This document shows positions 1 through 64,000 of a stretch of 64,000 nt of DNA, piece after piece. How positions within the stretch are numbered: position 1 is the first letter of the stretch; every line of letters begins with the position of its first letter. Below the pieces are notes generated by a model. That model made no database searches. It was not told the origin of the DNA and saw only the letters and a list, made by a program, of their open reading frames with translations. The stretch comes from Neorhizobium huautlense (lineage in GTDB: Bacteria > Pseudomonadota > Alphaproteobacteria > Rhizobiales > Rhizobiaceae): contig NZ_PVBM01000001.1 of NCBI RefSeq assembly GCF_002968575.1, forward strand, positions 124,001 to 188,000, read 5' to 3'. Both the position numbers and the translations under genes were made by a program.

Positions 1-1545
1 AGCGGAGAGAAACGCGTTGAAGTTCTTGTCGTTGACATAACGGCCATTGACGACCTTGTCGGCGGTGCCGGTCTTTCCGCCGACATTGAATCCCTCGACG
101 CGCGCATTTCTGCCTGAACCGTTGATACCGTTCCATTCGAACAGGAAGCGCATGTCCTTGCTGGTGGAAGGCTTCATGACCTGGGTTGCAACCAGATCGG
201 CCTGTTCCCGCGTGCGCGGCAGGAACGTAGGTTCGATGAGCTTGCCGCCATTGACGAGAGCCGCTCCCGCGACGGCCGTCTGCAAAGGCGTGGTGGATAC
301 GCCGTGGCCGAAGGAAATGGTGATCGAGTTGATCTTTTTCCATTGACGCGGTTGGGTCGGCTGCGCGACTTCCGGTAGCTCGGTCTTCATCTTGTTCAAC
401 AAGCCAATCCTCGTCAGGAAGTCCTTGTGGCCTTCGATGCCCACCGTATCGGCGATCTTGGCGGTGCCGATATTGGATGAATACTGGAAGATCTCGGGAA
501 CGCTCAGCACGCGTCCTTTGCCGTGGAAATCCTTGATGGTGAAGCCGCCGATGCGGATGGGAAAACGCGCATCGAAACTGTCCGACAGCTTCACTTTGCC
601 CGAATCCAATCCCATGGCAATCGTGAAAGACTTGAAGGTCGATCCCATTTCGAACGTTCCGTTCGACATGCGATTGAGCCAGCCTTCTTCGGCTCCTTCT
701 GCCGGATTGTTCGGATCGTAATCGGGCACCGAGGCCATGGCGAGGATCTCGCCCGTATGGACGTCCATCACCACCGCGCCCGCGCCGATTGCCTGAAATT
801 TCTTTATCGCGGAAACAACCACGTCCCGCACGATCGCCTGGACCCGCAGGTCGACCGAAAGCTTGACCGGCTCAAGCGGCTGGCTGGACGTCATCCCAAC
901 GGCGGCAAGATCGGCCAATCCCTGGCTGTCGACGTAACGCTCCATTCCCGCCACGCCGCGGTTGTCGATATTGACGTGACCGACGACGTGCGCAGCTGTC
1001 GGACCACCCGGATAGAACCGGCGCTTTTCCGGCCGGAATCCGATGCCCGGAATGCCGAGTGCAAGAATCTGGCTCTGCTGCTTGGGCGTCAACTGACGGC
1101 GGAGCCACTGGAATCGGGAATCCGACTTGAGCTTGGAATATGTGGACTTGACGTCGAGATCGTTGAGAACGGTAGAGAGTTTTTCGACGACCTCGTCCGG
1201 ATCGACGATCTTGTGAGGTTCCGCAAACAGCGAGACGGTGCGGATATCGGTTGCCAAAACCTCGCCGTTCCGGTCGACGAGATCTGGGCGCGATGCCATC
1301 AGCCGATCGGGTGGCAGGATGCTGGATGTGGTCAGGGGTTCCGCAACGCCATATTGCACGAGGCGACCGCCGATGACGCAGTAAAAGACCGTAAAACCGG
1401 CGATCAGCAGGCCGACCCGGTTCTTCGCCTGGGCCGACTTGCGCTTGCGCGTGCCTTCGAAGGAGGCGCCTCGGGCGGGTGAGCGGCCGCCTGCGGAAAA
1501 ATGCGCGCGGCTCTTCAGGACCATAATGCGGGACAGGAAAGACAT
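1..1545 (-). CDS. ftsI: Peptidoglycan D,D-transpeptidase FtsI (PBP3), C-terminus outside window
   Basis: Septal class B penicillin-binding protein that cross-links peptidoglycan at the division site from the inner membrane. The 515 visible residues show a basic, Ser/Arg-rich cytoplasmic start, one membrane segment near residues 43-60, a pedestal domain, then the transpeptidase domain with all three active-site motifs: STFK (nucleophile Ser302), SSN (356-358) and KTG (491-493). The C-terminal end lies beyond base 1. The ATG at 1545 overlaps the ftsL stop as TGATG, so translation is probably coupled. This is the usual third downstream step of mraZ-rsmH-ftsL-ftsI. Family assignment is firm; only the 3' end is unseen. 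Confidence 0.96.
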   Translation of the reverse strand, partial: MSFLSRIMVLKSRAHFSAGGRSPARGASFEGTRKRKSAQAKNRVGLLIAGFTVFYCVIGGRLVQYGVAEPLTTSSILPPDRLMASRPDLVDRNGEVLATDIRTVSLFAEPHKIVDPDEVVEKLSTVLNDLDVKSTYSKLKSDSRFQWLRRQLTPKQQSQILALGIPGIGFRPEKRRFYPGGPTAAHVVGHVNIDNRGVAGMERYVDSQGLADLAAVGMTSSQPLEPVKLSVDLRVQAIVRDVVVSAIKKFQAIGAGAVVMDVHTGEILAMASVPDYDPNNPAEGAEEGWLNRMSNGTFEMGSTFKSFTIAMGLDSGKVKLSDSFDARFPIRIGGFTIKDFHGKGRVLSVPEIFQYSSNIGTAKIADTVGIEGHKDFLTRIGLLNKMKTELPEVAQPTQPRQWKKINSITISFGHGVSTTPLQTAVAGAALVNGGKLIEPTFLPRTREQADLVATQVMKPSTSKDMRFLFEWNGINGSGRNARVEGFNVGGKTGTADKVVNGRYVNDKNFNAFLSA

Positions 1546-2012
1546 CAGCGTTTCACCGATCCGGTAGAGATAACTTCGATGGAGCCGCGCCCGCGCGGGG
1601 TGGGTACGGGGATTTTCGAGGCTGGTCTCGCCTTGGCCGCCTCGACACCCTTGAGAGCTGCGGCGACTTCGCTGCTCTTGCCGGCGATGATGTCCTCGAT
1701 CGTCGTCTCCGGCTGCGGAAGCTGCGCCTTCAACATCGGCAGCTCCTTCGGCATGGCAAGCTGGGTCGGCACCGTTGGAGCCAATTGAAGCTCGGAATTG
1801 TAGACATTGATCAGTCGGTGCAGGCGGTTCGGCTGCGTCAGCAGCGCCCAGTCCGCCTTCAGCAGATCTATCGTATCCTTCTCCAACTTGATTTCCGCCT
1901 CCAGCCGGCGGACCTCGGCAAGCTTCTCGTCGGCGCGGTGCTTGATCGTGTAGGTGACGACCGCGGTAGCCGTCATGACGCCGATCAGTACCAGATCGAA
2001 GCTACGCAGCAT
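1545..2012 (-). CDS. ftsL: Cell division protein FtsL
   Basis: Small bitopic division protein (155 residues) expected to work with FtsB/FtsQ in activating septal synthesis. It has a very short cytoplasmic start, one membrane helix (about residues 7-24) and a charged heptad-like stretch (about 28-60) fitting a periplasmic coiled coil, then a proline-rich tail. FtsL sequences diverge strongly, so the call rests mainly on topology and on its fixed position between rsmH (3-bp gap) and ftsI (1-bp overlap). The extended Pro/Ala/Lys tail is common in rhizobial versions. Confidence 0.9.
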   Translation of the reverse strand: MLRSFDLVLIGVMTATAVVTYTIKHRADEKLAEVRRLEAEIKLEKDTIDLLKADWALLTQPNRLHRLINVYNSELQLAPTVPTQLAMPKELPMLKAQLPQPETTIEDIIAGKSSEVAAALKGVEAAKARPASKIPVPTPRGRGSIEVISTGSVKR

Positions 2013-2015
2013 GTT

Positions 2016-3041
2016 TCAGGCTCCCATCTTTGCAAGGCTGGCGAGGTCGGGCAGATCAAAAATCGAAAGATCGGCAGCACGGGGCGGAGCGACGGAACGA
2101 ATGCCGGCCCGCAGCTTTGCCGAACGGGCGCGCGGGTTGGCTTCCGCCTCCTCTTCGCTCGCGACGATCATCGACTTGCCGATCGGTTCGAATATGGCGG
2201 GCTTCGCTTCGACCATTGGCAGATGACGCGAACCTGAAGCCTTGCCGGAGCGGTCGGAAAAGTACTGCTTGACGATCCGGTCTTCGAGCGAATGAAAGGT
2301 AACGACGACGAGACGGCCGCCGGGTTTCAAAGCGCGTTCGGCGGCAAAAAGCGCCGTTGCGAGCTCACCCAGTTCATCGTTCACAAAGATGCGCAGCGCC
2401 TGGAAGACGCGGGTAGCCGGATGAATCTTGTCCTTGGCCTTGCGCGGATTGACGCTTTCGATGAGGTTTGCCAGATCCCGCGTGGTCGCAAATGGCTCGG
2501 AGGCACGGCGCTTCTCGATGGCCCGCGCAATGCGGCCGGCCTGCTTCTCTTCGCCCAGAAAACCGAAGATGCGGGTAAGATCGCTGACCTTGGCGCGGTT
2601 GACGACATCAGCAGCAGACACGCCCGCTGCCGACATACGCATGTCGAGCGGGCCGTTTCTCTGGAATGAGAAGCCGCGCTCCGCCTCATCGATCTGCATG
2701 GACGACACGCCGATATCGAGCACGACGCCGTCGAACCCTCCTTCGGGCGCATAGTCGGCGAGATTGGAGAATTGCGAATGGATAAGCGTAAGACGCCCTT
2801 TATGAGCTTCGGCCAACGCCTGCCCGGCAGCGATCGCGGTCGGATCACGATCAAGCGCGATCACTTCCGCACCGGCAGCAAGCAGGGCGGATGAATATCC
2901 ACCCGCCCCGAATGTGCCATCGAGGATGACCTTGCCCGCTTGAGGATCGAGCGCCTCGACAACCTCGTCAAGAAGGACTGGAATGTGACGAACCAGTCCG
3001 CCTTCGGCCTCGGTTTCTCCGTTGCCAGAATTCGCCGCCAT
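2016..3041 (-). CDS. rsmH: 16S rRNA m4C1402 methyltransferase RsmH (MraW)
   Basis: SAM-dependent N4-methyltransferase for C1402 of 16S rRNA, acting in the cytoplasm. The N-terminal HIPVLL block (19-24) and SAM motif [11 protein letters not shown] (41-50) are typical, as is the later [10 protein letters not shown] block. I chose the ATG at 3041 (341 residues, normal for the family); the open frame runs about 200 codons further upstream, but that part overlaps mraZ and lacks family similarity. It follows mraZ by 14 bp and precedes ftsL by 3 bp, so it sits inside the dcw operon and should share the mraZ promoter. Confidence 0.96.
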
Positions 3042-3055
3042 TCCGCACCTCTGTT

Positions 3056-3493
3056 TTACGCAGGGCGCGAACCGAAGCGCCCCTCTCTCGCTGCCGCCTG
3101 CGCCTCGTGAAACGCCTGCGGCCGCCAAAGCTGAAAATGATCCGAGCGCCCAACGAAGGTTACTTCCGAGCTGATTCCCGTGAAGTCCCGGATAAAATCC
3201 GTGACCATCAGCCGGCCCTCCGCGTCGAGCCTCATGAAGACGCCGCCACCATGTACCAGCAGCGACATCCTGTTGGCTTCCGGCGAAAATGGATCGACCG
3301 ATGCGATCTGCTTTTCGTATCGATCGAGCAGATCCGGACCTCCAACGCTGATCGCCGGATAGATGAAATCCTGAAGACAATAAAGCTCCTGGATTCCAAG
3401 CTCCAAAAGAACCGCACGAAAACTCGCCGGAACGGAGACCCGCCCCTTCGCATCGATCCTGTTCGTCGCATTTGAAAGGAAGCGACTTACCAC
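3056..3493 (-). CDS. mraZ: Transcriptional regulator MraZ
   Basis: AbrB-fold DNA-binding protein that in other bacteria forms rings and represses its own dcw operon. Two tandem SpoVT/AbrB-like repeats are visible: the first around [16 protein letters not shown] and the second around [15 protein letters not shown]. The start is uncertain: the frame is open far upstream, but similarity begins at [12 protein letters not shown], so I favour the GTG at 3493 (145 residues). A second GTG at 3502 is possible; an AAGGGAG ribosome site lies 12 bases before 3493 and 3 before 3502. The operator-like repeats about 160 bp upstream fit autoregulation. Confidence 0.93.
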
Positions 3494-3654
3494 GCCGAAC
3501 ACCCGCTCCCTTGCAATTCCAGACGGATACCCGCCCGTCCCGACGCACCGCCCCAGACAAAGCTTCGCCATCCGGATGAACGGAAATCCGCCCGGCCGAC
3601 CGACCGAAACTTTGGGATTGGCGGGCGCTCATACGCCCTTGTGCAGTGCGATTT

Positions 3655-3688
3655 TGGGATACCATGGGACCATATGGGCGTCAATGGG
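3655..3688. promoter_or_regulatory. MraZ operator: four TGGG repeats at 10-bp period
   Basis: TGGG occurs at 3655, 3665, 3675 and 3685 (TGGGA, TGGGA, TGGGC, TGGGA), an exact 10-bp spacing that places every copy on the same helix face. MraZ proteins are known to bind arrays of TGGGN separated by 5-nt spacers upstream of mraZ, matching this layout. The array overlaps the candidate promoter from -35 to -10, which would suit repression. A further TGGGAT lies off-phase at 3613. Confidence 0.85.
3656..3684 (-). promoter_or_regulatory. Candidate sigma-70 promoter of mraZ/dcw operon
   Basis: On the minus strand a TTGACG -35 element (3679-3684) is separated by exactly 17 bases from TATCCC (3656-3661). 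The -10 is weak, as expected for a regulated promoter. A start near 3645-3650 would give a leader of about 150 nt before mraZ. Inference from sequence only. Confidence 0.5.
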
Positions 3689-3931
3689 AGAGACCCCGCT
3701 AGCCGCTCCCAAACCTGATTTATTTATAAGCTGTTAAGTTTAACAAAGGGTTATTGGAGCAAGCGGAGAAACCGCCTCTACCGACCGCCGCAAGTGGAAT
3801 TCCGGCGCTCCCTAATGCTCCGAAAGCAAAGGAGATTTCGCAGATCCTTAAATACACCTTTCCGTTAGCCGCACCTCCGGATGCGCTCGCGGGAGGCGAT
3901 TTCGCAGAATTCATCACATCCGGTGCGGGAA

Positions 3932-4370
3932 ATTGCCAGTTGGCCTGTAAGCCGGGTTCTGTATGGCCCCGATGCAAGCACCGGAACGTGGCAGCCATTC
4001 GTCTGGGACGACGTTTGCACATCGCCTCACGCAACCCACCCGGATGACTGGCCCGGAAACAGGCTGTAGCCTCGCTTTCGCGGGCTCGCGTCATCCCTAT
4101 TCGGTCTTGCTCCCGGTGGGGTTTACCATGCCGCCGCTGTTACCAGAGGCGCGGTGGGCTCTTACCCCACCCTTTCACCCTTACCCCGCCATCTCAGCTG
4201 CCCATCGGGCAGTTGAGAAAGCGGGGCGGTTTCCTTTCTGTGGCACTTTCCCTGGGGTCGCCCCCGCCGGACGTTATCCGGCACCGTGTTTCCGTGGAGC
4301 CCGGACTTTCCTCACCTTATCGCCTTTCGACATTGATAAAGCGCGGCTGCCCGGCCAACTGGCATGCGGT
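3932..4370 (-). ncRNA. rnpB: RNase P RNA component (bacterial class A)
   Basis: Catalytic RNA that trims 5' leaders of tRNA precursors. Read on the minus strand it contains the diagnostic GAGGAAAGTCCGGGCTCC block near the 5' end, GGTAAACCCCACCGGGAGCA in the middle and the ACAGAACCCGGCTTA block near the 3' end. The terminal GCCAGTTGGCC and GGCCAACTGGC segments pair to form the closing helix P1. Length near 437 nt is normal for Alphaproteobacteria. The 5' end is only about 30 bp from the stop codon of the upstream oxidoreductase gene, so its promoter either lies in that gene's 3' end or the two are co-transcribed. Exact ends are approximate. Confidence 0.97.
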
Positions 4371-4402
4371 CCATAACCGAGATAGGCGTCGAATACCAGA
4401 GT

Positions 4403-5593
4403 TTACAGGTAGCTCGCCGCGAAATCTGTCGGATAGCTTTCGTCGATAATCCGACCATGGAAAATGAGCTCTGCACCAAGCCTGCCGATTTCATCCGAAC
4501 TCTTGGCAGCAGCGCCGCATCCGCCGCTCAAGATCCCGATACGATCCGATTCCGTCATGGCGATCGCAGGATAGCCGGTCGGGGTAAAGGAGGTTACGCA
4601 AGCCGCCTTCGACGTGCGGGAAATATCGAGCGACGGCATCAGCCGGTGGATGACCTCGGTCAGATATCGGTGGGTGCTCTCGCGGCCGCCGGAACGAAAC
4701 CAGGCGCGCACGTCCGGCTCGGTCGGCAACGGCAGATCATCCGGATCGCCGCCGATTTTCAAATAGACCTTGCCGTCGGGATAACGCACCGGCGGCAGAA
4801 GATAAATGCCGTCATCGGCCTCGTCCCATTTCCAGATCAGCGACGGAACGTTGCCCAGGGCATCCAGGGCTGCTTGATCGATCTCGTAGAAGGCAACGGT
4901 TCGAGCATAGACGTCCAGATGAAGCCGCCGCGGCAGGAGATTCTCATTTATGGAAAATCCGCCGGCAGCGACAAGGACCTTTTCGCCTTGATAGGTATTG
5001 CCTTCGGCCGTCGTCACCGTCACCGCATCGCCGGCCTGCTGGATGGAGGAAACGGTTTCCGGAATGATTGCGGCGCCCTGCCGTTCCGCAAGTTCGGCCT
5101 GGGCTTTGACCAAGCGGCGCGGGTTCACATAGCCGGCGTTTTTCGGCTCCCAGACACCCTCGCTACCGGACGGAAAGGCAAAGAACGGAAAACGGTCGCC
5201 GAGATCGGCATCCCCGGATATTTCGGTAGTAACACCAAGCTTTCCCGCAGCATCAAGGACCTTGGCGACATAGGACAGACCGCTAGTGCGGGCGGGTCCC
5301 ACAATCAGACATCCGCACTCCGAATAGAAGTCGATCCCGCTCTCCGCCGAAATTTCCCTGTACCGGGCAATGGAGCGGTTGGCGAGGCGCGCCCAGACCG
5401 GATCTTGATCGATCGTCCTGGTAATGCGCGCCTCGTCGTAGTGGCTGGCGAAGACGCCCTCATGGCGCCCATAGTCCGCCGGCTCACCCGGACCGATCAG
5501 CGCGACGCCATCGGTCCATTTCGAGAGGTAACGGGCAGCCGCAGCGCCCATCATGCCCTTCCCGACAACTATATATTTAAACCGCTCCGACAT
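4403..5593 (-). CDS. FAD-dependent oxidoreductase of the DAO family
   Basis: Flavin enzyme of the D-amino-acid oxidase/glycine oxidase/sarcosine oxidase fold, 396 residues, probably cytoplasmic and oxidising an amine or amino acid. The N-terminus carries a dinucleotide-binding strand-turn-helix with a GKGMMGAAAARYL variant of the GxGxxG motif; the C-terminus carries the second FAD-contact block (SGGCGAAAKSSDEIGRLGAEL). I chose ATG 5593, which has AAAGG seven bases ahead, over an in-frame ATG at 5641. The substrate is not evident: the VVGKGMMGAAAARYLS start resembles MSOX-like N-methyl amino acid oxidases. Confidence 0.85.
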   Translation of the reverse strand: MSERFKYIVVGKGMMGAAAARYLSKWTDGVALIGPGEPADYGRHEGVFASHYDEARITRTIDQDPVWARLANRSIARYREISAESGIDFYSECGCLIVGPARTSGLSYVAKVLDAAGKLGVTTEISGDADLGDRFPFFAFPSGSEGVWEPKNAGYVNPRRLVKAQAELAERQGAAIIPETVSSIQQAGDAVTVTTAEGNTYQGEKVLVAAGGFSINENLLPRRLHLDVYARTVAFYEIDQAALDALGNVPSLIWKWDEADDGIYLLPPVRYPDGKVYLKIGGDPDDLPLPTEPDVRAWFRSGGRESTHRYLTEVIHRLMPSLDISRTSKAACVTSFTPTGYPAIAMTESDRIGILSGGCGAAAKSSDEIGRLGAELIFHGRIIDESYPTDFAASYL

Positions 5594-5659
5594 GCTCCGC
5601 CCTTTGATTCCTTCGACTGAAATGCCTGTTCCTGAAGGCACTTCTAGCCGTTTCCGGAA

Positions 5660-6304
5660 TCAAAATACCAGAGGTGTTGTCGTCCGGATGACGTTCGATG
5701 CGAAATCGAATTCCGCAGTGTCGGCTATCTGCGGCTGGCCGGTCGGCTGCTTGGTAGCATCGATGACGGCGAGCACTTTTTCGCAATAGCGCTTGGAGAC
5801 CGGATTCATCCGCTTGGCAGCGTGGCCTGCATTGTATTTCAGGATCGTGCCGCAAACCTTGCCGCCGCCGCGCTCATGCGCTCCGGCAAGGTATTTCATT
5901 CCATAGCGAATGTTCGTCTCAGGGTCGTAAAGACCGTAGCTCGGCCCCTCGTATCCCATCAACCTGGCCGTTGCAGGTTTGATTTGCATGAGGCCGATCT
6001 CGCCGGCCCTGCCCTTTACGGTTGGACGGAAATTGCTTTCGATCTGGACGACGGCATTGGCCAATTCAACCGGAACACCATACTCGCCGGCATATTTCTC
6101 AATTATCTTGGAATAGTGGAGCTGTCTGACTATCCGCTTTGCCACGTCGGTAGGTGCAGCAAAGCCCGTCTCGCGCGTTTCCCAGGGAATAATGAGCGGT
6201 TTGGTGTAGACGGTAACCTTCTCGGCGTCTTCAGCGCGCACGAATTCGCTTCCCGCGACGACCATGGCCAGGCCCGCCGCGGCTATAACAGCCAGTTTTT
6301 TCAT
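5660..6304 (-). CDS. Secreted lytic transglycosylase (SLT domain)
   Basis: Periplasmic muramidase that cleaves the MurNAc-GlcNAc bond. A signal peptide (about residues 1-24) precedes a single SLT domain with catalytic Glu89 in the ES motif, GLMQI (104-108), the NIRYGMKYL helix from 131 and YNAG (157-160). At 214 residues it is a minimal SLT enzyme with no extra binding domain. The SLT core closely resembles that of the lipoprotein at 10452-11522, so the two look paralogous. It is separated by 66 bp from the oxidoreductase and may be read with it. Confidence 0.92.
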   Translation of the reverse strand: MKKLAVIAAAGLAMVVAGSEFVRAEDAEKVTVYTKPLIIPWETRETGFAAPTDVAKRIVRQLHYSKIIEKYAGEYGVPVELANAVVQIESNFRPTVKGRAGEIGLMQIKPATARLMGYEGPSYGLYDPETNIRYGMKYLAGAHERGGGKVCGTILKYNAGHAAKRMNPVSKRYCEKVLAVIDATKQPTGQPQIADTAEFDFASNVIRTTTPLVF

Positions 6305-6536
6305 TCAGTTAGATTCTCTCCGGACTAATAGGCTCGCCGGCGTCAATACGCAGACACCCTCACCGCGTCGCCGGATAGACGGCGCGGTGCTTCACGATGA
6401 CCTATCGTTTATCTCTGCAACCCCCGTCCAACATGGTGGCTGCGTTAACCTGTCCTTTAGAAAGACCTAATGAGGAGATGATGTGGCAGCGCAATATTTT
6501 TGCTGAAACGCGCCCATTGCGCCCCAACCACCGCGA

Positions 6537-7304
6537 CTAACAGCGGCGGTATTTCGGCAATGCGGCCAGCAGCCGATGCAGGGTGTCGATTGTTGAAAAA
6601 TCAGCGATGCCGTCAACGAGCTGAGGTCTGAAATGTCGCTGAAAGGCCTCAACGACGCCTTTTGTCCGATCACAAAAGCTTCCCGTAGTTTCAATGGCAT
6701 ACCCATAGAGAGAGAGCATGGATTGAAGAGCTTCGACGGGTTGGCCGCTCTCTCCGTACTGAAAGAAGCGCCCTCCGCTGATTTGCGTTGGGTTTATCCA
6801 GTGCCCCACCCCGTCAAGATACAATCTTTCCCAGGGGAAATTTTCGCCCGGGTCGACCTTGCGGATCGGCGCTACGTCCGAGTGGCCAAGCACCCTTTCG
6901 GGCGGAATTTTCCATCTTTTGCCACAATTGAGACACAAATCGGCGACCGACTTGATCTGTGCATCCGGAAAATCGGGAAGCCCGCCGGGATGTCCGGGAT
7001 TTGCGATCTCTATTCCGATCGAACAGGAATTGATGTCGCTTTCGCCGGCCCAGGAGCTCTTTCCGGCGTGCCAGGCGCGTCGCCCTTCCGGCACGAGCTG
7101 GACGATCCGCCCGTCTTCATGGACGAAATAATGGCTGGAAACCTGGCTCTCCTCATTGCAGAGCCAGGAGAGCGCCTGATCGGCGCTGGGCATGCCCGTG
7201 TAGTGCAGAATGATCATGTCGGGCTTGCGCCCGTTTGCACGATCGCCCTGATTGGGAGAAGGGTTCACCGAGGCGCCGGGATAATCGGCGGCAGAAACCG
7301 TCAT
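6537..7304 (-). CDS. N-acetylmuramoyl-L-alanine amidase (AmpD/AmiD type) with peptidoglycan-binding domain
   Basis: Zinc amidase that removes peptide stems from muramic acid. The amidase_2 domain covers about residues 25-160 with likely zinc ligands His34 and His141, an Asp151-containing DPG loop and Glu99 in the core. A peptidoglycan-binding helical domain follows (about 185-245), making it more like AmiD than the short cytoplasmic AmpD. I see no signal peptide, so its location is unclear. The start ATG at 7304 overlaps the stop of the upstream DnaJ/TerB gene by 4 bp (ATGA), giving 255 residues; the open frame continues upstream but only as a shadow of that gene. Coupled translation with the DnaJ protein is a common alphaproteobacterial arrangement. 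Confidence 0.92.
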   Translation of the reverse strand: MTVSAADYPGASVNPSPNQGDRANGRKPDMIILHYTGMPSADQALSWLCNEESQVSSHYFVHEDGRIVQLVPEGRRAWHAGKSSWAGESDINSCSIGIEIANPGHPGGLPDFPDAQIKSVADLCLNCGKRWKIPPERVLGHSDVAPIRKVDPGENFPWERLYLDGVGHWINPTQISGGRFFQYGESGQPVEALQSMLSLYGYAIETTGSFCDRTKGVVEAFQRHFRPQLVDGIADFSTIDTLHRLLAALPKYRRC

Positions 7305-8044
7305 GCAGCGCGGCGCTCTTTCGAAATCGCTGCGTAAGCCGCATTCAAGGCAGCCATCCGCTCGTTGGCCGCAGCATGGAGGGCGACAGGAACGCCCCGC
7401 GCGATAAGCCGATCCGGATGATGTTCGGAAACCAGCAGTCGATATTGCTTGCGGATCTCGGAGAAATCGTCCTCCGGCGAAACCCCGAGAACAAGGTAAG
7501 GATCCGCTCCATCGAGATGCACGTGACGCGCCATGATGCGGCGGAAATGCGCTTCGTTGATTTGGAATATCTCGGCGATGCGCCCGAGGAAGACCAATTC
7601 GTCTTCGTGCACGAGGCCGTCTGCCTTGGCGATGTGGAAGAGGCCGTCGACCACGTTCTCCAGCATTGGGCAATTCTTTGCGACACCGGAACTGCAGAGA
7701 CCGGCGAGCTTCAGCGCATAGGCTTCGTAACCGGCAACGTCCTGGCGCGCCAGATTATAAAGCCGCGCTACGTTCCGCGCCTCTTCATCCGGAAAATCGA
7801 AGATCTGCTGAAAAGCCCTCACCTCGGCCTCGGTCACGATCCCGTCGGCCTTGGCCATCTTGGCAGACAGAGCAATGATGGCAACCGAGAAGGAAACCTG
7901 CCGGCGGGTTTCCGGATCGCCCTCGAAGACCGTCCGGACGGCCTCCACCATGCGGCCCAGCGCGCTGCCGGCCGCGTCGCCGATGGCGCCGAGGAGCCGT
8001 TCCCAGAGGGAGGAGATTTGGAAGCAGGCGAAATCGAATATCAT
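7301..8044 (-). CDS. DjlA-like protein: TerB domain plus C-terminal J domain
   Basis: Co-chaperone-type protein of 247 residues. A TerB/DjlA helical domain occupies about residues 50-160 (AKMAKADGIVTEAEV and AKADGLVHEDEL repeats with acidic metal-binding character) and a J domain the C-terminus, with the HPD tripeptide at 209-211 that stimulates DnaK ATPase. Unlike E. coli DjlA there is no clear N-terminal membrane helix, though residues 1-15 are hydrophobic. It is coupled to the amidase gene, suggesting a joint role in cell-envelope maintenance; this is inference. Confidence 0.88.
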   Translation of the reverse strand: MIFDFACFQISSLWERLLGAIGDAAGSALGRMVEAVRTVFEGDPETRRQVSFSVAIIALSAKMAKADGIVTEAEVRAFQQIFDFPDEEARNVARLYNLARQDVAGYEAYALKLAGLCSSGVAKNCPMLENVVDGLFHIAKADGLVHEDELVFLGRIAEIFQINEAHFRRIMARHVHLDGADPYLVLGVSPEDDFSEIRKQYRLLVSEHHPDRLIARGVPVALHAAANERMAALNAAYAAISKERRAA

Positions 8045-8457
8045 GACCCCAATGGACCAGATTATCCCAATGATTGCAAGGCGGCGGACGGTCCATCTCA
8101 GATTAAACTATGTTCATGTTTTCCGAACAATCACTGCAGTTCACAGCGGCATTACCAAGTCTGAGAGACCAATCGACCGGATCGTCAACCGGTGATCCCA
8201 AGAGCCATTTCATGACCCCGTGATCGGGCTGCAATGGCATCGCGCGGGTACGGATGCCGCGGACTTTCCCCATGTTTTGCTTTTCCACAGCCCCCCCCGA
8301 GGGTTCTCTCAGTTGAAACGATTATATCGCCGCTTGCCTTCATATTCAGCCGAAAGGCCGGATTTTCTTGAGAAATTCACTTTACAGGTGACCATCTCTG
8401 TCGCATCCATTCGAGCGGTTTTGAACTGAACGCGAGTGTACGCGTCAAGGAGGATCG
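8045..8457. other. 413-bp divergent intergenic region ahead of pfp
   Basis: The region separates the DnaJ/amidase operon (minus) from pfp (plus) and must hold both promoters. It contains an eight-C run at 8291-8298, a CCGG-N8-CCGG element near 8177-8192 and one weak minus-strand open frame (listed separately). No strong hairpin or known RNA family is apparent. Confidence 0.5.
8103..8273 (-). CDS. Possible 56-residue small protein (weak)
   Basis: A short open frame beginning ATG 8273 with GGAAAAG six bases upstream. The product starts basic (MGKVRGIRTR), contains a CSDC pair near the C-terminus and has no membrane helix or recognised domain. It could equally be chance open frame in a GC-rich leader. 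Reported only because the stretch otherwise lacks a gene. Confidence 0.25.
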   Translation of the reverse strand: MGKVRGIRTRAMPLQPDHGVMKWLLGSPVDDPVDWSLRLGNAAVNCSDCSENMNIV

Positions 8458-9669
8458 ATGGCCAAACAAAAAGTAGCGATGCTGACCGCCGGAGGCCTTG
8501 CGCCCTGCCTCTCATCCGCCGTGGGCGGACTGATCGAGCGCTATAACGATATCGCGCCGGAGATCGAGATGATTGCCTACCGCTCCGGATACCAGGGCGT
8601 ACTCCTGGGCGACCGCATCGGCATCACGGCCGATATGCGGGAGAAGGCGCATCTGTTGCATCGCTATGGCGGCTCGCCAATCGGCAACAGCCGCGTCAAG
8701 CTGACAAACGCCGCCGACTGCGTGAAGCGCGGCCTCGTCAAGGAAGGAGAAAATCCTCTCAGGGTCGCCGCCGAGCGCCTTGCCTCCGATGGCATCACCA
8801 TCCTGCACACCATCGGCGGGGACGATACCAACACCACCGCAGCAGACCTCGCCGCCTATCTCGGTGCGAACGGCTATAATCTGACGGTGGTCGGGTTGCC
8901 GAAGACGGTCGACAACGACGTCGTGCCGATCCGACAATCGCTCGGCGCCTGGACGGCCGCGGAGGTGGGGGCGCATTTCTTTGACCACGTCTCGAACGAA
9001 CAGAGCGCCGCTCCTCGCACACTTGTGATCCACGAAGTGATGGGGCGTCATTGCGGCTGGCTTACCGCCGCCACTGCACGGGCCTATATCCAGAAGACCA
9101 AGGACAATGAATATGTCGAAGGCCTGATGATGAACTCGGAGTTGAAAAACATCGATGGCATCTATCTTCCTGAAATGGCCTTTGACATCGACAAGGAAGC
9201 CGCCCGGCTGAAGGACGTGATGGACAAACGCGGTTTCGTGACCCTTTTCGTTTCTGAAGGAGCCTGTTTGGACGCGATCGTCGCCGAGCGGGAAGCCGCC
9301 GGCGAGACGGTCAAGCGTGACGCCTTCGGTCACGTGAAGATCGACACGATCAATGTCGGCAACTGGTTTCAGAAGCAGTTCGCAGCACTTCTTGGCGCCG
9401 ACCGCTCCATGGTGCAGAAATCCGGTTATTTTGCACGTTCGGCCGCTGCCAACGCCGCTGATTTGATGCTGATCAAAGGCATGGTCGATCTGGCGGTAGA
9501 AAGTGCCCTGAACAAGGTCTCGGGCGTGACCGGTCATGACGAAGACCAGAACGGAAAACTGCGGACGATCGAATTCCCGAGAATCAAGGGTGGAAAACAT
9601 TTCGATCTGACGGCAAAATGGTTCGGCGAAGTGATGGACCATATCGGTCAACCCTTCGAAGCTGCTTGA
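8458..9669 (+). CDS. pfp: Pyrophosphate-dependent 6-phosphofructokinase
   Basis: Phosphorylates fructose 6-phosphate reversibly using PPi, 403 residues, cytoplasmic. Two positions mark the PPi type: GGDDT (120-124), where the second Asp replaces the Gly of ATP enzymes, and PKTVDND (148-154), where Lys replaces the Gly of PGTIDND. The start is secure, with AGGAGG ahead of ATG. Many Rhizobiaceae lack a functional ATP-type phosphofructokinase and use the Entner-Doudoroff route, so this reversible enzyme may work in the gluconeogenic or pentose-phosphate direction. The next gene starts 46 bp downstream. Confidence 0.95.
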   Translation: MAKQKVAMLTAGGLAPCLSSAVGGLIERYNDIAPEIEMIAYRSGYQGVLLGDRIGITADMREKAHLLHRYGGSPIGNSRVKLTNAADCVKRGLVKEGENPLRVAAERLASDGITILHTIGGDDTNTTAADLAAYLGANGYNLTVVGLPKTVDNDVVPIRQSLGAWTAAEVGAHFFDHVSNEQSAAPRTLVIHEVMGRHCGWLTAATARAYIQKTKDNEYVEGLMMNSELKNIDGIYLPEMAFDIDKEAARLKDVMDKRGFVTLFVSEGACLDAIVAEREAAGETVKRDAFGHVKIDTINVGNWFQKQFAALLGADRSMVQKSGYFARSAAANAADLMLIKGMVDLAVESALNKVSGVTGHDEDQNGKLRTIEFPRIKGGKHFDLTAKWFGEVMDHIGQPFEAA

Positions 9670-9715
9670 TACAAGACGATTGACGAGCGCCTGGGGGCGT
9701 TCGGGAGGAAGTGGA

Positions 9716-10351
9716 ATGACGGCTGATATCTGGCTCGCTTTTGCCGCGACCGCGATTTTTTTTGTCCTTCTCCCGAGCCCTCTTGCTTGTCTTACTGCCA
9801 GCTTCTCTCTCCAGCGTGGCCGCCGTACCGCGGTCGCCACCCTGCCCGGCCTGGCGCTTGGGTTGACGACGGCCCTGCTGCTGGCGAGCGTGCCGGTCGC
9901 AATTGCGGCTCTTTATGCCCCGCGGCTGATGGAAACGATTTCCTGGATCGGCCTTGGCTACCTAATGCTCTATATATTGTGGTCCTATCAGGATCCGAAA
10001 ATCACCGGCCCCATGGCCGACAACGACAACCTGCCGGAATGTCGTCGCGCGCGGATTTTCGGCTGCCTCTTCGGTCAATCCGCATTCACTCTTCGCTACG
10101 CGCTCGTGCTTGCCGCCATACTTGCGCAGTTCATCGATCTCCAAACTCCAATTTTGCTTCAGCTTCTTGAAATGCAGGCAATCTTTCTCGTCTGCATGAT
10201 AATCGGTGGCGCCGTCCACGTGCTGCTGCCGCGCCGCGTTCTCGGCCGGAAACGCAATGCTGCAAACCTCAACCAAGCCTCACGCAAGCCCCAGACGCGA
10301 TTCATATCGCGACGTGCGGTCACGGCCGGTTATCGCCGGATTGCGGCCTAG
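9716..10351 (+). CDS. LysE/RhtB-like membrane protein
   Basis: Integral membrane protein of 211 residues with about five hydrophobic helices (roughly 4-24, 40-60, 67-85, 118-138, 146-168) and a basic C-terminal tail. The beginning matches the LysE/RhtB amino-acid exporter layout, including the P-x-P-rich first loop (LLPSPLACL) and RGRRTAV, but the middle is degenerate and shorter. I chose ATG 9716 because GGAGGAAG lies just ahead; an upstream in-frame start at 9680 has none. Substrate unknown. It may be co-transcribed with pfp. Confidence 0.7.
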   Translation: MTADIWLAFAATAIFFVLLPSPLACLTASFSLQRGRRTAVATLPGLALGLTTALLLASVPVAIAALYAPRLMETISWIGLGYLMLYILWSYQDPKITGPMADNDNLPECRRARIFGCLFGQSAFTLRYALVLAAILAQFIDLQTPILLQLLEMQAIFLVCMIIGGAVHVLLPRRVLGRKRNAANLNQASRKPQTRFISRRAVTAGYRRIAA

Positions 10352-10451
10352 GCCTCACCGTCTTGTCGGACGCTGCCCAATAGGTTAATGAAACTAGATA
10401 TTCGGTAGCGGTTCGGCGGGCTGGGGTAACCAAATTCATGAAAGAAACCCA

Positions 10452-11522
10452 ATGGCGATAATCCGATTTCTCGGCCGTGGAACGGCCGTGGCCTGCGCCA
10501 TGTCTTCGGTTCTCGCTTCCTGTTCAAGTGTTGAACGGGAACCCAAACTTGCCGCGACTCAGAGCCAAGCCCCGACAAATACTTCTGTAGCCGGTGCGGT
10601 TCAGACCGCCTCCGCGGATGGGCAGTTGGCCGTCCAGTACAAGTCGGATTTGCCGGTTGGTCAGCAGGCACAGGCCGCGGGTGCACAGCCGACTGTCGCT
10701 CTCGCCAAGACGTCACGGCTTCCGGTTCCTGTTCCGATGGCCGCAGAAGCGGCCTCGGTCCAGACGGTAGCGATGGCATCTGCAACCATGGCGCCGTTAG
10801 TTGCCTTGGCACCCGCCCCGAGCGCCGCGACGGCGTTAATACCTGGCAAGACCACCTCGACCCTTGTGGCAGCAGCATCGCCCGCAACCTCGACGATCCT
10901 CGCATCCAGCAAGGGCGGACGGCTGGCCGTTCCGGCCGTAGCCCCCGCCGTTTCAGAAGGCAGGATCCAGCCGGTGGCGGCCCAAGCGATCGCATTGGAC
11001 GAGCCCGAACTGACACCGGATATGGTGGCGCTGCAATCGGTCGTACCCACGCCGCGACCGGACACGTCGACACTTGCCTATGCCGCTCAACCAAGGGCCG
11101 TCGCCGCACTTTCGGCGATGGAATTTCCCCCGGCACCCGGCGATCCGCTACCGACCACCGCGGCTGCGGCACCTGCGGATTTAAGCAAGCTCATCAAGCG
11201 TTACGCAGGACTGTACGGCGTGCCGGAATCGCTGGTACACCGCGTCGTGCATCGGGAAAGCAAATACGACCCCAAGGCCTATCACAAAAACGGCTATTGG
11301 GGCCTCATGCAGATCAAATATTCGACTGCCAAGTCCATGGGTTATGAAGGACCCGCTTCGGGTCTGCTCGACGCTGAAACAAACCTGAAATACGCGATCA
11401 AATACCTGCGTGGCGCCTGGCTGGTCGCCGACAACAAGAACGATAATGCCATCAAGCTCTACGCGCGCGGCTACTATTACGATGCCAAGCGCAAGGACAT
11501 GCTGCACGTTCTTGAAAAGTAA
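10452..11522 (+). CDS. Lipoprotein lytic transglycosylase (SLT domain)
   Basis: Outer-membrane-anchored muramidase. A lipobox LASC places the lipidated Cys at residue 24. Residues 25-240 form a long Ala/Pro/Val/Thr-rich low-complexity spacer. The SLT domain (about 241-356) carries catalytic Glu269, GLMQI (284-288) and the ETNLKYAIKYL helix. The core is strikingly similar to the SLT protein at 5660-6304, including MGYEGPxxGLxDxETN. The long spacer probably lets the enzyme reach the murein layer from the outer membrane. It ends 17 bp from the convergent serine hydrolase. Confidence 0.92.
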   Translation: MAIIRFLGRGTAVACAMSSVLASCSSVEREPKLAATQSQAPTNTSVAGAVQTASADGQLAVQYKSDLPVGQQAQAAGAQPTVALAKTSRLPVPVPMAAEAASVQTVAMASATMAPLVALAPAPSAATALIPGKTTSTLVAAASPATSTILASSKGGRLAVPAVAPAVSEGRIQPVAAQAIALDEPELTPDMVALQSVVPTPRPDTSTLAYAAQPRAVAALSAMEFPPAPGDPLPTTAAAAPADLSKLIKRYAGLYGVPESLVHRVVHRESKYDPKAYHKNGYWGLMQIKYSTAKSMGYEGPASGLLDAETNLKYAIKYLRGAWLVADNKNDNAIKLYARGYYYDAKRKDMLHVLEK

Positions 11523-11530
11523 TGGCAATT

Positions 11531-11552
11531 GGCGGCGCCTTAGGGCGCCGCC
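11531..11552. terminator. GC hairpin between convergent genes
   Basis: A perfect nine-base stem GGCGGCGCC / GGCGCCGCC with a TTAG loop spans the stop codon of the serine hydrolase gene. There is no T tract on either side, so it may act as a weak or Rho-assisted barrier between the converging transcripts rather than a classical terminator. Confidence 0.4.
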
Positions 11553-12874
11553 GTCACCTTTATGATCTCTGCAACAAGCATCGACGGATCATAGCGCTCC
11601 GGCGTCAGGCCAAGCCGCACGACCACAAGGTCGAGCGATGGAATGACGATGACGTTCTGTCCGTCATGGCCGTCCAGGATGAATGTATCGGCGGGCAGAC
11701 CCTTACCGGCGACCGGCAGCCAGGTCTGCATCCTGGAATAGCGGCCGTTCGAGGTCCGGTTCGGCTGGCGCATCGCTTCGACGAAGCCTTCCGGCAGGAT
11801 CCTGTTACCGTTCCAGACGCCGTCCCGCACCAGCAGCAGTCCCAATCGCGCCCAGTCCCACGCAGTCGCATACATGTAGGAGCTGCCGACGAAAGTACCG
11901 GTGGCATCGACCTCCAATACCGCGCTTGCCATTCCCAACGGTTCGAATAGCGCCTTTCGCGGATAGGCAAGCGCCGCTTTCTCTTCCAGCCGGCTCATCC
12001 ATATCCGGGAAAGCAGCACACCTGTGCCGGAGGAATAGTTGAAGCGGGTGCCCGGATCGGCCTCAAGCGGCTGATCCGCGGCAAAATTTGCCATATCGCT
12101 CTCAAGATAGAGCATCCGGGTCACGTCCGCGACCGTGCCGTAGTTCTCGTTGAACGCCAGGCCGCTCTCCATCGCCAGAAGGTCGCCGAGGCTGATGTCG
12201 GCACGCTGATCGTTTTGCCATTGCGGTAAGAGCCTTTTATCGTCCGCCGACAGCCGGCCGTCCCGCATCATCGTGCCGATGATTGCCGCAGTGACCGTCT
12301 TGGTCATAGACCACCCCAGAAGCGGCGTGTCCTTCGAAAACCCGGCAGAATAGGTCTCTCCTACGATACGCCCCCCCTTCACGACAACCACCGCCCGCAT
12401 GCCGGCTCCAATGAGATCATCGCGTGAAAGAAAAGGCGCAATTGCCGGATGGGATTCAATTTTTCCGCCCTCCGGCCAAAGGACAGTCTCATCGACGGGC
12501 GTCCGAATAGCCGATGCCGTTTCCACCCGCGGCAATGTTTCCCCATTCGGAGTGACAGTACACCCTAAGCCATCGCGATGGACGGCATCATTGCCGGCAA
12601 AAATGCCGAGCAGCGCGGCATGGACACGTCTTTCGGTCCGATCGACGGACACGTGCATCAGCTTGAGCAGCGGATGGCCCGGCGCCTGGACGTCGACCGC
12701 AAGCACCACGTCAGCGTCCTGTGCGGCGATGAAGACGTTCGAGCAGACGATTTTGGCGGCATAACCGCTTCCGACCCTCAGCAGTTCCGGCGGCATAACG
12801 TAAAGCCAGCCCGCAATTCCGGCGACACTGACCAGGACGGCACCAAAACAAATCTTCGCAATCCTGATCAACAA
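11540..12874 (-). CDS. Membrane-anchored serine hydrolase, class C beta-lactamase fold
   Basis: Penicillin-binding-protein-like hydrolase (444 residues). One N-terminal membrane helix (about 9-27) likely anchors it with the catalytic domain in the periplasm. The SxxK motif is SMTK (Ser189-Lys192), and a YSS motif (NYSSGTG) supplies the Tyr general base; a third HDGQN block near the end is consistent with the HxG position. Family members include esterases, D,D-peptidases and 6-aminohexanoate-dimer-hydrolase-like (NylB) proteins; the substrate cannot be set from sequence. It diverges from btaA. Confidence 0.87.
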   Translation of the reverse strand: MLIRIAKICFGAVLVSVAGIAGWLYVMPPELLRVGSGYAAKIVCSNVFIAAQDADVVLAVDVQAPGHPLLKLMHVSVDRTERRVHAALLGIFAGNDAVHRDGLGCTVTPNGETLPRVETASAIRTPVDETVLWPEGGKIESHPAIAPFLSRDDLIGAGMRAVVVVKGGRIVGETYSAGFSKDTPLLGWSMTKTVTAAIIGTMMRDGRLSADDKRLLPQWQNDQRADISLGDLLAMESGLAFNENYGTVADVTRMLYLESDMANFAADQPLEADPGTRFNYSSGTGVLLSRIWMSRLEEKAALAYPRKALFEPLGMASAVLEVDATGTFVGSSYMYATAWDWARLGLLLVRDGVWNGNRILPEGFVEAMRQPNRTSNGRYSRMQTWLPVAGKGLPADTFILDGHDGQNVIVIPSLDLVVVRLGLTPERYDPSMLVAEIIKVTAAP

Positions 12875-12978
12875 TCGCTTGGTCCCTCATCTTTTGCGCA
12901 TGCATGCAATCAGGATTCTCGCCCCCAAGGAAGCAGTTTTGCTGGCGCAGTGCCCGTTCTGTAGTTCAGCACAGGCCG

Positions 12979-12994
12979 CGTCATCAATCTGTTG
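12979..12994 (+). promoter_or_regulatory. Weak candidate PhoB box upstream of btaA
   Basis: CGTCA and TGTTG half-sites with a 6-base spacer roughly follow the TGTCA-N6-TGTCA direct-repeat form of rhizobial Pho boxes, about 50 bp before btaA. The second half matches poorly. Listed because btaA is known to be phosphate-regulated in Sinorhizobium. Confidence 0.25.
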
Positions 12995-13043
12995 CATGAT
13001 CGGGCTACACGCCCTGCAACTCTGGACTAGGCGGGACTCGATT

Positions 13044-14291
13044 ATGGCGGATATTGCTCAGGAAGCCGGTTTTCGGAAAAACAAGAAGCTCAAGGATGCG
13101 CTTCTGCAGCACAAGGCACTTTCTCGACAGGGTTTTTCAGAGAGGCTTTTCGGGCTGCTGTTTTCCGGGCTGGTTTATCCGCAGATCTGGGAAGATCCGG
13201 ATGTCGACATGGCGGCCATGGAACTGGCTGAAGAGCACTCGATCGTTACAATCGGTTCCGGCGGCTGCAATATGCTCGCCTATCTGTCCCGCGCGCCGAG
13301 GAAGATCGACGTGGTAGACCTCAATCCACATCACGTCGCTTTGAACCGCCTGAAACTGGCCGCCTTCCGCCATTTGCCGGGCCACGGCGATGTCGTACGC
13401 CACTTCGGCATGGACGGCGTTCGCTCCAACAGCACGAGCTACGACAAATTCGTCGCCCCGCACCTCGACACCGCCACGCGCGCCTATTGGGAGAAGCGGT
13501 CCCTCTCGGGCCGACGCCGCATCGGCGTCTTCAATCGCAACATCTACAGAACTGGCCTGCTCGGCCGCTTCATCGGCGCCGGCCATCTGATCGCCCGCTT
13601 GCACGGAACCGACCTTACCGAAATGGCGAATGCCCGCTCCCTGCGCGAGCAGCGGCAGTTCTTCGACCAGAAGATCGCTCCTCTGTTCGAAAAACCCCTG
13701 ATCCGCTGGATCACCAGCCGCAAGAGTTCGCTTTTCGGTCTCGGTATCCCGCCGCAGCAATATGACGAACTCGCAAGTCTTGCCGCCGACGGATCGATCG
13801 CGCCGGTGCTGCGCCAGCGACTCGAAAAGCTTGCCTGCCATTTCCCGTTGCGCGACAACTACTTTGCCTGGCAAGCCTTCGTACGCCGCTACCCAAAGGC
13901 GGAAGAGGGTACGCTGCCGACTTATCTGAAGGCGGAAAACTTTCAGATGATCCGCAAGAATGCCGATCGCGTCACGGTCCACCACGCGAGCTTTACCGAG
14001 CTTCTGGCGCGCAAGCCCGCGGCTTCCGTGGACCGTTACGTCCTGCTCGACGCTCAGGACTGGATGACGGATCAGCAGCTCAACGATCTCTGGACGGAAA
14101 TCGCCCGCACGGCAGCTTCCGGAGCCCGCGTGATCTTCCGCACGGCGGCTGAAAAGACCGTCCTTCATGGCCGGCTGGCGGCTGCGCTACTGGACCAGTG
14201 GACCTATCTGGAAGATCGATCGGCCGAACTGAACTTCCAGGACCGGTCCGCAATCTATGGCGGCTTCCATATCTACGTGAAAAAAGCCTGA
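13044..14291 (+). CDS. btaA: S-adenosylmethionine:diacylglycerol 3-amino-3-carboxypropyltransferase BtaA
   Basis: First step of diacylglyceryl-N,N,N-trimethylhomoserine (DGTS) synthesis: transfers the homoserine part of SAM to diacylglycerol. The 415-residue length and the SERLFGLLFSGLVYPQIWEDP block near the start are characteristic, as is a SAM-binding stretch around SIVTIGSGGCNMLAYL. I start at ATG 13044; the frame is open for 55 more codons upstream but those lack similarity. The stop overlaps the btaB start (TGATG), so both enzymes are made together. DGTS replaces phospholipids when phosphate is short. Confidence 0.95.
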   Translation: MADIAQEAGFRKNKKLKDALLQHKALSRQGFSERLFGLLFSGLVYPQIWEDPDVDMAAMELAEEHSIVTIGSGGCNMLAYLSRAPRKIDVVDLNPHHVALNRLKLAAFRHLPGHGDVVRHFGMDGVRSNSTSYDKFVAPHLDTATRAYWEKRSLSGRRRIGVFNRNIYRTGLLGRFIGAGHLIARLHGTDLTEMANARSLREQRQFFDQKIAPLFEKPLIRWITSRKSSLFGLGIPPQQYDELASLAADGSIAPVLRQRLEKLACHFPLRDNYFAWQAFVRRYPKAEEGTLPTYLKAENFQMIRKNADRVTVHHASFTELLARKPAASVDRYVLLDAQDWMTDQQLNDLWTEIARTAASGARVIFRTAAEKTVLHGRLAAALLDQWTYLEDRSAELNFQDRSAIYGGFHIYVKKA

Positions 14292-14959
14292 TGGCGCAGC
14301 AAATGACAAGCACGTCCCTCCCCGACGAGCATGCAGAGCGGATGGATCGGATGTACCGCTATCAGCGTCACATCTACGACGCCACGCGCAAATATTACCT
14401 CTTCGGTCGTGATCGGGCGGTAGAAGGACTGAACGTCCCGCCGGGAGCGACATTGCTGGAAGTCGGATGCGGAACGGGCCGCAATCTGTTGCTCGCTCAC
14501 CGGCATTATCCGACTGCCAAACTCTATGGCTTGGACATCTCCGCAGCGATGCTCGAAAGCGCCCGAGCGAATTTTCGCGGCAGAGCCGCTGAACCGAACT
14601 TCCAGGTGGCGGACGCCACGAATTTCAAGGCGGAGGAGTTCGGCAGGACGGGCTTTGACCGAATCCTGATTTCCTATGCGCTTTCGATGATCCCGAACTG
14701 GGAAGGTGCAGTCGATGCGGCCTTGGCCGCGCTTGCCCCGAACGGCTCGCTGCATATCGTCGATTTCGGCCAGCAGGAACGCTTGCCCGGCTGGTTCGGA
14801 CGGCTGCTGAAGGCTTGGCTGACGCGCTTCCACGTCACGCCTCGTGCGAACCTGCACGGTGTGCTGGAAAGCAGGCTTGCCGCAGCAGACGCCGACATGA
14901 TCTTCGAAGAGATCGGCTGGGGTTATGCGTGGCACGCGGTGATCCGCCGCCGCGGCTGA
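14291..14959 (+). CDS. btaB: Diacylglycerylhomoserine N-methyltransferase BtaB
   Basis: SAM-dependent methyltransferase that adds three methyl groups to diacylglycerylhomoserine to finish DGTS. The 222-residue protein has SAM motif I LLEVGCGTGRN near 55-65 and the RMYRYQRHIYDATRKYY start typical of BtaB. Translation begins at the ATG overlapping the btaA stop; a longer in-frame start would read back into btaA. It needs three SAM per lipid, on top of the SAM consumed by BtaA, so it draws on the methionine cycle encoded elsewhere in this window. Confidence 0.94.
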   Translation: MAQQMTSTSLPDEHAERMDRMYRYQRHIYDATRKYYLFGRDRAVEGLNVPPGATLLEVGCGTGRNLLLAHRHYPTAKLYGLDISAAMLESARANFRGRAAEPNFQVADATNFKAEEFGRTGFDRILISYALSMIPNWEGAVDAALAALAPNGSLHIVDFGQQERLPGWFGRLLKAWLTRFHVTPRANLHGVLESRLAAADADMIFEEIGWGYAWHAVIRRRG

Positions 14960-15099
14960 TATCCGATCGCTGCGCATGCGGCTGGCAGCCCTCTTGCCAT
15001 AACCGATTTTTTACGACGTTATGACGACATGGCGTTTACGCCTCCTCGTTGCAGATTCGTGAGGCGAGAGGCTTTAGTCGGCATCAACACGGGACTTCC

Positions 15100-15888
15100 A
15101 TGCCTCGGCTCCTTTTGACGTTTCTTGCGACAGCCATGCTCGCAGCCGCCGGCTGCACATCGACCGATTACGATCTGGTGGAGACCTCGTCGGTCAAGCA
15201 GATGAGGTTCAAGGATAACGATCCGCAGGATTTCGGCAGATATCATCCCGGCCGCCACGAAATCCATGGCATCGACCTTTCCAAATGGAACGACGGGGAT
15301 ATCGATTGGGCTCAGGTGAAGGGCTCCGGAGTCGCATTCGCCTTCATCAAGGCGACCGAAGGAAAAGATCGGGTCGACGCCGCATTCGAACGGCATTGGC
15401 GCAACGCCGCCGCATTCGGTATTCCGCACGCGCCTTACCACTTCTATTATTTCTGCTCGACTCCGGAGGAGCAGGCCGATTGGTTCATCGCCAATGTGCC
15501 GAGGCAGTCGACGAAGCTGCCGCCGGTGCTCGACGTGGAATGGAACCACGCCTCGCCGACCTGCAAGCTGAAGCCTGACCCTGCCACCGTGCGCGACGTT
15601 ATGAAGCGCTTCATGGATCGTATCGAACGGCATTACGGTAAGCGTCCGATCATCTACACCTCCGTCGACTTCCACCGGGACAACCTGGTTGGAGCCTTCA
15701 ACGATTATCATTTTTGGGTGCGGTCGGTCGCAGCACATCCCGGTGAAATTTATGCCGGTCGCCGCTGGGCCTTCTGGCAATACACCTCAACGGGCATCGT
15801 GCCGGGCATCCAAGGTCAGACGGATATCAACGTATTTTCCGGCACGGCGAAGAGCTGGAACAACTGGGTCGCATCCGTCAGCAAGTAA
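15100..15888 (+). CDS. GH25 lysozyme-like lipoprotein
   Basis: N,O-diacetylmuramidase-fold protein (262 residues). The lipobox AAAGC gives a lipidated Cys19, predicting attachment to the envelope. The GH25 barrel begins at HGIDLSKWN (Asp59) and continues with FIKATEG (Glu87) and the DVEWN acidic pair expected at the active site; YTSVDF and WAFWQYT blocks complete it. I chose ATG 15100 over an in-frame codon at 15049 because the lipoprotein signal starts there. GH25 enzymes cleave peptidoglycan, so this adds to the murein-processing set in the region. Confidence 0.9.
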   Translation: MPRLLLTFLATAMLAAAGCTSTDYDLVETSSVKQMRFKDNDPQDFGRYHPGRHEIHGIDLSKWNDGDIDWAQVKGSGVAFAFIKATEGKDRVDAAFERHWRNAAAFGIPHAPYHFYYFCSTPEEQADWFIANVPRQSTKLPPVLDVEWNHASPTCKLKPDPATVRDVMKRFMDRIERHYGKRPIIYTSVDFHRDNLVGAFNDYHFWVRSVAAHPGEIYAGRRWAFWQYTSTGIVPGIQGQTDINVFSGTAKSWNNWVASVSK

Positions 15889-16023
15889 ACCTCGACCTGC
15901 CGGCACTCCGACATCTGGCAATATGTGAGCAGTTGCGGTAGAACCTGCCCCGACGCCGCTGCCGCCATTTCCGTCACGATTTTGTCCACATGCGGCGGTG
16001 CTTATTCACATTGGGAACGCCGA

Positions 16024-17226
16024 ATGTCCGCTGTTTTTGTCCGCCGCCTCTTGCTCGCATCCGTTGTCGCCGGCTGCCTTACCTCCACCGCCCTTGCTCA
16101 GACGCCGGCCCCCACGTGCGGAGGTGATCTTTCCACCTTCCTTCAGGGCGTGAAGGCCGAAGCGATCGCCAAGGGTATCCCTGCCGATGCCGCCGATCGA
16201 GCTCTCGCCGACGCGCAGATCGACCAGAAAGTGCTGTCCCGCGATCGCGCCCAGGGTGTCTTCCGCCAAACCTTCCTCGATTTTTCCCAACGCACCGTCA
16301 GTCAGGCGCGGCTCGATATCGGCCGCCAGAAGCTGAAGCAATACGCTGATGTCTTCGCCCGCGCCGAGCAGGAATTCGGCGTCGCTCCGGGTGTCATCAC
16401 CGCCTTCTGGGCCATGGAAACGGATTTTGGAGCGGTCCAGGGCGACTTCAACACCCGCAACGCTTTGGTGACGCTCGCTCATGATTGCCGGCGCCCGGAA
16501 CTCTTCCGTCCGCAGCTTATCGCACTCATCGAGATGGTGCAGCACGGAGACCTGGATCCGGCGACCAATACCGGTGCTTGGGCGGGTGAGATCGGCCAGG
16601 TGCAGATGCTGCCTGAGGACATCATCGCGTTTGGCGTCGATGGCGATGGCGATGGCCATATCAACGTGAAGAACAGCGCCGCCGATGCGATCCTGACGGC
16701 CGCCAAATTCATCCAGAGCCTCGGTTTCAAGGCAGGCCAGCCGTGGGTTCAGGAAGTAACGCTGGCTGAGAACCTGCCCTGGGGGAAATCGGGCCTTGGC
16801 AACGAGATTCCCGCTGGCGAATGGTTCAAGATGGGCGTCGCACCGCGCGACGGCAATACGAGCTTCGGCGATCTGCCGGCGGCTCTTGTCCTGCCGCAGG
16901 GACGAAAGGGGCCAGCCTTCCTCACCTATCCCAATTTCCGCATTTATCTCGAGTGGAACCAGTCCTTTATATACACGACATCGGCGGCCTACTTCGCCAC
17001 CCGCCTGTCCGGCGCTCCGCCCTATCTGAAGGGAACGCCTGAACCCGGCCTCGATGATTCCGGTATGAAGGCATTGCAGGCGAAGTTGCAATCGCTCGGC
17101 CACGATGTCGGAAAGGTCGACGGCATCCTGGGTTCCGGCACCCGCATGGCGGTCCAGAAGGAACAGGCCCGCTTGGGACTGCCGGCAGACGGGTGGCCGA
17201 CCCAGGGGCTGCTTTCGGCACTCTAA
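16024..17226 (+). CDS. Lytic murein transglycosylase, MltB family with peptidoglycan-binding domain
   Basis: Secreted murein hydrolase of 400 residues. A signal peptide (1-25) is followed by the SLT_2/MltB catalytic domain (about 33-325) with catalytic Glu132 in WAMETDFG, the EIGQVQMLPEDI block and TYPNFRIYLEWNQS. A C-terminal peptidoglycan-binding domain (about 340-398) has the usual ALQAKLQSLGHDVGKVDGILG pattern. ATG 16024 was chosen over 15925 because the signal peptide begins there. No lipobox, so it should be free in the periplasm, unlike E. coli MltB. Confidence 0.93.
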   Translation: MSAVFVRRLLLASVVAGCLTSTALAQTPAPTCGGDLSTFLQGVKAEAIAKGIPADAADRALADAQIDQKVLSRDRAQGVFRQTFLDFSQRTVSQARLDIGRQKLKQYADVFARAEQEFGVAPGVITAFWAMETDFGAVQGDFNTRNALVTLAHDCRRPELFRPQLIALIEMVQHGDLDPATNTGAWAGEIGQVQMLPEDIIAFGVDGDGDGHINVKNSAADAILTAAKFIQSLGFKAGQPWVQEVTLAENLPWGKSGLGNEIPAGEWFKMGVAPRDGNTSFGDLPAALVLPQGRKGPAFLTYPNFRIYLEWNQSFIYTTSAAYFATRLSGAPPYLKGTPEPGLDDSGMKALQAKLQSLGHDVGKVDGILGSGTRMAVQKEQARLGLPADGWPTQGLLSAL

Positions 17227-17310
17227 GGCCTGCAATCCCACTGCTCAAGATTCGGGTGGCGGTCGGCTCGTCCTGGCTATATTCCTGCTTCCGATGTGAA
17301 GGAAAATTCC

Positions 17311-18276
17311 ATGACGACCGCCACCGTTTCGAAGCCCAATGCAGTTGTCTGGGCGCTTCTTCTGCTGCTGGGCTTGATCTGGGGCGGCTCGTTCTTTTTT
17401 GCGCGCATTGCCGTGCTGGAAGTGCCGCCCTTCACTTTGGTCTTCCTGCGTCTATTCCTGGCAGCGCTTGCGCTCCACATCTATCTCCACGGCCGATTTG
17501 GCCTCTATCAGTCCTTGGCCGCTCACTGGCGCTCCTTCGTGGTCATGGGCTTCGTCAACAATGCCCTGCCCCATACGCTGATCTTCTTCGGCCAGACCGA
17601 GATCGGGGCAGGCCTTGCGTCGATCCTCAATGCAACGACACCGATCTGGACAGTCCTGATTGCCAATCGTTGGACGCCGGACGAAAAACTGACGGCAGGC
17701 AAAATCGCCGGCTGTCTCGCCGGCCTCGCCGGCACGGTTGTTCTGATCGGGCCGAGCATCACAACAGCGGCATCTGCTCCGCTCTGGGCTCTGGTTCTGC
17801 CGGTGGCCGCAGCAATGTCCTATGGGGTAGCCGGAACCTACGGCAAACGTTTCCGCGGCCTTCCCGCTCCGGTTTCCGCCACCGGCCAACTGACTGCCTC
17901 GACACTGATGATGCTGCCCGTTTCAATGCTCCTTGACCAGCCTTGGACCTTGCCGGCGCCTTCCATAGAGGCTGTGGCGGCGATCCTGGCGCTGGCACTG
18001 ATCTCGACGGCGTTTGCCTATATGCTTTTCTTCCGTATCCTGGCTACGGCAGGCGCCACCAATGCATCGCTGGTGACGCTCATTGTGCCTCCAAGCGCCA
18101 TTCTGCTGGGCGCCTTGTTTCTTGGCGAGCGATTGGAGGCGCCGGACATCGCCGGCATGCTGCTGATCGGGTTCGGCCTCGTCCTGCTCGACGGACGGCT
18201 TCTTCGCTACTGCAGCAAATGGCTTTGCAAAGTGTCAAAAAGAAGCGCAGCTCTCACGGAATATGACGCTCCGTAA
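17311..18276 (+). CDS. EamA-family drug/metabolite transporter
   Basis: Inner-membrane transporter (321 residues) with ten predicted helices in two EamA repeats; the first starts LLGLIWGGSFFFARIAV and the second near WALVLPVAAAMSYG. Such proteins export small metabolites or amino acids; the substrate cannot be predicted. The ATG at 17311 has AAGGA eight bases ahead. The last 25 residues are polar and basic (RLLRYCSKWLCKVSKRS) and probably cytoplasmic. Confidence 0.88.
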   Translation: MTTATVSKPNAVVWALLLLLGLIWGGSFFFARIAVLEVPPFTLVFLRLFLAALALHIYLHGRFGLYQSLAAHWRSFVVMGFVNNALPHTLIFFGQTEIGAGLASILNATTPIWTVLIANRWTPDEKLTAGKIAGCLAGLAGTVVLIGPSITTAASAPLWALVLPVAAAMSYGVAGTYGKRFRGLPAPVSATGQLTASTLMMLPVSMLLDQPWTLPAPSIEAVAAILALALISTAFAYMLFFRILATAGATNASLVTLIVPPSAILLGALFLGERLEAPDIAGMLLIGFGLVLLDGRLLRYCSKWLCKVSKRSAALTEYDAP

Positions 18277-18463
18277 CACTCATACACCACTTTTTAAGGG
18301 TGCGACAATTAAGATTAACAACAAATTTATTGAGCAAATTCAGCAATATGCCAGATTTAAGCTCGTGAAGCGAGGTTCGGGCAGCGGCGGTGCAGCATAG
18401 AATCTGCTTTCCAATCGACACAAAACCGACATAGACTTTAACGGTCAACGCAAGGAGGCAGAC

Positions 18464-18541
18464 ATGGGACGTACATACTCTCTGAATGTCCTGGTAGTCG
18501 GTGTAGCGTTCGTGTTCGTGGCATCTATGCTGTTCATCTGA
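18464..18541 (+). CDS. 25-residue single-pass membrane peptide
   Basis: Too short for routine gene calling, but well supported. AAGGAGG lies eight bases before ATG 18464. The product starts MGRTYSLN and then has one hydrophobic stretch of 17 residues (9-25) rich in Val/Phe with no charge, ending FI. A stand-alone transcription unit is suggested: 187 bp of AT-rich sequence upstream and a strong terminator 70 bp downstream. I do not recognise the family. Small single-helix peptides often modulate membrane complexes; that is conjecture here. Confidence 0.65.
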   Translation: MGRTYSLNVLVVGVAFVFVASMLFI

Positions 18542-18611
18542 ACGCTACAGATCCCACTACCCGGTCATAATTTTGCATCCATGACCGTTTGATATCAGCA
18601 CTTCAATTAGA

Positions 18612-18645
18612 ACGCATGCTCCTCTCGTAGAAGCATGCGTTTTTC
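18612..18645 (+). terminator. Intrinsic terminator after the 25-residue peptide
   Basis: Perfect stem ACGCATGCT (18612-18620) / AGCATGCGT (18632-18640) followed by TTTTTC on the plus strand. A second weaker hairpin, CGGTCAT / ATGACCG at 18562-18587, lies just before it. On the minus strand the stem lacks a clear T run, so it mainly serves the plus transcript although metF ends 3 bp away. Confidence 0.85.
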
Positions 18646-18647
18646 AT

Positions 18648-19535
18648 TCAGGCCGCGACAGTGCGAGGACTGGCAATCTGCCGGCGGCCGAGCCGCTCCA
18701 GCACGGCCGAAACGAGCGGCGCGCGGTTCATCGTATAGATGTGGAACTCGTGGATGCCGCGACGGCTCAGATCTTCCATCTGTTCTGCGGCAACGTCGGC
18801 CGCCACCTTGGCGCGATCCTCCGGCTTCTCATCAAGCCCTTCGAACCGGGCATCGAGGAAAGCCGGCACAGAGGCGCCGCAACGACGGGCGAAGCGCTTG
18901 AGCTGGGTAAGGTTCTGGATCGGCATGATGCCCGGTACTACGGGGATGGAAACGCCCGCCCCCTGCACCTTTTCCAGATACCGTTCGAAAATGTCGTTAT
19001 CGAAGAAGAACTGGCTGAGGGCCCGCGAGGCGCCTGCATCCGCCTTGGCTTTCAGGGCCTCGATATCCGCCGCAAGATCAGCGCTCTCCGGGTGCTTTTC
19101 CGGATAAGCCGACACCGACACGTCGAAATCCCCATATTCCATTAGAGCCCGCACCAGATCTGCCGTCTGTGCATACCCCTCGGGATGGGGAAGGTAAGCG
19201 GTTCCGATGCCGGTTGCCGGATCGCCCCGAAGAGCAACGATGCGGCGAACTCCGGCGGCCCGATATGCTTCGATGACCGCGCGCGTTTCCTCGCGCGAAG
19301 CATCCACGCAGGTCAGATGCGCCGCTGTCGGAAGTCTCGCCTCGCCGATCATCCGTGTTACCGCTGCAAGCGTCGGCTCCTTCGTCGAACCGCCTGCGCC
19401 ATAGGTCATGGACACGAATTCCGGCGCCCAACCCGCAAGCTGCTCCACGGCTTCCCACAGCTGGGCCTCCATCTCATCCGACTTCGGCGGAAAGAATTCG
19501 AAAGAAACGCTGAAGGGTTCGCGATTGGCGGTCAT
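18648..19535 (-). CDS. metF: 5,10-methylenetetrahydrofolate reductase
   Basis: Flavoprotein that makes 5-methyl-tetrahydrofolate, the methyl donor for MetH. The 295 residues start with SFEFFPPKSDEME (catalytic Glu) and include YGAGGST, HLTCVDASREE and the FFDNDIFERY block of the MTHFR barrel. ATG 19535 has AAGGGA seven bases ahead; an upstream in-frame extension belongs to the preceding gene's shadow. It lies 11 bp downstream of the SahR-type regulator gene and should be transcribed with it from the palindrome-bearing promoter near 20570. Confidence 0.96.
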   Translation of the reverse strand: MTANREPFSVSFEFFPPKSDEMEAQLWEAVEQLAGWAPEFVSMTYGAGGSTKEPTLAAVTRMIGEARLPTAAHLTCVDASREETRAVIEAYRAAGVRRIVALRGDPATGIGTAYLPHPEGYAQTADLVRALMEYGDFDVSVSAYPEKHPESADLAADIEALKAKADAGASRALSQFFFDNDIFERYLEKVQGAGVSIPVVPGIMPIQNLTQLKRFARRCGASVPAFLDARFEGLDEKPEDRAKVAADVAAEQMEDLSRRGIHEFHIYTMNRAPLVSAVLERLGRRQIASPRTVAA

Positions 19536-19546
19536 GGTCAGTTCCC

Positions 19547-20542
19547 TTATGAGGCGTTTTGGGTTTCTGCGGGTGCGTGGGAAGCGATCAACAGCCTGCG
19601 GTCTCGTGCAAGCCAGACTGTCGCCGTTAGTGCGCCTTCCTTGCCGGAGCCGAGATCGATCGCCTCCTCCACCTCGAGCCCCACCTTGTCCAGCCACTCG
19701 GCCATGACCTGGTGAGAGAAGCCAAGCCGGATATGCGCATGATCCTCGCGCAGGTAGTCAAGCTTGTGGGGCGCCAGATCGACGATGATGATCCGGCCGC
19801 CGGGGCGCAGTACGCGGGCAGCCTCCGCGATGGCCAGTTCCGGTTGATCGAGGAAGTGCAGCACCTGATGGATCGTGATCAGATCGAAGTCCTGGCCTTC
19901 CAACGGCAGGTTCAGGATGTCGCCGTGCCGGACGGAGGCCTTGGTGATGCCGGCCTTGTCGAGATTGGCGCGTGCCACAGCGAGCATGTCACGGCTTGCG
20001 TCGATGCCGACAGCTCGGCGATAAAAATCGGACAGAAGCTGCAATATCCAGCCCGTACCCGTCCCAAGATCGAGCAGCGCATCGATTGGCGTCTTGCCGA
20101 TGAGCTTCAGCAGTGCCGCCTCGACCGCTGCATCACTCACATGCAGTCGCCGCAGTTCGTCCCACTCCGAGGCGTTGCGGCTGAAATAAGCTTGCGCCCG
20201 TTCGGCCCTCACGCGCTTGACGGCCAAAAGCCGCTCGCTGTCGCGCAACAGGACCGGATCCTCCTCCGACGCGGCAGCCAGCAGCGTACGAACCAGAGCG
20301 GCGGCCTTGCCTTCCTGTCTCAGACGGAAATAAGCCCAGGCTCCCTCCTGATAGCGGTCGATCAGCGACTCTTCGGTGAGGAGCTTGAGGTGCCGCGAAA
20401 TCCGCGGCTGCGATTGCCCGAGGATATCCGTGAGATCGGTGACCGTAAGATCGCCCTCTGCCAGTAGTGCGAGCAGGCGGAAGCGAGTGGGCTCGCCTGC
20501 CGTTTTGAGCACATCTACCAATGTATCGAGCGCGAGACCCAT
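19547..20542 (-). CDS. sahR: ArsR-family regulator fused to a SAM-methyltransferase domain (SahR-like)
   Basis: Regulator of 331 residues. An N-terminal winged helix (about 1-90, recognition helix around SQPRISRHLKLL) is joined to a class I methyltransferase fold with motif LDLGTGTGW near 157-165. SahR proteins with this fusion are known to control methionine-cycle genes in Proteobacteria, sensing S-adenosylhomocysteine. Its position ahead of metF and the matching palindromes before this gene and before metH support the name. I start at ATG 20542; an ATG at 20569 is in frame but abuts the operator and lacks a ribosome site. The methyltransferase domain probably serves as ligand sensor; whether it retains activity is unknown. 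Confidence 0.82.
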   Translation of the reverse strand: MGLALDTLVDVLKTAGEPTRFRLLALLAEGDLTVTDLTDILGQSQPRISRHLKLLTEESLIDRYQEGAWAYFRLRQEGKAAALVRTLLAAASEEDPVLLRDSERLLAVKRVRAERAQAYFSRNASEWDELRRLHVSDAAVEAALLKLIGKTPIDALLDLGTGTGWILQLLSDFYRRAVGIDASRDMLAVARANLDKAGITKASVRHGDILNLPLEGQDFDLITIHQVLHFLDQPELAIAEAARVLRPGGRIIIVDLAPHKLDYLREDHAHIRLGFSHQVMAEWLDKVGLEVEEAIDLGSGKEGALTATVWLARDRRLLIASHAPAETQNAS

Positions 20543-20569
20543 CGAAGCAGCATCCCATCCAATCAACAT

Positions 20570-20585
20570 ATAAAGATATGTTTAT
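20570..20585. promoter_or_regulatory. SahR operator of sahR-metF
   Basis: ATAAAGATATGTTTAT is an imperfect 16-bp palindrome 28 bp before the sahR start. A site differing at only a few bases (ATAAAGATGTCTTTAT) lies 38 bp before metH, and the similarity continues into a shared GTGA on one flank. The form agrees with the AT-rich SahR motif built on ATAAAGAT. Confidence 0.8.
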
Positions 20586-20637
20586 GTGATTTGCTGGCTC
20601 GACGCAAGCGAGAAACGCGTTCCATCGCCTCCACCGC

Positions 20638-20664
20638 AAAAAGAAAGGCGGCCGACAGGCCGCC
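20638..20664 (-). terminator. Terminator of the chemoreceptor gene
   Basis: Stem GGCGGCC / GGCCGCC with a four-base loop, followed on the minus strand by TTTCTTTTT. It begins 25 bp after the chemoreceptor stop codon and also insulates the sahR promoter. Confidence 0.85.
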
Positions 20665-20689
20665 CCGTTAGTGGAATTGAGATTGGATG

Positions 20690-22972
20690 TCAGAACTCTT
20701 CCCATTCATTTGCGGCCTGAGCTACGGCCGCATTGCCGTGAGAAATCGCCGGCCGCGCCCGCAGAGGGCGGTGCGATGTTTGTACGACCTGTCGGGCGAC
20801 CGCCGATGGAGGAGCGGCCGCGACACGACGCCCACCGGCATTTTCGCCGAGCTGGAAGTGGGACAACAAATCGTTCAGCTTGTCGCTTTCCTGTGCCAGC
20901 CCCGCACCCGCGGCATTCATCTCTTCAACCATCGCGGCATTCTGCTGTGTCGACTGATCCATGTGATTGACGGCAGTATTGACCTCGGCCAAGCCGACCG
21001 ACTGTTCCTGCGCCGCAATCGCGATGGCGTCCATATGGGTGGTCACGCTCTGGACAAGCTGCTCGATCACGCCCAGTCCCTCGCCCGTATCGTTGACCAG
21101 TTTCACGCCCTCACCGACGGCTACAGCAGAACTGGAGATCAGAGCCTTGATCTCCTTGGCAGCATTGGCGGACCGCTGCGCAAGCTCGCGGACCTCCTGC
21201 GCGACGACCGCAAAGCCCTTACCCGCCTCACCCGCACGCGCTGCCTCCACACCCGCATTCAGCGCCAGAAGGTTCGTTTGGAAGGCGATCTCGTCGATGA
21301 CGCCGATGATCTGGCTGATCTGTTGCGACGACTTCTCGATCCGCTCCATGGCCATGACGGCATTACGGACCACGTGGCCGGACTGGTCGGCCCGGGCGCG
21401 GGCATCGCGCACGACATCACGAGCTTCGGCAGTGCGCTTGGAGGTGGCGATCACGTTCGAGGTGATCTCCTCGAGCGCTGCGGCGGTTTCCTCCAGCGAA
21501 GCCGCCTGCTGTTCGGTGCGCTTGGATAGGTTGTCCGAAGCACTCGAAATCTCGCGCGACCCGCTGGTAACCGTCGAAACCGAACTACCGACGCTGAGCA
21601 GCGCTTCGCGAAGCTGACGCACGGACGTGTTGAAGTCCTGCCGCAGCGCCTCGAACTGCGGGGCGAGAGGTTCGTGGACTTCACAGAGCATGTCGCCGGC
21701 TGCAAGCCGCCGCAGGCTGGCTGCAAGTGCACCGGTCGCCTGGTTGAGACGTCCTTCGGCTTCGACTTCGGTACTGCGCTGCATCTCGATACGTTCCGCC
21801 TCGGCGCGGCGACGATTGGCTTCGGCTTCCGCTTCTAGCTCCCTGTTCCGGCCTGCCGCGTCCCGGAAAACCTCGACCGAACGTGCCATCTCTCCCACCA
21901 CGTCGCTGCGCTCCGCGTAAGGAATAGCGGCGGCGATGTCGCCCTCGGCCAAGTTGGCCATGCAATCGCCGATCTTGCGTATCGAGCCTGACAGGCCGCG
22001 GGTAATCATCACGCTGAAAGCGATCGAGATCGCCATGAAGATGCCGAGAGCCGATAACGTCAGCTGAAGGGTCGAAGACGCATCGTTCCATTTTTGGGCG
22101 GCCAGACCGCCGATCTTGCCGGCATTTTCCTGTATAAGTCCCGCCACGAAGTCCCGTCGTTTCACCATGGCTCCAATCCATGCGTCGAAATCGCCGGGCG
22201 CCGGGGTGTAGGGCTTGAGGGAATCCATTGCCTTTATCGTCTTGTCGATCAGCTGACCTTCCACCCCTTGCAGGAACGTATCGTATCTTTGCAGCAGATC
22301 GGGCGGCGTAAACTGGCGGAAGGCTTGTTCATAGATGCGGATCTGATGTTTGCCGTGCCCGAACTTGGCCAGCTCCTCGGCAGTCAGCACACCATTGCGC
22401 GTATATTGTTGGCCGATACGATTGATGATCAAATAGCCTTCGTTCACCTGCATGAAGGCGTGGTAGCCCTGCACGGCACGCGAGAGTTCCTGATTGTCGA
22501 TGAGGTTGCCGACCCGCCCTGCAAGCTCGAGGCCAGAGGCTGATATCGGTTGAAGATAGCGCAGCGACATGAGCGGATCGGCACTGCCCGCATCGATGGC
22601 GGAACGGTATTCGGGAAGCTTGCCCCAGCGCTCGTCCAGGGATGACTTGGTCTTTGCAAGCCCGGCGTCATTTATGCCGAAGGCAACGGTCTTGTCATAG
22701 ATCTCGAGAAGCGCTCGGTGCGCGCTATCGGCCTTGACCCTTATATCCGACCTCGTGGCTGCCGTAGCGGCACCCTCTACAGGCATGACCAGCATCAACT
22801 CACCGCCGGCACGGGCGAGCTTCTCGAGCGCCAATGCCCGCTCGAGTTCCCGATAGCTCGCATAGGAATTCCAACTGACAAACGCTCCGAGACAGACCAC
22901 CGCCAGCAATGGCACCAGAGCCAAAAGCGTCAGCGAAGCGCGAAAAGGCAGCCGCTCGATCAAGCGCACCAT
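20690..22972 (-). CDS. Methyl-accepting chemotaxis protein
   Basis: Chemoreceptor of 760 residues. One membrane helix (about 13-35), a large helical periplasmic sensor (36-305) resembling the nitrate/nitrite-sensing NIT type, a second membrane helix (about 306-327), HAMP (328-380), a long coiled coil, and the signalling domain with the conserved hairpin tip [21 protein letters not shown]. The C-terminal residues EWEEF form a WxxF-type tether for the methylation enzymes CheR/CheB, after a flexible linker. GAGGG eight bases before ATG supports the start. No other chemotaxis gene is nearby. Ligand unknown. Confidence 0.93.
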
Positions 22973-23143
22973 GAATCAACCCTCTACGATGGACTGTCTT
23001 CATGACAGCATAGCCGGCCCGGCGAACATGGACCTCCCCCGTCACCAGCCTGCGCTCCCAATCTTTGCGATTGTATTGACCGACCATCGCAAGAATCCCC
23101 CAAAAATCTGGGGGTGGCGGATTCAGTATTTTTTTACCGCTCC

Positions 23144-23176
23144 AAAAAGCAAAAGCCCTGGGACTACCAGGGCTTT
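23144..23176 (-). terminator. Terminator of ettA
   Basis: Ten-base perfect stem AAAGCCCTGG / CCAGGGCTTT with a five-base loop, followed on the minus strand by TTTTGCTTTTT. It lies 23 bp after the ettA stop. Confidence 0.9.
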
Positions 23177-23198
23177 ACTTAGAGATCGCTAAAAAATA

Positions 23199-24848
23199 TT
23201 AGCGCGTCAGACGCTTGTAGGTCACGCGCCGAGGGTTGACCGAATCTGCTCCGAGCCGGCGAATCTTATCCTGCTCGTAATCCTCGAAATTGCCTTCGAA
23301 CCACTCGACATGGCTGTCCCCTTCGAAAGCCAGGATATGGGTGGCCAGACGGTCGAGGAACATGCGGTCGTGGCTGATGATAACCGCGCATCCGGCAAAG
23401 TTTTCGAGCGCGTCTTCGAGGGCCGCCAGCGTTTCCGTGTCGAGGTCGTTGGTCGGTTCGTCGAGCAGCAGCACGTTACCACCTGCCTTCAACATCTTGG
23501 CGAGATGCACGCGGTTGCGCTGGCCGCCCGAGAGATTGCCGACCTTCTGCTGCTGGTCGCCACCCTTGAAATTGAACGCGCCGCAATAAGCCCGCGAGTT
23601 CATGTCGTACTTGCCGAGCTTGATGATGTCGTTGCCGCCTGAGATCTCCTCCCAAACGGTCTTGTTGCCGTCGAGCGAATCGCGGCTCTGGTCAACATAA
23701 CCGAGATGTACGGTGTCGCCGATGCGGACGGTGCCCTCATCCGGCTTTTCCTGGCCGGTGATCAGGCGAAAGAGTGTCGTTTTACCCGCACCGTTCGGAC
23801 CGATGACGCCGACGATGCCGCCAGGCGGCAGCTTGAAGGTCAGGCCCTCGAAGAGAACGCGATCGCCATAGCTCTTCGAGATGTTCTCTGCCTCGATCAC
23901 GACCTGCCCGAGGCGCTCGCCGATCGGTATGATGATCTGCGCGTCGCCGGGACGGCGGTCCTCGGCGGCTGCGACCAGTTCATCATAGGCTCGGATACGC
24001 GCCTTCGACTTCGCCTGGCGCGCTTTGGGGCTGGCGGAAATCCATTCCTGCTCGCGGGAGATCGCCTTCTGACGGGAGGCCTCTTCGCGGCCTTCCTGCG
24101 CCATGCGCTTCGCCTTGGCCTGCAGATAGGCCGTATAGTTGCCCTCGTAGGGAATGCCGCGGCCGCGATCGAGTTCGAGAATCCAGCCCGTGACGTTGTC
24201 GAGGAAATAGCGGTCGTGGGTGATCATCAGCACCGAGCCGGGATATTCCCGCAGGTGTTTTTCGAGCCAGGCGATCGTCTCGGCATCGAGGTGGTTGGTC
24301 GGTTCGTCGAGCAGCAGCAGGTCCGGCTGGGACAACAGCAGCTTGCAGAGCGCCACGCGGCGCTTTTCACCGCCAGAGAGATTGTCGACGGCGGAGTCGC
24401 CCGGCGGGCAGCGCAGCGCGTCCATGGCCATCTCGACCTGGCTTTCGAGATCCCAGAGGTTCTGGCTGTCGATGATATCCTGGAGCTTGGCGCCCTCTTC
24501 CGCCGTCTCGTCGGAATAGTTCATCATCAGCTCGTTATAGCGGTCCAGGATCGCCTTCTTGTCGGCGACGCCTTCCATCACATTGCCCATGACGTCCTTG
24601 GAGGGATCGAGCTGCGGCTCCTGCGGCAGATAGCCGAGCGTCGCGCCCTCGGCGAGCCAGGCCTCGCCGGTATATTCCTTGTCGAGCCCTGCCATGATCT
24701 TCAGCACGGTGGATTTACCGGCGCCGTTCGGGCCGAGGATGCCGATCTTGGCATCCGGGTAGAAAGAAAGATGGATGTTTTCCAATACCTTCTTGTTGCC
24801 GTAGGCCTTGTTGAGGCCGGCCATGTGATAAATGAACTGACGTGCCAT
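23199..24848 (-). CDS. ettA: Energy-dependent translational throttle protein EttA (ABC-F)
   Basis: Cytoplasmic ribosome-binding ABC-F ATPase that gates the first elongation steps according to energy state. Two ATPase cassettes on one chain of 549 residues: Walker [10 protein letters not shown] at 39-47 and a second GPNGAGKTT near 355, both with LSGGE/LSGGQ signatures and [11 protein letters not shown] / [11 protein letters not shown] Walker B. Between them lies the charged P-site-tRNA interaction motif ([14 protein letters not shown] region). Start ATG 24848 yields the standard EttA N-terminus ([17 protein letters not shown]); the long upstream open frame is a shadow of the divergent hydrolase gene. 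Confidence 0.96.
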
Positions 24849-24989
24849 AGGATGAACTGCTCCGGGAGGGGGATCTGTTTTGCCGCTATGTAGTGCATCC
24901 GACCGAAGAGTGTGAAGCACTTTTCGGAAAAAACCGATGCACAAGCTGGAAAATCGCGCATAAACGGTGAGGCAGACGGGAGGATCCGC

Positions 24990-25934
24990 ATGTTCGACGA
25001 AACCAGACAGCTCGCAAGCGCCACGGGAGCGAGCCTTGCCAATCACCATCAGCCGGGCGCCGAGCCGGTGACGGCAATCCTCCTCATCTGTCATGGCCTT
25101 GCCGAGCACTCGAAGCGCTACGGACCATTTGCCGAAGCCATGGCCGGCCACGGCTTTCATGTCTACGCGTTCGATCATCGCGGCCACGGAGAAACGACGG
25201 CACCGGATGCGCCACTCGGACGTTTCGGCAGACGAGACGGCGTTCGGCTCGTTTCGGAGGATGTTAAAGCCATGCGCGACATGGCGGCTCAAAATCATCC
25301 CGGTTTGCCCGTCCTGCTCTTCGGCCATTCCATGGGAGGTCTGATCGCGCTCAACGCAGCGGTCGATCATCCCGATAGTTATGATGCCGTCGCTGTCTGG
25401 AATTCGAATTTCAATCCCGGCATAGCCGGGCGTGCGGCGCAGGCAATCCTTCTTGCGGAAAAAGCGCTCAAGGGCTCCGACGTGCCGAGCGGCCTCTTGC
25501 CCAAACTGACCTTCGAGGCCTGGGGCCGTTCAATTCCCGGCCATCGAACCGCCTTCGACTGGCTGAGCCACGATGGGGAGATCGTCGATGCCTATATCGC
25601 CGATCCTCTTTGCGGTTTCGATGCCAGCGTCTCGCTCTGGCTCGACCTCTTCGAAATGACTTTTCGGGCTCCGAAGCTCATCGGCAGGCTGCGGAAGGAT
25701 CTGCCGATTCACCTGATCGGCGGAGCCGAGGACCCGGCCACCAACAGGGGACGCGAGGTCCTCTGGCTCTCTGGGCATTTGAAGAAGAACGGGCTTTCCA
25801 ACGTCACGACGAAAATCTGGCCGGCGACCCGCCACGAGACGCTGAACGATACGGTCCGCGTTCGCGCTGCCGCCGAATTCGCCGCCTGGGCAAAAGCCGT
25901 GCTTCCCCTCCCGACGATGGCCAAATCGGAATGA
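24990..25934 (+). CDS. Alpha/beta hydrolase, monoacylglycerol-lipase-like
   Basis: Serine hydrolase (314 residues) with the hydrolase_4 layout: oxyanion [11 protein letters not shown] near 35-45, DHRGHGET at 62-69, nucleophile Ser114 in GHSMGG, an Asp near the DPATN block and a His in RHETLND. This matches lysophospholipase/monoglyceride lipase proteins found throughout Rhizobiaceae. The start at 24990 has GGGAGG six bases upstream. It diverges from ettA and precedes the DMT/CoA-transferase operon by 54 bp, so it may be transcribed with that operon. Confidence 0.88.
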
Positions 25935-25988
25935 GTTCATGACATTTCATCAAGTGCTTCCGATGCCTCCCCCCGCTATAGGAAGAAC

Positions 25989-26954
25989 ATGAGTTCGCAG
26001 CCCAGAAGCCTCGCCGGATCGATACCCGAGAGCCGCACCGTTCACGGCCTCGGTCTGATGATCCTTGCAATGCTGCTCGCGCCGCTCATCGACATCTTCG
26101 CCAAGCTCGCGACCGATGCCGCCTCGCCAACCTTCATCACCGCAGCACGGTTCGTTTTCCAGGCACTCTTTATGCTGCCGATCGTCCTCTGGAATGGGTC
26201 CTGGCGCACATTCTCCTGGCGGCTCAGTGGCTACCACGCCATCCGCGCCGGCCTGATCACCCTTGCCATGATCTGCTTCGTCGCAACCCTCGCCGTCATG
26301 GAAGTGGCCGATGCGGTCGCCATCTTCTTCGTCGAGCCGATCATCCTGACGGTGCTGTCTAGTATCTTCCTCAAGGAGATTATCGGCTGGCGCCGCTACA
26401 CTGCCTGCACCATCGGCTTTCTCGGCGCAATGATCGTCATTCGCCCGAGCTTCGAGGATATCGGCTTCGTCGCCATGCTGCCGATCGTCACCGCTTTCTG
26501 CATAGCGATCTTCGCCCTGATGACCCGCGCTCTTTCGCATCGCGAGGACCCCTGGTCGATGCAGTTCCAGATGGCGCTTTGGGGAATCCCGATCTCCGCC
26601 GTCCTGCTGCTTGTTGGCGCCCAGACAGACACCGCCTTCCTCGCGCCGTCGATACCGGATTGGCTGACCCTCACCTGGCTGATCGGAGTAGGCGCCTTCG
26701 CGGCATTTTCCGGCATCCTCGCCGTTTATGCCTACCGGGCGGCGCCCGCCTCCGTCATCGCGCCGCTGCAATATTTCGAGATCGTCTCCGCCACCCTGTT
26801 CGGCTGGCTGGTCTTCGGCGATTTTCCTGACCCTATGAAATGGCTCGGCATTTCCATCATCATCGGCTCCGGCCTCTACATCATCTGGCGCGAACGGCGG
26901 GTCGCCTCCACGAAACCCGTGACCTGCACAGCAAAGACATCCGTGACCCCATGA
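25989..26954 (+). CDS. EamA-family DMT permease
   Basis: Ten-helix inner-membrane transporter (321 residues) in two EamA repeats, first starting near LMILAMLLAPLIDIFAKL, second near IVTAFCIAIFALMTRAL. AGGAAG lies ahead of ATG. Its stop overlaps the start of the CoA-transferase gene by 4 bp (ATGA), which ties it to the metabolism of the next two genes and suggests it moves their substrate or product. Confidence 0.88.
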   Translation: MSSQPRSLAGSIPESRTVHGLGLMILAMLLAPLIDIFAKLATDAASPTFITAARFVFQALFMLPIVLWNGSWRTFSWRLSGYHAIRAGLITLAMICFVATLAVMEVADAVAIFFVEPIILTVLSSIFLKEIIGWRRYTACTIGFLGAMIVIRPSFEDIGFVAMLPIVTAFCIAIFALMTRALSHREDPWSMQFQMALWGIPISAVLLLVGAQTDTAFLAPSIPDWLTLTWLIGVGAFAAFSGILAVYAYRAAPASVIAPLQYFEIVSATLFGWLVFGDFPDPMKWLGISIIIGSGLYIIWRERRVASTKPVTCTAKTSVTP

Positions 26955-28153
26955 CTGAGACGAAAAAGAAGCCGCCGCTGGACGGTATACGCGTCATCGA
27001 ACTGGCCCGCGTGCTCGCCGGCCCCTGGGCGGGCCAGATGCTGGCCGATATGGGCGCCGATGTCATCAAGGTCGAAAATCCCGACGGCGGCGACGATACG
27101 CGTGCCTGGGGACCGCCCTTCGTTGAAGGCACGAACGGCGAGAACCTTTCCGCCGCCTATTATCATTCGACAAACCGCGGCAAGCGCTCGATTGCCGTCG
27201 ACCTGAAGGGCGAGGAGGGCCAGGACATCGTCCGCCGTCTCGCGGCGACGGCGGACGTGCTGATCGAAAACTTCAAGCTCGGTGGCTTGGCGAAATATGG
27301 CCTCGACTACGAGAGCCTGCGGAAAATCAACCCGAAACTGGTCTATTGCTCGATTACCGGGTTCGGCCAGAATGGGCCTTATGCAAACCTGGCGGGCTAC
27401 GACTACATCGTCCAGGGCATGTCGGGCTTCATGTCGATCACCGGCGCACCGGACGGCGAACCGATGAAGGCAGGTGTCGCGATCGCCGACATCTTCACCG
27501 GCGTCTACGCCGTGACGGCAATCCAGGCAGCACTGATCCACGCCATGAGGAGCGGCGAAGGCCAGCTCATCGACATGGCCCTGCTCGACGTGCAGGCCGG
27601 CGTACTCGCCAACCAGAATATGAATTACCTGGTTTCGGGCAAGGCGCCGCAGCGGTTGGGCAACGCCCATCCCAACATTTCTCCTTACGAGGTCGTGCCG
27701 ACCGAGGATGGCCATCTCATCCTTGCCATTGGAAACGACGGCCAGTTCCGTCGCCTCTGCCGCATCCTCGCCATCGAAGCCGTCGCCGACGACGAGCGCT
27801 TCTCCACCAACAAGTCGCGCGTCGCCAACCGCGACGAGGTCCGGCGCCTGGTTTTGGCGCAGACGGGTAAATGGAAAAAGGCGGATCTGCTCGTCGCTTG
27901 CGGTGAGAATGCCGTGCCGGCGGGTCCGATCAATTCGATCCAGGAAATGTTCGACGACCCGCAGATCAAGGCGCGCGGGCTTCGGATCAATCTCGAAGCA
28001 GCCGACGGCACGGTCATCCCGGGTGTCCGCAGCCCGATTATCCTGTCCGAGACGCCGCTCGCCTATCACCGTCCAAGCCCAGCACTTGGGGAGCATACAG
28101 CCGAGATTCTCGGCGAACTGGAAGAAATGCAAAACAGGGGGAAACAGAAATGA
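26951..28153 (+). CDS. CaiB/BaiF family (class III) CoA-transferase
   Basis: Transfers CoA between carboxylic acids through a mixed-anhydride on an Asp; cytoplasmic, 400 residues. Hallmarks are IRVIELARVLAGPWAGQMLADMGADVIKVE at the start (given here only as a block, residues about 13-42), NRGKRSI, YCSITGFGQNGPY and the GEGQLIDMALLD segment holding the likely catalytic Asp (about 208). It most resembles L-carnitine/succinyl-type members rather than a proven formyl-CoA transferase. The gene overlaps both its neighbours by 4 bp, a strong sign that the three products act together. Confidence 0.88.
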   Translation: MTETKKKPPLDGIRVIELARVLAGPWAGQMLADMGADVIKVENPDGGDDTRAWGPPFVEGTNGENLSAAYYHSTNRGKRSIAVDLKGEEGQDIVRRLAATADVLIENFKLGGLAKYGLDYESLRKINPKLVYCSITGFGQNGPYANLAGYDYIVQGMSGFMSITGAPDGEPMKAGVAIADIFTGVYAVTAIQAALIHAMRSGEGQLIDMALLDVQAGVLANQNMNYLVSGKAPQRLGNAHPNISPYEVVPTEDGHLILAIGNDGQFRRLCRILAIEAVADDERFSTNKSRVANRDEVRRLVLAQTGKWKKADLLVACGENAVPAGPINSIQEMFDDPQIKARGLRINLEAADGTVIPGVRSPIILSETPLAYHRPSPALGEHTAEILGELEEMQNRGKQK

Positions 28154-29799
28154 AGACCGGCGGCCAGCTTATTGTCGAGGCGCTCAAGGCGAACGGCGTC
28201 AAACGCGTCTCCTGCGTGCCGGGCGAAAGCTATCTCGCCGTCCTCGACGCGCTCTATGAGAGCGGCATCGACGTGCTCGTATGCCGCCAGGAAGGCGGCG
28301 CGGCGATGATGGCCGACAGCTGGGGCCGGCTGACGGGAGAGCCCGGCATCTGCATGGTGACCCGCGGCCCTGGCGCCACCAATGCCTCCGCCGGCCTGCA
28401 CATCGCAAGGCAGGATTCAGTCCCGATGATCCTGTTCATTGGTCAGGTTCAGCGCGAAGCGCGCGAGCGCGAGGCTTTCCAGGAGGTCGAGTACCGCCGC
28501 GCCTTCACCGAATTCGCCAAATGGGTCGGCGAAATCGACGATGCCCGACGCATTCCCGAATTCGTCACCCGTGCTTTTGCCGTCGCCACTTCCGGCCGCC
28601 CCGGCCCGGTGGTGCTGACACTGCCGGAAGACATGCTGGTCGAGGAGGTCGAGGCGCCGAAAGCCCGTGCTTATATGCCGGTCGAAAGCCATCCCGGCAA
28701 AAGCCAGATCGCCGCCTTCGAAACCATGCTGAAGAGTGCTCAGCGTCCGATGTTCATCCTTGGCGGCACCCGCTGGAGCGAACAGGCGGTCGCCGATTTC
28801 CAGGCTTTCGCCAGCCGTTTCAAAATCCCAGTCGGCTGCTCCTTCCGCCGCCAAATGCTCTTCGATCACCTGCACCCCTCTTATGCAGGCGATGTCGGCA
28901 TCGGCATCAATCCAGCACTGGCCAAAGAAATCCGGGAATCGGACCTACTGGTGCTGCTCGGCAGCCGCATGTCGGAAATGCCTTCCTCCAGCTACACGCT
29001 GATCGACATTCCCTATCCCAAGCAGAAGCTTGTCCATGTCTTCCCCGATCCGGAGGAACTCGGCCGCATGTACCGCCCCGACCTGGCGATCTGTGCCGCT
29101 CCCGCGGAATTTGTCGCGGCGCTCAACGACCTCGAACCGCCGGCCTTGCCCCTCTGGGCCGAACGGAAATCGGCGATGCACGACGCCTATCTCAAGTGGT
29201 CGACGCCGCCGGAAGCCGGCCCGGGTGCCGTCAAGATGGGTCCGATCATGCAGTGGATCGAAAAGAACGTACCGGACGACGCGATCTTTACCAATGGCGC
29301 CGGCAACTACGCCACCTGGCTGCACCGCTTCCACCGCTTCCGGAAATACAACACCCAGTCCGCCCCGACCTCCGGCTCCATGGGTTATGGCCTGCCGGCG
29401 GCGGTCGCGGCAAAACAGCTCTTTCCGGAGCGTGAGGTGGTTTGCTTTGCGGGAGACGGCTGCTTCATGATGCATGGACAGGAGTTCATCACCGCCGTCC
29501 GTTATGGGCTGCCGATCATCACGGTGCTGGTCAACAACGGCATCTACGGCACGATCCGTATGCATCAGGAGCGCGAATATCCCGGCCGCGTCAGCGCCAC
29601 CGACCTCGTCAATCCGGACTTCGTCGCTTATGCCGAAGCCTTCGGCGGTCACGGTGAACTGGTGGAGAAGACCGAAGAGTTCGGCCCCGCCTATTTGCGG
29701 GCCCGCGCCAGCGGCAAGCCGGCGATTATTGAAGTGAAACTCGATCCGGAAGCGATCACACCGAGCAGAACGCTCACCCAGATCCGCCAGGGCTCCTAG
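28150..29799 (+). CDS. Thiamine-diphosphate enzyme, acetolactate-synthase-like
   Basis: ThDP-dependent decarboxylase/carboligase of 549 residues with the three domains of the IlvB fold: PYR (1-170) with catalytic Glu48, a middle domain (about 190-320), and PP (about 360-530) with the ThDP motif GDG (435-437) through NN (462-463). A GGGGGAAAC ribosome site lies inside the end of the CoA-transferase gene. It is not a housekeeping acetolactate synthase: no small subunit gene follows, and the partner is a CoA-transferase. The pairing is reminiscent of formyl-CoA transferase plus oxalyl-CoA decarboxylase, but the sequence does not look like oxalyl-CoA decarboxylase. Substrate unknown. Confidence 0.85.
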   Translation: MKTGGQLIVEALKANGVKRVSCVPGESYLAVLDALYESGIDVLVCRQEGGAAMMADSWGRLTGEPGICMVTRGPGATNASAGLHIARQDSVPMILFIGQVQREAREREAFQEVEYRRAFTEFAKWVGEIDDARRIPEFVTRAFAVATSGRPGPVVLTLPEDMLVEEVEAPKARAYMPVESHPGKSQIAAFETMLKSAQRPMFILGGTRWSEQAVADFQAFASRFKIPVGCSFRRQMLFDHLHPSYAGDVGIGINPALAKEIRESDLLVLLGSRMSEMPSSSYTLIDIPYPKQKLVHVFPDPEELGRMYRPDLAICAAPAEFVAALNDLEPPALPLWAERKSAMHDAYLKWSTPPEAGPGAVKMGPIMQWIEKNVPDDAIFTNGAGNYATWLHRFHRFRKYNTQSAPTSGSMGYGLPAAVAAKQLFPEREVVCFAGDGCFMMHGQEFITAVRYGLPIITVLVNNGIYGTIRMHQEREYPGRVSATDLVNPDFVAYAEAFGGHGELVEKTEEFGPAYLRARASGKPAIIEVKLDPEAITPSRTLTQIRQGS

Positions 29800-29858
29800 T
29801 CCGGATGCTACAATAGCGGCTTGCCGGAACCGATCATTTGATCCGTCGTTGATGGGCT

Positions 29859-29981
29859 ATGGCAAAGGATACGAAACGCAAGGCACTCGGCGGAATGACG
29901 ACCTTCGTCGTCGTCATCTTCCTGATCGCGATTGCGCTGGCCGCCTTTTATTTCTTCGGCCTCACCCCGGGTGAAGCCTGA
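29859..29981 (+). CDS. 40-residue single-pass membrane protein
   Basis: Small open frame MAKDTKRKALGG followed by an uninterrupted hydrophobic helix (about 13-34, Val/Ile/Ala/Phe) and the polar end GLTPGEA. The positive charges before the helix predict the N-terminus inside. The ribosome site is weak (GATGGGC). It starts 59 bp after the ThDP-enzyme stop and is followed by a hairpin, so it may be the last gene of that operon. No recognised family. Confidence 0.55.
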   Translation: MAKDTKRKALGGMTTFVVVIFLIAIALAAFYFFGLTPGEA

Positions 29982-29997
29982 ATCACTGAAGAAGAAG

Positions 29998-30021
29998 CGG
30001 GACCGGCTTATGCCGATCCCG
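29998..30021. terminator. Candidate bidirectional terminator hairpin
   Basis: CGGGACCGGC / GCCGATCCCG with a TTAT loop and one internal mismatch sits between the convergent 40-residue gene and ridA. Only CTTCTTCTTC follows it on the minus strand, so termination would be modest. Confidence 0.45.
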
Positions 30022-30030
30022 ATTCCTCGA

Positions 30031-30372
30031 TTAAATCGCGGCCGTGACGATGAATTCAACTTTATACTTCGGAGCGGCAAGCTTGGCTTCGCTAGTGGCG
30101 CGGGCCGGCGGATTGGCCGGATCGATCCAGGCCTCCCAGACGGCATTCATCTCCCCGAAGGTAGCCATATCCGACAGGTAGATGATCGTCTGCAGGATCT
30201 TGGACTTGTCGCTACCGGCGGCAGCGAGCAGGCGATCGACTTCTGCGAGTGCCGATTTGCACTGGTCGGTGACGCTTTCGCCTTCTCCCACCTGACCGGC
30301 GAGATAGACCGTATTGCCGTGAATCACGGCGCCGCTCATGCGGGCGCCCGGCTCGATGCGCTTGATGCTCAT
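30031..30372 (-). CDS. RidA/YjgF-family deaminase
   Basis: Trimeric cytoplasmic enimine deaminase family, 113 residues. The sequence has the fold signature GARMSGAVIHGNTVYLAGQVG and SEAKLAAPKYKVEF. The usual RidA Arg105 (IEIEA-type end in archetypal RidA) is not clearly conserved, so this may be one of the Rid1-7 subfamilies rather than archetypal RidA. ATG 30372 has CAGGAG eight bases ahead; an upstream in-frame start is unsupported. Confidence 0.85.
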   Translation of the reverse strand: MSIKRIEPGARMSGAVIHGNTVYLAGQVGEGESVTDQCKSALAEVDRLLAAAGSDKSKILQTIIYLSDMATFGEMNAVWEAWIDPANPPARATSEAKLAAPKYKVEFIVTAAI

Positions 30373-30438
30373 GGAACTACTCCTGAAATTTGAGCTGGGG
30401 GAAGGTCTCGCGCTCCAGGCACGAGACACGATGAAATC

Positions 30439-30777
30439 TCAGCCGCGGATATGCTGGCTCTTTTCGTAGATTGCCGTCGAACGGGCGCCGGAACGGCAGA
30501 AGCCGAGCATCGGGCGCGGGAATTCGTCGAGCGCGTCGACCATGGCGCGGACGCCCTCCGCATCGACGCCCATACGACCGACCGGAATGTGGCGGATATC
30601 GAGACCAAGCTCCTTGGCGCGTGCCGCGATATCCGCAAAACGCGGTTGACCAGGCTCTTCGTCATCGGGACGGTGGCAAACGAGGGATTTGAAGCCCATC
30701 GCCTTGATCTGATCGAGCTCTTCGACGGTGATCTGACCGGTGACGGAATATTCGTCGTTGATCTGGCGGATATCCAA
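30439..30777 (-). CDS. TIGR01244-family phosphatase/sulfurtransferase-like protein
   Basis: Small protein (112 residues) of the DUF442/beta-lactamase-hydrolase-like N-terminal family. It has a Cys-phosphatase-like P-loop FCRSGARS with the nucleophile Cys and closing Arg. The start is most likely a TTG at 30777: GGAGGG lies seven bases before it and similarity begins at DIRQINDEYSVTGQI. Related domains occur fused to metallo-beta-lactamase proteins for sulfide handling (Blh), but here it stands alone, so the substrate is open. It may be cotranscribed with ridA (66-bp gap). Confidence 0.8.
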   Translation of the reverse strand: MDIRQINDEYSVTGQITVEELDQIKAMGFKSLVCHRPDDEEPGQPRFADIAARAKELGLDIRHIPVGRMGVDAEGVRAMVDALDEFPRPMLGFCRSGARSTAIYEKSQHIRG

Positions 30778-30855
30778 GGCTGAGCCCTCCGTTTTCAATG
30801 AGGCGCAAGCATTACGACGGTGCCGCGGAGGCGTCAATCACGGAACGGCTGCGCC

Positions 30856-31710
30856 TCAGCCGAAGCTGAAGCGCAATCCATACTCGATGCTTTCCCCGGG
30901 CTTCAGCAACCCCAGCTCCCCCTTTTCCGCCAGCTCGTATCGGCTCACCCAGCGATGCGAAACCGGTTCTATGCCAAGGACATGCGCCGGCGCCTTCTGG
31001 TTCCGCCAGATCTGCAGGTGCGGCAGCGTCTCCGTCTTGAACTTGACCTTGAGAGTGAGGCCGCCGATTGCGGCTATGGGTCCAAGGGCTATCTCTGCCC
31101 ATTGTTCGCCACCGTCTTTCGCAGGCACGCAGAAGACACCGCCGGGATCAGCACCGAACCTCCAGGGAAACCCTCCCCCTTCCAGCATTTTCCCTTTAAG
31201 GCGGACATGATCGTCGAGCAGCCATGCTCCAATATTCATGTGATACATGTGCACAGGGGCAAAAGCCTTTGTGCCGCTATTTGTGATCTTGTCCGAAAGC
31301 GTCACTTCGCCCGTGGCGCCGTCGATCCTCCAGTGGCGTTCGAGCAACGCGGGCTCGCCGGTCGCCATGGTGACTCGCACCCGGCCTCGGCATTCGGCAT
31401 CGCCACCCTGGTTATCCCAGAAGAATATCTCCGCAGGGTGGGAAGAGAAGGAACCGTGGAGCGGATATTTCCGTCCGTCGGCCGCACCTTCGATCGGTTC
31501 GGGGTGGCGAATATGGTCGGGTCCACATGTAAAGAGGAAACCCTCCAGCGAATGGTCGATTCGCGGATCGCCGTCATCGGGAATGGCGCGGCCGGGAGAC
31601 AGATCGATATCGCCGATCACGCACCCCCCGATGTCGAGCATGGATGTCTCGTCGAGGAAAAGCGTCGGACCTCTGGCAGCGGAAAACGCCTTCATAATCA
31701 TTCCCTTCAC
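30856..31710 (-). CDS. DUF4432 / aldose-1-epimerase-like protein
   Basis: Galactose-mutarotase-fold protein, 284 residues, beta-sandwich by composition. PLHGSFSSHPAEI, VHMYHMNIGAWLLDD and GIEPVSHR are typical of the DUF4432 group of putative sugar epimerases. Catalytic His residues may be those in PLHG and VHMYH. Alternative starts exist at 31695 (MKAFSAARG). It is divergent from the L,D-transpeptidase. The sugar substrate is unknown. Confidence 0.8.
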   Translation of the reverse strand: MKGMIMKAFSAARGPTLFLDETSMLDIGGCVIGDIDLSPGRAIPDDGDPRIDHSLEGFLFTCGPDHIRHPEPIEGAADGRKYPLHGSFSSHPAEIFFWDNQGGDAECRGRVRVTMATGEPALLERHWRIDGATGEVTLSDKITNSGTKAFAPVHMYHMNIGAWLLDDHVRLKGKMLEGGGFPWRFGADPGGVFCVPAKDGGEQWAEIALGPIAAIGGLTLKVKFKTETLPHLQIWRNQKAPAHVLGIEPVSHRWVSRYELAEKGELGLLKPGESIEYGLRFSFG

Positions 31711-31888
31711 GGTTTTGTCAAAAGTTCTACCCGATCGTGATACGATTTTAACGGGACATTCATGACGAATTCACTTTTTCCACACTACGGTCAAATTTAC
31801 CTTGTCTGTGGCGACGGGTGCGGGCTGGGAACGAAGACGCGAGTTCCCGATTTTACATATATTAGGAAACCAGGAAGTCGGTGACACA

Positions 31889-33277
31889 GTGAAGCGGCTA
31901 TTTTTTGCAGGCATCAGCCTCGTCGTTTTGACAGCTGCCCAAGGCATTCCATTTGCAGAGGCGCAGAGCCGGTATCGTTACCCGGCGGAAACGATCCTCG
32001 TCTCCCCCGACGGTGCGATCCTGGACTATGTCCCAGATCGCGGGGATGTCGTCATCAGCCGTGACGGCATGGGGCGGCGCGTATTTATCGACCGCTACGG
32101 TAATGTCCTCGCTACCGAAATCCGCCAGGAGAGCTACCGCCCCGCCCGCGCCGATGACTATCCGCCGGCACCCGGCGGGTATCGCAACTCCCGCAATTCC
32201 GGGGGCTATCAGGACGGTTACGGCTATCGCGATTTCCGCGAATACCGGCCGGGCGAGCCGGGAGACGTGACCGGCACCGTTCCCGATCGCGGCTCGATCA
32301 CCCGGCTGCCACTGGAGGACCAGCCGTTGCCGGGTGCCGACAGCGACTACCCGCAAGAAGCCTCCATCGAGCCGGACCAGCAAGCCATCGAGGCCCTGCA
32401 TCCGCAGAAACCGATCATTACCGTGACCAAGAAGCCGCAGGCGGAAATCGCCGCCCTTCAGGTCTTTCTTGATCGCGAGGGCATCTCTCCGGGCGTGATC
32501 GACGGGCATCTCGGCGACAACGTCAACAAGGCCATAGCCGCCTGGCAGGAAATGACGGGCGAAACGCTCGATCCCAACAATTCCGAAGATATCATGCAGC
32601 GCCTGACCTATTCAGGCGGCCTGCCGATCATCGATTACACGATCACGCCGGCAGACGCCGCCGGCCCCTATGTTGCGTCGATCCCGGAAGACTACGCGCA
32701 CAAGGCGCAACTCCCCGCCATGTCTTATATGTCGGTGACGGAAAAGCTCGCCGAGCAGTTCCATATGGACGAGAACTACCTGAAGGCGCTCAATCCCGGT
32801 GTCGATTTCACGATCCCCGGCTCCACCATAAAGGTCATCAACCCCGGTCAGCCAAAGGTCGGCCAGGTGACGCGGATCGTCGCCGACAAGGGCAGAAAGC
32901 AAGTCTTCGCCTACGGCGAAGACGGACGACTGGTTTCGGCTTATCCGGCAACCATCGGCTCCACCGACACGCCGTCCCCAACCGGTACCCACACGGTCCA
33001 GCGCATAGCCCTGGATCCGGGTTACACCTACAATCCGAAAATCAACTTCCAGCAGGGCAAGAACGATCAGATCCTGCAGATTCCGCCAGGCCCCAATGGA
33101 CCGGTCGGGACAGTCTGGATCGCATTGTCAAAGCCCACCTACGGCATCCACGGCACGCCGGATCCCTCCAAGATCGGCAAGACCAACAGCCACGGTTGCG
33201 TCCGCCTGACCAATTGGGATGCGACCGAACTTGCCAAGATGGTGAAGCCCGGAACGACGGTGGAATTCGTAGAATAA
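31889..33277 (+). CDS. L,D-transpeptidase (YkuD domain) with peptidoglycan-binding region
   Basis: Periplasmic cross-linking enzyme, 462 residues. A signal peptide (1-25) is followed by a Tyr/Arg/Gly-rich segment (26-140), a peptidoglycan-binding helical domain (about 180-235, VFLDREGISPGVIDGHLGDN), a LysM-like stretch (about 290-330) and the YkuD domain (about 335-462) with SHGCVRLTN, catalytic Cys437 and His435. Start chosen as GTG 31889, where the signal peptide begins; AGGAAG is 11 bases upstream. Rhizobiales rely on L,D-cross-links and polar growth, which fits the many L,D-transpeptidases in these genomes. Confidence 0.92.
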   Translation: MKRLFFAGISLVVLTAAQGIPFAEAQSRYRYPAETILVSPDGAILDYVPDRGDVVISRDGMGRRVFIDRYGNVLATEIRQESYRPARADDYPPAPGGYRNSRNSGGYQDGYGYRDFREYRPGEPGDVTGTVPDRGSITRLPLEDQPLPGADSDYPQEASIEPDQQAIEALHPQKPIITVTKKPQAEIAALQVFLDREGISPGVIDGHLGDNVNKAIAAWQEMTGETLDPNNSEDIMQRLTYSGGLPIIDYTITPADAAGPYVASIPEDYAHKAQLPAMSYMSVTEKLAEQFHMDENYLKALNPGVDFTIPGSTIKVINPGQPKVGQVTRIVADKGRKQVFAYGEDGRLVSAYPATIGSTDTPSPTGTHTVQRIALDPGYTYNPKINFQQGKNDQILQIPPGPNGPVGTVWIALSKPTYGIHGTPDPSKIGKTNSHGCVRLTNWDATELAKMVKPGTTVEFVE

Positions 33278-33308
33278 GCCGCGGCGATTGCCGAACTGCT
33301 TTTTGAAG

Positions 33309-33336
33309 AAAAATGGCCGGCTCATCAGAACCGGCC
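33309..33336. terminator. Terminator between convergent L,D-transpeptidase and parA
   Basis: Stem GGCCGG (33315-33320) / CCGGCC (33331-33336) with a ten-base loop. On the minus strand it is followed by ATTTTTCTTC, making it a good terminator for the ParA gene; on the plus strand only GTTTC follows. Confidence 0.75.
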
Positions 33337-33378
33337 GTTTCACAATAAGCCGTGGCCTGAACACGACCTGGATGTCGC

Positions 33379-34095
33379 TCAGGCGGCGTAGCGGTTCAAT
33401 CCGAAGAGGCGCGACGCGACGGACCGGGTAATCTTGACGGGCATCAGACGCATCACCTCCTGTGCGAAGGAGCGGGCGTTTTCCTTCGCCTTGTCAACAT
33501 TGCTGACCTTCGCCGGATCCAGCGTGTGGAGCGTACCGCCGATCTCGAACAGTTCCTTGAAGGCGATGCGCTCGCCGATCGGCGTGTCGAGGACATGCAC
33601 GCCGCGTGCAGCGAGCAGACCCTTGATGGTCAATAGCGCCTTGGTGGTGACCATCGAGGTCACGCGGGTCAGCACGACCGAATGCGCGATGTCGAGGTTT
33701 GCCTTTTCCTTGAGGAAGGAGAGAAGATCAAGGATCTGCGCAGCACCCTTGGCGTCCATGGCCGAACCTTGGACCGGGATCATTACGTGATCGGAAAGGC
33801 CGATCGCGGTGGTGACCAGCGCATCGCGGGCGCCGGCGAGGTCGATGATGAAATAGTCGGTCTGCGGTCCCATTTCCCGAAGGTGACACTGCAACGAGGC
33901 GATGGTGACTTCCGAGATGACATCGATATTGCGGACTTTCCCTGACGTCTCAGCCCATTGGCTTATCCAGCGCTGCGGATCAGCATCGATGACTGTGACG
34001 CGAAAGCCCTGATGGGCGAGTTCGGTAGCGAGCAGCAGCGCGGCAGTCGTTTTTCCGGCGCCACCCTTGGCATTTGCAAATGATATTACAGGCAT
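33379..34095 (-). CDS. Orphan ParA/MinD-family ATPase (VirC1-like)
   Basis: Deviant Walker ATPase of 238 residues. Walker A KGGAGKTT at 10-17 with the signature Lys10, switch region DADPQ (38-42) and the Walker B DLAGARD. There is no ParB gene or parS-like repeat beside it, so it is probably not a replicon partition pair; orphan ParAs in rhizobia include VirC1-like and cargo-positioning proteins. The helical C-terminus ([19 protein letters not shown]) is basic and could bind DNA or membrane. Monocistronic, with a good terminator. Confidence 0.85.
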
Positions 34096-34252
34096 TTTCG
34101 GTCCTCGAAGAAGTCCTGAGCCGCATCGCTCACGAGGACACCGGGAAGCATGGTGTCATGAAGCCATCCTTTCCAAACATGGTTAACGAATTGTAAAATT
34201 AGACCTCATGAAAATAAACCGAAAGATTTAGCTCGACTTGCTAAAACACAGA

Positions 34253-34282
34253 AAAGCCCGGAGATTTTGCCCTCCGGGCTTT
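34253..34282 (-). terminator. Terminator of the catabolic operon (after Fe-alcohol dehydrogenase)
   Basis: Eleven-base stem AAAGCCCGGAG / CTCCGGGCTTT, then TTTTCTGTGTTTT on the minus strand. It follows the alcohol dehydrogenase stop by 33 bp and closes the five-gene operon. Confidence 0.9.
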
Positions 34283-34314
34283 GTTTAAGCCGATCCTGCC
34301 AAGGCGAAAAAGTA

Positions 34315-35460
34315 TTAAAAGCAGTCGAGGAAAAGCTCCCTGGTGTTCTCCATCGTCATCGTGACGGGATTGCCGCCGCAACTCGGGTCCTCCATCGCCA
34401 TGGCTGTCAGTTCATCGATTCGGTCGGACTTGATTCCCATGGCCGTAAGATTTTCCGGTACGCCGAGCTCGGAGCGCAGTGAAAGCACATAGTCGTAAAA
34501 ACCGCCGAACCCGCCGGCAATCCCCAGATAGGCGGCAGCGCGGGCGATCTTTTCCTCGATCGCCGGCCGGTTGAAACGCAGCACCGGCGGCATGACGACA
34601 GCATTCGTCATGCCGTGATGGGTATTGTAGACGGCGCCGATCGGGTGGGAGAGCGAGTGGATCGCGCCGAGCCCCTTCTGGAAGGCAACGGCGCCCATCG
34701 CGGCGGCCGACATCATATTGGTGCGCGCCTCGATATCAGTGCCATCCTTGTAGGCGCGCGGCAGGAATTCCTTTACGAGCCGCATCCCTTCGAGTGCTAT
34801 GCCCCCGGACATCGGATGGTAGAAAGGCGACGAATAGGCTTCCAGGCAATGGGCAAAGGCGTCCATTCCGGTGCCGGCGGTGATCGCCTTCGGCATACCC
34901 ATCGTCAGTTCCGGATCGCAGATGACGACGCCCGGCAGCAGTTTGGGGTGGAAAATGATCTTCTTCACGTGGGTGACCGAGTTGGTGAGCACCCCTGCCC
35001 GTCCGACCTCCGAACCCGTCCCGGCCGTGGTTGGCACCGCAACGATCGGTGCAATCTTCGAGGCATCGGCGCGGGTCCACCAGTCGCCGATATCCTCGAA
35101 ATCCCACACCGGTCGGGTCTGCCCGACCATGAAGGCAATCAGCTTGCCGAGATCGAGGCCCGAGCCGCCGCCGAATGCCACCACGCCATCATGGCCGCCG
35201 TCCTTATATGCCTTGATGCCGGCTTCGAGGTTTTTCTCGTTCGGGTTCGGATCGACATCGGCAAAGATCGCCCGGCCAAGACCTGCCTCTTCGAGAACGT
35301 CGAGGGCGTGGCCGGTGATCGCCATCGGAGCGAGTCCCCGGTCGGTGACGAGTAGCGGCTTCCTCAGACCCAGCGTCTTGCAGGCGTCCGCCAGTTCCTT
35401 GATGCGGCCGCGGCCGAGCTTGATGGCGGTCGGATAACTCCAGTTCGCGACGATATTCAT
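34315..35460 (-). CDS. Iron-containing (group III) alcohol dehydrogenase
   Basis: NAD(P)-dependent dehydrogenase of 381 residues. The nucleotide loop GGGSGLD (97-103) and metal ligands Asp200, His204, His268 and His282 are all present (GMDAFAHCLEAY, AIHSLSHPIGAVYNTHHG). Its start overlaps the aldehyde dehydrogenase stop by 4 bp (ATGA), so alcohol and aldehyde oxidation are made together. In this operon it most likely oxidises a gamma-glutamylated or free amino alcohol to the aldehyde; the operon inference is mine, the family call is firm. Confidence 0.92.
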   Translation of the reverse strand: MNIVANWSYPTAIKLGRGRIKELADACKTLGLRKPLLVTDRGLAPMAITGHALDVLEEAGLGRAIFADVDPNPNEKNLEAGIKAYKDGGHDGVVAFGGGSGLDLGKLIAFMVGQTRPVWDFEDIGDWWTRADASKIAPIVAVPTTAGTGSEVGRAGVLTNSVTHVKKIIFHPKLLPGVVICDPELTMGMPKAITAGTGMDAFAHCLEAYSSPFYHPMSGGIALEGMRLVKEFLPRAYKDGTDIEARTNMMSAAAMGAVAFQKGLGAIHSLSHPIGAVYNTHHGMTNAVVMPPVLRFNRPAIEEKIARAAAYLGIAGGFGGFYDYVLSLRSELGVPENLTAMGIKSDRIDELTAMAMEDPSCGGNPVTMTMENTRELFLDCF

Positions 35461-36842
35461 TTCGTGACCTTTTTCAGGTGATAGGATTTGGGACGGGTCA
35501 GGTTGTGGAAACCGAGGACGGAAAGCGAGCCGCCCCGGCCGGTTTCCTTGACGCCTGTCCAGACGAGCGCCGGATCGAGATAGTCGGCGCGGTTCATGAA
35601 CACAGTGCCGGTTTCAAGCTCCTGGCCGAGCCGGCCGGCGCGTTCGGCATCCTTTGTCCAGAGCGACGCGGTCAAACCATACTGGCTGTCGTTCATCAGG
35701 CCGAGCGCCTCTTCGTCGCTCTTGACCTTCATGATGCCGACTGCCGGACCAAAGGTTTCCTCCCGCATGAACGGCATGGAATGATCGACATCGACGAGGA
35801 TCTGTGGAGCGAGATAGGCGCCGCCATCATCGGCCGGAAAGAGTTTCGGATCGATCAGTGCCTTGGCCCCCTTGGAGACGGCGTCGGCGATCTGTTCGCG
35901 CACCACCTTGGCGAAACGTTTGTTCGCCATCGGACCCAACGTCGTTTCCGTGTCCAGAGGATTGCCGAGCTTGTAGTTGGAAACCCAGGCGACCGACTTC
36001 TCGACGAACCGGTCGTAAAGCGATTCGTGCACATAGATACGCTCGATGCCGCAGCAGCACTGGCCGGAATTGTAGGTGGCGCCATCCATCAACACGTCGA
36101 CGGCCGCATCGAGATCGGCATCCTCCATGACGTAACCGGGATCCTTGCCACCAAGTTCGAGGCCGAGGCCGGTGAACGTGCCGGCGGCGGCGCGCTCGAT
36201 CGATCGACCGCCTTCGACGGAGCCGGTGAAGTTGATGAAGTTGAAGAGTCCCTGCGAAATCAGCTTCGCCGTCGTATCGTGATCCAGGAAGAGGTTCTGG
36301 AAGACGTCTTCCGGCACACCCGCTTCGATGAAAGCGCGCACCAGGCGTTCACCGACCAGCAGCGTTTGGGAGGCATGTTTGATGACGACGGTATTGCCGG
36401 CCATCAACGCCGGCGCGACAGTGTTGATCGCCGTCATATAGGGATAGTTCCACGGCGCGATGACGAAGACGACGCCATGGGGCTCGCGCTCGATGCGCCG
36501 TTCGAATGTCGCGCTATCTTCGATCACCATCGGCTTTAGCGCATCGGCGGCGATCGACGCGACATAGTTCGAGCGTTCGTTGAAGCCCTTGAATTCGCCG
36601 CCATAACGGACCGGCCGACCCATCATCCAGGCAAGCTCCGGAACCACCTCGTCGGCCATCTCGTTCAGCCGCGCGACGCCTTTCAGCACCAATTGCACGC
36701 GCTCTTCGAGCGGCCGTTTCGCCCAGGCCTTCTGTGCATGCCGAGCCCGGCCGATCGCTTCCGCCGCCGCCTGCAGCGACATGGCCTCGCGCTCGGCATA
36801 AACCGAGCCATCCACCGGCGAGATACATTGGATCATCGTCAT
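35457..36842 (-). CDS. NAD(P)-dependent aldehyde dehydrogenase
   Basis: Aldehyde dehydrogenase superfamily, 461 residues, slightly short at the N-terminus. The catalytic Glu229 (LELGGKDPGYV) and Cys in GQCCCGIER (residues 261-269, three consecutive Cys) are in place; IAPWNYPY and NFTGSVEGG are cofactor contacts. The start ATG 36842 has GGGAAG upstream; ATG 36857 is also in frame but would sit on that ribosome site. Gene order GS-like, ALDH, ADH mirrors the chemistry expected for oxidising a glutamylated alcohol. Confidence 0.92.
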   Translation of the reverse strand: MTMIQCISPVDGSVYAEREAMSLQAAAEAIGRARHAQKAWAKRPLEERVQLVLKGVARLNEMADEVVPELAWMMGRPVRYGGEFKGFNERSNYVASIAADALKPMVIEDSATFERRIEREPHGVVFVIAPWNYPYMTAINTVAPALMAGNTVVIKHASQTLLVGERLVRAFIEAGVPEDVFQNLFLDHDTTAKLISQGLFNFINFTGSVEGGRSIERAAAGTFTGLGLELGGKDPGYVMEDADLDAAVDVLMDGATYNSGQCCCGIERIYVHESLYDRFVEKSVAWVSNYKLGNPLDTETTLGPMANKRFAKVVREQIADAVSKGAKALIDPKLFPADDGGAYLAPQILVDVDHSMPFMREETFGPAVGIMKVKSDEEALGLMNDSQYGLTASLWTKDAERAGRLGQELETGTVFMNRADYLDPALVWTGVKETGRGGSLSVLGFHNLTRPKSYHLKKVTK

Positions 36843-36883
36843 GATCTCACTTCCCATTACGTTTTTGATTTGTGCGGAGAGGT

Positions 36884-38263
36884 CTACACCCTCTCGAATC
36901 CGCGCGCCACTTCCCAATCTGTCACACGGCGGTCATATTCCTCCTGCTCCCAGTGAGCCGCCCGCACATAGTGGTCGATCACTTCGTCGCCGAAGGCGGT
37001 GCGAAGCAACTCGGAACCGTGCAGCAGATGGGTCGCGTCGCGCAGGGTTTTCGGGATTTCCCTGATGTCCTTGCCGGCATAGGCATCCCCGACAAAGGCC
37101 GGCTCGAGCTCCATCTTCTTCTCTATTCCGTCGATGCCGGCCGCAAGCAGCGCCGCCATGGCGAGATAGGGATTGAGGTCGGAGCCGCCGACGCGGCATT
37201 CGACCCGGATCCCGCGGGTAGCCTCGCCGCAGAGCCGGTAGCCAGCGGTGCGATTGTCTTTCGACCAGACGGCCTTGGTCGGCGCGAAGGTTCCCGCCAT
37301 GAAACGCTTGTAGGAATTGATATAGGGCGCCAGGAAATAGGTGATCTCGCTTGCATGGTTCAGCAGACCGGCCACGTAATGCTTCATGACCGAAGACATG
37401 CCGTATTCACCGTCCTTGTCGTGGAACAGCGATGTCTTGCCGTCGGCGCTCCACAGGGATTGGTGAATATGGGAGGAACTGCCGGCTGCGCTGTAATTCC
37501 ATTTTGCGAGAAAGGTAATGGCTTTGCCCTTCGCCCAGGCGATCTCCTTGGCCGCATTCTTGATGATCACGTGCCGGTCGGCCATGGTCAGAGCATCGGC
37601 GTAACGCACGTTGATTTCTTCCTGGCCGGGAGACGCTTCGCCTTTGGAATTTTCGACGGGAATGCCGGCCCCTTGCAGGCCGGTGCGGATCGCCCGCATC
37701 ACCTCCTCCTCCTTGGTCGTCTGGAAGATGTGATAATCCTCGTTATAGGCGCTTGCCAGCTTGAGATTGCGGTAGCCGCTCTCGCGTGCGCTGTCATAGG
37801 TCTGGTCGAACAGGAAGAACTCCAATTCGGTTGCCATGAAGGCCTTCATGCCCATGGCTTCCAGGCGCTTTACCTGCTTCTTCAGGATGGCGCGCGGCGA
37901 ATGCGGCACCTCCTCATGGGTATGATGATCAAGCACGTCGCAGAGGACCAGCGCGGTGCCTTCCAGCCAGGGCAGTTTCCTCAGCGTCGAAAGATCCGGC
38001 TTCATGGTGTAGTCGCCGTACCCCTTTTCCCAGCTGGACGCCTTGTAGCCTGGGACAGTCTCCATCTCGATGTCAGTGGCGAGCAGATAATTGCAGCTGT
38101 GGGTCTCTTCGTAAGCGCTCGCGACGAAATATTCTGCCTGGAACCGCTTGCCCATCAGGCGGCCCTGCATGTCGACCAAAGCAGCGATAACGGTGTCGAT
38201 ACGGCCTTCGGCTACATCGCGCTTCAAATCGTCGAAAGAATAGTTGGCGGTCATGCCCTGCAT
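36884..38263 (-). CDS. Glutamine-synthetase-family gamma-glutamyl-amine ligase
   Basis: GS-fold ATP ligase of 459 residues, in the PuuA/GlnA4-like branch rather than assimilatory GlnA. ATELEFFLF and the ASPGQEEINVRYADAL, WNYSAAGSSSHIHQSLW, NRTAGYRL and RVGGSDLNPYLAMAALLAAG blocks show an intact ligase core. Members join glutamate to putrescine, spermidine, ethanolamine or other amines. Given the ethanolamine-type permease and an alcohol dehydrogenase in place of an amine oxidase, I infer an amino-alcohol substrate such as ethanolamine. ATG 38263 (AGGA four bases ahead) or ATG 38254 may be the start. Confidence 0.88.
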   Translation of the reverse strand: MQGMTANYSFDDLKRDVAEGRIDTVIAALVDMQGRLMGKRFQAEYFVASAYEETHSCNYLLATDIEMETVPGYKASSWEKGYGDYTMKPDLSTLRKLPWLEGTALVLCDVLDHHTHEEVPHSPRAILKKQVKRLEAMGMKAFMATELEFFLFDQTYDSARESGYRNLKLASAYNEDYHIFQTTKEEEVMRAIRTGLQGAGIPVENSKGEASPGQEEINVRYADALTMADRHVIIKNAAKEIAWAKGKAITFLAKWNYSAAGSSSHIHQSLWSADGKTSLFHDKDGEYGMSSVMKHYVAGLLNHASEITYFLAPYINSYKRFMAGTFAPTKAVWSKDNRTAGYRLCGEATRGIRVECRVGGSDLNPYLAMAALLAAGIDGIEKKMELEPAFVGDAYAGKDIREIPKTLRDATHLLHGSELLRTAFGDEVIDHYVRAAHWEQEEYDRRVTDWEVARGFERV

Positions 38264-38328
38264 CCGTTCCTATTAAAAACTGGGAGGCGTGGCCAGCGGA
38301 GTGCGGGCCACGCCGATAAGTGGATTAA

Positions 38329-39828
38329 TCAGGCGAGCGAAGCCGCTTGCTTGTGTTCCATCGCAAACTCCTCTTCCGGGGAGAGGATCAGGCGGTGGCG
38401 GCCGACGAATGCGAAATAGGCAATCGCGATCGCAAACCAGATGACGACCCAGAGCACGCCCTTGGTGAAGTTCGGATCCTGGATCTGGTAGAGCAGCGTG
38501 ACGATGGCAATGATGATCGTCAACACCGCCCCCGGGATACCCAGCGGCGAGCGGAAAGGCCGTTCGATATTCGGGAGCTTCTTGCGCAGGATGATGAACG
38601 AGATCGCCTGCATGATGTAGGAGAACATCGCCCCGAACACTGCCATGTTGAGAAGCACGCTGCCAATGATGCTGCCGCCCTGCTCCGCACCGAGCGCGAA
38701 CCAGATCACGAGCATCACAGCAAGGCCGACGACGGAACCGGTGATCATCGCCACATACGGTGTCTTGTAGACCGAATGGGTGACGGACAGTACCGTCGGG
38801 AAATAGCCGGCGCGAGACAGCGAATAAACCTGCCGCCCCTGCGCGTAAAGGATCGTGTGGAAGCTCGCGATGAGGCCGGTCAGCGCCACGAGGCCGAGGA
38901 TCACCACGCCGCTATCGCCGTATACTGCCTTGAACCCGTCGAGCAGCGGTTCCAGCGACGAGCCGAGATGGAACGAGCCGACGCCCGGCACGGACGGATT
39001 GAGCAGGACGATCATGAAGGCGGAGACCATTAATGTCACCATGCCGAGGATAATACCCTTCGGCATGTCCCGCTTGGGATCGACGGATTCTTCGGCCGCC
39101 AGCGGCAATTGCTCAATGGCGAGGAAGAGCCAGACGGCGAAGGGAAGCGTGGCAAGCACGCCGGAAAAGCCGAAGGGGAACCATTCGCCGTTGCCTTCCG
39201 GCAGTTCGACGGCTGCCCCGTCCGGTCCCACGCCGATATTCAGCGCCCAGCGCGAGAAATCCATGCTCGGAATTGCGCTGATCCAGAAGAACACCAGAAC
39301 CGCCAGCGAAAGAACGGTGATGACCAATGTCACCTTGAACGACAGTTCCAGCCCGAAGACATTGAGAGCGAGAAAGATCGCGTAGAAGATCATCCACACG
39401 AGCGGCGAATAGGCCGGATCAAGTCCGAGGATCGAATTCACATAGGCCGTGATGAATGTCACGATAACCGCTGGCGTCAGCACATATTCGACATTTTCGC
39501 AGAGCCCGGTGATGAAGCCCCCCCAGGGCCCCATGGCCGTGCGGGCGAAGGAATAGGCCGCGCCCGTGTGTGGCAGCGCCGGGCTCATCTCGGCAATCGA
39601 GAACGTGAGGCCGAGATACATCACCGCGATGATGATGCCCGCAACCAGCATGCCACCCCAACCGCCGGTCGCAAAACCGAAGTTCCAGCCGGAAAAGTGT
39701 CCGGAAATGACCGCTCCGACGCCGAGCGCCCAGAGCGACCATACGCCCGCATAGCGGGAGAGCCCGCGCTTTTCGAAATAGGAAGCGTCTGCCTTCTTAT
39801 AGCTGACGCCCGCAGATGAATTTTCCAT
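38329..39828 (-). CDS. APC-superfamily permease, ethanolamine-permease type
   Basis: Inner-membrane transporter of 499 residues with about twelve helices. The N-terminal stretch YFEKRGLSRYAGVWSLWALG, GHFSGWNFG and AEMSPALPHTGAAYSFARTA followed by GPWGGFITGLCENVEYVLTP are strongly like the ethanolamine permease subfamily of APC transporters. No eutBC (ammonia-lyase) genes are present here, so ethanolamine, if that is the substrate, must be processed another way, fitting the glutamylation route. It lies 65 bp upstream of the GS-like gene. Confidence 0.85.
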   Translation of the reverse strand: MENSSAGVSYKKADASYFEKRGLSRYAGVWSLWALGVGAVISGHFSGWNFGFATGGWGGMLVAGIIIAVMYLGLTFSIAEMSPALPHTGAAYSFARTAMGPWGGFITGLCENVEYVLTPAVIVTFITAYVNSILGLDPAYSPLVWMIFYAIFLALNVFGLELSFKVTLVITVLSLAVLVFFWISAIPSMDFSRWALNIGVGPDGAAVELPEGNGEWFPFGFSGVLATLPFAVWLFLAIEQLPLAAEESVDPKRDMPKGIILGMVTLMVSAFMIVLLNPSVPGVGSFHLGSSLEPLLDGFKAVYGDSGVVILGLVALTGLIASFHTILYAQGRQVYSLSRAGYFPTVLSVTHSVYKTPYVAMITGSVVGLAVMLVIWFALGAEQGGSIIGSVLLNMAVFGAMFSYIMQAISFIILRKKLPNIERPFRSPLGIPGAVLTIIIAIVTLLYQIQDPNFTKGVLWVVIWFAIAIAYFAFVGRHRLILSPEEEFAMEHKQAASLA

Positions 39829-39958
39829 GCCCTTCTCTCCTGATCAAAGAATCGGGCGGCCGATCATCATGATCAACCCCCACCCCAGTCGACATATGTT
39901 GACGCCGCCCGTTCTTTTCCGGTGTCGGCGCCTGCAGCTTTCACTGCTCCCCCGGGTC

Positions 39959-40735
39959 TTATCTTGGGATGTCTGCGAGACTTTCCCGCAGCAGTCCTGT
40001 CAAGAAATCGGCCGCGACCCCCTGGCCGGTTTCGTCTGCAATCAAATCGTTTCTCACCTCGATCATCACATTGAGCAGCCCCGCGGGCAAAGCGTGAACT
40101 TCAAGCGTGTGGGTGACGCCATCGGCTGGTCCATAGGGCTCGTTGCGCTCGACCCGATAGAGATGAGTATCGGAGGCTGCCTTGAGCATCCGATCCGCAA
40201 GACGGCTGTCCGCATCGTGCAGAATGCCGATCTCGACCGGACGCGCCTTGCCGAAATAGACGGGCGTGAAACTGTGGACCGTGACCAGCACGCTCGCCTG
40301 ACCCCTTGCCCGCCTGGCGGCGATCTCTTCCCGAATGCGGCCGTGGAACGGCATGTAGAGCGCCGTGGTGCGCCGGGACTTTTCGGCATCGGAAAGGTTT
40401 TCGTTGCCCGGAATGCGAAAGACTTCCGAAACATCGCGCATCGCCGCAGGCGAGTCCGGCGGACGGTTGCAGTCATAAATGAGGCGGGAGAAGCGCTGGT
40501 GGATGAGCGTGGCATTAAGCCCCTTTGACATCAATCGCGCAACGGCAAGCGCGCCCGGATCCCACGCGATGTGGGAAGCGAGCGCCTCCTCCGGCAGACC
40601 GAGATTGCCGTAACGTTCAGGCAAACGCCGCGAGGCATGCTCGCAGATCAATAAGACCTCACCCTTGCCGCAGGCATTTTCCACGGCAACGGGTTCACCG
40701 TCCGCCGCCGTGAAAAATTCCGATTGGACCAGCAT
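39959..40735 (-). CDS. N-formylglutamate-amidohydrolase-family hydrolase
   Basis: Metal-dependent amidohydrolase of the FGase (PF05013) family, 258 residues. The ICEHASRRLPERYG block near the start, a HIAWDPGA segment, the DCNRPPD stretch and VTVHSFTPVYFG are family landmarks. Known members cleave N-formyl-glutamate in histidine breakdown, but no hut genes are nearby. In this operon it could instead release glutamate from a gamma-glutamyl conjugate at the end of the pathway. The start MLVQSEFF at 40735 is preferred; the frame is open to 40942 but that covers the promoter and regulator start. Confidence 0.85.
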   Translation of the reverse strand: MLVQSEFFTAADGEPVAVENACGKGEVLLICEHASRRLPERYGNLGLPEEALASHIAWDPGALAVARLMSKGLNATLIHQRFSRLIYDCNRPPDSPAAMRDVSEVFRIPGNENLSDAEKSRRTTALYMPFHGRIREEIAARRARGQASVLVTVHSFTPVYFGKARPVEIGILHDADSRLADRMLKAASDTHLYRVERNEPYGPADGVTHTLEVHALPAGLLNVMIEVRNDLIADETGQGVAADFLTGLLRESLADIPR

Positions 40736-40773
40736 GGAAGGCTTCCCGCGAAATTTGAGTAAAATCGACCCAA

Positions 40774-40829
40774 GAAGAGAATTCTTCACTTTTTGATGAT
40801 CGTCAACGTGAAACTGAAAAATTCTCTTC
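40774..40829. promoter_or_regulatory. Long-spaced inverted repeat in the divergent control region
   Basis: GAAGAGAATT (40774-40783) is repeated perfectly inverted as AATTCTCTTC (40820-40829). The two arms lie between the catabolic operon and the RpiR-type regulator, where an autoregulating repressor would bind both promoters. A TTGACT element at 40842-40847 may be the regulator's -35. Confidence 0.55.
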
Positions 40830-40907
40830 AAACGAGCCGTTGACTTCTCTCCAGAAACAATCGTTAATCCTGTCATAAACCGGCGAAGACCGGAGGGAAC
40901 AGCTTTC

Positions 40908-41795
40908 GTGCCACCAACAGCACGCACCGTATCGGATGTCATTCGTCGTCGTTACGACGGGCTGACGCGTGCGGAAAAACAGTTGGCGGACAGCTTATTG
41001 GAGAATTATCCCGTGTCGGGGCTGGGCAGCATCACGACGATCGCGGAAAACGCCGGCGTCTCGACGCCGACTGTTGCACGCATGGTGCAGAAACTCGGTT
41101 ACAAGGGTTATCCGGAATTCCAATCCCACCTTCACCAGGAGCTGGAAGAGACGATCTCCAATCCGATCGCCAAGCACGACCGCTGGGCCTCCAATGTGCC
41201 CGGAACCCATATCCTGAACCGCTTTGCCGAGGCCATCACCGCAAACCTGCGTGATACCCTTTCGGATTTGGATACCCGGACGTTTGAGGGGGCCGCCGCG
41301 CTGCTCAAAGATCGGGAGCGAAGCATCTACTTCGTCGGCGGCCGCATCACCGGTTCGCTGGCGGAATATTTCTTCACCCACATGCAGGTCATCCGCCCGA
41401 AAACGACGTTGATCACCAACAATTCCAGCTCCTGGCCGCAGCACGTGCTCAACATGAACGCGGGCGACATCCTGGTGATTTTCGATATCCGCCGTTACGA
41501 GCAGGAGATGGCGACGCTGGCAGAGGCCGCCAGGGCCAATGGCGTCGTCATCATCTTGTTTACCGATGTCTGGGCCTCGCCGGTCGCCCAGCAGGCACAG
41601 CACATATTCAAGGTGCGTACCGAGGCTCCTTCCGCGTGGGATTCGTCCGTCGTCACGCTCTTTGTTGTCGAAGCTCTGATCGAGGCGGTTCAAAACGCCA
41701 CATGGGAGGAAACCCGCGAACGCATGAATTCTCTTGAGGGCCTTTTCGAACGGAGCCGCCTCTTCCGCAGACCGGGCCGTCAGAGCTTTTCTTGA
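40908..41795 (+). CDS. MurR/RpiR-family transcriptional regulator
   Basis: Regulator of 295 residues. An N-terminal HTH_6 domain (about 10-80, TIAENAGVSTPTVARMVQKLGYKGYPEF) is followed by a SIS sugar/phospho-ligand domain (about 130-265). Starts at GTG with GGAGGG ten bases ahead. It is divergent from the FGase-permease-GS-ALDH-ADH operon and is followed in the same direction by an ABC importer 139 bp downstream, so it may control both. RpiR proteins of this clade usually sense phosphosugars, but several non-sugar catabolic clusters use them. Confidence 0.9.
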   Translation: MPPTARTVSDVIRRRYDGLTRAEKQLADSLLENYPVSGLGSITTIAENAGVSTPTVARMVQKLGYKGYPEFQSHLHQELEETISNPIAKHDRWASNVPGTHILNRFAEAITANLRDTLSDLDTRTFEGAAALLKDRERSIYFVGGRITGSLAEYFFTHMQVIRPKTTLITNNSSSWPQHVLNMNAGDILVIFDIRRYEQEMATLAEAARANGVVIILFTDVWASPVAQQAQHIFKVRTEAPSAWDSSVVTLFVVEALIEAVQNATWEETRERMNSLEGLFERSRLFRRPGRQSFS

Positions 41796-41934
41796 ACGAG
41801 GACAATGAGGCTGAAAACTGCAGGCAGATCAGGAGCTTCATAAGCGGATGCTGATGCGCCCGAGCTGTCATAGACGATACATAAACTGACTCTACGAGTC
41901 GCGCCCGACACGACCTGAACCCTAGGAGGATACC

Positions 41935-43038
41935 GTGCTCAACAAGACCCAACGTCTTCTTTCGATGACGACCGCGATCGTCGTCGCTTCGGCCAGCCTT
42001 GCAGCCGCCGAGCCGAGCGCCGAACTGATTGCTGCCGCAAAGAAGGAAGGAACGCTCACCACGATCGCGCTGCCCCACAGCTGGTGCGGTTACGGCGACG
42101 TGATCGCCGCGTTCAAGACCAAATACGGGATCGAGGTCAACGAACTGAACCCCGACGCCGGTTCCGGGGACGAAATCGAAGCCATCAAGGCCAACAAGGG
42201 CAACAAAGGCCCGCAGGCTCCCGACGTGATCGACGTCGGCCTTTCCTTCGGACCGTCGGCAAAGGCTGAAGGCCTGCTCATGCCCTATAAGGTCTCGACC
42301 TGGGACAGCATCCCCGATAGCGCCAAGGATGCCGAAGGCTACTGGTACGGCGATTATTACGGCGTCCTCTCCTTCGTCGTGAACACGGACATCGTCAAGG
42401 ACGTGCCCAAGGACTGGGCCGACCTGAAGAAGTCGGAGCTGGCAAATTCCGTAGCGCTTGCCGGTGACCCGCGCGCCTCCAACCAGGCCGTCCAGGCCGT
42501 TTATGCGGCTGGATTGGCAGCAGGCGAAAAAGACGCGGCCAAGGCTGGGGAAGCCGGTCTCTCCTTCTTCGCGGAAGTCAACAAGGCCGGCAACTTCGTG
42601 CCCGTTATCGGCAAGTCCGCCTCGCTCGCCCAGGGATCGACCCCGATCGTGATTGCCTGGGATTACAACGGTCTTTCCTGGCGCGACAGCCTCAAGGGCA
42701 ACCCGCCGGTCGAGGTCGTGGTCCCGGCTTCGGGCGTCGTGGCCGGCGTTTACGTGCAGGCGATTTCGGCTTTCGCTCCGCATCCAAACGCGGCAAAGCT
42801 CTGGATGGAGCATCTTTATTCGGACGAAGGTCAGCTTGGCTGGCTGAAGGGTTACTGCCACCCGATCCGCTTCAACGATCTTGCCAAGAACAACAAGATC
42901 CCGAAGGCGCTTCTCGACGCGCTGCCGCCGGCTGCAGCCTATGAAAAGGCTGTTTTCCCGACGCTCGATGAACAGGCCGCAGGCAAGGCCGCCATCACCA
43001 CCAAGTGGGACAGCGTTGTCGGCGCCAACGTCAAGTAA
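41935..43038 (+). CDS. ABC transporter substrate-binding protein (family 1)
   Basis: Periplasmic binding protein of 367 residues with a signal peptide (1-25, cleavage after ASLAAA). The fold resembles the Fe3+/polyamine/phosphonate-type group I binders; HSWCGYGD, VIDVGLSFG and YYGVLSFVVN are characteristic of a rhizobial subgroup of unknown ligand. TAGGAGG lies seven bases before the GTG start. It is the first gene of a complete importer whose neighbours suggest an amine-containing ligand. Confidence 0.88.
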   Translation: MLNKTQRLLSMTTAIVVASASLAAAEPSAELIAAAKKEGTLTTIALPHSWCGYGDVIAAFKTKYGIEVNELNPDAGSGDEIEAIKANKGNKGPQAPDVIDVGLSFGPSAKAEGLLMPYKVSTWDSIPDSAKDAEGYWYGDYYGVLSFVVNTDIVKDVPKDWADLKKSELANSVALAGDPRASNQAVQAVYAAGLAAGEKDAAKAGEAGLSFFAEVNKAGNFVPVIGKSASLAQGSTPIVIAWDYNGLSWRDSLKGNPPVEVVVPASGVVAGVYVQAISAFAPHPNAAKLWMEHLYSDEGQLGWLKGYCHPIRFNDLAKNNKIPKALLDALPPAAAYEKAVFPTLDEQAAGKAAITTKWDSVVGANVK

Positions 43039-43051
43039 TCTTGCGATCCCC

Positions 43052-43077
43052 GGTCTTCCCGCCTATGCGGGAAGACC
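43052..43077 (+). other. Perfect 11-bp hairpin between binding-protein and permease genes
   Basis: GGTCTTCCCGC / GCGGGAAGACC with a CTAT loop lies in the 66-bp gap. No T tract follows. Such structures commonly protect the upstream mRNA 3' end or attenuate read-through so that the binding protein is made in excess over the membrane subunits. Confidence 0.8.
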
Positions 43078-43104
43078 TCCCTTCCTGCGAAAGACCTCCG
43101 CATC

Positions 43105-43980
43105 ATGAGCGCCGCAACGACGTCCTTTATCGACCGCCGCACTGTCGTCGACTGGCTCGGCATCGTTCCGTTCATGATCTTCGCATTGATGTTCCTGATC
43201 ATTCCGACGCTTTATCTGGTGATGGGGGCATTCTTTACCCCTGACGGCCAGTTCACCTTCAGGAACATCGCCGACCTCTTCACGCCGTCCATCATCAGCG
43301 CCTACTGGATCAGCATCAAGGTCTCCGTCGCCTCTTCGCTCGGAGGCGCGCTGATCGGCTTCTTTCTTGCCTGGGCAATCGTGCTCGGCGGCGTCCCCTC
43401 CTGGGTGCGCTCCGGGCTTTTGACCTTTTCCGGCGTTGCGTCCAATTTTGCGGGGGTTCCCCTTGCCTTCGCCTTTCTCGCCACCCTCGGGCGAACCGGC
43501 CTTGTCACGGTCCTGTTGCGGGACTGGCTGGGCTTCAATCTCTATTCCACCGGCTTCAATATCCTGTCCTTCTTCGGGCTGACCATCACCTACATGTTCT
43601 TCCAGATCCCGTTGATGGTGCTGATCCTGACGCCGGCCCTCGATGGCATGAAGAAGGAATGGCGCGAGGCTTCGGAAATACTCGGGGCTTCCACATGGCA
43701 ATATTGGCGCATGGTGGCGCTGCCCATCCTCTGGCCGAGCCTGATGGGTACGACGCTTCTTCTTTTTGCAAACGCGTTTGGAGCGATCGCGACCGCCTAC
43801 GCCCTCACCGGCTCCTCGCTCAATATCGTGCCGATCCTGCTCTACGCGCAGATCCGCGGCGACGTCTTGCACAACGCCAATCTCGGTTATGCGCTGGCGC
43901 TCGGCATGATCGTCATCACCGGCATCTCCAATCTCCTTTACATCCTGCTGCGCATGCGCGCTGAACGGTGGCAGAAATGA
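43105..43980 (+). CDS. ABC transporter permease (first subunit)
   Basis: Inner-membrane permease, 291 residues, about six helices. The EAA loop is in the segment WREASEILGASTWQYWRMVALPILWP. Resembles PotB-type (spermidine/putrescine) permeases. The stop codon overlaps the next start (ATGA), so both permeases are translated as a pair. No clear ribosome site precedes its ATG, consistent with the hairpin just upstream tuning its expression. Confidence 0.9.
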   Translation: MSAATTSFIDRRTVVDWLGIVPFMIFALMFLIIPTLYLVMGAFFTPDGQFTFRNIADLFTPSIISAYWISIKVSVASSLGGALIGFFLAWAIVLGGVPSWVRSGLLTFSGVASNFAGVPLAFAFLATLGRTGLVTVLLRDWLGFNLYSTGFNILSFFGLTITYMFFQIPLMVLILTPALDGMKKEWREASEILGASTWQYWRMVALPILWPSLMGTTLLLFANAFGAIATAYALTGSSLNIVPILLYAQIRGDVLHNANLGYALALGMIVITGISNLLYILLRMRAERWQK

Positions 43981-44765
43981 AGACGCAGAAGATACTGGCC
44001 TGGATCGCCATCGCCATCGGCGTCATCTACTTCTTCGTTCCGCTGATCGGCACCTTCGAATTTTCGCTGCGCATGCGGCGCGGCGAATATTCCACCGACG
44101 CTTACCAGTCCGTCTTTTCGGACATGCAGTTCCGGGAGACCTTCGGCTTTTCGATGGTGATGGCGCTGCTCACCATCATCTTCGGAATGTTGCTCGTCGT
44201 GCCGACCGCCTACTGGGTGCGGCTGCGTCTGCCTCAGATCCGCCCGGTTATCGAATTCATTACGCTGCTGCCGCTCGTCATCCCTGCGATTGTCATCGTC
44301 TTCGGTTACCTGAGGCTCTACAATTCATCGTCCTGGATACCCTTCACGGGCTCCACATCCGGCACCAATGCGCTGCTGGTATTGTCCTATATAACGCTCT
44401 CCCTGCCCTACATGTACCGTGCGGTGGATACCGCCATGCGCGCCATCGATGTGAGGACGCTGACCGAGGCAGCGGAAATTCTGGGGGCCAAGTGGCCGAC
44501 CATCATGCTTCGCTGCATATTCCCCAACGTGATGTCGGGTGTGCTCTCGGGGGCCTTCATCACCTTTGCGATCGTCATGGGCGAATTCACGATGGCCGCC
44601 CTTCTCAATCGCCCGGCCTTTGGACCTTACCTGCAGCTCGTCGGCGCCAACAAGGCTTATGAGCCTGCGGCCCTCGCCGTTATCGCATTTGCGATCACCT
44701 GGCTATCGATGGGGCTCCTTCAGCTCGTTTCCCGTTTCAGCAAGATGGCACCCTCCCGGCCATAA
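43977..44765 (+). CDS. ABC transporter permease (second subunit)
   Basis: PotC-like permease of 262 residues with six helices; the EAA loop is around RTLTEAAEILGAKWPTIMLRCIFP. I start at ATG 43977, overlapping the preceding stop; three further upstream codons are also in frame but unsupported. Forms the heterodimeric channel with the preceding permease. Confidence 0.9.
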   Translation: MKTQKILAWIAIAIGVIYFFVPLIGTFEFSLRMRRGEYSTDAYQSVFSDMQFRETFGFSMVMALLTIIFGMLLVVPTAYWVRLRLPQIRPVIEFITLLPLVIPAIVIVFGYLRLYNSSSWIPFTGSTSGTNALLVLSYITLSLPYMYRAVDTAMRAIDVRTLTEAAEILGAKWPTIMLRCIFPNVMSGVLSGAFITFAIVMGEFTMAALLNRPAFGPYLQLVGANKAYEPAALAVIAFAITWLSMGLLQLVSRFSKMAPSRP

Positions 44766-44777
44766 GGAATTCCTCGC

Positions 44778-45839
44778 ATGTCTTTCCTCGTCCTTGACAA
44801 CATCAAGAAGAGTTTCGGTCAGACGCAGGTCGTCAAGGACTTCAACATGTCCATCGAGAAAGGCGAATTCGTTTCCTTTCTCGGACCGTCCGGCTGCGGA
44901 AAGACGACGGTGCTGCGCATGATCGCGGGTTTCGAAAACCCGAGCGACGGCACGATTTCCATCAACGGCAAGAACCAGAACCGCCTCAAGACCAATCAGC
45001 GCAACATCGGCATGGTTTTCCAGGCCTATGCGCTTTTCCCCAACATGAACGTCTTCGACAACGTCGCCTTCGGCCTCAAGGTCGCCGGCAAGCCGAAAGA
45101 GGAAATCGAAACCCGCGTGAAGGAGATGCTTGCCCTGATCCGGCTCGACCATCTTGCCGACCGTTACCCCTATCAGATGTCGGGCGGCCAGCAGCAGCGT
45201 GTCGCGCTTGCCCGCGCGCTTGCCCCAAAACCCCAGGTCCTGCTCCTCGACGAACCTTTGTCCGCGCTCGATGCAAAGATCCGCGTCTCGCTGCGCGAGG
45301 AAATCCGCCAGATCCAGCGGCAGCTCGGCATCACCACGGTATTCGTCACCCACGACCAGGAAGAAGCCCTGTCGATCTCGGACCGCATCGTTGTGATGAA
45401 CGCCGGCCGCGCCGAACAGATCGGCACGCCGTCGGAAATCTACAACCGACCGAACACCCGTTTCGTCGCCTCCTTCGTGGGTACGCTTAACATCATCGAG
45501 GCGACCGTCGCCGATCCGTCCGCCAATACCGTCAAGGTGGGCGACAATACGGTGAGACTGCGCGAACCGATCGGCGCATTGAACGTAGACGACAAGATTT
45601 CGATCGCGCTTCGTCCAGAAGCCGGTTCTCTCTCGGAAAGCGCCAAGGGAGACACTGCGATCGTCGGCAAAGTCATCTCTTCGCATTTCCTGGGGTCGGT
45701 GATCCGCACAAAAATGGATGTTGGCGGCAACCAGATCTCCTTCGACATGTTCAATGCCCCGGACGCCGTATTGCCGCAACCGGGCGAAGTACTGACCCTT
45801 CGCTTCTCGTCAGGAGATTTCCTGATCGTCAGGGACTGA
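44778..45839 (+). CDS. ABC transporter ATP-binding protein
   Basis: Energising subunit of the importer, 353 residues. Walker A GPSGCGKTT (36-44), the Q loop VFQAYALFPNMN, signature MSGGQQQRVALARAL, Walker B VLLLDEPLSALD and the switch His in FVTHDQEEAL are intact. A C-terminal TOBE-like domain (about 240-353) places it with PotA/UgpC/FbpC-type importers. AAGGAATT nine bases before ATG; 12 bp after the second permease gene. Last gene of the importer operon. Confidence 0.94.
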   Translation: MSFLVLDNIKKSFGQTQVVKDFNMSIEKGEFVSFLGPSGCGKTTVLRMIAGFENPSDGTISINGKNQNRLKTNQRNIGMVFQAYALFPNMNVFDNVAFGLKVAGKPKEEIETRVKEMLALIRLDHLADRYPYQMSGGQQQRVALARALAPKPQVLLLDEPLSALDAKIRVSLREEIRQIQRQLGITTVFVTHDQEEALSISDRIVVMNAGRAEQIGTPSEIYNRPNTRFVASFVGTLNIIEATVADPSANTVKVGDNTVRLREPIGALNVDDKISIALRPEAGSLSESAKGDTAIVGKVISSHFLGSVIRTKMDVGGNQISFDMFNAPDAVLPQPGEVLTLRFSSGDFLIVRD

Positions 45840-45855
45840 CCCAGCCGCCTGGAGA

Positions 45856-45884
45856 AAAGGTGATCGAATTCGCCAATCACCTTT
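45856..45884. terminator. Hairpin between convergent ABC importer and metH
   Basis: AAAGGTGAT / ATCACCTTT, a perfect nine-base stem with an 11-base loop, in the 63-bp gap between converging genes. No long T tract, but the A/T ends of the stem give short U runs in both directions. Confidence 0.6.
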
Positions 45885-45902
45885 CAGGTAACGTCGTCGA
45901 TT

Positions 45903-48900
45903 TCAGGCGGCATCCTCGACCAGCGAGGAAGGCACATAGTTGAGGACCGGGCCGAGCCAGCGCTCGACCTCCTCAACCGACATGCCCTTGCGCTTGGCAT
46001 AGTCCTCGACCTGGTCGCGCTCGACCTTGGCAACTCCGAAATAATACGAAGCGGGATGGCCGATATAGAGGCCCGAGACCGAGGAACCGGGCCACATGGC
46101 GTAGCTGTCGGTAAGCGCCACACCGGTTGCGTTCTCGGCGTCCAGCAGCCGGAAAAGCGTCGACTTTTCGGTATGATCCGGCTGTGCCGGATAGCCGGGC
46201 GCCGGACGGATGCCGGCATAGGCTTCGGTGACCAGTTCGTCGGAGGAAAAATTCTCGTCCGGCGCATAGCCCCAGAATTCCTTGCGCACGCGCTCGTGCA
46301 TGCATTCCGCAAAGGCTTCCGCGAAACGGTCCGCCAGCGCCTTCACCAGGATGGACGAATAGTCGTCGTTGGCCCGCTCGAAGCGCTCGGCGATGGCGAT
46401 CTCCTCGATACCCGCGGTAACGACGAAGCCGCCCACATAGTCCTGAACGCCGCTCGCCTGCGGCGCCACGAAGTCCGAAAGCGCCACATTCGGCCGCCCG
46501 TCCCGCTTCGACAGTTGCTGACGCAGCGTGAAGAAGGTCGCAAGCTCTTGGCTCCGGCTGTCGTCGGTAAAGAGGCGGATGTCATCGCCGACCGTATTGG
46601 CCGGCCAGAAGCCGATCACCGCCCGCGGCCTGAACCACTTTTCCGCGATGATCTTGTCGAGCATCGCCTGTGCATCGGCATAGAGCTGGCGCGCCGCCTC
46701 GCCCTGAGCTTCGTCCTCCAGGATCGCAGGGAAACGCCCCTTCAGTTCCCAGGTCTGGAAGAAGGGGGTCCAGTCGATATACTTCGCAAGTTCGGCAAGA
46801 TCGTAGGTTTCGAACACTTTTGTGCCGATGAACTGCGGCCTGACCGGTTTGTAGTCGGTCCAGTCGAGCTTTTCCGGATTGTCGCGGGCACGGGCGATCG
46901 GCAAACGGGTCTTTTCCGCTTCCGAGCGGGCGTGAGCAGCGGCCACTTTGCTGTATTCCGCCTGAATGGTGCTGATGTAGTTCTGCTTTGCCTCCGGCGA
47001 CAGCAGCGAAGATACGACTCCCACGGCGCGGCTTGCGTCGGTAACGTAGATCGCCTGGCCCCGATCGTAACGCGGATGGATCTTGACCGCAGTGTGGACA
47101 CGGCTGGTCGTAGCGCCGCCGATCAGCAGTGGAATATCGAAGCCCTGACGCTCCATCTCCGAAGCCACGTGCGCCATCTCGTCAAGCGACGGCGTGATGA
47201 GGCCGGAAAGCCCGATGATGTCGACCTTCTCGGCAATCGCTGTTTCCAGGATCTTGGTCGAGGGCACCATGACACCGAGATCGATAATCTCGTAATTGTT
47301 GCAGGCAAGCACGACGCCGACGATGTTCTTGCCGATATCGTGGACGTCGCCCTTCACGGTTGCCATCAGCACCTTGCCGGCAGACTTCCTCTGGTCGCCA
47401 CCCTTCAGCCGCTTCTCTTCCTCCATATACGGCAGCAGCACCGCCACCGCCTGCTTCATGACCCGCGCCGACTTCACCACCTGCGGCAGGAACATCTTGC
47501 CCGAGCCAAAAAGATCGCCAACCACGTTCATGCCGGCCATCAGCGGCCCTTCGATGACATCGAGCGGACGCGTGGCCTGCTGTCTCGCCTCTTCGGTATC
47601 CTGTTCGATGAAATCGGTGTTGCCGATGACCAGCGCATGGGAAAGACGCTTTTCGACTGGCCATTCGCGCCAGGCGAGATCCTGCGCCTTGGCTTCCTTG
47701 GTGCCGGTGCCGCGATAGCGCTCGGCGATATCGAGCATCCGCTCCGTCGCATCGTCGCGCCGGTTGAGCACGACATCCTCGCAGGCTTCACGGAGCTCCG
47801 GGTCTATGTTCTCGTAGATTGCCAGCTGCCCGGCATTGACGATGCCCATGTCCATGCCCGCCTGGATGGCATGGTAGAGAAATACGGCATGCATCGCCTC
47901 GCGCACCGGCTCGTTGCCGCGGAAGGAAAAGGAGAGGTTCGAAACGCCGCCGGAGATATGTACCAGCGGCATCCGCTCGCGGATCGTTCGGGTCGCCTCG
48001 ATGAAGGCAAGTCCGTAGCCGTTATGTTCCTCCATCCCCGTGGCGACCGCAAAAATGTTCGGGTCGAAGATGATGTCTTCCGGCGGAAAGTCCGCCTCTT
48101 CTGTCAACAGCTTGTAAGCGCGCTCGCTGATTGCCACCTTCCGCTCGTAGGTGTCGGCCTGCCCCTGTTCGTCGAATGCCATGACGACCACGGCAGCACC
48201 GTAATTGCGAAGCAGACGCGCCTGGGCCAGGAACTTCTCCTCGCCTTCCTTGAGCGAGATCGAATTGACGACGGGCTTGCCTTGCACACACTTGAGGCCG
48301 GCCTCCATAATCTCGAACTTCGAGGAATCGAGCATTACCGGAACACGGGCGATATCCGGTTCGGCGGCGATGAGGTTCAGGAAATCCACCATCGCCTTTT
48401 CAGAATCGATAAGCCCCTCGTCCATGTTGATGTCGATCACGGACGCGCCGTTTTCCACCTGATCCCTCGCAACGGCGAGAGCCGCCGTAAGATCGCCAGC
48501 GGTGATCAGCTTGCGGAATTTTGCCGAGCCGGTGACGTTGGTGCGCTCGCCGACGTTCACGAAAGGGATGTCCTTCGTGAAGACGAAGGGTTCGAGGCCG
48601 GCAAGCGACATGAAAGGCTTGTGCTCGGGGACTTCACGCGGCCTGTGCGGGGCAACCGCTTCGGCAATCGCGCGTATATGCTCCGGCGTCGAGCCGCAGC
48701 AGCCGCCGACGACATTGACGAGTCCCTCTTCGGCAAATCCCCGGATCTGCCGCGCCATATCGTCGGGCGTCTCGTCGTAGCGACCGAACTCGTTCGGCAG
48801 GCCCGCATTCGGATAGGCAGAGATGAATGTGTCGGCGACCGCTGAAAGCTCTTGCAGATGCGGCCGCATCGCGTCGGCGCCGAGTGCGCAGTTCAGCCCG

Positions 48901-49667
48901 ATCGTGAAAGGCTTGGCGTGGCGGACCGAATACCAGAAGGCCGATGGTGTCTGGCCGGACAGCGTACGCCCCGACAGGTCGGTGATCGTGCCGGAGATCA
49001 TCACCGGCAGGTGAATACCCTTTTCTGCAAACCGCTCGGCACAGGCGAAAATGGCCGCCTTGGCGTTCAGCGTGTCGAAGATCGTCTCGATCAGGATGAT
49101 ATCGGCACCGCCATCGACGAGCCCGTCGATCTGCTCACCATACGCAATTCGCAGATCATCGAATGTCACCGCGCGGTAACCGGGATTGTTGACATCAGGC
49201 GAGATCGACGCCGTGCGATTGGTCGGGCCGATGGCGCCGGCTACGAAACGGCGGCGGCCATCTTCTTGCTCTGCGCGAAGCGCCGCGCGTCGCGCCAGGC
49301 GGGCACCGTCGCGGTTCAGATCGTAAACCGCATTCTCCATCTGGTAATCGGCCTGGGCGATCCGGGTCGAGGAGAAGGTATTGGTCTCGATGATGTCGGC
49401 CCCGGCCTTGGCGTAGCGATAGTGGATCTCTTCGATCGCCTGCGGCTGGGAAAGGATCAGGAGATCGTTGTTGCCCTGCTGATGACAGGCGCATCCGATA
49501 AAGCGCTCTCCGCGGAACTGCTCCTCGTCGAAGCCGAGGCCCTGAATTTGAGTCCCCATGGCGCCGTCGATAACAAGGATTTTCTCCCTGGCGGCAGCCT
49601 GAAGCGCGGCAAGAATTTCGGCGCCATCGCGGCGGGCATCTTCCGGACCAAACAGATCATCCAACAT
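45903..49667 (-). CDS. metH: Cobalamin-dependent methionine synthase
   Basis: Transfers methyl from 5-methyl-tetrahydrofolate to homocysteine, 1254 residues (E. coli 1227). Domains in order: homocysteine-binding barrel with zinc Cys residues ([20 protein letters not shown]), methyl-tetrahydrofolate barrel ([13 protein letters not shown]), helical cap, B12 domain with the cobalt-ligating His in [11 protein letters not shown], and the C-terminal AdoMet reactivation domain ending near the [12 protein letters not shown] and [11 protein letters not shown] blocks. I start at ATG 49667 ([10 protein letters not shown]), 38 bp after a SahR-type palindrome; the longer open frame upstream crosses that operator and is not coding. 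Works with MetF encoded at 18.6 kb. Confidence 0.97.
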
Positions 49668-49704
49668 AGGCGCACTCCCAAATCGCAGCAAGTGACTTAA
49701 TGAT

Positions 49705-49720
49705 ATAAAGATGTCTTTAT
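49705..49720. promoter_or_regulatory. SahR operator of metH
   Basis: ATAAAGATGTCTTTAT, a 16-bp palindrome with one mismatch, matches the site before sahR-metF at 13 of 16 positions and shares the flanking GTGA. It lies 38 bp before metH and about 110 bp before the divergent sugar-isomerase gene. Confidence 0.82.
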
Positions 49721-49830
49721 GTGAAGTCCAGCGCGGTTGACGCATTCTGTCCAAGTTTTGCCGATGACAGACTATTGCGGGGACGTTATAGCCTCCAGTC
49801 AGAAACGACGAGTGCATCAGGGAGACCAGC

Positions 49831-51087
49831 ATGAGCGACGGCGGAGCGACGGCAGAAAAATGGAACAATCTTCCATACCATCGCCGTTGGCTGCTCGATC
49901 AGGCCGACGGACTTTTCGATTTCTTCCAGTACCGTGCGGTCAATCCAGCCGGCGGCTTTTTCGACCTCGATGACACCGGCCTTCCCTTGGGCGGAGCCAA
50001 TCCTACCCGCGGTATCCATGCATCCGCTCGTATGGTGCATTGTTTTTCGATCGGCTACCTGCTCGGCCGTCCAGGCGCAGGTGAGATCATCGATCACGGC
50101 ATGCGCTACCTCTGGGAGCGGCATCGAGACAGCGAGCACGGCGGCTATTTCTGGCAGGTCAACGACGACGGCGCCGTGGATGCCGCCAAACAGGGTTACG
50201 GACACGCCTTCGTCCTGCTCGCCGCATCCTCTGCCAAGGTCGCCGGCCATCCGCTCGCAGACAAGATGCTGGCGGATATCAGCGAAATTCTCGATACGAA
50301 ATTCTGGGAAGCCTCGCACGGTGCGATTGCGGAAGAATTCAATCGCGATTGGTCGCCGATCGACGGCGGCGGCTATCGCGGGCAAAACTCCAACATGCAT
50401 CTTACCGAGGCCCTGATGGCCGCCTACGAGGCGACCGGAGAGAAGACCTACCTCGCCAAGGCGGAGAGTATCGCGGATCTTGTCATCTGTCGTGTGGCCG
50501 GCAGCGTCGGCTTCCGCGTCGCCGAGCATTTCGACCAGGAATGGACCATCGACAAGTCCTATTACCACCCCGACGAGATGTTCCGCCCGGCCGGCACCAC
50601 GCCAGGGCACTGGCTGGAATGGGCACGTCTCCTGCTCCAGTTGTGGGTGCTGGGGGACAAACGGCACGGCTGGATGCCGGATGCCGCAAAATCACTCTTC
50701 GTCCAGTCCATGTCACTGGGCTGGGACAGGGAGAAAGGCGGCTTTTTCTATACGCTCGACTGGAATGACAATCCGGCCAAGACCAACAAGCTCTGGTGGC
50801 CGATGTGCGAAGGTGCCGGCGCGGCCCATTTCCTCAATGAACATCTTCCCGCAGACCGCTTCTACGAAGACAGCTATCGCCTGATCTGGGGCACGATCGC
50901 CAACCGCTTCCTCGATCATGAGAACGGCGGCTGGCACGAAGAACTGACGGAAGATCTTATCCCGGCCCACACGCTCTTTCCGGGTAAGGGCGATATCTAC
51001 CACGCATTGCAGGCATGCCTCATCCCGCTGTTCCCGGCCACCGGCAGCCTGACGAAGGTGATTGCGGAAGCCAAGGGGCCTATCTGA
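49831..51087 (+). CDS. AGE-family epimerase/isomerase (YihS/mannose-isomerase-like)
   Basis: Alpha-barrel sugar isomerase of 418 residues, cytoplasmic. The (alpha/alpha)6 repeats and blocks [63 protein letters not shown] and [19 protein letters not shown] carry the His and Glu residues used by the family. It resembles bacterial mannose isomerases and YihS rather than N-acylglucosamine 2-epimerase. CAGGGAG supports ATG 49831. No sugar transporter is adjacent, so the sugar is not evident. Confidence 0.88.
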
Positions 51088-51175
51088 CGTCGTCCCGCAA
51101 GGTGACGGAACCATCCCCGCCCGGATCAGTTTTTTCGAAAGTCACAAAACCGTAACATTCGGAAGACGATCAACG

Positions 51176-51661
51176 ATGCTGAGCAGCCTTGCCGAGGAGT
51201 TTTCCCACGAGGCCCCCGTGGCGATTGAAGTGCTTCTGGCGAGGCTGGTGGGGGCGACAATTCTCTGTGGCCTCATTGGACTGGAGAGAGAATTCAGGAA
51301 AAATCCTGCCGGACTGCGAACCAATATGCTGATCGGCTTAGCCGCAGCGGTTTTCGCACTCGTGGGATTGCAGCTGATGCACGATTTCGGCGACCGACCG
51401 AACACGGTCCAGTTCGATCCGATCCGCCTCATCGAAGCGATCACCGCCGGCATAGCCTTCCTGGCGGCCGGAGTCGTCATCTACACGCGTGGCGACGTGA
51501 AGGGGTTGACGACCGGCGCCAGCATGTGGCTCTCGGGTGCAATCGGCCTTTGTGCAGGCCTCGGCATGTGGCTTGTGGCAGTCGGTGCCACGATCGCCGG
51601 CGTCATCATCCTTTGGCTACTGCGCAAGACCGAGGTCGCCGCCGGAATGAAGGAAGATTGA
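51176..51661 (+). CDS. MgtC/SapB-family membrane protein
   Basis: Inner-membrane protein of 161 residues with about five helices. The segment LLARLVGATILCGLIGLEREFRKNPAGLRTNMLIGL contains the family hallmark (GLERE, AGLRT). Only the membrane domain is present; the C-terminal ACT-like domain of virulence MgtC is absent, so it is a SapB-type short form. GGAAG is 12 bases before ATG 51176. The gene converges with the receiver gene (14-bp gap). Confidence 0.88.
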   Translation: MLSSLAEEFSHEAPVAIEVLLARLVGATILCGLIGLEREFRKNPAGLRTNMLIGLAAAVFALVGLQLMHDFGDRPNTVQFDPIRLIEAITAGIAFLAAGVVIYTRGDVKGLTTGASMWLSGAIGLCAGLGMWLVAVGATIAGVIILWLLRKTEVAAGMKED

Positions 51662-51675
51662 CGATGACGGCCTTA

Positions 51676-52278
51676 TCACGGCGCAACCATGCCGCGGATA
51701 AGGGAGGCCAGTGCTTCATAGTCGTAGGGCTTGGTGATAAGCGCCGTTTTGCTCAAGCCCTCCGCCTCGGGAACGTCGGAATCGCCCGTTGCAAATACGA
51801 CGGGAAGATCCGGCAATACCTCGCGTATTTTCAGGACGAGCTGCGGTCCGCTCATTTCTGGCAGATGGACATCGGTCACGGCAATATCAATCCGCACGTC
51901 GTCGTCAACGGCAGCGAGCGCTTCCTTCGCTGATCCCGCCTCCACGACGGTCAGGCCCGAGTCCTGAAGAAAATCCGCGGCGGAGATACGGATCAACGCC
52001 TCGTCCTCCACAAACAGCACTGTGATCTGCCGACCCTCCGGGACAGGTCCTTCGACAGCCGGATTGGTTGCCGGTGTTGAGCCCGATGGTACTTTTTCAC
52101 CGCCCTGCATACCGGAAAGATTGCTCAGATCATCCTTGCCGACCGGAGGCAGCTCTCCATCGAGACCCGCAACCGTATAGGATGTCGAGGATGGGAGCTC
52201 CACCTTGGGCATCAGTGGATCGTGCGCTAAAGATCGCGGATTCGGATCGATGTTGAAAAGCTCCGTCAAACGGAACAT
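51676..52278 (-). CDS. Single receiver-domain response regulator with N-terminal extension
   Basis: CheY-like protein of 200 residues. Residues 1-82 form a polar, low-complexity extension (Pro/Ser/Gly-rich) of no known fold; 83-200 form a receiver with acidic pair ED near 92-93, the phosphorylatable Asp in AVTDVHLPEMSG and Lys in LITKPYD. No output domain, so it must act by protein contact or as a phosphate sink. Its kinase is not adjacent. It precedes the GGDEF-EAL gene's 3' end by 181 bp and is separately promoted. Confidence 0.85.
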   Translation of the reverse strand: MFRLTELFNIDPNPRSLAHDPLMPKVELPSSTSYTVAGLDGELPPVGKDDLSNLSGMQGGEKVPSGSTPATNPAVEGPVPEGRQITVLFVEDEALIRISAADFLQDSGLTVVEAGSAKEALAAVDDDVRIDIAVTDVHLPEMSGPQLVLKIREVLPDLPVVFATGDSDVPEAEGLSKTALITKPYDYEALASLIRGMVAP

Positions 52279-52459
52279 GGGCCGCCCCCGATGCTGACAC
52301 GTACCGGGAGGTTATAGAGGTTCGGGGATCGTTGACAATTGAAATCAAATGCCGGCGAACAAATCACACCTATTATTATGAATATCTAAAAAATATCTGA
52401 TTTCATCACGTTGTCTTTGGTTCTGGCACAGTCATCGCGCTCGAGGGACGCAAGACGGG

Positions 52460-54643
52460 TCACCAGATACTCATGCGCTGGTTGGTCGTCGGGCGGGCGA
52501 TGAGACGGGCAACAGCCTCCGCCGGCATCGCCTTTCCATAACGGAAACCCTGCCCCGCCTCGCATCCCATCAGCCTCAGCGCTTTCTCCTGCTCCAGTGT
52601 TTCAATTCCCTCGGCGATCGTCCGCAGTCCAAGCTCGGTGCTGAGCATGATGAGGGCGCGGGTGATGGCTGCGTCCTTCGGCTTGGTCAGGAGGTCGCGG
52701 ACAAAGCCCCGATCGATCTTCAACGTCGTCAAGGGATAACGCTGCAGCGATCCGAGCGAGGCGTAACCGGTGCCGAAATCGTCAAAGGCAACGCCGACCC
52801 CCATTTCCCGCAGGGCCTGGATCGTTTCCAGCGACTGATCGTCATCCTTGAGCGTGACGGTCTCGGTGATCTCGATCTCCAGAAAATGCGGATCGAGATT
52901 GTAGCGCGAGATCAGGTTTTCCACGAAACGCGGCAAATCGCCCGCACGCACCTGCGCGGGAAAGAGATTGATGCCCATCTTGATCGGCGGGTAGCCGACC
53001 TGTCTCCAGGCAGCCATCTGGCGTGCGGCTTCCTCGAGCACCCAGAAACCGACATCGAGGGCGATCGAACTTTGTTCCAGGGCAGGCAGGAAGGCCGCCG
53101 GCGACAACAGGCCGCGCTCGGGATGCCGCCAACGGATCAGCGCTTCGACGCCGAACACGTCGCCCGTTTCGAGGATCACCTGCGGCTGATAGTGCAAAAC
53201 GAGCTCCTGCCTGTTCAAGGCGCGAAGCAATCCATCTCTGAGCGTGCGGCGAACCAGCGTCTCGTTCCGCATTGAAGGCTCGAACATTCGCGAAACGCGC
53301 CCACCGGCCTGCTTGGCGCGATACAAGGCGAAATCAGCGCCTGCGATAAGCTCATCCGCGTCGGATCCGTGGGACGGAGCAAGCGAGAAGCCCACGCTTG
53401 CTCCGACGCGCAGCGTATGACCGCCAACCTCGAAAGGCGCCTTGAACGCCTCGATTACGGTGTTGGCATTTTCCTGCGCGATGCGAGGATCACCGGTGCC
53501 CGGCACGAGTATGGCAAATTCGTCGCCGCCGAAACGGGAGACCGTGACGTGGCGGTCGAGAACCGCTGGCAGCCGGACGCCGATCGCCTGCAACAGGGAA
53601 TCTCCGACGGCATGGCCCAGCCGGTCGTTGACATCCTTGAAGCCGTCCAGGTCGAAGAGCAAAACCGCAAGCGGTCTGCCCTGCCCGAGCTCTTCGTGCA
53701 GCAGATCCTCGAAGCGGGGCCTGTTGCAAAGCCCCGTGAGAGTATCCTGGCTGGCGAGCCTCAGAAGCCGGATGTCGCGGTCCCGCCGCTCCGATATGTC
53801 CTTGATGATGGCACCGACGCCGACCCCTTGCTCGTCGCGCCAAATGGAGAGGGCCAGTTCGATCGGAAATTCCACGCCATCCTTTCGCCGTGCCGAAATC
53901 TCGACCGTTTTGCCGCGGAGGTTGGAATTGCCGCCCGAAATGACGCGCGCAAAGCCGGCATTGTGAGCGGCCCGAAAACGTTCCGGAACGATAAGATCGA
54001 GCGGATTCCCAATCATCTCGTCGCGTTCGTAGCCGAACATGTCGAGCGCAGCCTGGTTCACGAACTCAATGCGGCCCTTCGGATCGGCGGTAATCAGAGA
54101 AAGATCGGTGGAATCTGCAAACTTCGCCGCCGTAGCCTGAGGTATTCCCTCGCGGCGCAGCTCGATATGCTCCATCACCATCGATGCCAGGCCGGCCAGT
54201 GCCTTTCTCTCGCGTTCCGAGAAGTTTGCTCGGGCCTTGGTATCTGCGATGCAAAGAGCCCCGATCCGCCATCCGTCCGGCGTGGTCAAGGGCGCTCCGG
54301 CGTAAAAGCGGATGAATGGCTTGCCCGTCACGATCGGCAGGCCCGAAAAACGCGGATCGAGCCTTGCATCCGGGACGACCAGAACATCGTGCGTAGTGAT
54401 TGTATGCTGGCAGAAGGATTCCGATCGGAGAGTCTGCTCGAACTCGTAGCCGGCGCAGGACTTGAACCACTGCCGATCCTCTTCGATCAGCGTCACAAAG
54501 GCCATGCGGGTGGAAAAAAGCTCCGACGCAAAGCGGCATATCCGGTCGAAGCGATTTTCCGAGGCAGTGCCCGCGATCCGGTAGCGATCCAGAACATCGA
54601 GCCGTCTGCGCTCCGCAATGTCCATGCTATCGGCGTTAGACAT
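52460..54643 (-). CDS. GAF-PAS-GGDEF-EAL cyclic-di-GMP enzyme
   Basis: Cytoplasmic c-di-GMP turnover protein of 727 residues. Domains: GAF (about 20-175), PAS (about 185-300), GGDEF (about 305-465) with an intact RFGGDEF active site, and EAL (about 480-720) with VEALIRW, EITET, FDDFGTGYASL and KIDRGFV all conserved, so both synthesis and hydrolysis look possible. No membrane helix. ATG 54643 has GGAG six bases ahead. The gene diverges from fixL across 298 bp; the shared control region holds two perfect palindromes, which raises a link between oxygen sensing and c-di-GMP. Confidence 0.92.
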   Translation of the reverse strand: MSNADSMDIAERRRLDVLDRYRIAGTASENRFDRICRFASELFSTRMAFVTLIEEDRQWFKSCAGYEFEQTLRSESFCQHTITTHDVLVVPDARLDPRFSGLPIVTGKPFIRFYAGAPLTTPDGWRIGALCIADTKARANFSERERKALAGLASMVMEHIELRREGIPQATAAKFADSTDLSLITADPKGRIEFVNQAALDMFGYERDEMIGNPLDLIVPERFRAAHNAGFARVISGGNSNLRGKTVEISARRKDGVEFPIELALSIWRDEQGVGVGAIIKDISERRDRDIRLLRLASQDTLTGLCNRPRFEDLLHEELGQGRPLAVLLFDLDGFKDVNDRLGHAVGDSLLQAIGVRLPAVLDRHVTVSRFGGDEFAILVPGTGDPRIAQENANTVIEAFKAPFEVGGHTLRVGASVGFSLAPSHGSDADELIAGADFALYRAKQAGGRVSRMFEPSMRNETLVRRTLRDGLLRALNRQELVLHYQPQVILETGDVFGVEALIRWRHPERGLLSPAAFLPALEQSSIALDVGFWVLEEAARQMAAWRQVGYPPIKMGINLFPAQVRAGDLPRFVENLISRYNLDPHFLEIEITETVTLKDDDQSLETIQALREMGVGVAFDDFGTGYASLGSLQRYPLTTLKIDRGFVRDLLTKPKDAAITRALIMLSTELGLRTIAEGIETLEQEKALRLMGCEAGQGFRYGKAMPAEAVARLIARPTTNQRMSIW

Positions 54644-54848
54644 CTCTACTCCGCAAAAGGGCTGTGGAGCCGCAACATAGGCATTCATGAATTAGAAAAG
54701 CGATAACAACGAACCTCGAAAATGCAGGATTTCCGAAGAAGACTCGGATTTTTCTAGCTGCGACCTTTTTCATCGAGTATTCGGCCGCCGGGCTCGCAAT
54801 GGCCCGCTGCAAGCACGCCGTCCACTGGCGCAGGAATGCAGGAAAAAG

Positions 54849-54863
54849 CATGTGTATCACATG
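54849..54863. promoter_or_regulatory. Palindrome CATGTG-TAT-CACATG
   Basis: A perfect 6-3-6 inverted repeat in the fixL / GGDEF-EAL divergent region, 79 bp before fixL. Candidate operator of unknown regulator. Confidence 0.45.
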
Positions 54864-54924
54864 TTTGTCCTCGGTTCCGCGGTTGGACGCGCAGCCGTTC
54901 GGCGTGCTAATATATGTTCTGGAT

Positions 54925-54937
54925 AACCTGTCAGGTT
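54925..54937. promoter_or_regulatory. Palindrome AACCTG-T-CAGGTT over the fixL ribosome site
   Basis: A perfect 6-1-6 inverted repeat ending 4 bases before the fixL ATG, overlapping its probable ribosome-binding sequence. With a one-base spacer it is more likely a protein site than an RNA hairpin. Confidence 0.4.
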
Positions 54938-54941
54938 TCAT

Positions 54942-56507
54942 ATGAACGAACAGAGACTTTCTGTGAGAGACCGGCGGCGGGCGGGCGCCGTTGACATGCG
55001 AATGGCCGCAGACGGGAAGAATGGCCTCATCCAGTCTTTTTTAAGCCACCGCTTTTCTACCGCAGAAATCTATTTCATCGCGGTCGCCTGTGTGTTGACC
55101 GCCTTCGTCTTGCGCCTTGCTCTGCACGGCCTGCTCGATGACCGGGCGACCTTTACTTTCTTCATTCCGCCCATTCTGATTGCCGCCGTCATTGGCGGCA
55201 TTCCGGCATCGATCTTCTCGGTCGCCCTTTCCGTCCTGGCCGTCTACGTCATCAAGGAATTTACCCCACGCGGACCGACCCTTTCGGAAATGGCCGCCAT
55301 CGGCATCGTGGGGGTTGCGATCGCGCTTGTCGGCGAGATTCTTCATTCCGCGCGCAAGACAATCGAGAAGGTCCAGGCCAGGGCGGATTCGCGCGAAGCG
55401 CATCTGCGCTCCGTGCTCGATACGGTGCTCGATGCCAGCATCGTCAGCACCAAGGACGGGACGATCGTGTCCTTCAATGCGGCGGCCGTCCGACAGTTCG
55501 GCTATACCGAGGAGGAGGCGATCGGGCAAAACCTTCGTATCTTGATGCCGGAGCCCTATCACCGCGAGCATGACGGATATCTCGCCCGGTATCTATCGAC
55601 CGGCGAAAGGCGGATCATCGGAATCGATCGGGTTGTCGTCGGGCGCCGCAAGGACGGCTCCACGTTTCCGATGAAGCTCGCCGTCGCCGAAACCCAGTCC
55701 GATGGAGAAGTCTTTTTCACCGGTTTTGTGCGCGATCTGACGGAGCGGGAGGAATATGCCGCCCGCCTTCAGGAAATTCAGGGGGAACTGGCCCGGCTCG
55801 CCCGCCTTAACGAAATGGGAGAAATGGCTTCGACGCTCGCCCACGAGCTTAACCAGCCCCTGTCGGCAATCTCCAACTACGTGCATGGCTGCGCGCGCCT
55901 GCTGCGCGACGTCGACGAGCCGATCGCGATGAGGATGCGCGAGGCGCTGGAGGAAACGGCCAGACAATCGCTCAGGGCCGGCCAGATCATCAAGCACCTC
56001 AGGGAGTTCGTCACCAAGGGAGAGACGGAAAAGGCGCCTGAGAACATTCGCCGGCTGGTCGAGGAGGCCGGAGCGCTGGCATTGGTCGGTTCACGCGAGA
56101 AAGGCGTCAGAGTGGTCTTCGAATTCGCACCCGGTCCAGAAATAGTGGTGGCCGACCGTATCCAGATCCAGCAGGTTTTGACGAATCTGATGCGCAACGC
56201 GATCGAGGCGATGAGCGAGAGTGAACGGCGCGAATTGGTCATCCGCACCGAACCCGAGAGCAACAACCTCATGATGATCACCGTACGCGACACGGGACCG
56301 GGCATTCCGGGTGAAATTGCCGAACAGCTTTTCAGGCCCTTCGTCACCACCAAACCGGGCGGGATGGGGATAGGCCTCTCTATCTCGAAGCGTATTGTGG
56401 AAGCCCATGGCGGCGATATGATCGTATCGAGCAATCCGGCGGGAGGAGCGACGTTCCGCTTCACGCTTCCGATCTACAAGGGGGACAGCGAGAATGCAGA
56501 CAGGTGA
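54942..56507 (+). CDS. fixL: Oxygen sensor histidine kinase FixL
   Basis: Haem-based oxygen sensor kinase of 521 residues. About four membrane helices lie in residues 43-140, then the haem-PAS domain (about 150-275) with the proximal His210 in the REHDGY motif and the distal Arg230 in IIGIDR, matching His200 and Arg220 of Bradyrhizobium FixL. The kinase core has phospho-acceptor His301 in [15 protein letters not shown] and an intact ATP lid ([21 protein letters not shown]). Under low oxygen it phosphorylates FixJ. Its end overlaps fixJ by 14 bp. No receiver domain is attached, so this is the classical FixL, not the hybrid hFixL of some Rhizobium. Confidence 0.96.
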
Positions 56508-57126
56508 CTATACGGTTCATATCGTCGACGACGAGGAGCCGGTCAGGAAATCTCTTGCATTCATGCTGACGATGAACGGCTTTGCCGTGCGTATTCATGA
56601 AACGGCGTCGTCCTTCCTGCAGTTCGCACCCAGCATCCGCAACGGCGTCTTGATAACGGATCTCCGCATGCCGGACATGACCGGCGTCGAGCTGATCCGT
56701 AAACTCGTGACAGGACGTACGAATGTCCCGGCCATCGTGATCACCGGCCACGGCGACGTACCTCTGGCCGTGGAAGCGATGAAAGCCGGCGCCGTGGATT
56801 TCATAGAAAAGCCCTTCGAAGATACGGTCATCATTGAAGCGATAGAACGTGCCGCGGCTCAATTCCGGGAGAAAACCGCCGATCCCGACGATATGGACGA
56901 AGTCAGGAGCCGCCTTAAGAGCTTGAGCGATCGGGAGCGGCAGGTATTGGCGGCAGTGGTGGCCGGCCAGCCGAACAAGTCGATCGCATATGATCTCGAC
57001 ATCAGCCCTCGAACGGTCGAGGTGCATAGGGCAAACGTCATGGCAAAGATGAAAGCAAGGAGCCTGCCACAGCTCGTTCGCATGGCCATTGCCGCCGGCT
57101 CGCCCCTCGGTGAAGCGGATAATTAA
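56494..57126 (+). CDS. fixJ: Response regulator FixJ
   Basis: Two-domain regulator of 210 residues: receiver (1-120) with phosphorylatable Asp56 in [11 protein letters not shown] and Lys in EKPFED, and a LuxR/NarL-type HTH (about 145-205, [25 protein letters not shown]) that binds DNA. Phospho-FixJ activates fixK and nifA. The start lies within the fixL 3' end, giving coupled translation. The gene is followed by a 70-bp gap and the small receiver gene. Confidence 0.96.
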
Positions 57127-57196
57127 TTTTCATTTCTTGATCCAGCGCAAAGCGGACCCGCCCTGAAGGCGCTAGGAACCGGATGTCGGAGGTAAT

Positions 57197-57565
57197 TTGC
57201 CATCCAAGCTTGCGGATAGTCTGGTGCACTCACCGTTGAGAAACATCGTCATCATCGAACCGGATCTCGGCCTCCGGCAATCGTTGACGTTTGCGCTCGA
57301 GGTGGAGGGATATCGGGTCGAAGCCCTCGATACGTGGCGCAAGGCGCATATTCCGATCACCCCAACCCTCTGCATGATCATCGACGACAACCTGTTGCGG
57401 AGCCGCGAGGACGCGAGGCGGTACCTGCGCGATTTGGGCCAGACTGTCATCCTCCTCACCGATGGCGTATATCCTGCCGTAAACGATGACGGTCTCATCC
57501 TCACAAAACCCTTCGACGGCGCCGATCTGCTGCGGCTCGTAAGAAGCCTCGAGACGGTAGACTGA
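57197..57565 (+). CDS. Stand-alone receiver-like protein, FixT-like candidate
   Basis: Small receiver fold of 122 residues. The first strand reads NIVIIEPDLGLRQSLTFALEVEGY, so the usual acidic pair is E/D split by Pro; the phospho-acceptor region is CMIIDDNLL, and a Lys-Pro (ILTKPFDG) closes the site. There is no output domain. Its place directly after fixLJ and before fixK recalls FixT, a receiver-like antikinase that inhibits FixL in Sinorhizobium and Caulobacter. Unlike Caulobacter FixT it has a single Cys, so no iron-sulfur site. Start uncertain: TTG 57197 follows GGAGGT by four bases; a GTG at 57224 is also possible. Confidence 0.65.
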   Translation: MPSKLADSLVHSPLRNIVIIEPDLGLRQSLTFALEVEGYRVEALDTWRKAHIPITPTLCMIIDDNLLRSREDARRYLRDLGQTVILLTDGVYPAVNDDGLILTKPFDGADLLRLVRSLETVD

Positions 57566-57679
57566 TATCCCCAATCCTTTCGTTACTCCGCGGCTACGTA
57601 CATCCCCCTAGTGAGAGAACCGAATTTTTCACTGGTCCGTCTTGAGGCATCCTGAAACCTCAGAACGGGAGAATGCAGT

Positions 57680-58330
57680 ATGCAAACCGCCGCCGCCCAC
57701 AATCAAAGGCAACCCGTATCGGGCCGATCGACGGCAAACTCTCCCAAGACTGCCGGCTTTTGCAGGCCATATCCCGTCGTGGCCTTTACGGCAGGCGCGG
57801 AAATCTACGCTCCGGGCAGCAGGGCTGGTACGTTCTATCAGGTCGAATTCGGCGCGGTACGCGTCCACAGGCTGCTGTCGGACGGAAGACGGCAGATCAT
57901 CGCCTTCTACTTGGCCGGAGAGACCTTCGGCTATGATGCAGACCGGACCCACAGTTTCTTCGCGGAAGCCATCACGCAAACGGGGCTGCGCGCCATGACC
58001 CGCCCTGCCAACGACGAAGCCTCGCCCGAACTTCTCAGCCTGGCATTGCGCGGGATGCTGCGTGCCCAGGAACACATCATGATGATCGGTCGACAGACCG
58101 CGGTCGAACGGATCGCCAGCTTCCTGATCGACATGGCAAACCGCCAGGGCGACCTCGAACATTTCGATCTGCCGATGAGCCGGCTGGACATCGCCGACCA
58201 TCTCGGTCTGACGATAGAAACGGTGTCGCGGGTATTCGCGAAGCTTCGTTCGGGCGGGTTCATCAGGCTGAAGAGCACTCGCCGCGTCGAATTCAAGAGG
58301 CCCGACGCGCTCCGCAGCCTCTGCGCATAG
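57680..58330 (+). CDS. fixK: Crp/Fnr-family regulator FixK
   Basis: Transcription activator of 216 residues: cyclic-nucleotide-binding fold (about 30-140) and a winged helix with recognition helix LGLTIETVSRVFAKL (E..SR, the FNR/FixK type that reads TTGAT-N4-ATCAA). It lacks the four-Cys iron-sulfur signature of FNR (one Cys at residue 28), so it is the oxygen-blind FixK class driven by FixLJ. The ATG at 57680 has GGGAGA nearby. An upstream TACGTAC-CCCCCTAG stretch (57594-57610) could be a FixJ site, with low certainty. Targets such as fixNOQP are not in the window. Confidence 0.88.
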   Translation: MQTAAAHNQRQPVSGRSTANSPKTAGFCRPYPVVAFTAGAEIYAPGSRAGTFYQVEFGAVRVHRLLSDGRRQIIAFYLAGETFGYDADRTHSFFAEAITQTGLRAMTRPANDEASPELLSLALRGMLRAQEHIMMIGRQTAVERIASFLIDMANRQGDLEHFDLPMSRLDIADHLGLTIETVSRVFAKLRSGGFIRLKSTRRVEFKRPDALRSLCA

Positions 58331-58357
58331 ATTAGGCCTCACTTCCAGACCAGCGGC

Positions 58358-59083
58358 TCAACCGATCTCGTCCAGCATGGCGCGCATGCTGCGGACGATC
58401 CCGCTGTCGGTCGCGTAGGAGGCGGAAGCCTGGAAGCCGAAAGCAATGGCTTTTGGGCTAACACCGTCAATCGGTCGGCGGCAGGAACTATGGATCTCGC
58501 GGGCTCCGGTCTGCCGCACGATCTGCTCGGCATTCATTAGGTTGATGCCGCTGCCTGGCATGATCGACAGACGTCCCTTCGCCTGTTCCACCAGTCTGCC
58601 AAGCCGATCGAGGCCATTGGGCGCGCTAACCTCGAGGCCCGATGTCAGGACGCGTTCCACGCCCAGTTCGACGGCCTGCTCAAGCGCTTCGTCGGCATTC
58701 GGCACCAGGTCGAAAGCCCGATGCAGGGTGACCCCAAGACCCGTTGTATGATCCGTTAACCGCGTTAGGAGAGCCAGGTCGAGCGTGTCGTCGGGACGGC
58801 TTGCTCCGAGCACGACGCCCGCCAGGCCAGCGGCGCGCACTGCATCGATATCGGCCAGCATTGCCGTTTCGTCGTCGGCGCCGAAGACGAAGTCTCCGGC
58901 ACGCGGTCGTATCATTGCATAGACCGGAATCGGCGCGTTTGCCGCAAGCGTCAGGAGGCCTGGCGTAGGTGTCAATCCGCCGACATCGAGCGCCGAGCAG
59001 AGTTCGATCCGGTCCGCGCCTCCGGCGATCGCGGCGGCGAGGCCCTGCGGGCTGTCGACACAGACTTCGAGGATAATGCCCAC
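58358..59083 (-). CDS. cutC: CutC-family TIM-barrel protein
   Basis: Protein of the CutC family (241 residues), once described as copper-homeostasis factor though its function is unsettled. LEVCVDSPQGLAAAIAGGADRIELCSAL and VTLHRAFDL, GSGINLMNAEQIV, GAREIHSSCR are signature segments. The start is GTG 59083 with GGGAGG five bases ahead. It lies 1 bp from the ROK-kinase stop at the end of a sugar/peptide uptake operon, which points to a metabolic rather than copper role in this context. Confidence 0.88.
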   Translation of the reverse strand: MGIILEVCVDSPQGLAAAIAGGADRIELCSALDVGGLTPTPGLLTLAANAPIPVYAMIRPRAGDFVFGADDETAMLADIDAVRAAGLAGVVLGASRPDDTLDLALLTRLTDHTTGLGVTLHRAFDLVPNADEALEQAVELGVERVLTSGLEVSAPNGLDRLGRLVEQAKGRLSIMPGSGINLMNAEQIVRQTGAREIHSSCRRPIDGVSPKAIAFGFQASASYATDSGIVRSMRAMLDEIG

Positions 59084-59084
59084 A

Positions 59085-60059
59085 TCAACCTCCCTGATGA
59101 CCGAGCAAGGCAGCCCCCACCAGTCCGCCGTCATCCTGCCGAAGCGCCGGCGTCACCAGGGGGTGACCGAAGCGATTGAGAATGCGCCTGCGCACGGCCT
59201 GATCCAGCGCATCGATTAGCGGTGTCACTGATGCAAGGCCGCCCCCGACCGGCACGATCGACGCACCCGTGACGTTGACCGCCAGCGCCAGCGGATCGGC
59301 GACAAGTTCGAGATAAACCGCCACCGTTTTGACCGCCCGCGCCTCGCCTGCCTGCCAGTTTTCGAGGATATCGTGGCTGGTCTCTTCGCAGCCATGCAGG
59401 AAATCGTGCAGCCGTTCGATGCCGCGAGCCCCACCAATCGTATCGACGCAGCCGGATTGACCGCAGCCACAGGGAAACCGCGGCACATGCAGCGTTTCGC
59501 CGTAGATCTCGACCGTCGTGTTGAGGATCGGGCCATGCCCCCATTCGCCGGTCACGCCGCCGGCACCCCGCACCAGACAGCCATCGATCGCCAGTCCACC
59601 ACCGATCCCGGTGCCCATGATGGCGCAGAAGACGACCGAATGCCCCCGCCCTGCCCCTTCATTGGCTTCCGCCAATGTCAGGCAGTCGGCATCGTTGGCC
59701 GCCAGCACCCGCCGGCCAAGCATGGCCGACAGTTCGTCAACGAGCCGTCTTCCGGTTATGCAGGGAATGTTCGCCGATGTGGCCCTGCCATCACGGGGGT
59801 CGACGAGGCCAGCGATCGACAATGCCAGAGGCGATTCCGGATCACCTGCACCTTGGTGACGCTCGATCAGCGCCGACAGCGAAGCAGCCAGGTCATCCCA
59901 GCTTGCAGCGGGCGTCGCTACCTTCTCCAATGGCACCAACGCACCCGGCGCCGGCGACACGGCAAACTTCATGAACGAACCGCCGACATCGGCGCAGAAG
60001 ACCGGCTTTCCCGACCCCCGCCTATCCGCCCATTCAGATTCCGCCGCGATCATACTCAT
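59085..60059 (-). CDS. ROK-family sugar kinase
   Basis: Sugar kinase of the ROK family, 324 residues, cytoplasmic. ATP-binding DVGGSFMKF (24-32) and the zinc cluster C-G-C-G-x-x-G-C preceded by GEWGHGP are present, along with MGTGIGGGLAIDG. It most resembles N-acetylglucosamine/N-acetylmannosamine kinases and glucokinases. Its start overlaps the upstream permease stop (ATGA), tying it to the transporter. A kinase behind a peptide-type transporter suggests the imported molecule is an amino-sugar or glycoconjugate. Confidence 0.9.
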   Translation of the reverse strand: MSMIAAESEWADRRGSGKPVFCADVGGSFMKFAVSPAPGALVPLEKVATPAASWDDLAASLSALIERHQGAGDPESPLALSIAGLVDPRDGRATSANIPCITGRRLVDELSAMLGRRVLAANDADCLTLAEANEGAGRGHSVVFCAIMGTGIGGGLAIDGCLVRGAGGVTGEWGHGPILNTTVEIYGETLHVPRFPCGCGQSGCVDTIGGARGIERLHDFLHGCEETSHDILENWQAGEARAVKTVAVYLELVADPLALAVNVTGASIVPVGGGLASVTPLIDALDQAVRRRILNRFGHPLVTPALRQDDGGLVGAALLGHQGG

Positions 60060-60922
60060 TTGCGCGGATCCAGCAGATCGCGCAGTCCATCACCGAGGAT
60101 GTTGAAGCCAAGCACCGTGATCATGATTGCGAGGCCGGGAAACAGCGACATGTAGATATTGAGGCCGAGATAATTCCGGCCGTCGCTCATCATCGCGCCC
60201 CATTCGGGAAGCGGCGGCTGCGCCCCGAGGCCAAGGAAGGAAAGGCTCGCGGCAGAAAGGATGACGGTTCCGGCCGTCAGCGTCGACTGGACGATGATCG
60301 GCCCGATCGCATTGCGCAGGATATAATGGGTCATGATGCGGCGGCGCGAGATCCCGAGCGAGATCGCAGCTTCGACATAGTCCATGCTCTTCAGCCCAAG
60401 CGTGAGGTTCCGGCTGAGCCGGGCGTAGACCGGCGCGGAGAAGATGGCAATGGCGATCAGAAGGTTGATCAGGCTGCTGCCGAGCACGCTGACGATCAGG
60501 ATTGCAAGCACGATGCCCGGAAAGGCGAAGAGAATGTCCATGACCCACATGACCGCCTGGTCGACATAACGGCCGCTCATGCCCGACATAATGCCGAGGG
60601 GCACGCCGACGATCACCGCCAGGCCGACGCTGAGCACCACCTCGAGCAACGAAATACGCGCTCCATAGAGGACGCGGGCAAATATGTCGCGGCCGTTGTC
60701 GTCCGTCCCGAACGGATGTGCCCAGGAGGGTGGCTCCATGGTCGCAAGCAGGTCCTGCGCATAAGGGTCGACGGAAGCGATCAGCGGCGCAAGGATTGCG
60801 GCAAGCACGATCAGGCCGACGAGGAAACCGCCGAGAGCGATGCTGCGGTGGACCGCCATCCAGCGCAAAGCCCGCGATAACGCCCGGCGGCGCGGTGCAA
60901 TCTCCGTTTCGATCGACGCCAT
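60056..60922 (-). CDS. Dipeptide/oligopeptide ABC permease, DppC type
   Basis: Inner-membrane permease, 288 residues, with a cytoplasmic basic start (ETEIAPRRRALSRALRW), about six helices and the EAA motif AAISLGISRRRIMTHYILRNAIGP. DppC/OppC features include PFGTDDNGRDIFARVLYG and the C-terminal FNILGDGLRDLLDPRK. Start ATG 60922 overlaps the DppB stop (TGATG); a long extra open frame upstream is only its shadow. Confidence 0.92.
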   Translation of the reverse strand: MASIETEIAPRRRALSRALRWMAVHRSIALGGFLVGLIVLAAILAPLIASVDPYAQDLLATMEPPSWAHPFGTDDNGRDIFARVLYGARISLLEVVLSVGLAVIVGVPLGIMSGMSGRYVDQAVMWVMDILFAFPGIVLAILIVSVLGSSLINLLIAIAIFSAPVYARLSRNLTLGLKSMDYVEAAISLGISRRRIMTHYILRNAIGPIIVQSTLTAGTVILSAASLSFLGLGAQPPLPEWGAMMSDGRNYLGLNIYMSLFPGLAIMITVLGFNILGDGLRDLLDPRK

Positions 60923-61842
60923 CAGTCGAACCTTATCTTCGGGTTGAGAACCGCGATCAGAAGTTCCGCGAGCAGGTTCATGACGACCACGCCGGTCACG
61001 GCGACGAGCGTCACGCCCTGGATGACCGGATAATCCCGATAACGGACGGCATCGACAAGGAAACGACCGATACCCGGCCAGTTGAAGACGGATTCGGTGA
61101 CGACTGCGCCACCGACGAGACTGCCGAAATTGAGGCCGACGATGGTGATGATCGGGATCAGCGCGTTGCGCAGCGCGTGGCTCCAGTAGATCGTCTGGGG
61201 AGCGACGCCTTTCGCGTAGGCGGTGCGGATATAGTCCTGAGACATGACCTCGATCATGCTGGAGCGGGTCATGCGGGCAATGACGGCGGTCGGCAGCACG
61301 GCGAGCGTGATCGAGGGAAGAATGAAGCTCCTCCATGAAGAGGCGCCGAGCAGCGGCAGCCAGCCGAGCTGGACGGAGAACGTGTTCATCGCCATCAGCG
61401 CCAGCCAGAAATTGGCGATCGACGCGCCGGCAATGGCAAGGATCATGACGATCTGATCAGGCCAGCCGTGACGGTAGATCGCGGCAATCATGCCGGCCGG
61501 CACGCCGATGCCGATCGCCAGGAGATAAGCGGTGATTGCAAGTCCAAGCGTAAACGGCAAACGCTCGGCAATCTCGTCGACCACCGGCAGCTTGGACTTG
61601 ATGGAGATCCCGAGATCGCCTCTCACGGCTCCATAGGCGAAGGAGGCATATTGCTCCGGCAGGCTGCGGTCGAGACCGAGCCGGCGAGTCATGTTGTCCA
61701 CGGCTTCCTGGGTCGCTTCCGGCCCCGCCATCAGCCGTGCAGGATCGCCGGGCAGCGCGCGTATGGCGACAAAGACCAGAAGGGATACCCCGATGAGGAT
61801 CAACGGCAAGGCCAGCAGCTTCTTGGCGATATAGGCTTTCAT
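60922..61842 (-). CDS. Dipeptide/oligopeptide ABC permease, DppB type
   Basis: Inner-membrane permease of 306 residues, six helices. The N-terminal MKAYIAKKLLALPLILIGVSLLVF, LDRSLPEQYASF and the C-terminal VLNPKIRFD are family features; the EAA loop lies around AYAKGVAPQTIYWSHALRNALIP. Pairs with DppC. The binding-protein gene is 65 bp upstream; no ATPase gene is present in the visible operon, so the ATPases must come from elsewhere or lie outside. Confidence 0.92.
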   Translation of the reverse strand: MKAYIAKKLLALPLILIGVSLLVFVAIRALPGDPARLMAGPEATQEAVDNMTRRLGLDRSLPEQYASFAYGAVRGDLGISIKSKLPVVDEIAERLPFTLGLAITAYLLAIGIGVPAGMIAAIYRHGWPDQIVMILAIAGASIANFWLALMAMNTFSVQLGWLPLLGASSWRSFILPSITLAVLPTAVIARMTRSSMIEVMSQDYIRTAYAKGVAPQTIYWSHALRNALIPIITIVGLNFGSLVGGAVVTESVFNWPGIGRFLVDAVRYRDYPVIQGVTLVAVTGVVVMNLLAELLIAVLNPKIRFD

Positions 61843-61907
61843 CCGCTCGCTCGGTCAATTCATCTAAAGGAGTGGCGGGCGAATCTCCTTGCCCGCCCGC
61901 ACCTCAG

Positions 61908-63443
61908 TTATTTCCTGGCGTCTTTGACGATGATCAGGCCGCCCGGAATGACCCAGGTGCCCTTGACGCCTGCCCGCGTCGCAAAAAGATCCTGCTTCGT
62001 GAAGAGAAGCACATGCGGTGCCTGTTCATTCACGAGCTTCTGTGCATCCACGTAGATGGCGTTGCGCGCTTTCTCATCGAGGGTCGAAGCCGCCTTGTCG
62101 ATCAACTCGTCGAGCTTCGGATCGGAGAAGAAACCGAGATTGGCGCCGGCCGGTGACGCGCTCTTCGAGTGGTAGAGAGGACGGAATTGAAGATCCGCAC
62201 CGTTCACCCCTGAGGACCAGGAGGCGATCGAGGAACCGATAGTGTCTTTTTCCTTGCCAGCCGGGTCGAGAAATGCCGCCTTGGACCAGACGCCGCCTTC
62301 CATCTTGCGCACTTCGAGCTTGATCCCGGCTTTCGCCCACATGGCTTGTAGCAGCTCGCCGATGCGGGATTCCTGCTCCTGCACGATGGTCGACATGGAG
62401 AAGCCGTCGGGGTAGCCGGCCTCCTTCAACAGCTGCTTCGCCTTCTCGACGTCATAGCTATAGGGTGCGAGCGATTTGTCGTAGCCGGGCGTCACCGGCG
62501 CCAGCGGCGAGTTGGCCGGCGTCGCAAAACCCTGCATGAAGGCCTTTACGATCCCTTCGCGGTCGGTCGCGTAGTTGAGTGCTTGACGAACGCGCACATC
62601 GTCGAGCGGCTTCATCTTGGTGTTCAGCGAAACCCAGAACACCGCCGAACCGTCGGTGGCGCTGAGCGTCATGTCCGGATTGGCCTTGATCTGCTGGGCA
62701 AAAGCCGCAGGGAACGGATTGACCACATCGGCATCGCCGGTCTGCAGTGCCATGTTCATGACCGACGGCTCCGGAGTCCAAGTCCAGTTGATCTCGTCTT
62801 CGCCCTTCGGCGCGCCGCCCCACCATTCGATGTTCTTGGTCTGCAGCACGTATTCGCCGGATTTATATTCGGCGAGTTTATAGGGACCGGTTCCCACCGC
62901 TTTGCTGCCGATCGTTCCCGCGGTCTCCGCGGCAGGGCTCACCATCAGGCAGGGACCGGTGGCAAGCAGTGCCAGGAAGGCCGGATACTGGGTCTTCAGC
63001 TTGAATTGCACAGTCATCGGATCGACGGCAGTCACGCCTTCGAGAAAGGTGCGCAGACGGCCGCTCGCGGCAAGCCCGCGTTTGGTGTCGAGGTGGCGGG
63101 CGAAGTTCTTGACCACGGCATCGGCGTCAAAGGGGGTGCCATCATGGAACTTGACGCCCGGGCGCAGCTTGAAAGTCCACACCAGACCTGCAGCATCCGA
63201 GGACCATTCGGTGGCAAGCGCCGGTTTGAGCGAAAGATCGGGATCGCGCTTGGTCAGGCCCTCGTACATCGGATCGAGCAAAGCGGCTGTGTAGGTGGCA
63301 GTCTGGTCACCCGGATCCATGGAACGTGGCGCTTCCGTTTGCATCACGTTCAACGTCGCTGCGCCCGCGGCCATTGGAGACAAAAGACTGCCCGCAACCG
63401 CCGAGGCGAGCACAAAACGACGATTTTTCAGAAACATGGCCAT
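61908..63443 (-). CDS. Family 5 (peptide/nickel-type) substrate-binding protein
   Basis: Periplasmic SBP_bac_5 protein of 511 residues; signal peptide about 1-28 (AGSLLSPMAAGAA). The blocks MDPGDQTATYTAALLDPMYEGL, WTFKLRPGVKFHDGTPFDADAVV, VGTGPYKL and VRQALNYATDREGIV define the family. Start ATG 63443 or 63437 (MFLKNRR). It is first in the operon and diverges from a ROK regulator, so expression is likely inducible. Ligand undetermined: family members bind peptides, nickel, sugars and opines. Confidence 0.92.
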   Translation of the reverse strand: MAMFLKNRRFVLASAVAGSLLSPMAAGAATLNVMQTEAPRSMDPGDQTATYTAALLDPMYEGLTKRDPDLSLKPALATEWSSDAAGLVWTFKLRPGVKFHDGTPFDADAVVKNFARHLDTKRGLAASGRLRTFLEGVTAVDPMTVQFKLKTQYPAFLALLATGPCLMVSPAAETAGTIGSKAVGTGPYKLAEYKSGEYVLQTKNIEWWGGAPKGEDEINWTWTPEPSVMNMALQTGDADVVNPFPAAFAQQIKANPDMTLSATDGSAVFWVSLNTKMKPLDDVRVRQALNYATDREGIVKAFMQGFATPANSPLAPVTPGYDKSLAPYSYDVEKAKQLLKEAGYPDGFSMSTIVQEQESRIGELLQAMWAKAGIKLEVRKMEGGVWSKAAFLDPAGKEKDTIGSSIASWSSGVNGADLQFRPLYHSKSASPAGANLGFFSDPKLDELIDKAASTLDEKARNAIYVDAQKLVNEQAPHVLLFTKQDLFATRAGVKGTWVIPGGLIIVKDARK

Positions 63444-63525
63444 GATTGTTCACCCTTATTTTTTGTTGACGTTAGGGCATGCCGTGCCCCTTAGATCATT
63501 TTTATAATTTATTACCGTTGATTTG

Positions 63526-63540
63526 TTCATTTTCTGAACT
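63526..63540. promoter_or_regulatory. Inverted repeat GTTCA-N5-TGAAC, candidate ROK-repressor site
   Basis: A perfect 5-5-5 inverted repeat between the binding-protein gene and the ROK regulator. It lies between a TTGACA -35 element on the minus strand (63545-63550) and a weak -10 (63522-63527), so a bound protein would block transcription of the operon. Confidence 0.5.
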
Positions 63541-63585
63541 TAGTGTCAAGGCACAATCCATAGGGGCCGAAGCCGCTTGACCGCC

Positions 63586-64000
63586 ATGCTCACTTCCTCG
63601 CAACGCCAACTGCTGCGCGCCATCAGCGAGTCCGGCCCCCTCACCCGGACAGAGATGGCTCAGATGCTGGGATTGAGCAAAGCGGCGATGAGCGGCATTG
63701 CGCGCGACCTGATCGATCTCGGCGTGCTGCACGAGACAGAAATCATCTACGGCCAGGGCCGGCCTTCGGTACTGCTCGACCTGCATCCCGAATGCGCCTT
63801 CTTCGTCGGCATTTCGCTGCTGGAAGACCCGGCGCCGATGATCCTCAGCGACCTCAACGGCAAGATCATCGCCCGTCAAGCAATGCCGCTGTCGCGCGAC
63901 CCGAAGGTCATTGCCGAGGCGATTTCGGAAGGGCTGCCGAGCCTTCTCGAAACCCATCCGGACGCGAAGGAAAAACTCTCCGGCATCGGCGTCGCACTTT
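63586..64000 (+). CDS. ROK-family transcriptional repressor, C-terminus outside window
   Basis: NagC/Mlc-type regulator; 138 residues are visible. The winged-helix part (about 4-65) reads RTEMAQMLGLSKAAMSGIARDLIDLGVL; then the ROK sugar-binding fold starts near FFVGISLLEDPAPMILSDLNGKII. The start may be ATG 63586 or the in-frame TTG at 63577. It is divergent from the cutC-kinase-transporter operon and probably represses it until its sugar ligand appears. Confidence 0.88.
   Translation, partial: MLTSSQRQLLRAISESGPLTRTEMAQMLGLSKAAMSGIARDLIDLGVLHETEIIYGQGRPSVLLDLHPECAFFVGISLLEDPAPMILSDLNGKIIARQAMPLSRDPKVIAEAISEGLPSLLETHPDAKEKLSGIGVAL

What the first reader, a model, noticed from the sequence alone, without database searches (positions are those of the whole stretch)
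20542..20589. SahR palindrome shared by sahR-metF and metH, 29 kb apart
ATAAAGATATGTTTAT at 20570-20585 and ATAAAGATGTCTTTAT at 49705-49720 are near-identical and each sits under 40 bp from a start codon. MetF makes the methyl donor that MetH uses, so one repressor appears to set both steps of the methionine cycle. Site sequence and regulator architecture agree with the SahR regulon described for Proteobacteria.
Basis: partly seen in the sequence, partly recalled or inferred. Interest (0 to 1): 0.6.

Follow-up and report, generated by a model that had tools for sequence, protein, structure and literature searches.

The report
SahR operator sites of methionine cycle

Summary
ATAAAGATATGTTTAT (20570-20585) lies 27 bp upstream of an ArsR-HTH/SAM-methyltransferase fusion gene (sahR, 20542-19547, minus strand), which is followed 11 bp later by metF. 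ATAAAGATGTCTTTAT (49705-49720) lies 37 bp upstream of metH. A scan of the whole 5.7 Mb genome gives six near-perfect sites against one for a reversed control pattern. Five are upstream of sahR-metF, metH, metK, ahcY and bhmT; the sixth looks like chance. The sahR site is present in all 80 named relatives and all 29 other order-level loci fetched. The other four sites are conserved within the genus (bhmT lost in 2 of 13). Across 150 genomes of the order the palindrome is in excess only where sahR is present. In sahR promoters a conserved CTTG -35 box sits so that the palindrome covers the -10, which suggests repression by occlusion. The same regulator, motif type and targets are published for Rhizobiales (PMC4239095) and Ensifer aridi (PMC8877191). 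The effector, S-adenosylhomocysteine, is carried over from Desulfovibrio and was not testable here. Already known; low interest.

The parts
20570..20585 (.). SahR operator of sahR-metF (core of a 20-bp palindrome)
   Evidence: Exact sequence; conserved in 80/80 named relatives and 29/29 other order-level loci
20580..20608 (-). Inferred sahR promoter: -35 CTTGCG at 20608-20603, 17-bp spacer, -10 ATAAAC at 20585-20580 inside the operator
   Evidence: Read; cTTGc column block conserved in 79 distinct sahR upstream sequences. The sigma-70 scan found no match at its thresholds, so the promoter is inferred
19547..20542 (-). sahR, 331 aa: ArsR-family HTH (residues 18-61) plus Methyltransf_11 domain (157-253)
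   Evidence: single full-length copy in the genome
18648..19535 (-). metF, methylenetetrahydrofolate reductase, 295 aa, 11 bp after sahR
   Evidence: TIGR00676 318 bits, above its cutoff of 293.7; same-strand metF downstream of sahR in 80/80 relatives
49705..49720 (.). SahR operator of metH
   Evidence: Exact sequence; conserved in 17/17 genus metH upstream regions at 12-14 of 14 arm positions
45903..49667 (-). metH, B12-dependent methionine synthase, 1254 aa
   Evidence: NF007024 2170 bits; translation
20645..20666 (-). Terminator-like hairpin between the upstream chemotaxis-receptor gene (20690-22972) and sahR-metF

Best explanation
The palindromes are operators of SahR, an autoregulated ArsR-family repressor encoded at 19547-20542 whose C-terminal domain is a SAM-methyltransferase fold used as a sensor. 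When S-adenosylhomocysteine (SAH) is low, the SahR dimer sits on the palindrome, which covers the -10 region of the sahR-metF promoter, and blocks transcription of sahR-metF, metH, metK, ahcY and bhmT. When SAH builds up, it binds the methyltransferase-like domain, SahR leaves the DNA, and the enzymes that clear SAH and remake methionine and SAM are induced. Shown here by computation: site sequence, position, regulon membership, conservation, co-occurrence with sahR, domain architecture. Inferred: binding, repression, -10 occlusion, SAH as effector (the last shown experimentally in Desulfovibrio, as cited in PMC4239095).
For: Genome scan: near-perfect sites upstream of sahR-metF, metH, metK, ahcY and bhmT, 6 against 1 control, with gene identities above curated cutoffs. 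Footprint: sahR site 80/80 plus 29/29; metH 17/17, ahcY 19/19, metK 19/19, bhmT 11/13 in the genus at 12 or more of 14 arm positions, almost never reached by shuffles. Palindrome excess over control 1.74 per genome with sahR and 0.08 without, Mann-Whitney p = 2e-5, uncorrected for phylogeny. HTH plus Methyltransf_11; SAM-binding motif DLGTGTG and the following acidic residue D181 conserved in at least 97.5% of 81 proteins, and no cysteine in 78 of 81, so no thiolate metal site. Conserved CTTG box 23 bp upstream places the -10 in the palindrome. Published regulon identical in genes.
Against: No binding, expression or effector data for this organism. The sigma-70 scan found no promoter above threshold at either site. 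The operator-promoter arrangement seems to differ between targets. The experimentally studied Desulfovibrio SahR was not available for direct comparison.
Confidence: 0.94

Rival explanations
1. Same regulator and regulon, but the effector is SAM, the SAM:SAH ratio or another methyl-cycle metabolite rather than SAH.
For: The sensor domain is a generic SAM/SAH-binding fold; SamR of Xanthomonadales, a distant homolog, is suggested to sense SAM.
Against: ahcY, the SAH-removing enzyme, is in the regulon, as in SAH-responsive regulons; in PMC4239095 ahcY regulation goes with SahR and not with SamR.
Confidence: 0.06
2. A generic ArsR metal or oxidant sensor whose site resembles the SahR operator.
For: The N-terminal domain matches the ArsR/SmtB metalloregulator subfamily (NF033788).
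Against: No cysteines in this protein or in 78 of 81 homologs; a methyltransferase domain fused; the regulon is the SAM cycle, not metal export.
Confidence: 0.01
3. The two palindromes are chance AT-rich repeats.
For: At up to 3 mismatches there is no genome-wide excess.
Against: Excess at up to 1 mismatch, positions upstream of functionally linked genes, and conservation.
Confidence: 0.005

Closest known systems
SahR regulon of Rhizobiales (Leyn et al. 2014, PMC4239095; original description Novichkov et al. 2014)
   Same: ArsR-family regulator, 20-bp palindromic operator, targets sahR, metF, metH, metK, ahcY, bhmT
   Different: Nothing of substance; a further genome, most similar in SahR to Neorhizobium
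SahR of Ensifer aridi LMR001 (PMC8877191)
   Same: Conserved operator upstream of sahR, ahcY, metH, bhmT, metK; higher sahR promoter activity in the deletion strain supports autoregulation
   Different: Studied genetically there; only sequence evidence here
SamR of Xanthomonadales (PMC4239095)
   Same: Distant SahR homolog controlling methionine genes
   Different: 24-bp palindrome and a larger regulon without ahcY
SAM_alpha (SAM-II) riboswitch RF00521
   Same: Controls methionine genes in the same genome (upstream of metA-like and metZ/metY-like genes)
   Different: RNA element on de novo methionine synthesis, not the SAM cycle

Membership tests
SahR | ArsR-type HTH fused to a SAM-methyltransferase-like sensor domain | tested here: met
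   PF01022 residues 18-61 and PF08241 residues 157-253
SahR | Palindromic operator in front of its own gene | tested here: met
   27 bp upstream; conserved in 80/80 and 29/29 loci
SahR | Regulon covers the SAM cycle: ahcY, metH, metF, metK | tested here: met
   Sites upstream of all of these (metF through the sahR-metF operon), plus bhmT
SahR | Palindrome occurrence tied to presence of sahR across genomes | tested here: met
   Excess 1.74 with sahR (137 genomes) and 0.08 without (13 genomes)
SahR | Binding released by S-adenosylhomocysteine | not testable with these tools
   Needs a binding assay; demonstrated in Desulfovibrio according to PMC4239095
SahR | Orthology to the experimentally characterised Desulfovibrio protein | not tested
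   That sequence was not retrieved; the genome-contig scan kept only close relatives
ArsR metal sensor | Cysteine metal-binding site | tested here: not met
   No Cys in the window protein and in 78 of 81 sequences compared

The most novel reading that the evidence does not exclude
The conserved SAM-binding motif in SahR might still support methyl transfer or SAM binding, so that the repressor reads the SAM:SAH ratio or acts as an enzyme as well as a sensor in rhizobia.
Probability: 0.06. Interest if true: 0.4.

Novelty: already known. Interest (0 to 1): 0.12.

Why it matters
It confirms, for another rhizobial genome, a compact SAH-responsive circuit that ties methyl-donor production (MetF), methionine regeneration (MetH, BhmT), SAM synthesis (MetK) and SAH removal (AhcY) to one repressor. 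The practical value is correct annotation of the ArsR-methyltransferase gene as sahR and of its five operators.

Tried and rejected
A sixth genome hit, ATAAAGAAGTTTTTAT at G000:C91:215356, lies between a dihydrodipicolinate-synthase-like gene and a substrate-binding-protein gene, not near methionine genes; the control expects about one such hit, so I treated it as chance without testing its conservation. Searches at up to 3 mismatches gave no signal over control. I tested whether the bhmT site could drive the corrinoid/pterin methyltransferase genes some 7-10 kb downstream on the same contig; the longest ORFs between them lie on the opposite strand, so they probably do not form one operon. Sigma-70 scans found no promoter at either site. 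The original SahR paper is not held. A search hit suggesting a Rhizobium etli sahR mention had no such word in the main text. No structure prediction was run, because domain HMMs already settled the architecture.

Full report
Observation. Both palindromes are present at the stated coordinates. The first is 27 bp upstream of the ATG at 20542 of an ArsR-HTH/methyltransferase gene. The second is 37 bp upstream of the metH ATG at 49667. metF (ATG 19535) follows sahR after 11 bp on the same strand, so its control by the first site assumes co-transcription. A terminator-like hairpin at 20666-20645 separates this unit from the chemotaxis-receptor gene upstream.

Regulon test. With at most one mismatch to ATAAAGANNTNTTTAT the 5.73 Mb genome has six sites on a strand, against one for the reversed control pattern. 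With up to three mismatches there is no excess over control, so only near-perfect sites are informative. The six are: sahR-metF; metH; metK (C69, 76 bp from its start); ahcY (C135, 117 bp); bhmT (C55, 30 bp); and one site on C91 between unrelated genes, which I regard as chance. Gene identities rest on NCBIfam matches above the curated cutoffs: MetF TIGR00676, MetH NF007024, AhcY TIGR00936, MetK TIGR01034, BhmT NF005718.

Footprint. The sahR palindrome, at 13-14 of 14 arm positions, is found in all 80 named rhizobial relatives; shuffled sequences reach 7-10. All 29 other sahR loci fetched from across the order carry it at 12-14 of 14. In the genus, metH 17/17, ahcY 19/19, metK 19/19 and bhmT 11/13 carry a site, at a nearly constant distance from the start for most of them. 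metF lies downstream of sahR on the same strand in 80/80 relatives.

Dependence on the regulator. In 150 genomes of the order, 137 carry a SahR homolog and 13 do not, by my cut. Palindrome counts minus control counts average 1.74 with sahR and 0.08 without; Mann-Whitney p = 2e-5. The p value is not corrected for relatedness, and a few genomes counted as lacking sahR are incomplete.

Regulator and mechanism. The protein has an ArsR HTH (residues 18-61) and a class I methyltransferase domain (157-253). DLGTGTG and D181 of the SAM-binding site are conserved in at least 97.5% of 81 proteins, and 78 of the 81 contain no cysteine, which rules out the usual thiolate metal site of ArsR sensors. In 79 distinct sahR upstream sequences a CTTG block is conserved 23 bp before the palindrome. 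In the window this is CTTGCG (20608-20603), a 17-bp spacer, then ATAAAC (20585-20580) inside the operator. This fits repression by covering the -10 box; it is an inference, and the sigma-70 scan did not call it. That SAH is the effector comes from Desulfovibrio work cited in PMC4239095 and was not tested here.

Comparison with the literature. PMC4239095 reports SahR regulons in 11 of 15 Rhizobiales genomes, with a 20-bp palindrome and a core of sahR, ahcY, metH, metF and metK, and bhmT as a less conserved member. [quoted passage not shown] The present genome reproduces this set. It also has two SAM_alpha riboswitches, upstream of a metA-like and a metZ/metY-like gene, again as described for Rhizobiaceae.

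Verdict. Observation confirmed, interpretation supported, already known; interest 0.12.

Noticed in passing
window 18443-18641, + strand: Rfam match to the Rhizobiales sRNA Atu_C9 (RF02503, 101.8 bits), convergent with metF and ending 6 bp from the metF stop; possible 3' overlap with the sahR-metF transcript.
   Followed up: no
window 3932-4362, - strand: Bacterial RNase P class A RNA (RF00010, 320 bits).
   Followed up: no
window 49705-49831: The metH operator lies in the intergenic region shared with a divergent 418-aa gene starting at 49831 (AGE-family epimerase by recall, not scanned), about 110 bp away; whether SahR affects it was not tested.
   Followed up: no
L288 and L289 (G000:C72:43423-43500 and C69:190212-190290): Two SAM_alpha riboswitches upstream of metA-like and metZ/metY-like genes: RNA control of de novo synthesis next to SahR control of the SAM cycle.
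   Followed up: partly
L290 (G000:C55:58500-72500): bhmT and its SahR site lie right after a glycine-betaine-type ABC transporter ATPase gene; corrinoid-protein and pterin-binding genes resembling parts of MetH lie about 7-10 kb further on.
   Followed up: partly
L268 and L270 (bhmT upstream in G154 and G162): Two genus members with an orthologous bhmT have no recognisable SahR palindrome in front of it: lineage-specific loss of regulation.
   Followed up: no

Follow-up and report, generated by a model that had tools for sequence, protein, structure and literature searches.

An N-formylglutamate amidohydrolase family protein of Neorhizobium huautlense as a probable gamma-glutamylglycine amidohydrolase of an ethanolamine glutamylation operon

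What does an enzyme of the N-formylglutamate amidohydrolase (FGase) family do in an operon that has no genes of histidine utilization? The question is raised by a gene of Neorhizobium huautlense located in the window, i.e. the whole 64,000-nucleotide stretch of DNA that was analysed here, which is part of contig C58 of a 5.7 Mb genome. Database names assign the enzyme to histidine degradation. A first-pass annotation of the window had suggested that it may be a gamma-glutamyl amide hydrolase with a new specificity.

The minus strand of the FGase interval (Table 1) is open for 258 codons followed by a stop, and the plus strand of the interval contains stop codons. The family assignment made in the first-pass annotation was confirmed: the protein matched the FGase model PF05013 with 150.3 bits (E 1.2e-43, cut-off 28.9). 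PF05013 was the sole domain found; PF07722, the domain of PuuD-type gamma-glutamyl hydrolases (class I glutamine amidotransferases), was absent from the protein. A longer listed reading frame, extending to 40942, would overlap the divergent RpiR gene beginning at 40908. Position 40735 is the likely start, because residue 1 of the crystallised homologue 2ODF aligns with residue 1 of the protein started there. The nearest FGases among the matches listed were 93 to 80% identical and came mostly from Neorhizobium and Rhizobium records. A chance reading frame was also considered, and it is ruled out by synteny, since 79 of the 80 related loci compared (best 80 of 578 matches) have the operon.

Table 1. 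Positions of the genes and proposed operators around the FGase gene in the window.
Feature	Position	Strand	Basis
Iron-containing alcohol dehydrogenase; proposed gamma-glutamylethanolamide dehydrogenase	34315..35460	-	profile search
Aldehyde dehydrogenase; proposed gamma-glutamyl-aminoacetaldehyde dehydrogenase	35457..36917	-	profile search
Glutamine-synthetase-like ligase; proposed ethanolamine gamma-glutamylase	36884..38263	-	PF00120
APC-type permease, probable ethanolamine permease	38329..39828	-	TIGR00908 369.9 bits, cut-off 381.75
FGase-family protein, 258 aa; proposed gamma-glutamylglycine amidohydrolase	39959..40735	-	frame, PF05013, clade, residues, fold
Proposed RpiR operator, copy 1	40773..40788		one mismatch to TGAARANNNNTYTTCA
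Proposed RpiR operator, copy 2, 42 bp from copy 1	40815..40830		exact match to TGAARANNNNTYTTCA
RpiR-type regulator (HTH_6 + SIS), divergent from FGase	40908..41795	+	profile search
ABC transporter, four genes	41935..45839	+	profile search, synteny
ABC binding protein	41935-43038	+	
ABC permeases	43105-43980 and 43968-44765	+	
ABC ATPase	44778-45839	+	

As the first-pass annotation had stated, the FGase gene is the first gene of a glutamylation operon. It heads five co-oriented genes and is followed by those of an APC permease, a glutamine synthetase (GS)-like ligase, an aldehyde dehydrogenase (ALDH) and an iron-containing alcohol dehydrogenase (Fe-ADH). The permease falls just below the curated cut-off of the ethanolamine permease model TIGR00908. 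The best solved relatives of the ligase were 11zs (683 bits) and 5dm3 (656 bits), the latter of which we take to be a protein of C. salexigens. The true start of the ALDH is probably near 36842. The binding protein of the ABC transporter showed remote likeness to 2-aminoethylphosphonate binders; its solved relatives, of which 5t1p was the best (199.5 bits), yielded no ligand. A search of the whole Neorhizobium genome did not find EutB.

The absence of a hut context, which had been pointed out from the sequence, was borne out at the level of the genome. The window FGase failed the HutG model TIGR02017 (26.5 bits vs. a cut-off of 278.75), whereas the HutG of the same genome passed it with 379.4 bits. 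The gene of this HutG is located in a hut cluster on another contig (C80), directly after the gene of histidine ammonia-lyase. Both PF00221 matches of the genome are on that contig, and histidine ammonia-lyase is absent from the window. The accompanying statement that FGases normally sit in hut operons was, on the other hand, too strong: of the four PF05013 genes of this genome just one belongs to a hut operon, and of the two that remain besides the window gene, one is near a pyruvate kinase gene and the other is away from hut genes. At one of the loci studied (L087, 8743-9705) an FGase-family gene lies near pyruvate kinase. Related genes occur in many genomes of the class, and the L087 product did not match the HutG model.

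Synteny was examined in the best 80 of 578 confirmed FGase matches. RpiR is divergent from the FGase gene, and is adjoined by an ABC binding-protein gene, in all 80 of these loci; the GS-like ligase, ALDH and Fe-ADH genes follow in 79, the exception (L050) being cut by a contig end. What varies is the slot between FGase and GS: among the 79 loci with GS in this sample it is occupied by the APC type of the window in 9, by a second APC type in 59 and by a three-gene TRAP transporter in 10, and is empty in 1. The TRAP binding protein of one locus (L010) matched 4UAB, presumably the ethanolamine-binding protein of C. salexigens, with 552 bits. The transporters are thus swapped around a fixed set of enzymes, and therefore one common substrate, ethanolamine, is suggested. 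Plasmids of Paracoccus and Marinovum carry the same gene set with the TRAP transporter. On a plasmid of Aminobacter aminovorans (L180), the RpiR/FGase-GS-ALDH-FeADH set stands directly before bhcR-bhcA-bhcB (11842-14735). The genes of the beta-hydroxyaspartate cycle (bhc) use glycine and glyoxylate, and their location here fits glycine as the product of the operon. This plasmid was typed as conjugative. Some loci contain a gene for a small helix-turn-helix-like protein between ligase and ALDH (L006, 11923-12441; L012, 11934-12434).

The region between FGase and RpiR contains the dyad TGAARANNNNTYTTCA, a putative operator through whose two copies the RpiR regulator would govern the operon. When up to one mismatch was allowed, 79 of the 80 loci (best 80 of 578) had one copy or more and 77 had two; the mean of the shuffled control was 0.004 per stretch. 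It must be noted that these 80 loci had also served to derive the pattern. In 14 other RpiR-FGase stretches, which include the closely related S. meliloti locus L184, the operator was matched in 12 at up to two mismatches and in 7 at up to one, and 1 to 17 of 200 shuffles per stretch matched at two mismatches. One of four FGase stretches without RpiR had a two-mismatch match. The operator pair is the sole match in the 64 kb of the window, 3 of 100 shuffles having as many. At one mismatch, none of the 80 loci (best 80 of 578) had the operator in front of the ABC transporter.

To place the enzyme within its family, a quick tree was calculated from 118 FGase rows of the class and of plasmids, labelled by context or best match. 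Every third of the 80 close loci was taken (27, the other 53 being left out), and FGase matches with internal stops (L119, L127, L157) were dropped. In this tree 36 operon-bound and three Ti/Ri-type FGases formed one clade (SH-aLRT 99), and 12 hut-type rows were separate and far from it (SH-aLRT 99). The Ti/Ri-type FGases were nested in the ethanolamine clade here as well as in a second tree made from a further subset (63 rows).

A comparison of active-site residues with HutG2 had been recommended in the first-pass annotation. In a residue table prepared without three long-branch rows (L123, L153, L162), each group, the hut-type included, had H33, D59, R84, D88, N90, R91, R122, H154 and E226 conserved in 91 to 100% of its rows, thus the catalytic set is common to operon members and HutG. 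By analogy with related zinc hydrolases, H33, D59 and H154 may be metal ligands and E226 the base. In contrast, E32, P60, D205-G206-V207 and M224 were kept in the operon clade, but were replaced by other letters or gaps in the HutG rows.

The predicted model of the FGase (pLDDT 93, pTM 0.91) matched 2ODF with Z 40.9 and an rmsd of 1.0 over 252 aligned residues, and 2q7s with Z 22.6. The first solved folds beyond the FGases were the poly-gamma-glutamate hydrolases 3a9l (Z 12.9, rmsd 3.2, 176 aligned) and 5onj (Z 12.6, rmsd 3.1, 169 aligned), a match just slightly better than the rest, because cell-wall amidases and carboxypeptidases came next at Z about 11 to 12. The proximity of the predicted fold to enzymes cutting gamma-glutamyl amides may thus lend mild support to the hydrolase reading. 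2ODF, whose entry name is hypothetical protein, is Atu2144 of Agrobacterium tumefaciens. It is 62% identical to the window FGase, has the same fold, and at the aligned positions carries the same clade-specific letters as the operon FGases. Three of its four best matches among the loci (L056, L060, L079; 68-69%) are copies of the window operon, two of them from Agrobacterium.

We propose, with a probability of roughly 0.85 and judging from gene content and order, clade membership, residue conservation, the predicted fold and the operator pattern, that the FGase is a metal-dependent gamma-glutamylglycine amidohydrolase acting in the last step of an ethanolamine gamma-glutamylation pathway. In this pathway ethanolamine would be imported by the permease and coupled to the gamma-carboxyl of glutamate by the GS-like ligase at the expense of ATP. 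The Fe-ADH would then oxidize the alcohol to the aldehyde and the ALDH would yield gamma-glutamylglycine, whose gamma-amide would be cut by the FGase-family enzyme, with glutamate returned and glycine released. The suggestion of the first-pass annotation that the enzyme is a gamma-glutamyl amide (gamma-glutamylglycine) hydrolase thus stands as the most likely one.

Three other interpretations have to be weighed against this proposal. The enzyme could be a genuine N-formylglutamate deformylase (HutG2-like), present in the operon by chance; its PF05013 membership and the catalytic residues common with HutG would agree with that. We give almost no credence to this idea: the window FGase scores far below the TIGR02017 cut-off and belongs to a separate clade, the genome has its own HutG in a hut cluster elsewhere, and glutamylation genes are tied to FGase in 79/80 loci (best 80 of 578). 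On the first three of these observations the plain HutG reading was rejected. It is also conceivable that the operon degrades another amino alcohol (e.g. alaninol or 3-aminopropanol) and that the FGase cuts the gamma-glutamyl amino acid corresponding to it. The ligase and dehydrogenase families concerned can have broad specificity, and the score of the permease just below the ethanolamine cut-off would be in line with such a substrate. However, the TRAP transporter that can take the place of this permease has a binding protein matching 4UAB, and that of the same slot in Phaeobacter binds ethanolamine with a Kd of 7.9 uM according to the available part of PMC10132767, which makes another amino alcohol highly improbable.

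The third alternative concerns the bond that is cut. If the FGase were a proof-reading or salvage amidase, it would hydrolyse gamma-glutamylethanolamide and free ethanolamine, instead of acting on gamma-glutamylglycine. In the window the ligase step would then be part of a futile cycle and the two dehydrogenases would have no purpose, and the copy beside the bhc genes points to glycine, thus we regard this activity as very unlikely, even though some members of the clade would suit it. Those on Ti/Ri/opine plasmids adjoin eutBC, which consumes free ethanolamine (EutB in 13/13 records), and have neither ligase nor dehydrogenases next door; moreover, in three genomes the FGase is accompanied by an ethanolamine-type TRAP transporter, and a ligase is absent.

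The distribution of gamma-glutamylation genes was studied in a class sample of 192 genomes, with ligase orthologues accepted at E up to 1e-120 and operon-type FGases defined by at least 194 bits and a context of RpiR and transporter or ligase. The ligase orthologue was found in 26/192 genomes and the operon-type FGase in 11/192. Eight genomes had both, on one contig in seven and at two contig ends in G128. An operon-type FGase is therefore not required wherever the ligase occurs, being present in 8 of the 26 ligase genomes only. In the 18 ligase genomes without operon-type FGase, both dehydrogenases were nearby in 6, Fe-ADH only in 7 and neither in 5. A PuuD-type substitute for the FGase was considered for these genomes but found no support: PF07722 was found in none of the 18 within 9 kb on each side of the ligase, contig ends permitting. 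Conversely, 3 of the 11 genomes with operon-type FGase (G001, G033, G141) have RpiR-FGase-TRAP without ligase, and G001 and G033 had no ligase above 34% identity. At L145, L161 and L221 the RpiR-FGase-TRAP genes had neither ligase nor dehydrogenase genes as neighbours, and the ligase orthologue was not found in the genomes of these loci. One further FGase, the twelfth with such a score (G045, L121), represents another lineage, which has a different GS-like ligase.

This separate lineage, in which FGase is accompanied by another GS-like ligase and an isochorismatase-type protein, was found at L121, L146, L156 and L230, and on a Klebsiella plasmid (L228), where the FGase occurs with a ligase, an APC permease, an aminotransferase and an isochorismatase-type protein. 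Together these loci may represent a further, apparently unassigned glutamylation pathway. When GS-like neighbours were sought in the class sample (four queries, E up to 1e-10, within about 7 kb), they were found near 4 of 44 fetched low-scoring FGases (L121, L146, L156, L158) and near none of 16 fetched high-scoring ones. At a Mesorhizobium locus (L231) FGase-ALDH-FeADH genes without adjoining ligase lie beside sarcosine oxidase genes. On Ti/Ri/opine plasmids the FGase gene was seen directly upstream of eutB-eutC (L179, 9001-12045; L185; L186; and ten further records). An FGase sharing 76% identity or more with that of pAoF64/95 was present in 13 plasmid records, and all 13 had an EutB at least 95% identical directly downstream. 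The three Ti/Ri-type plasmid loci that were examined have a divergent amidase and a peptide-type ABC transporter alongside FGase, and no ligase.

The related lineages hint at a wider use of the FGase family on gamma-glutamyl amides. A rather speculative extension, which we consider less probable than not by a good way, is that the non-hut FGases of this branch form a general gamma-glutamyl-amide hydrolase kit that was recruited more than once: in the ethanolamine operon, in the GS/isochorismatase lineage (G045, G013, G029, Nitratireductor and Klebsiella plasmids), and in a Ti/Ri/opine-plasmid lineage, which might import ethanolamine in an already conjugated form, perhaps as an opine-like compound not yet described, and then release it. 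In the portions of the literature covered by our search there was nothing on point about the eutB link of Ti plasmids, or about isochorismatase or opine in connection with FGase. If the extension were true, gamma-glutamyl amides would be what many 'N-formylglutamate amidohydrolases' hydrolyse, and the genes adjoining them (isochorismatase/GS sets, eutBC on Ti/Ri plasmids) would point to amine substrates for which our literature search found no assignment. For the window enzyme itself, correcting the assignment to histidine degradation would complete the rhizobial route for ethanolamine, by which the nitrogen and carbon of membrane-lipid headgroups would be recycled. The value of this is that of a useful re-labelling more than of a discovery.

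It is instructive to compare the window FGase with known systems. It has the PF05013 family and the catalytic residue set in common with HutG, from which it differs by failing the model and by its clade and operon. The chemistry would also be common: both enzymes would hydrolyse an amide to which an alpha-amino acid contributes the amine (Glu in formylglutamate, Gly in gamma-glutamylglycine), and the acyl group would differ, being formyl for HutG and gamma-glutamyl for the window FGase. That the specificity would be new, as the first-pass annotation had supposed, is not supported, because PF05013 proteins of ethanolamine operons have already been assigned as gamma-glutamylglycine amidohydrolases in earlier papers (PMC9397018, PMC6529630; GGAH in PMC10132767). 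Since this role is in print for C. salexigens and Phaeobacter, the gamma-glutamyl idea is probably right, although not new. In the two papers on the ethanolamine gamma-glutamylation pathway of Chromohalobacter salexigens and Streptomyces coelicolor, hydrolysis of gamma-glutamylglycine by a member of the formylglutamate-amidohydrolase family was proposed (PMC6529630) and PF05013 is listed for this step in C. salexigens (PMC9397018); the ligase, Fe-ADH (PF00465), ALDH (PF00171) and PF05013 hydrolase listed for C. salexigens are as in the window. The S. coelicolor pathway has a short-chain dehydrogenase, unlike the Fe-ADH of the window; one passage names its orf5 a glutamine amidotransferase, whereas the discussion refers to the FGase family (PMC6529630). 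The closest parallel in gene order is the Phaeobacter operon, described in the available part of PMC10132767 as containing RpiR, GGAH (gamma-glutamylglycine amidohydrolase), EtoVWX, ligase and two dehydrogenases. Its proteins rose on phosphatidylethanolamine, and it was described as a close relative of genes that had been demonstrated in C. salexigens, where Csal_0678 is named as the ethanolamine-binding protein, and in A. tumefaciens C58. In Phaeobacter sp. MED193 GGAH is adjoined by RpiR and followed by transporter, ligase, ALDH and ADH in the same order as in the window, but the slot holds a TRAP transporter, whereas the window has an APC permease and, beyond RpiR, a second transporter of the ABC type.
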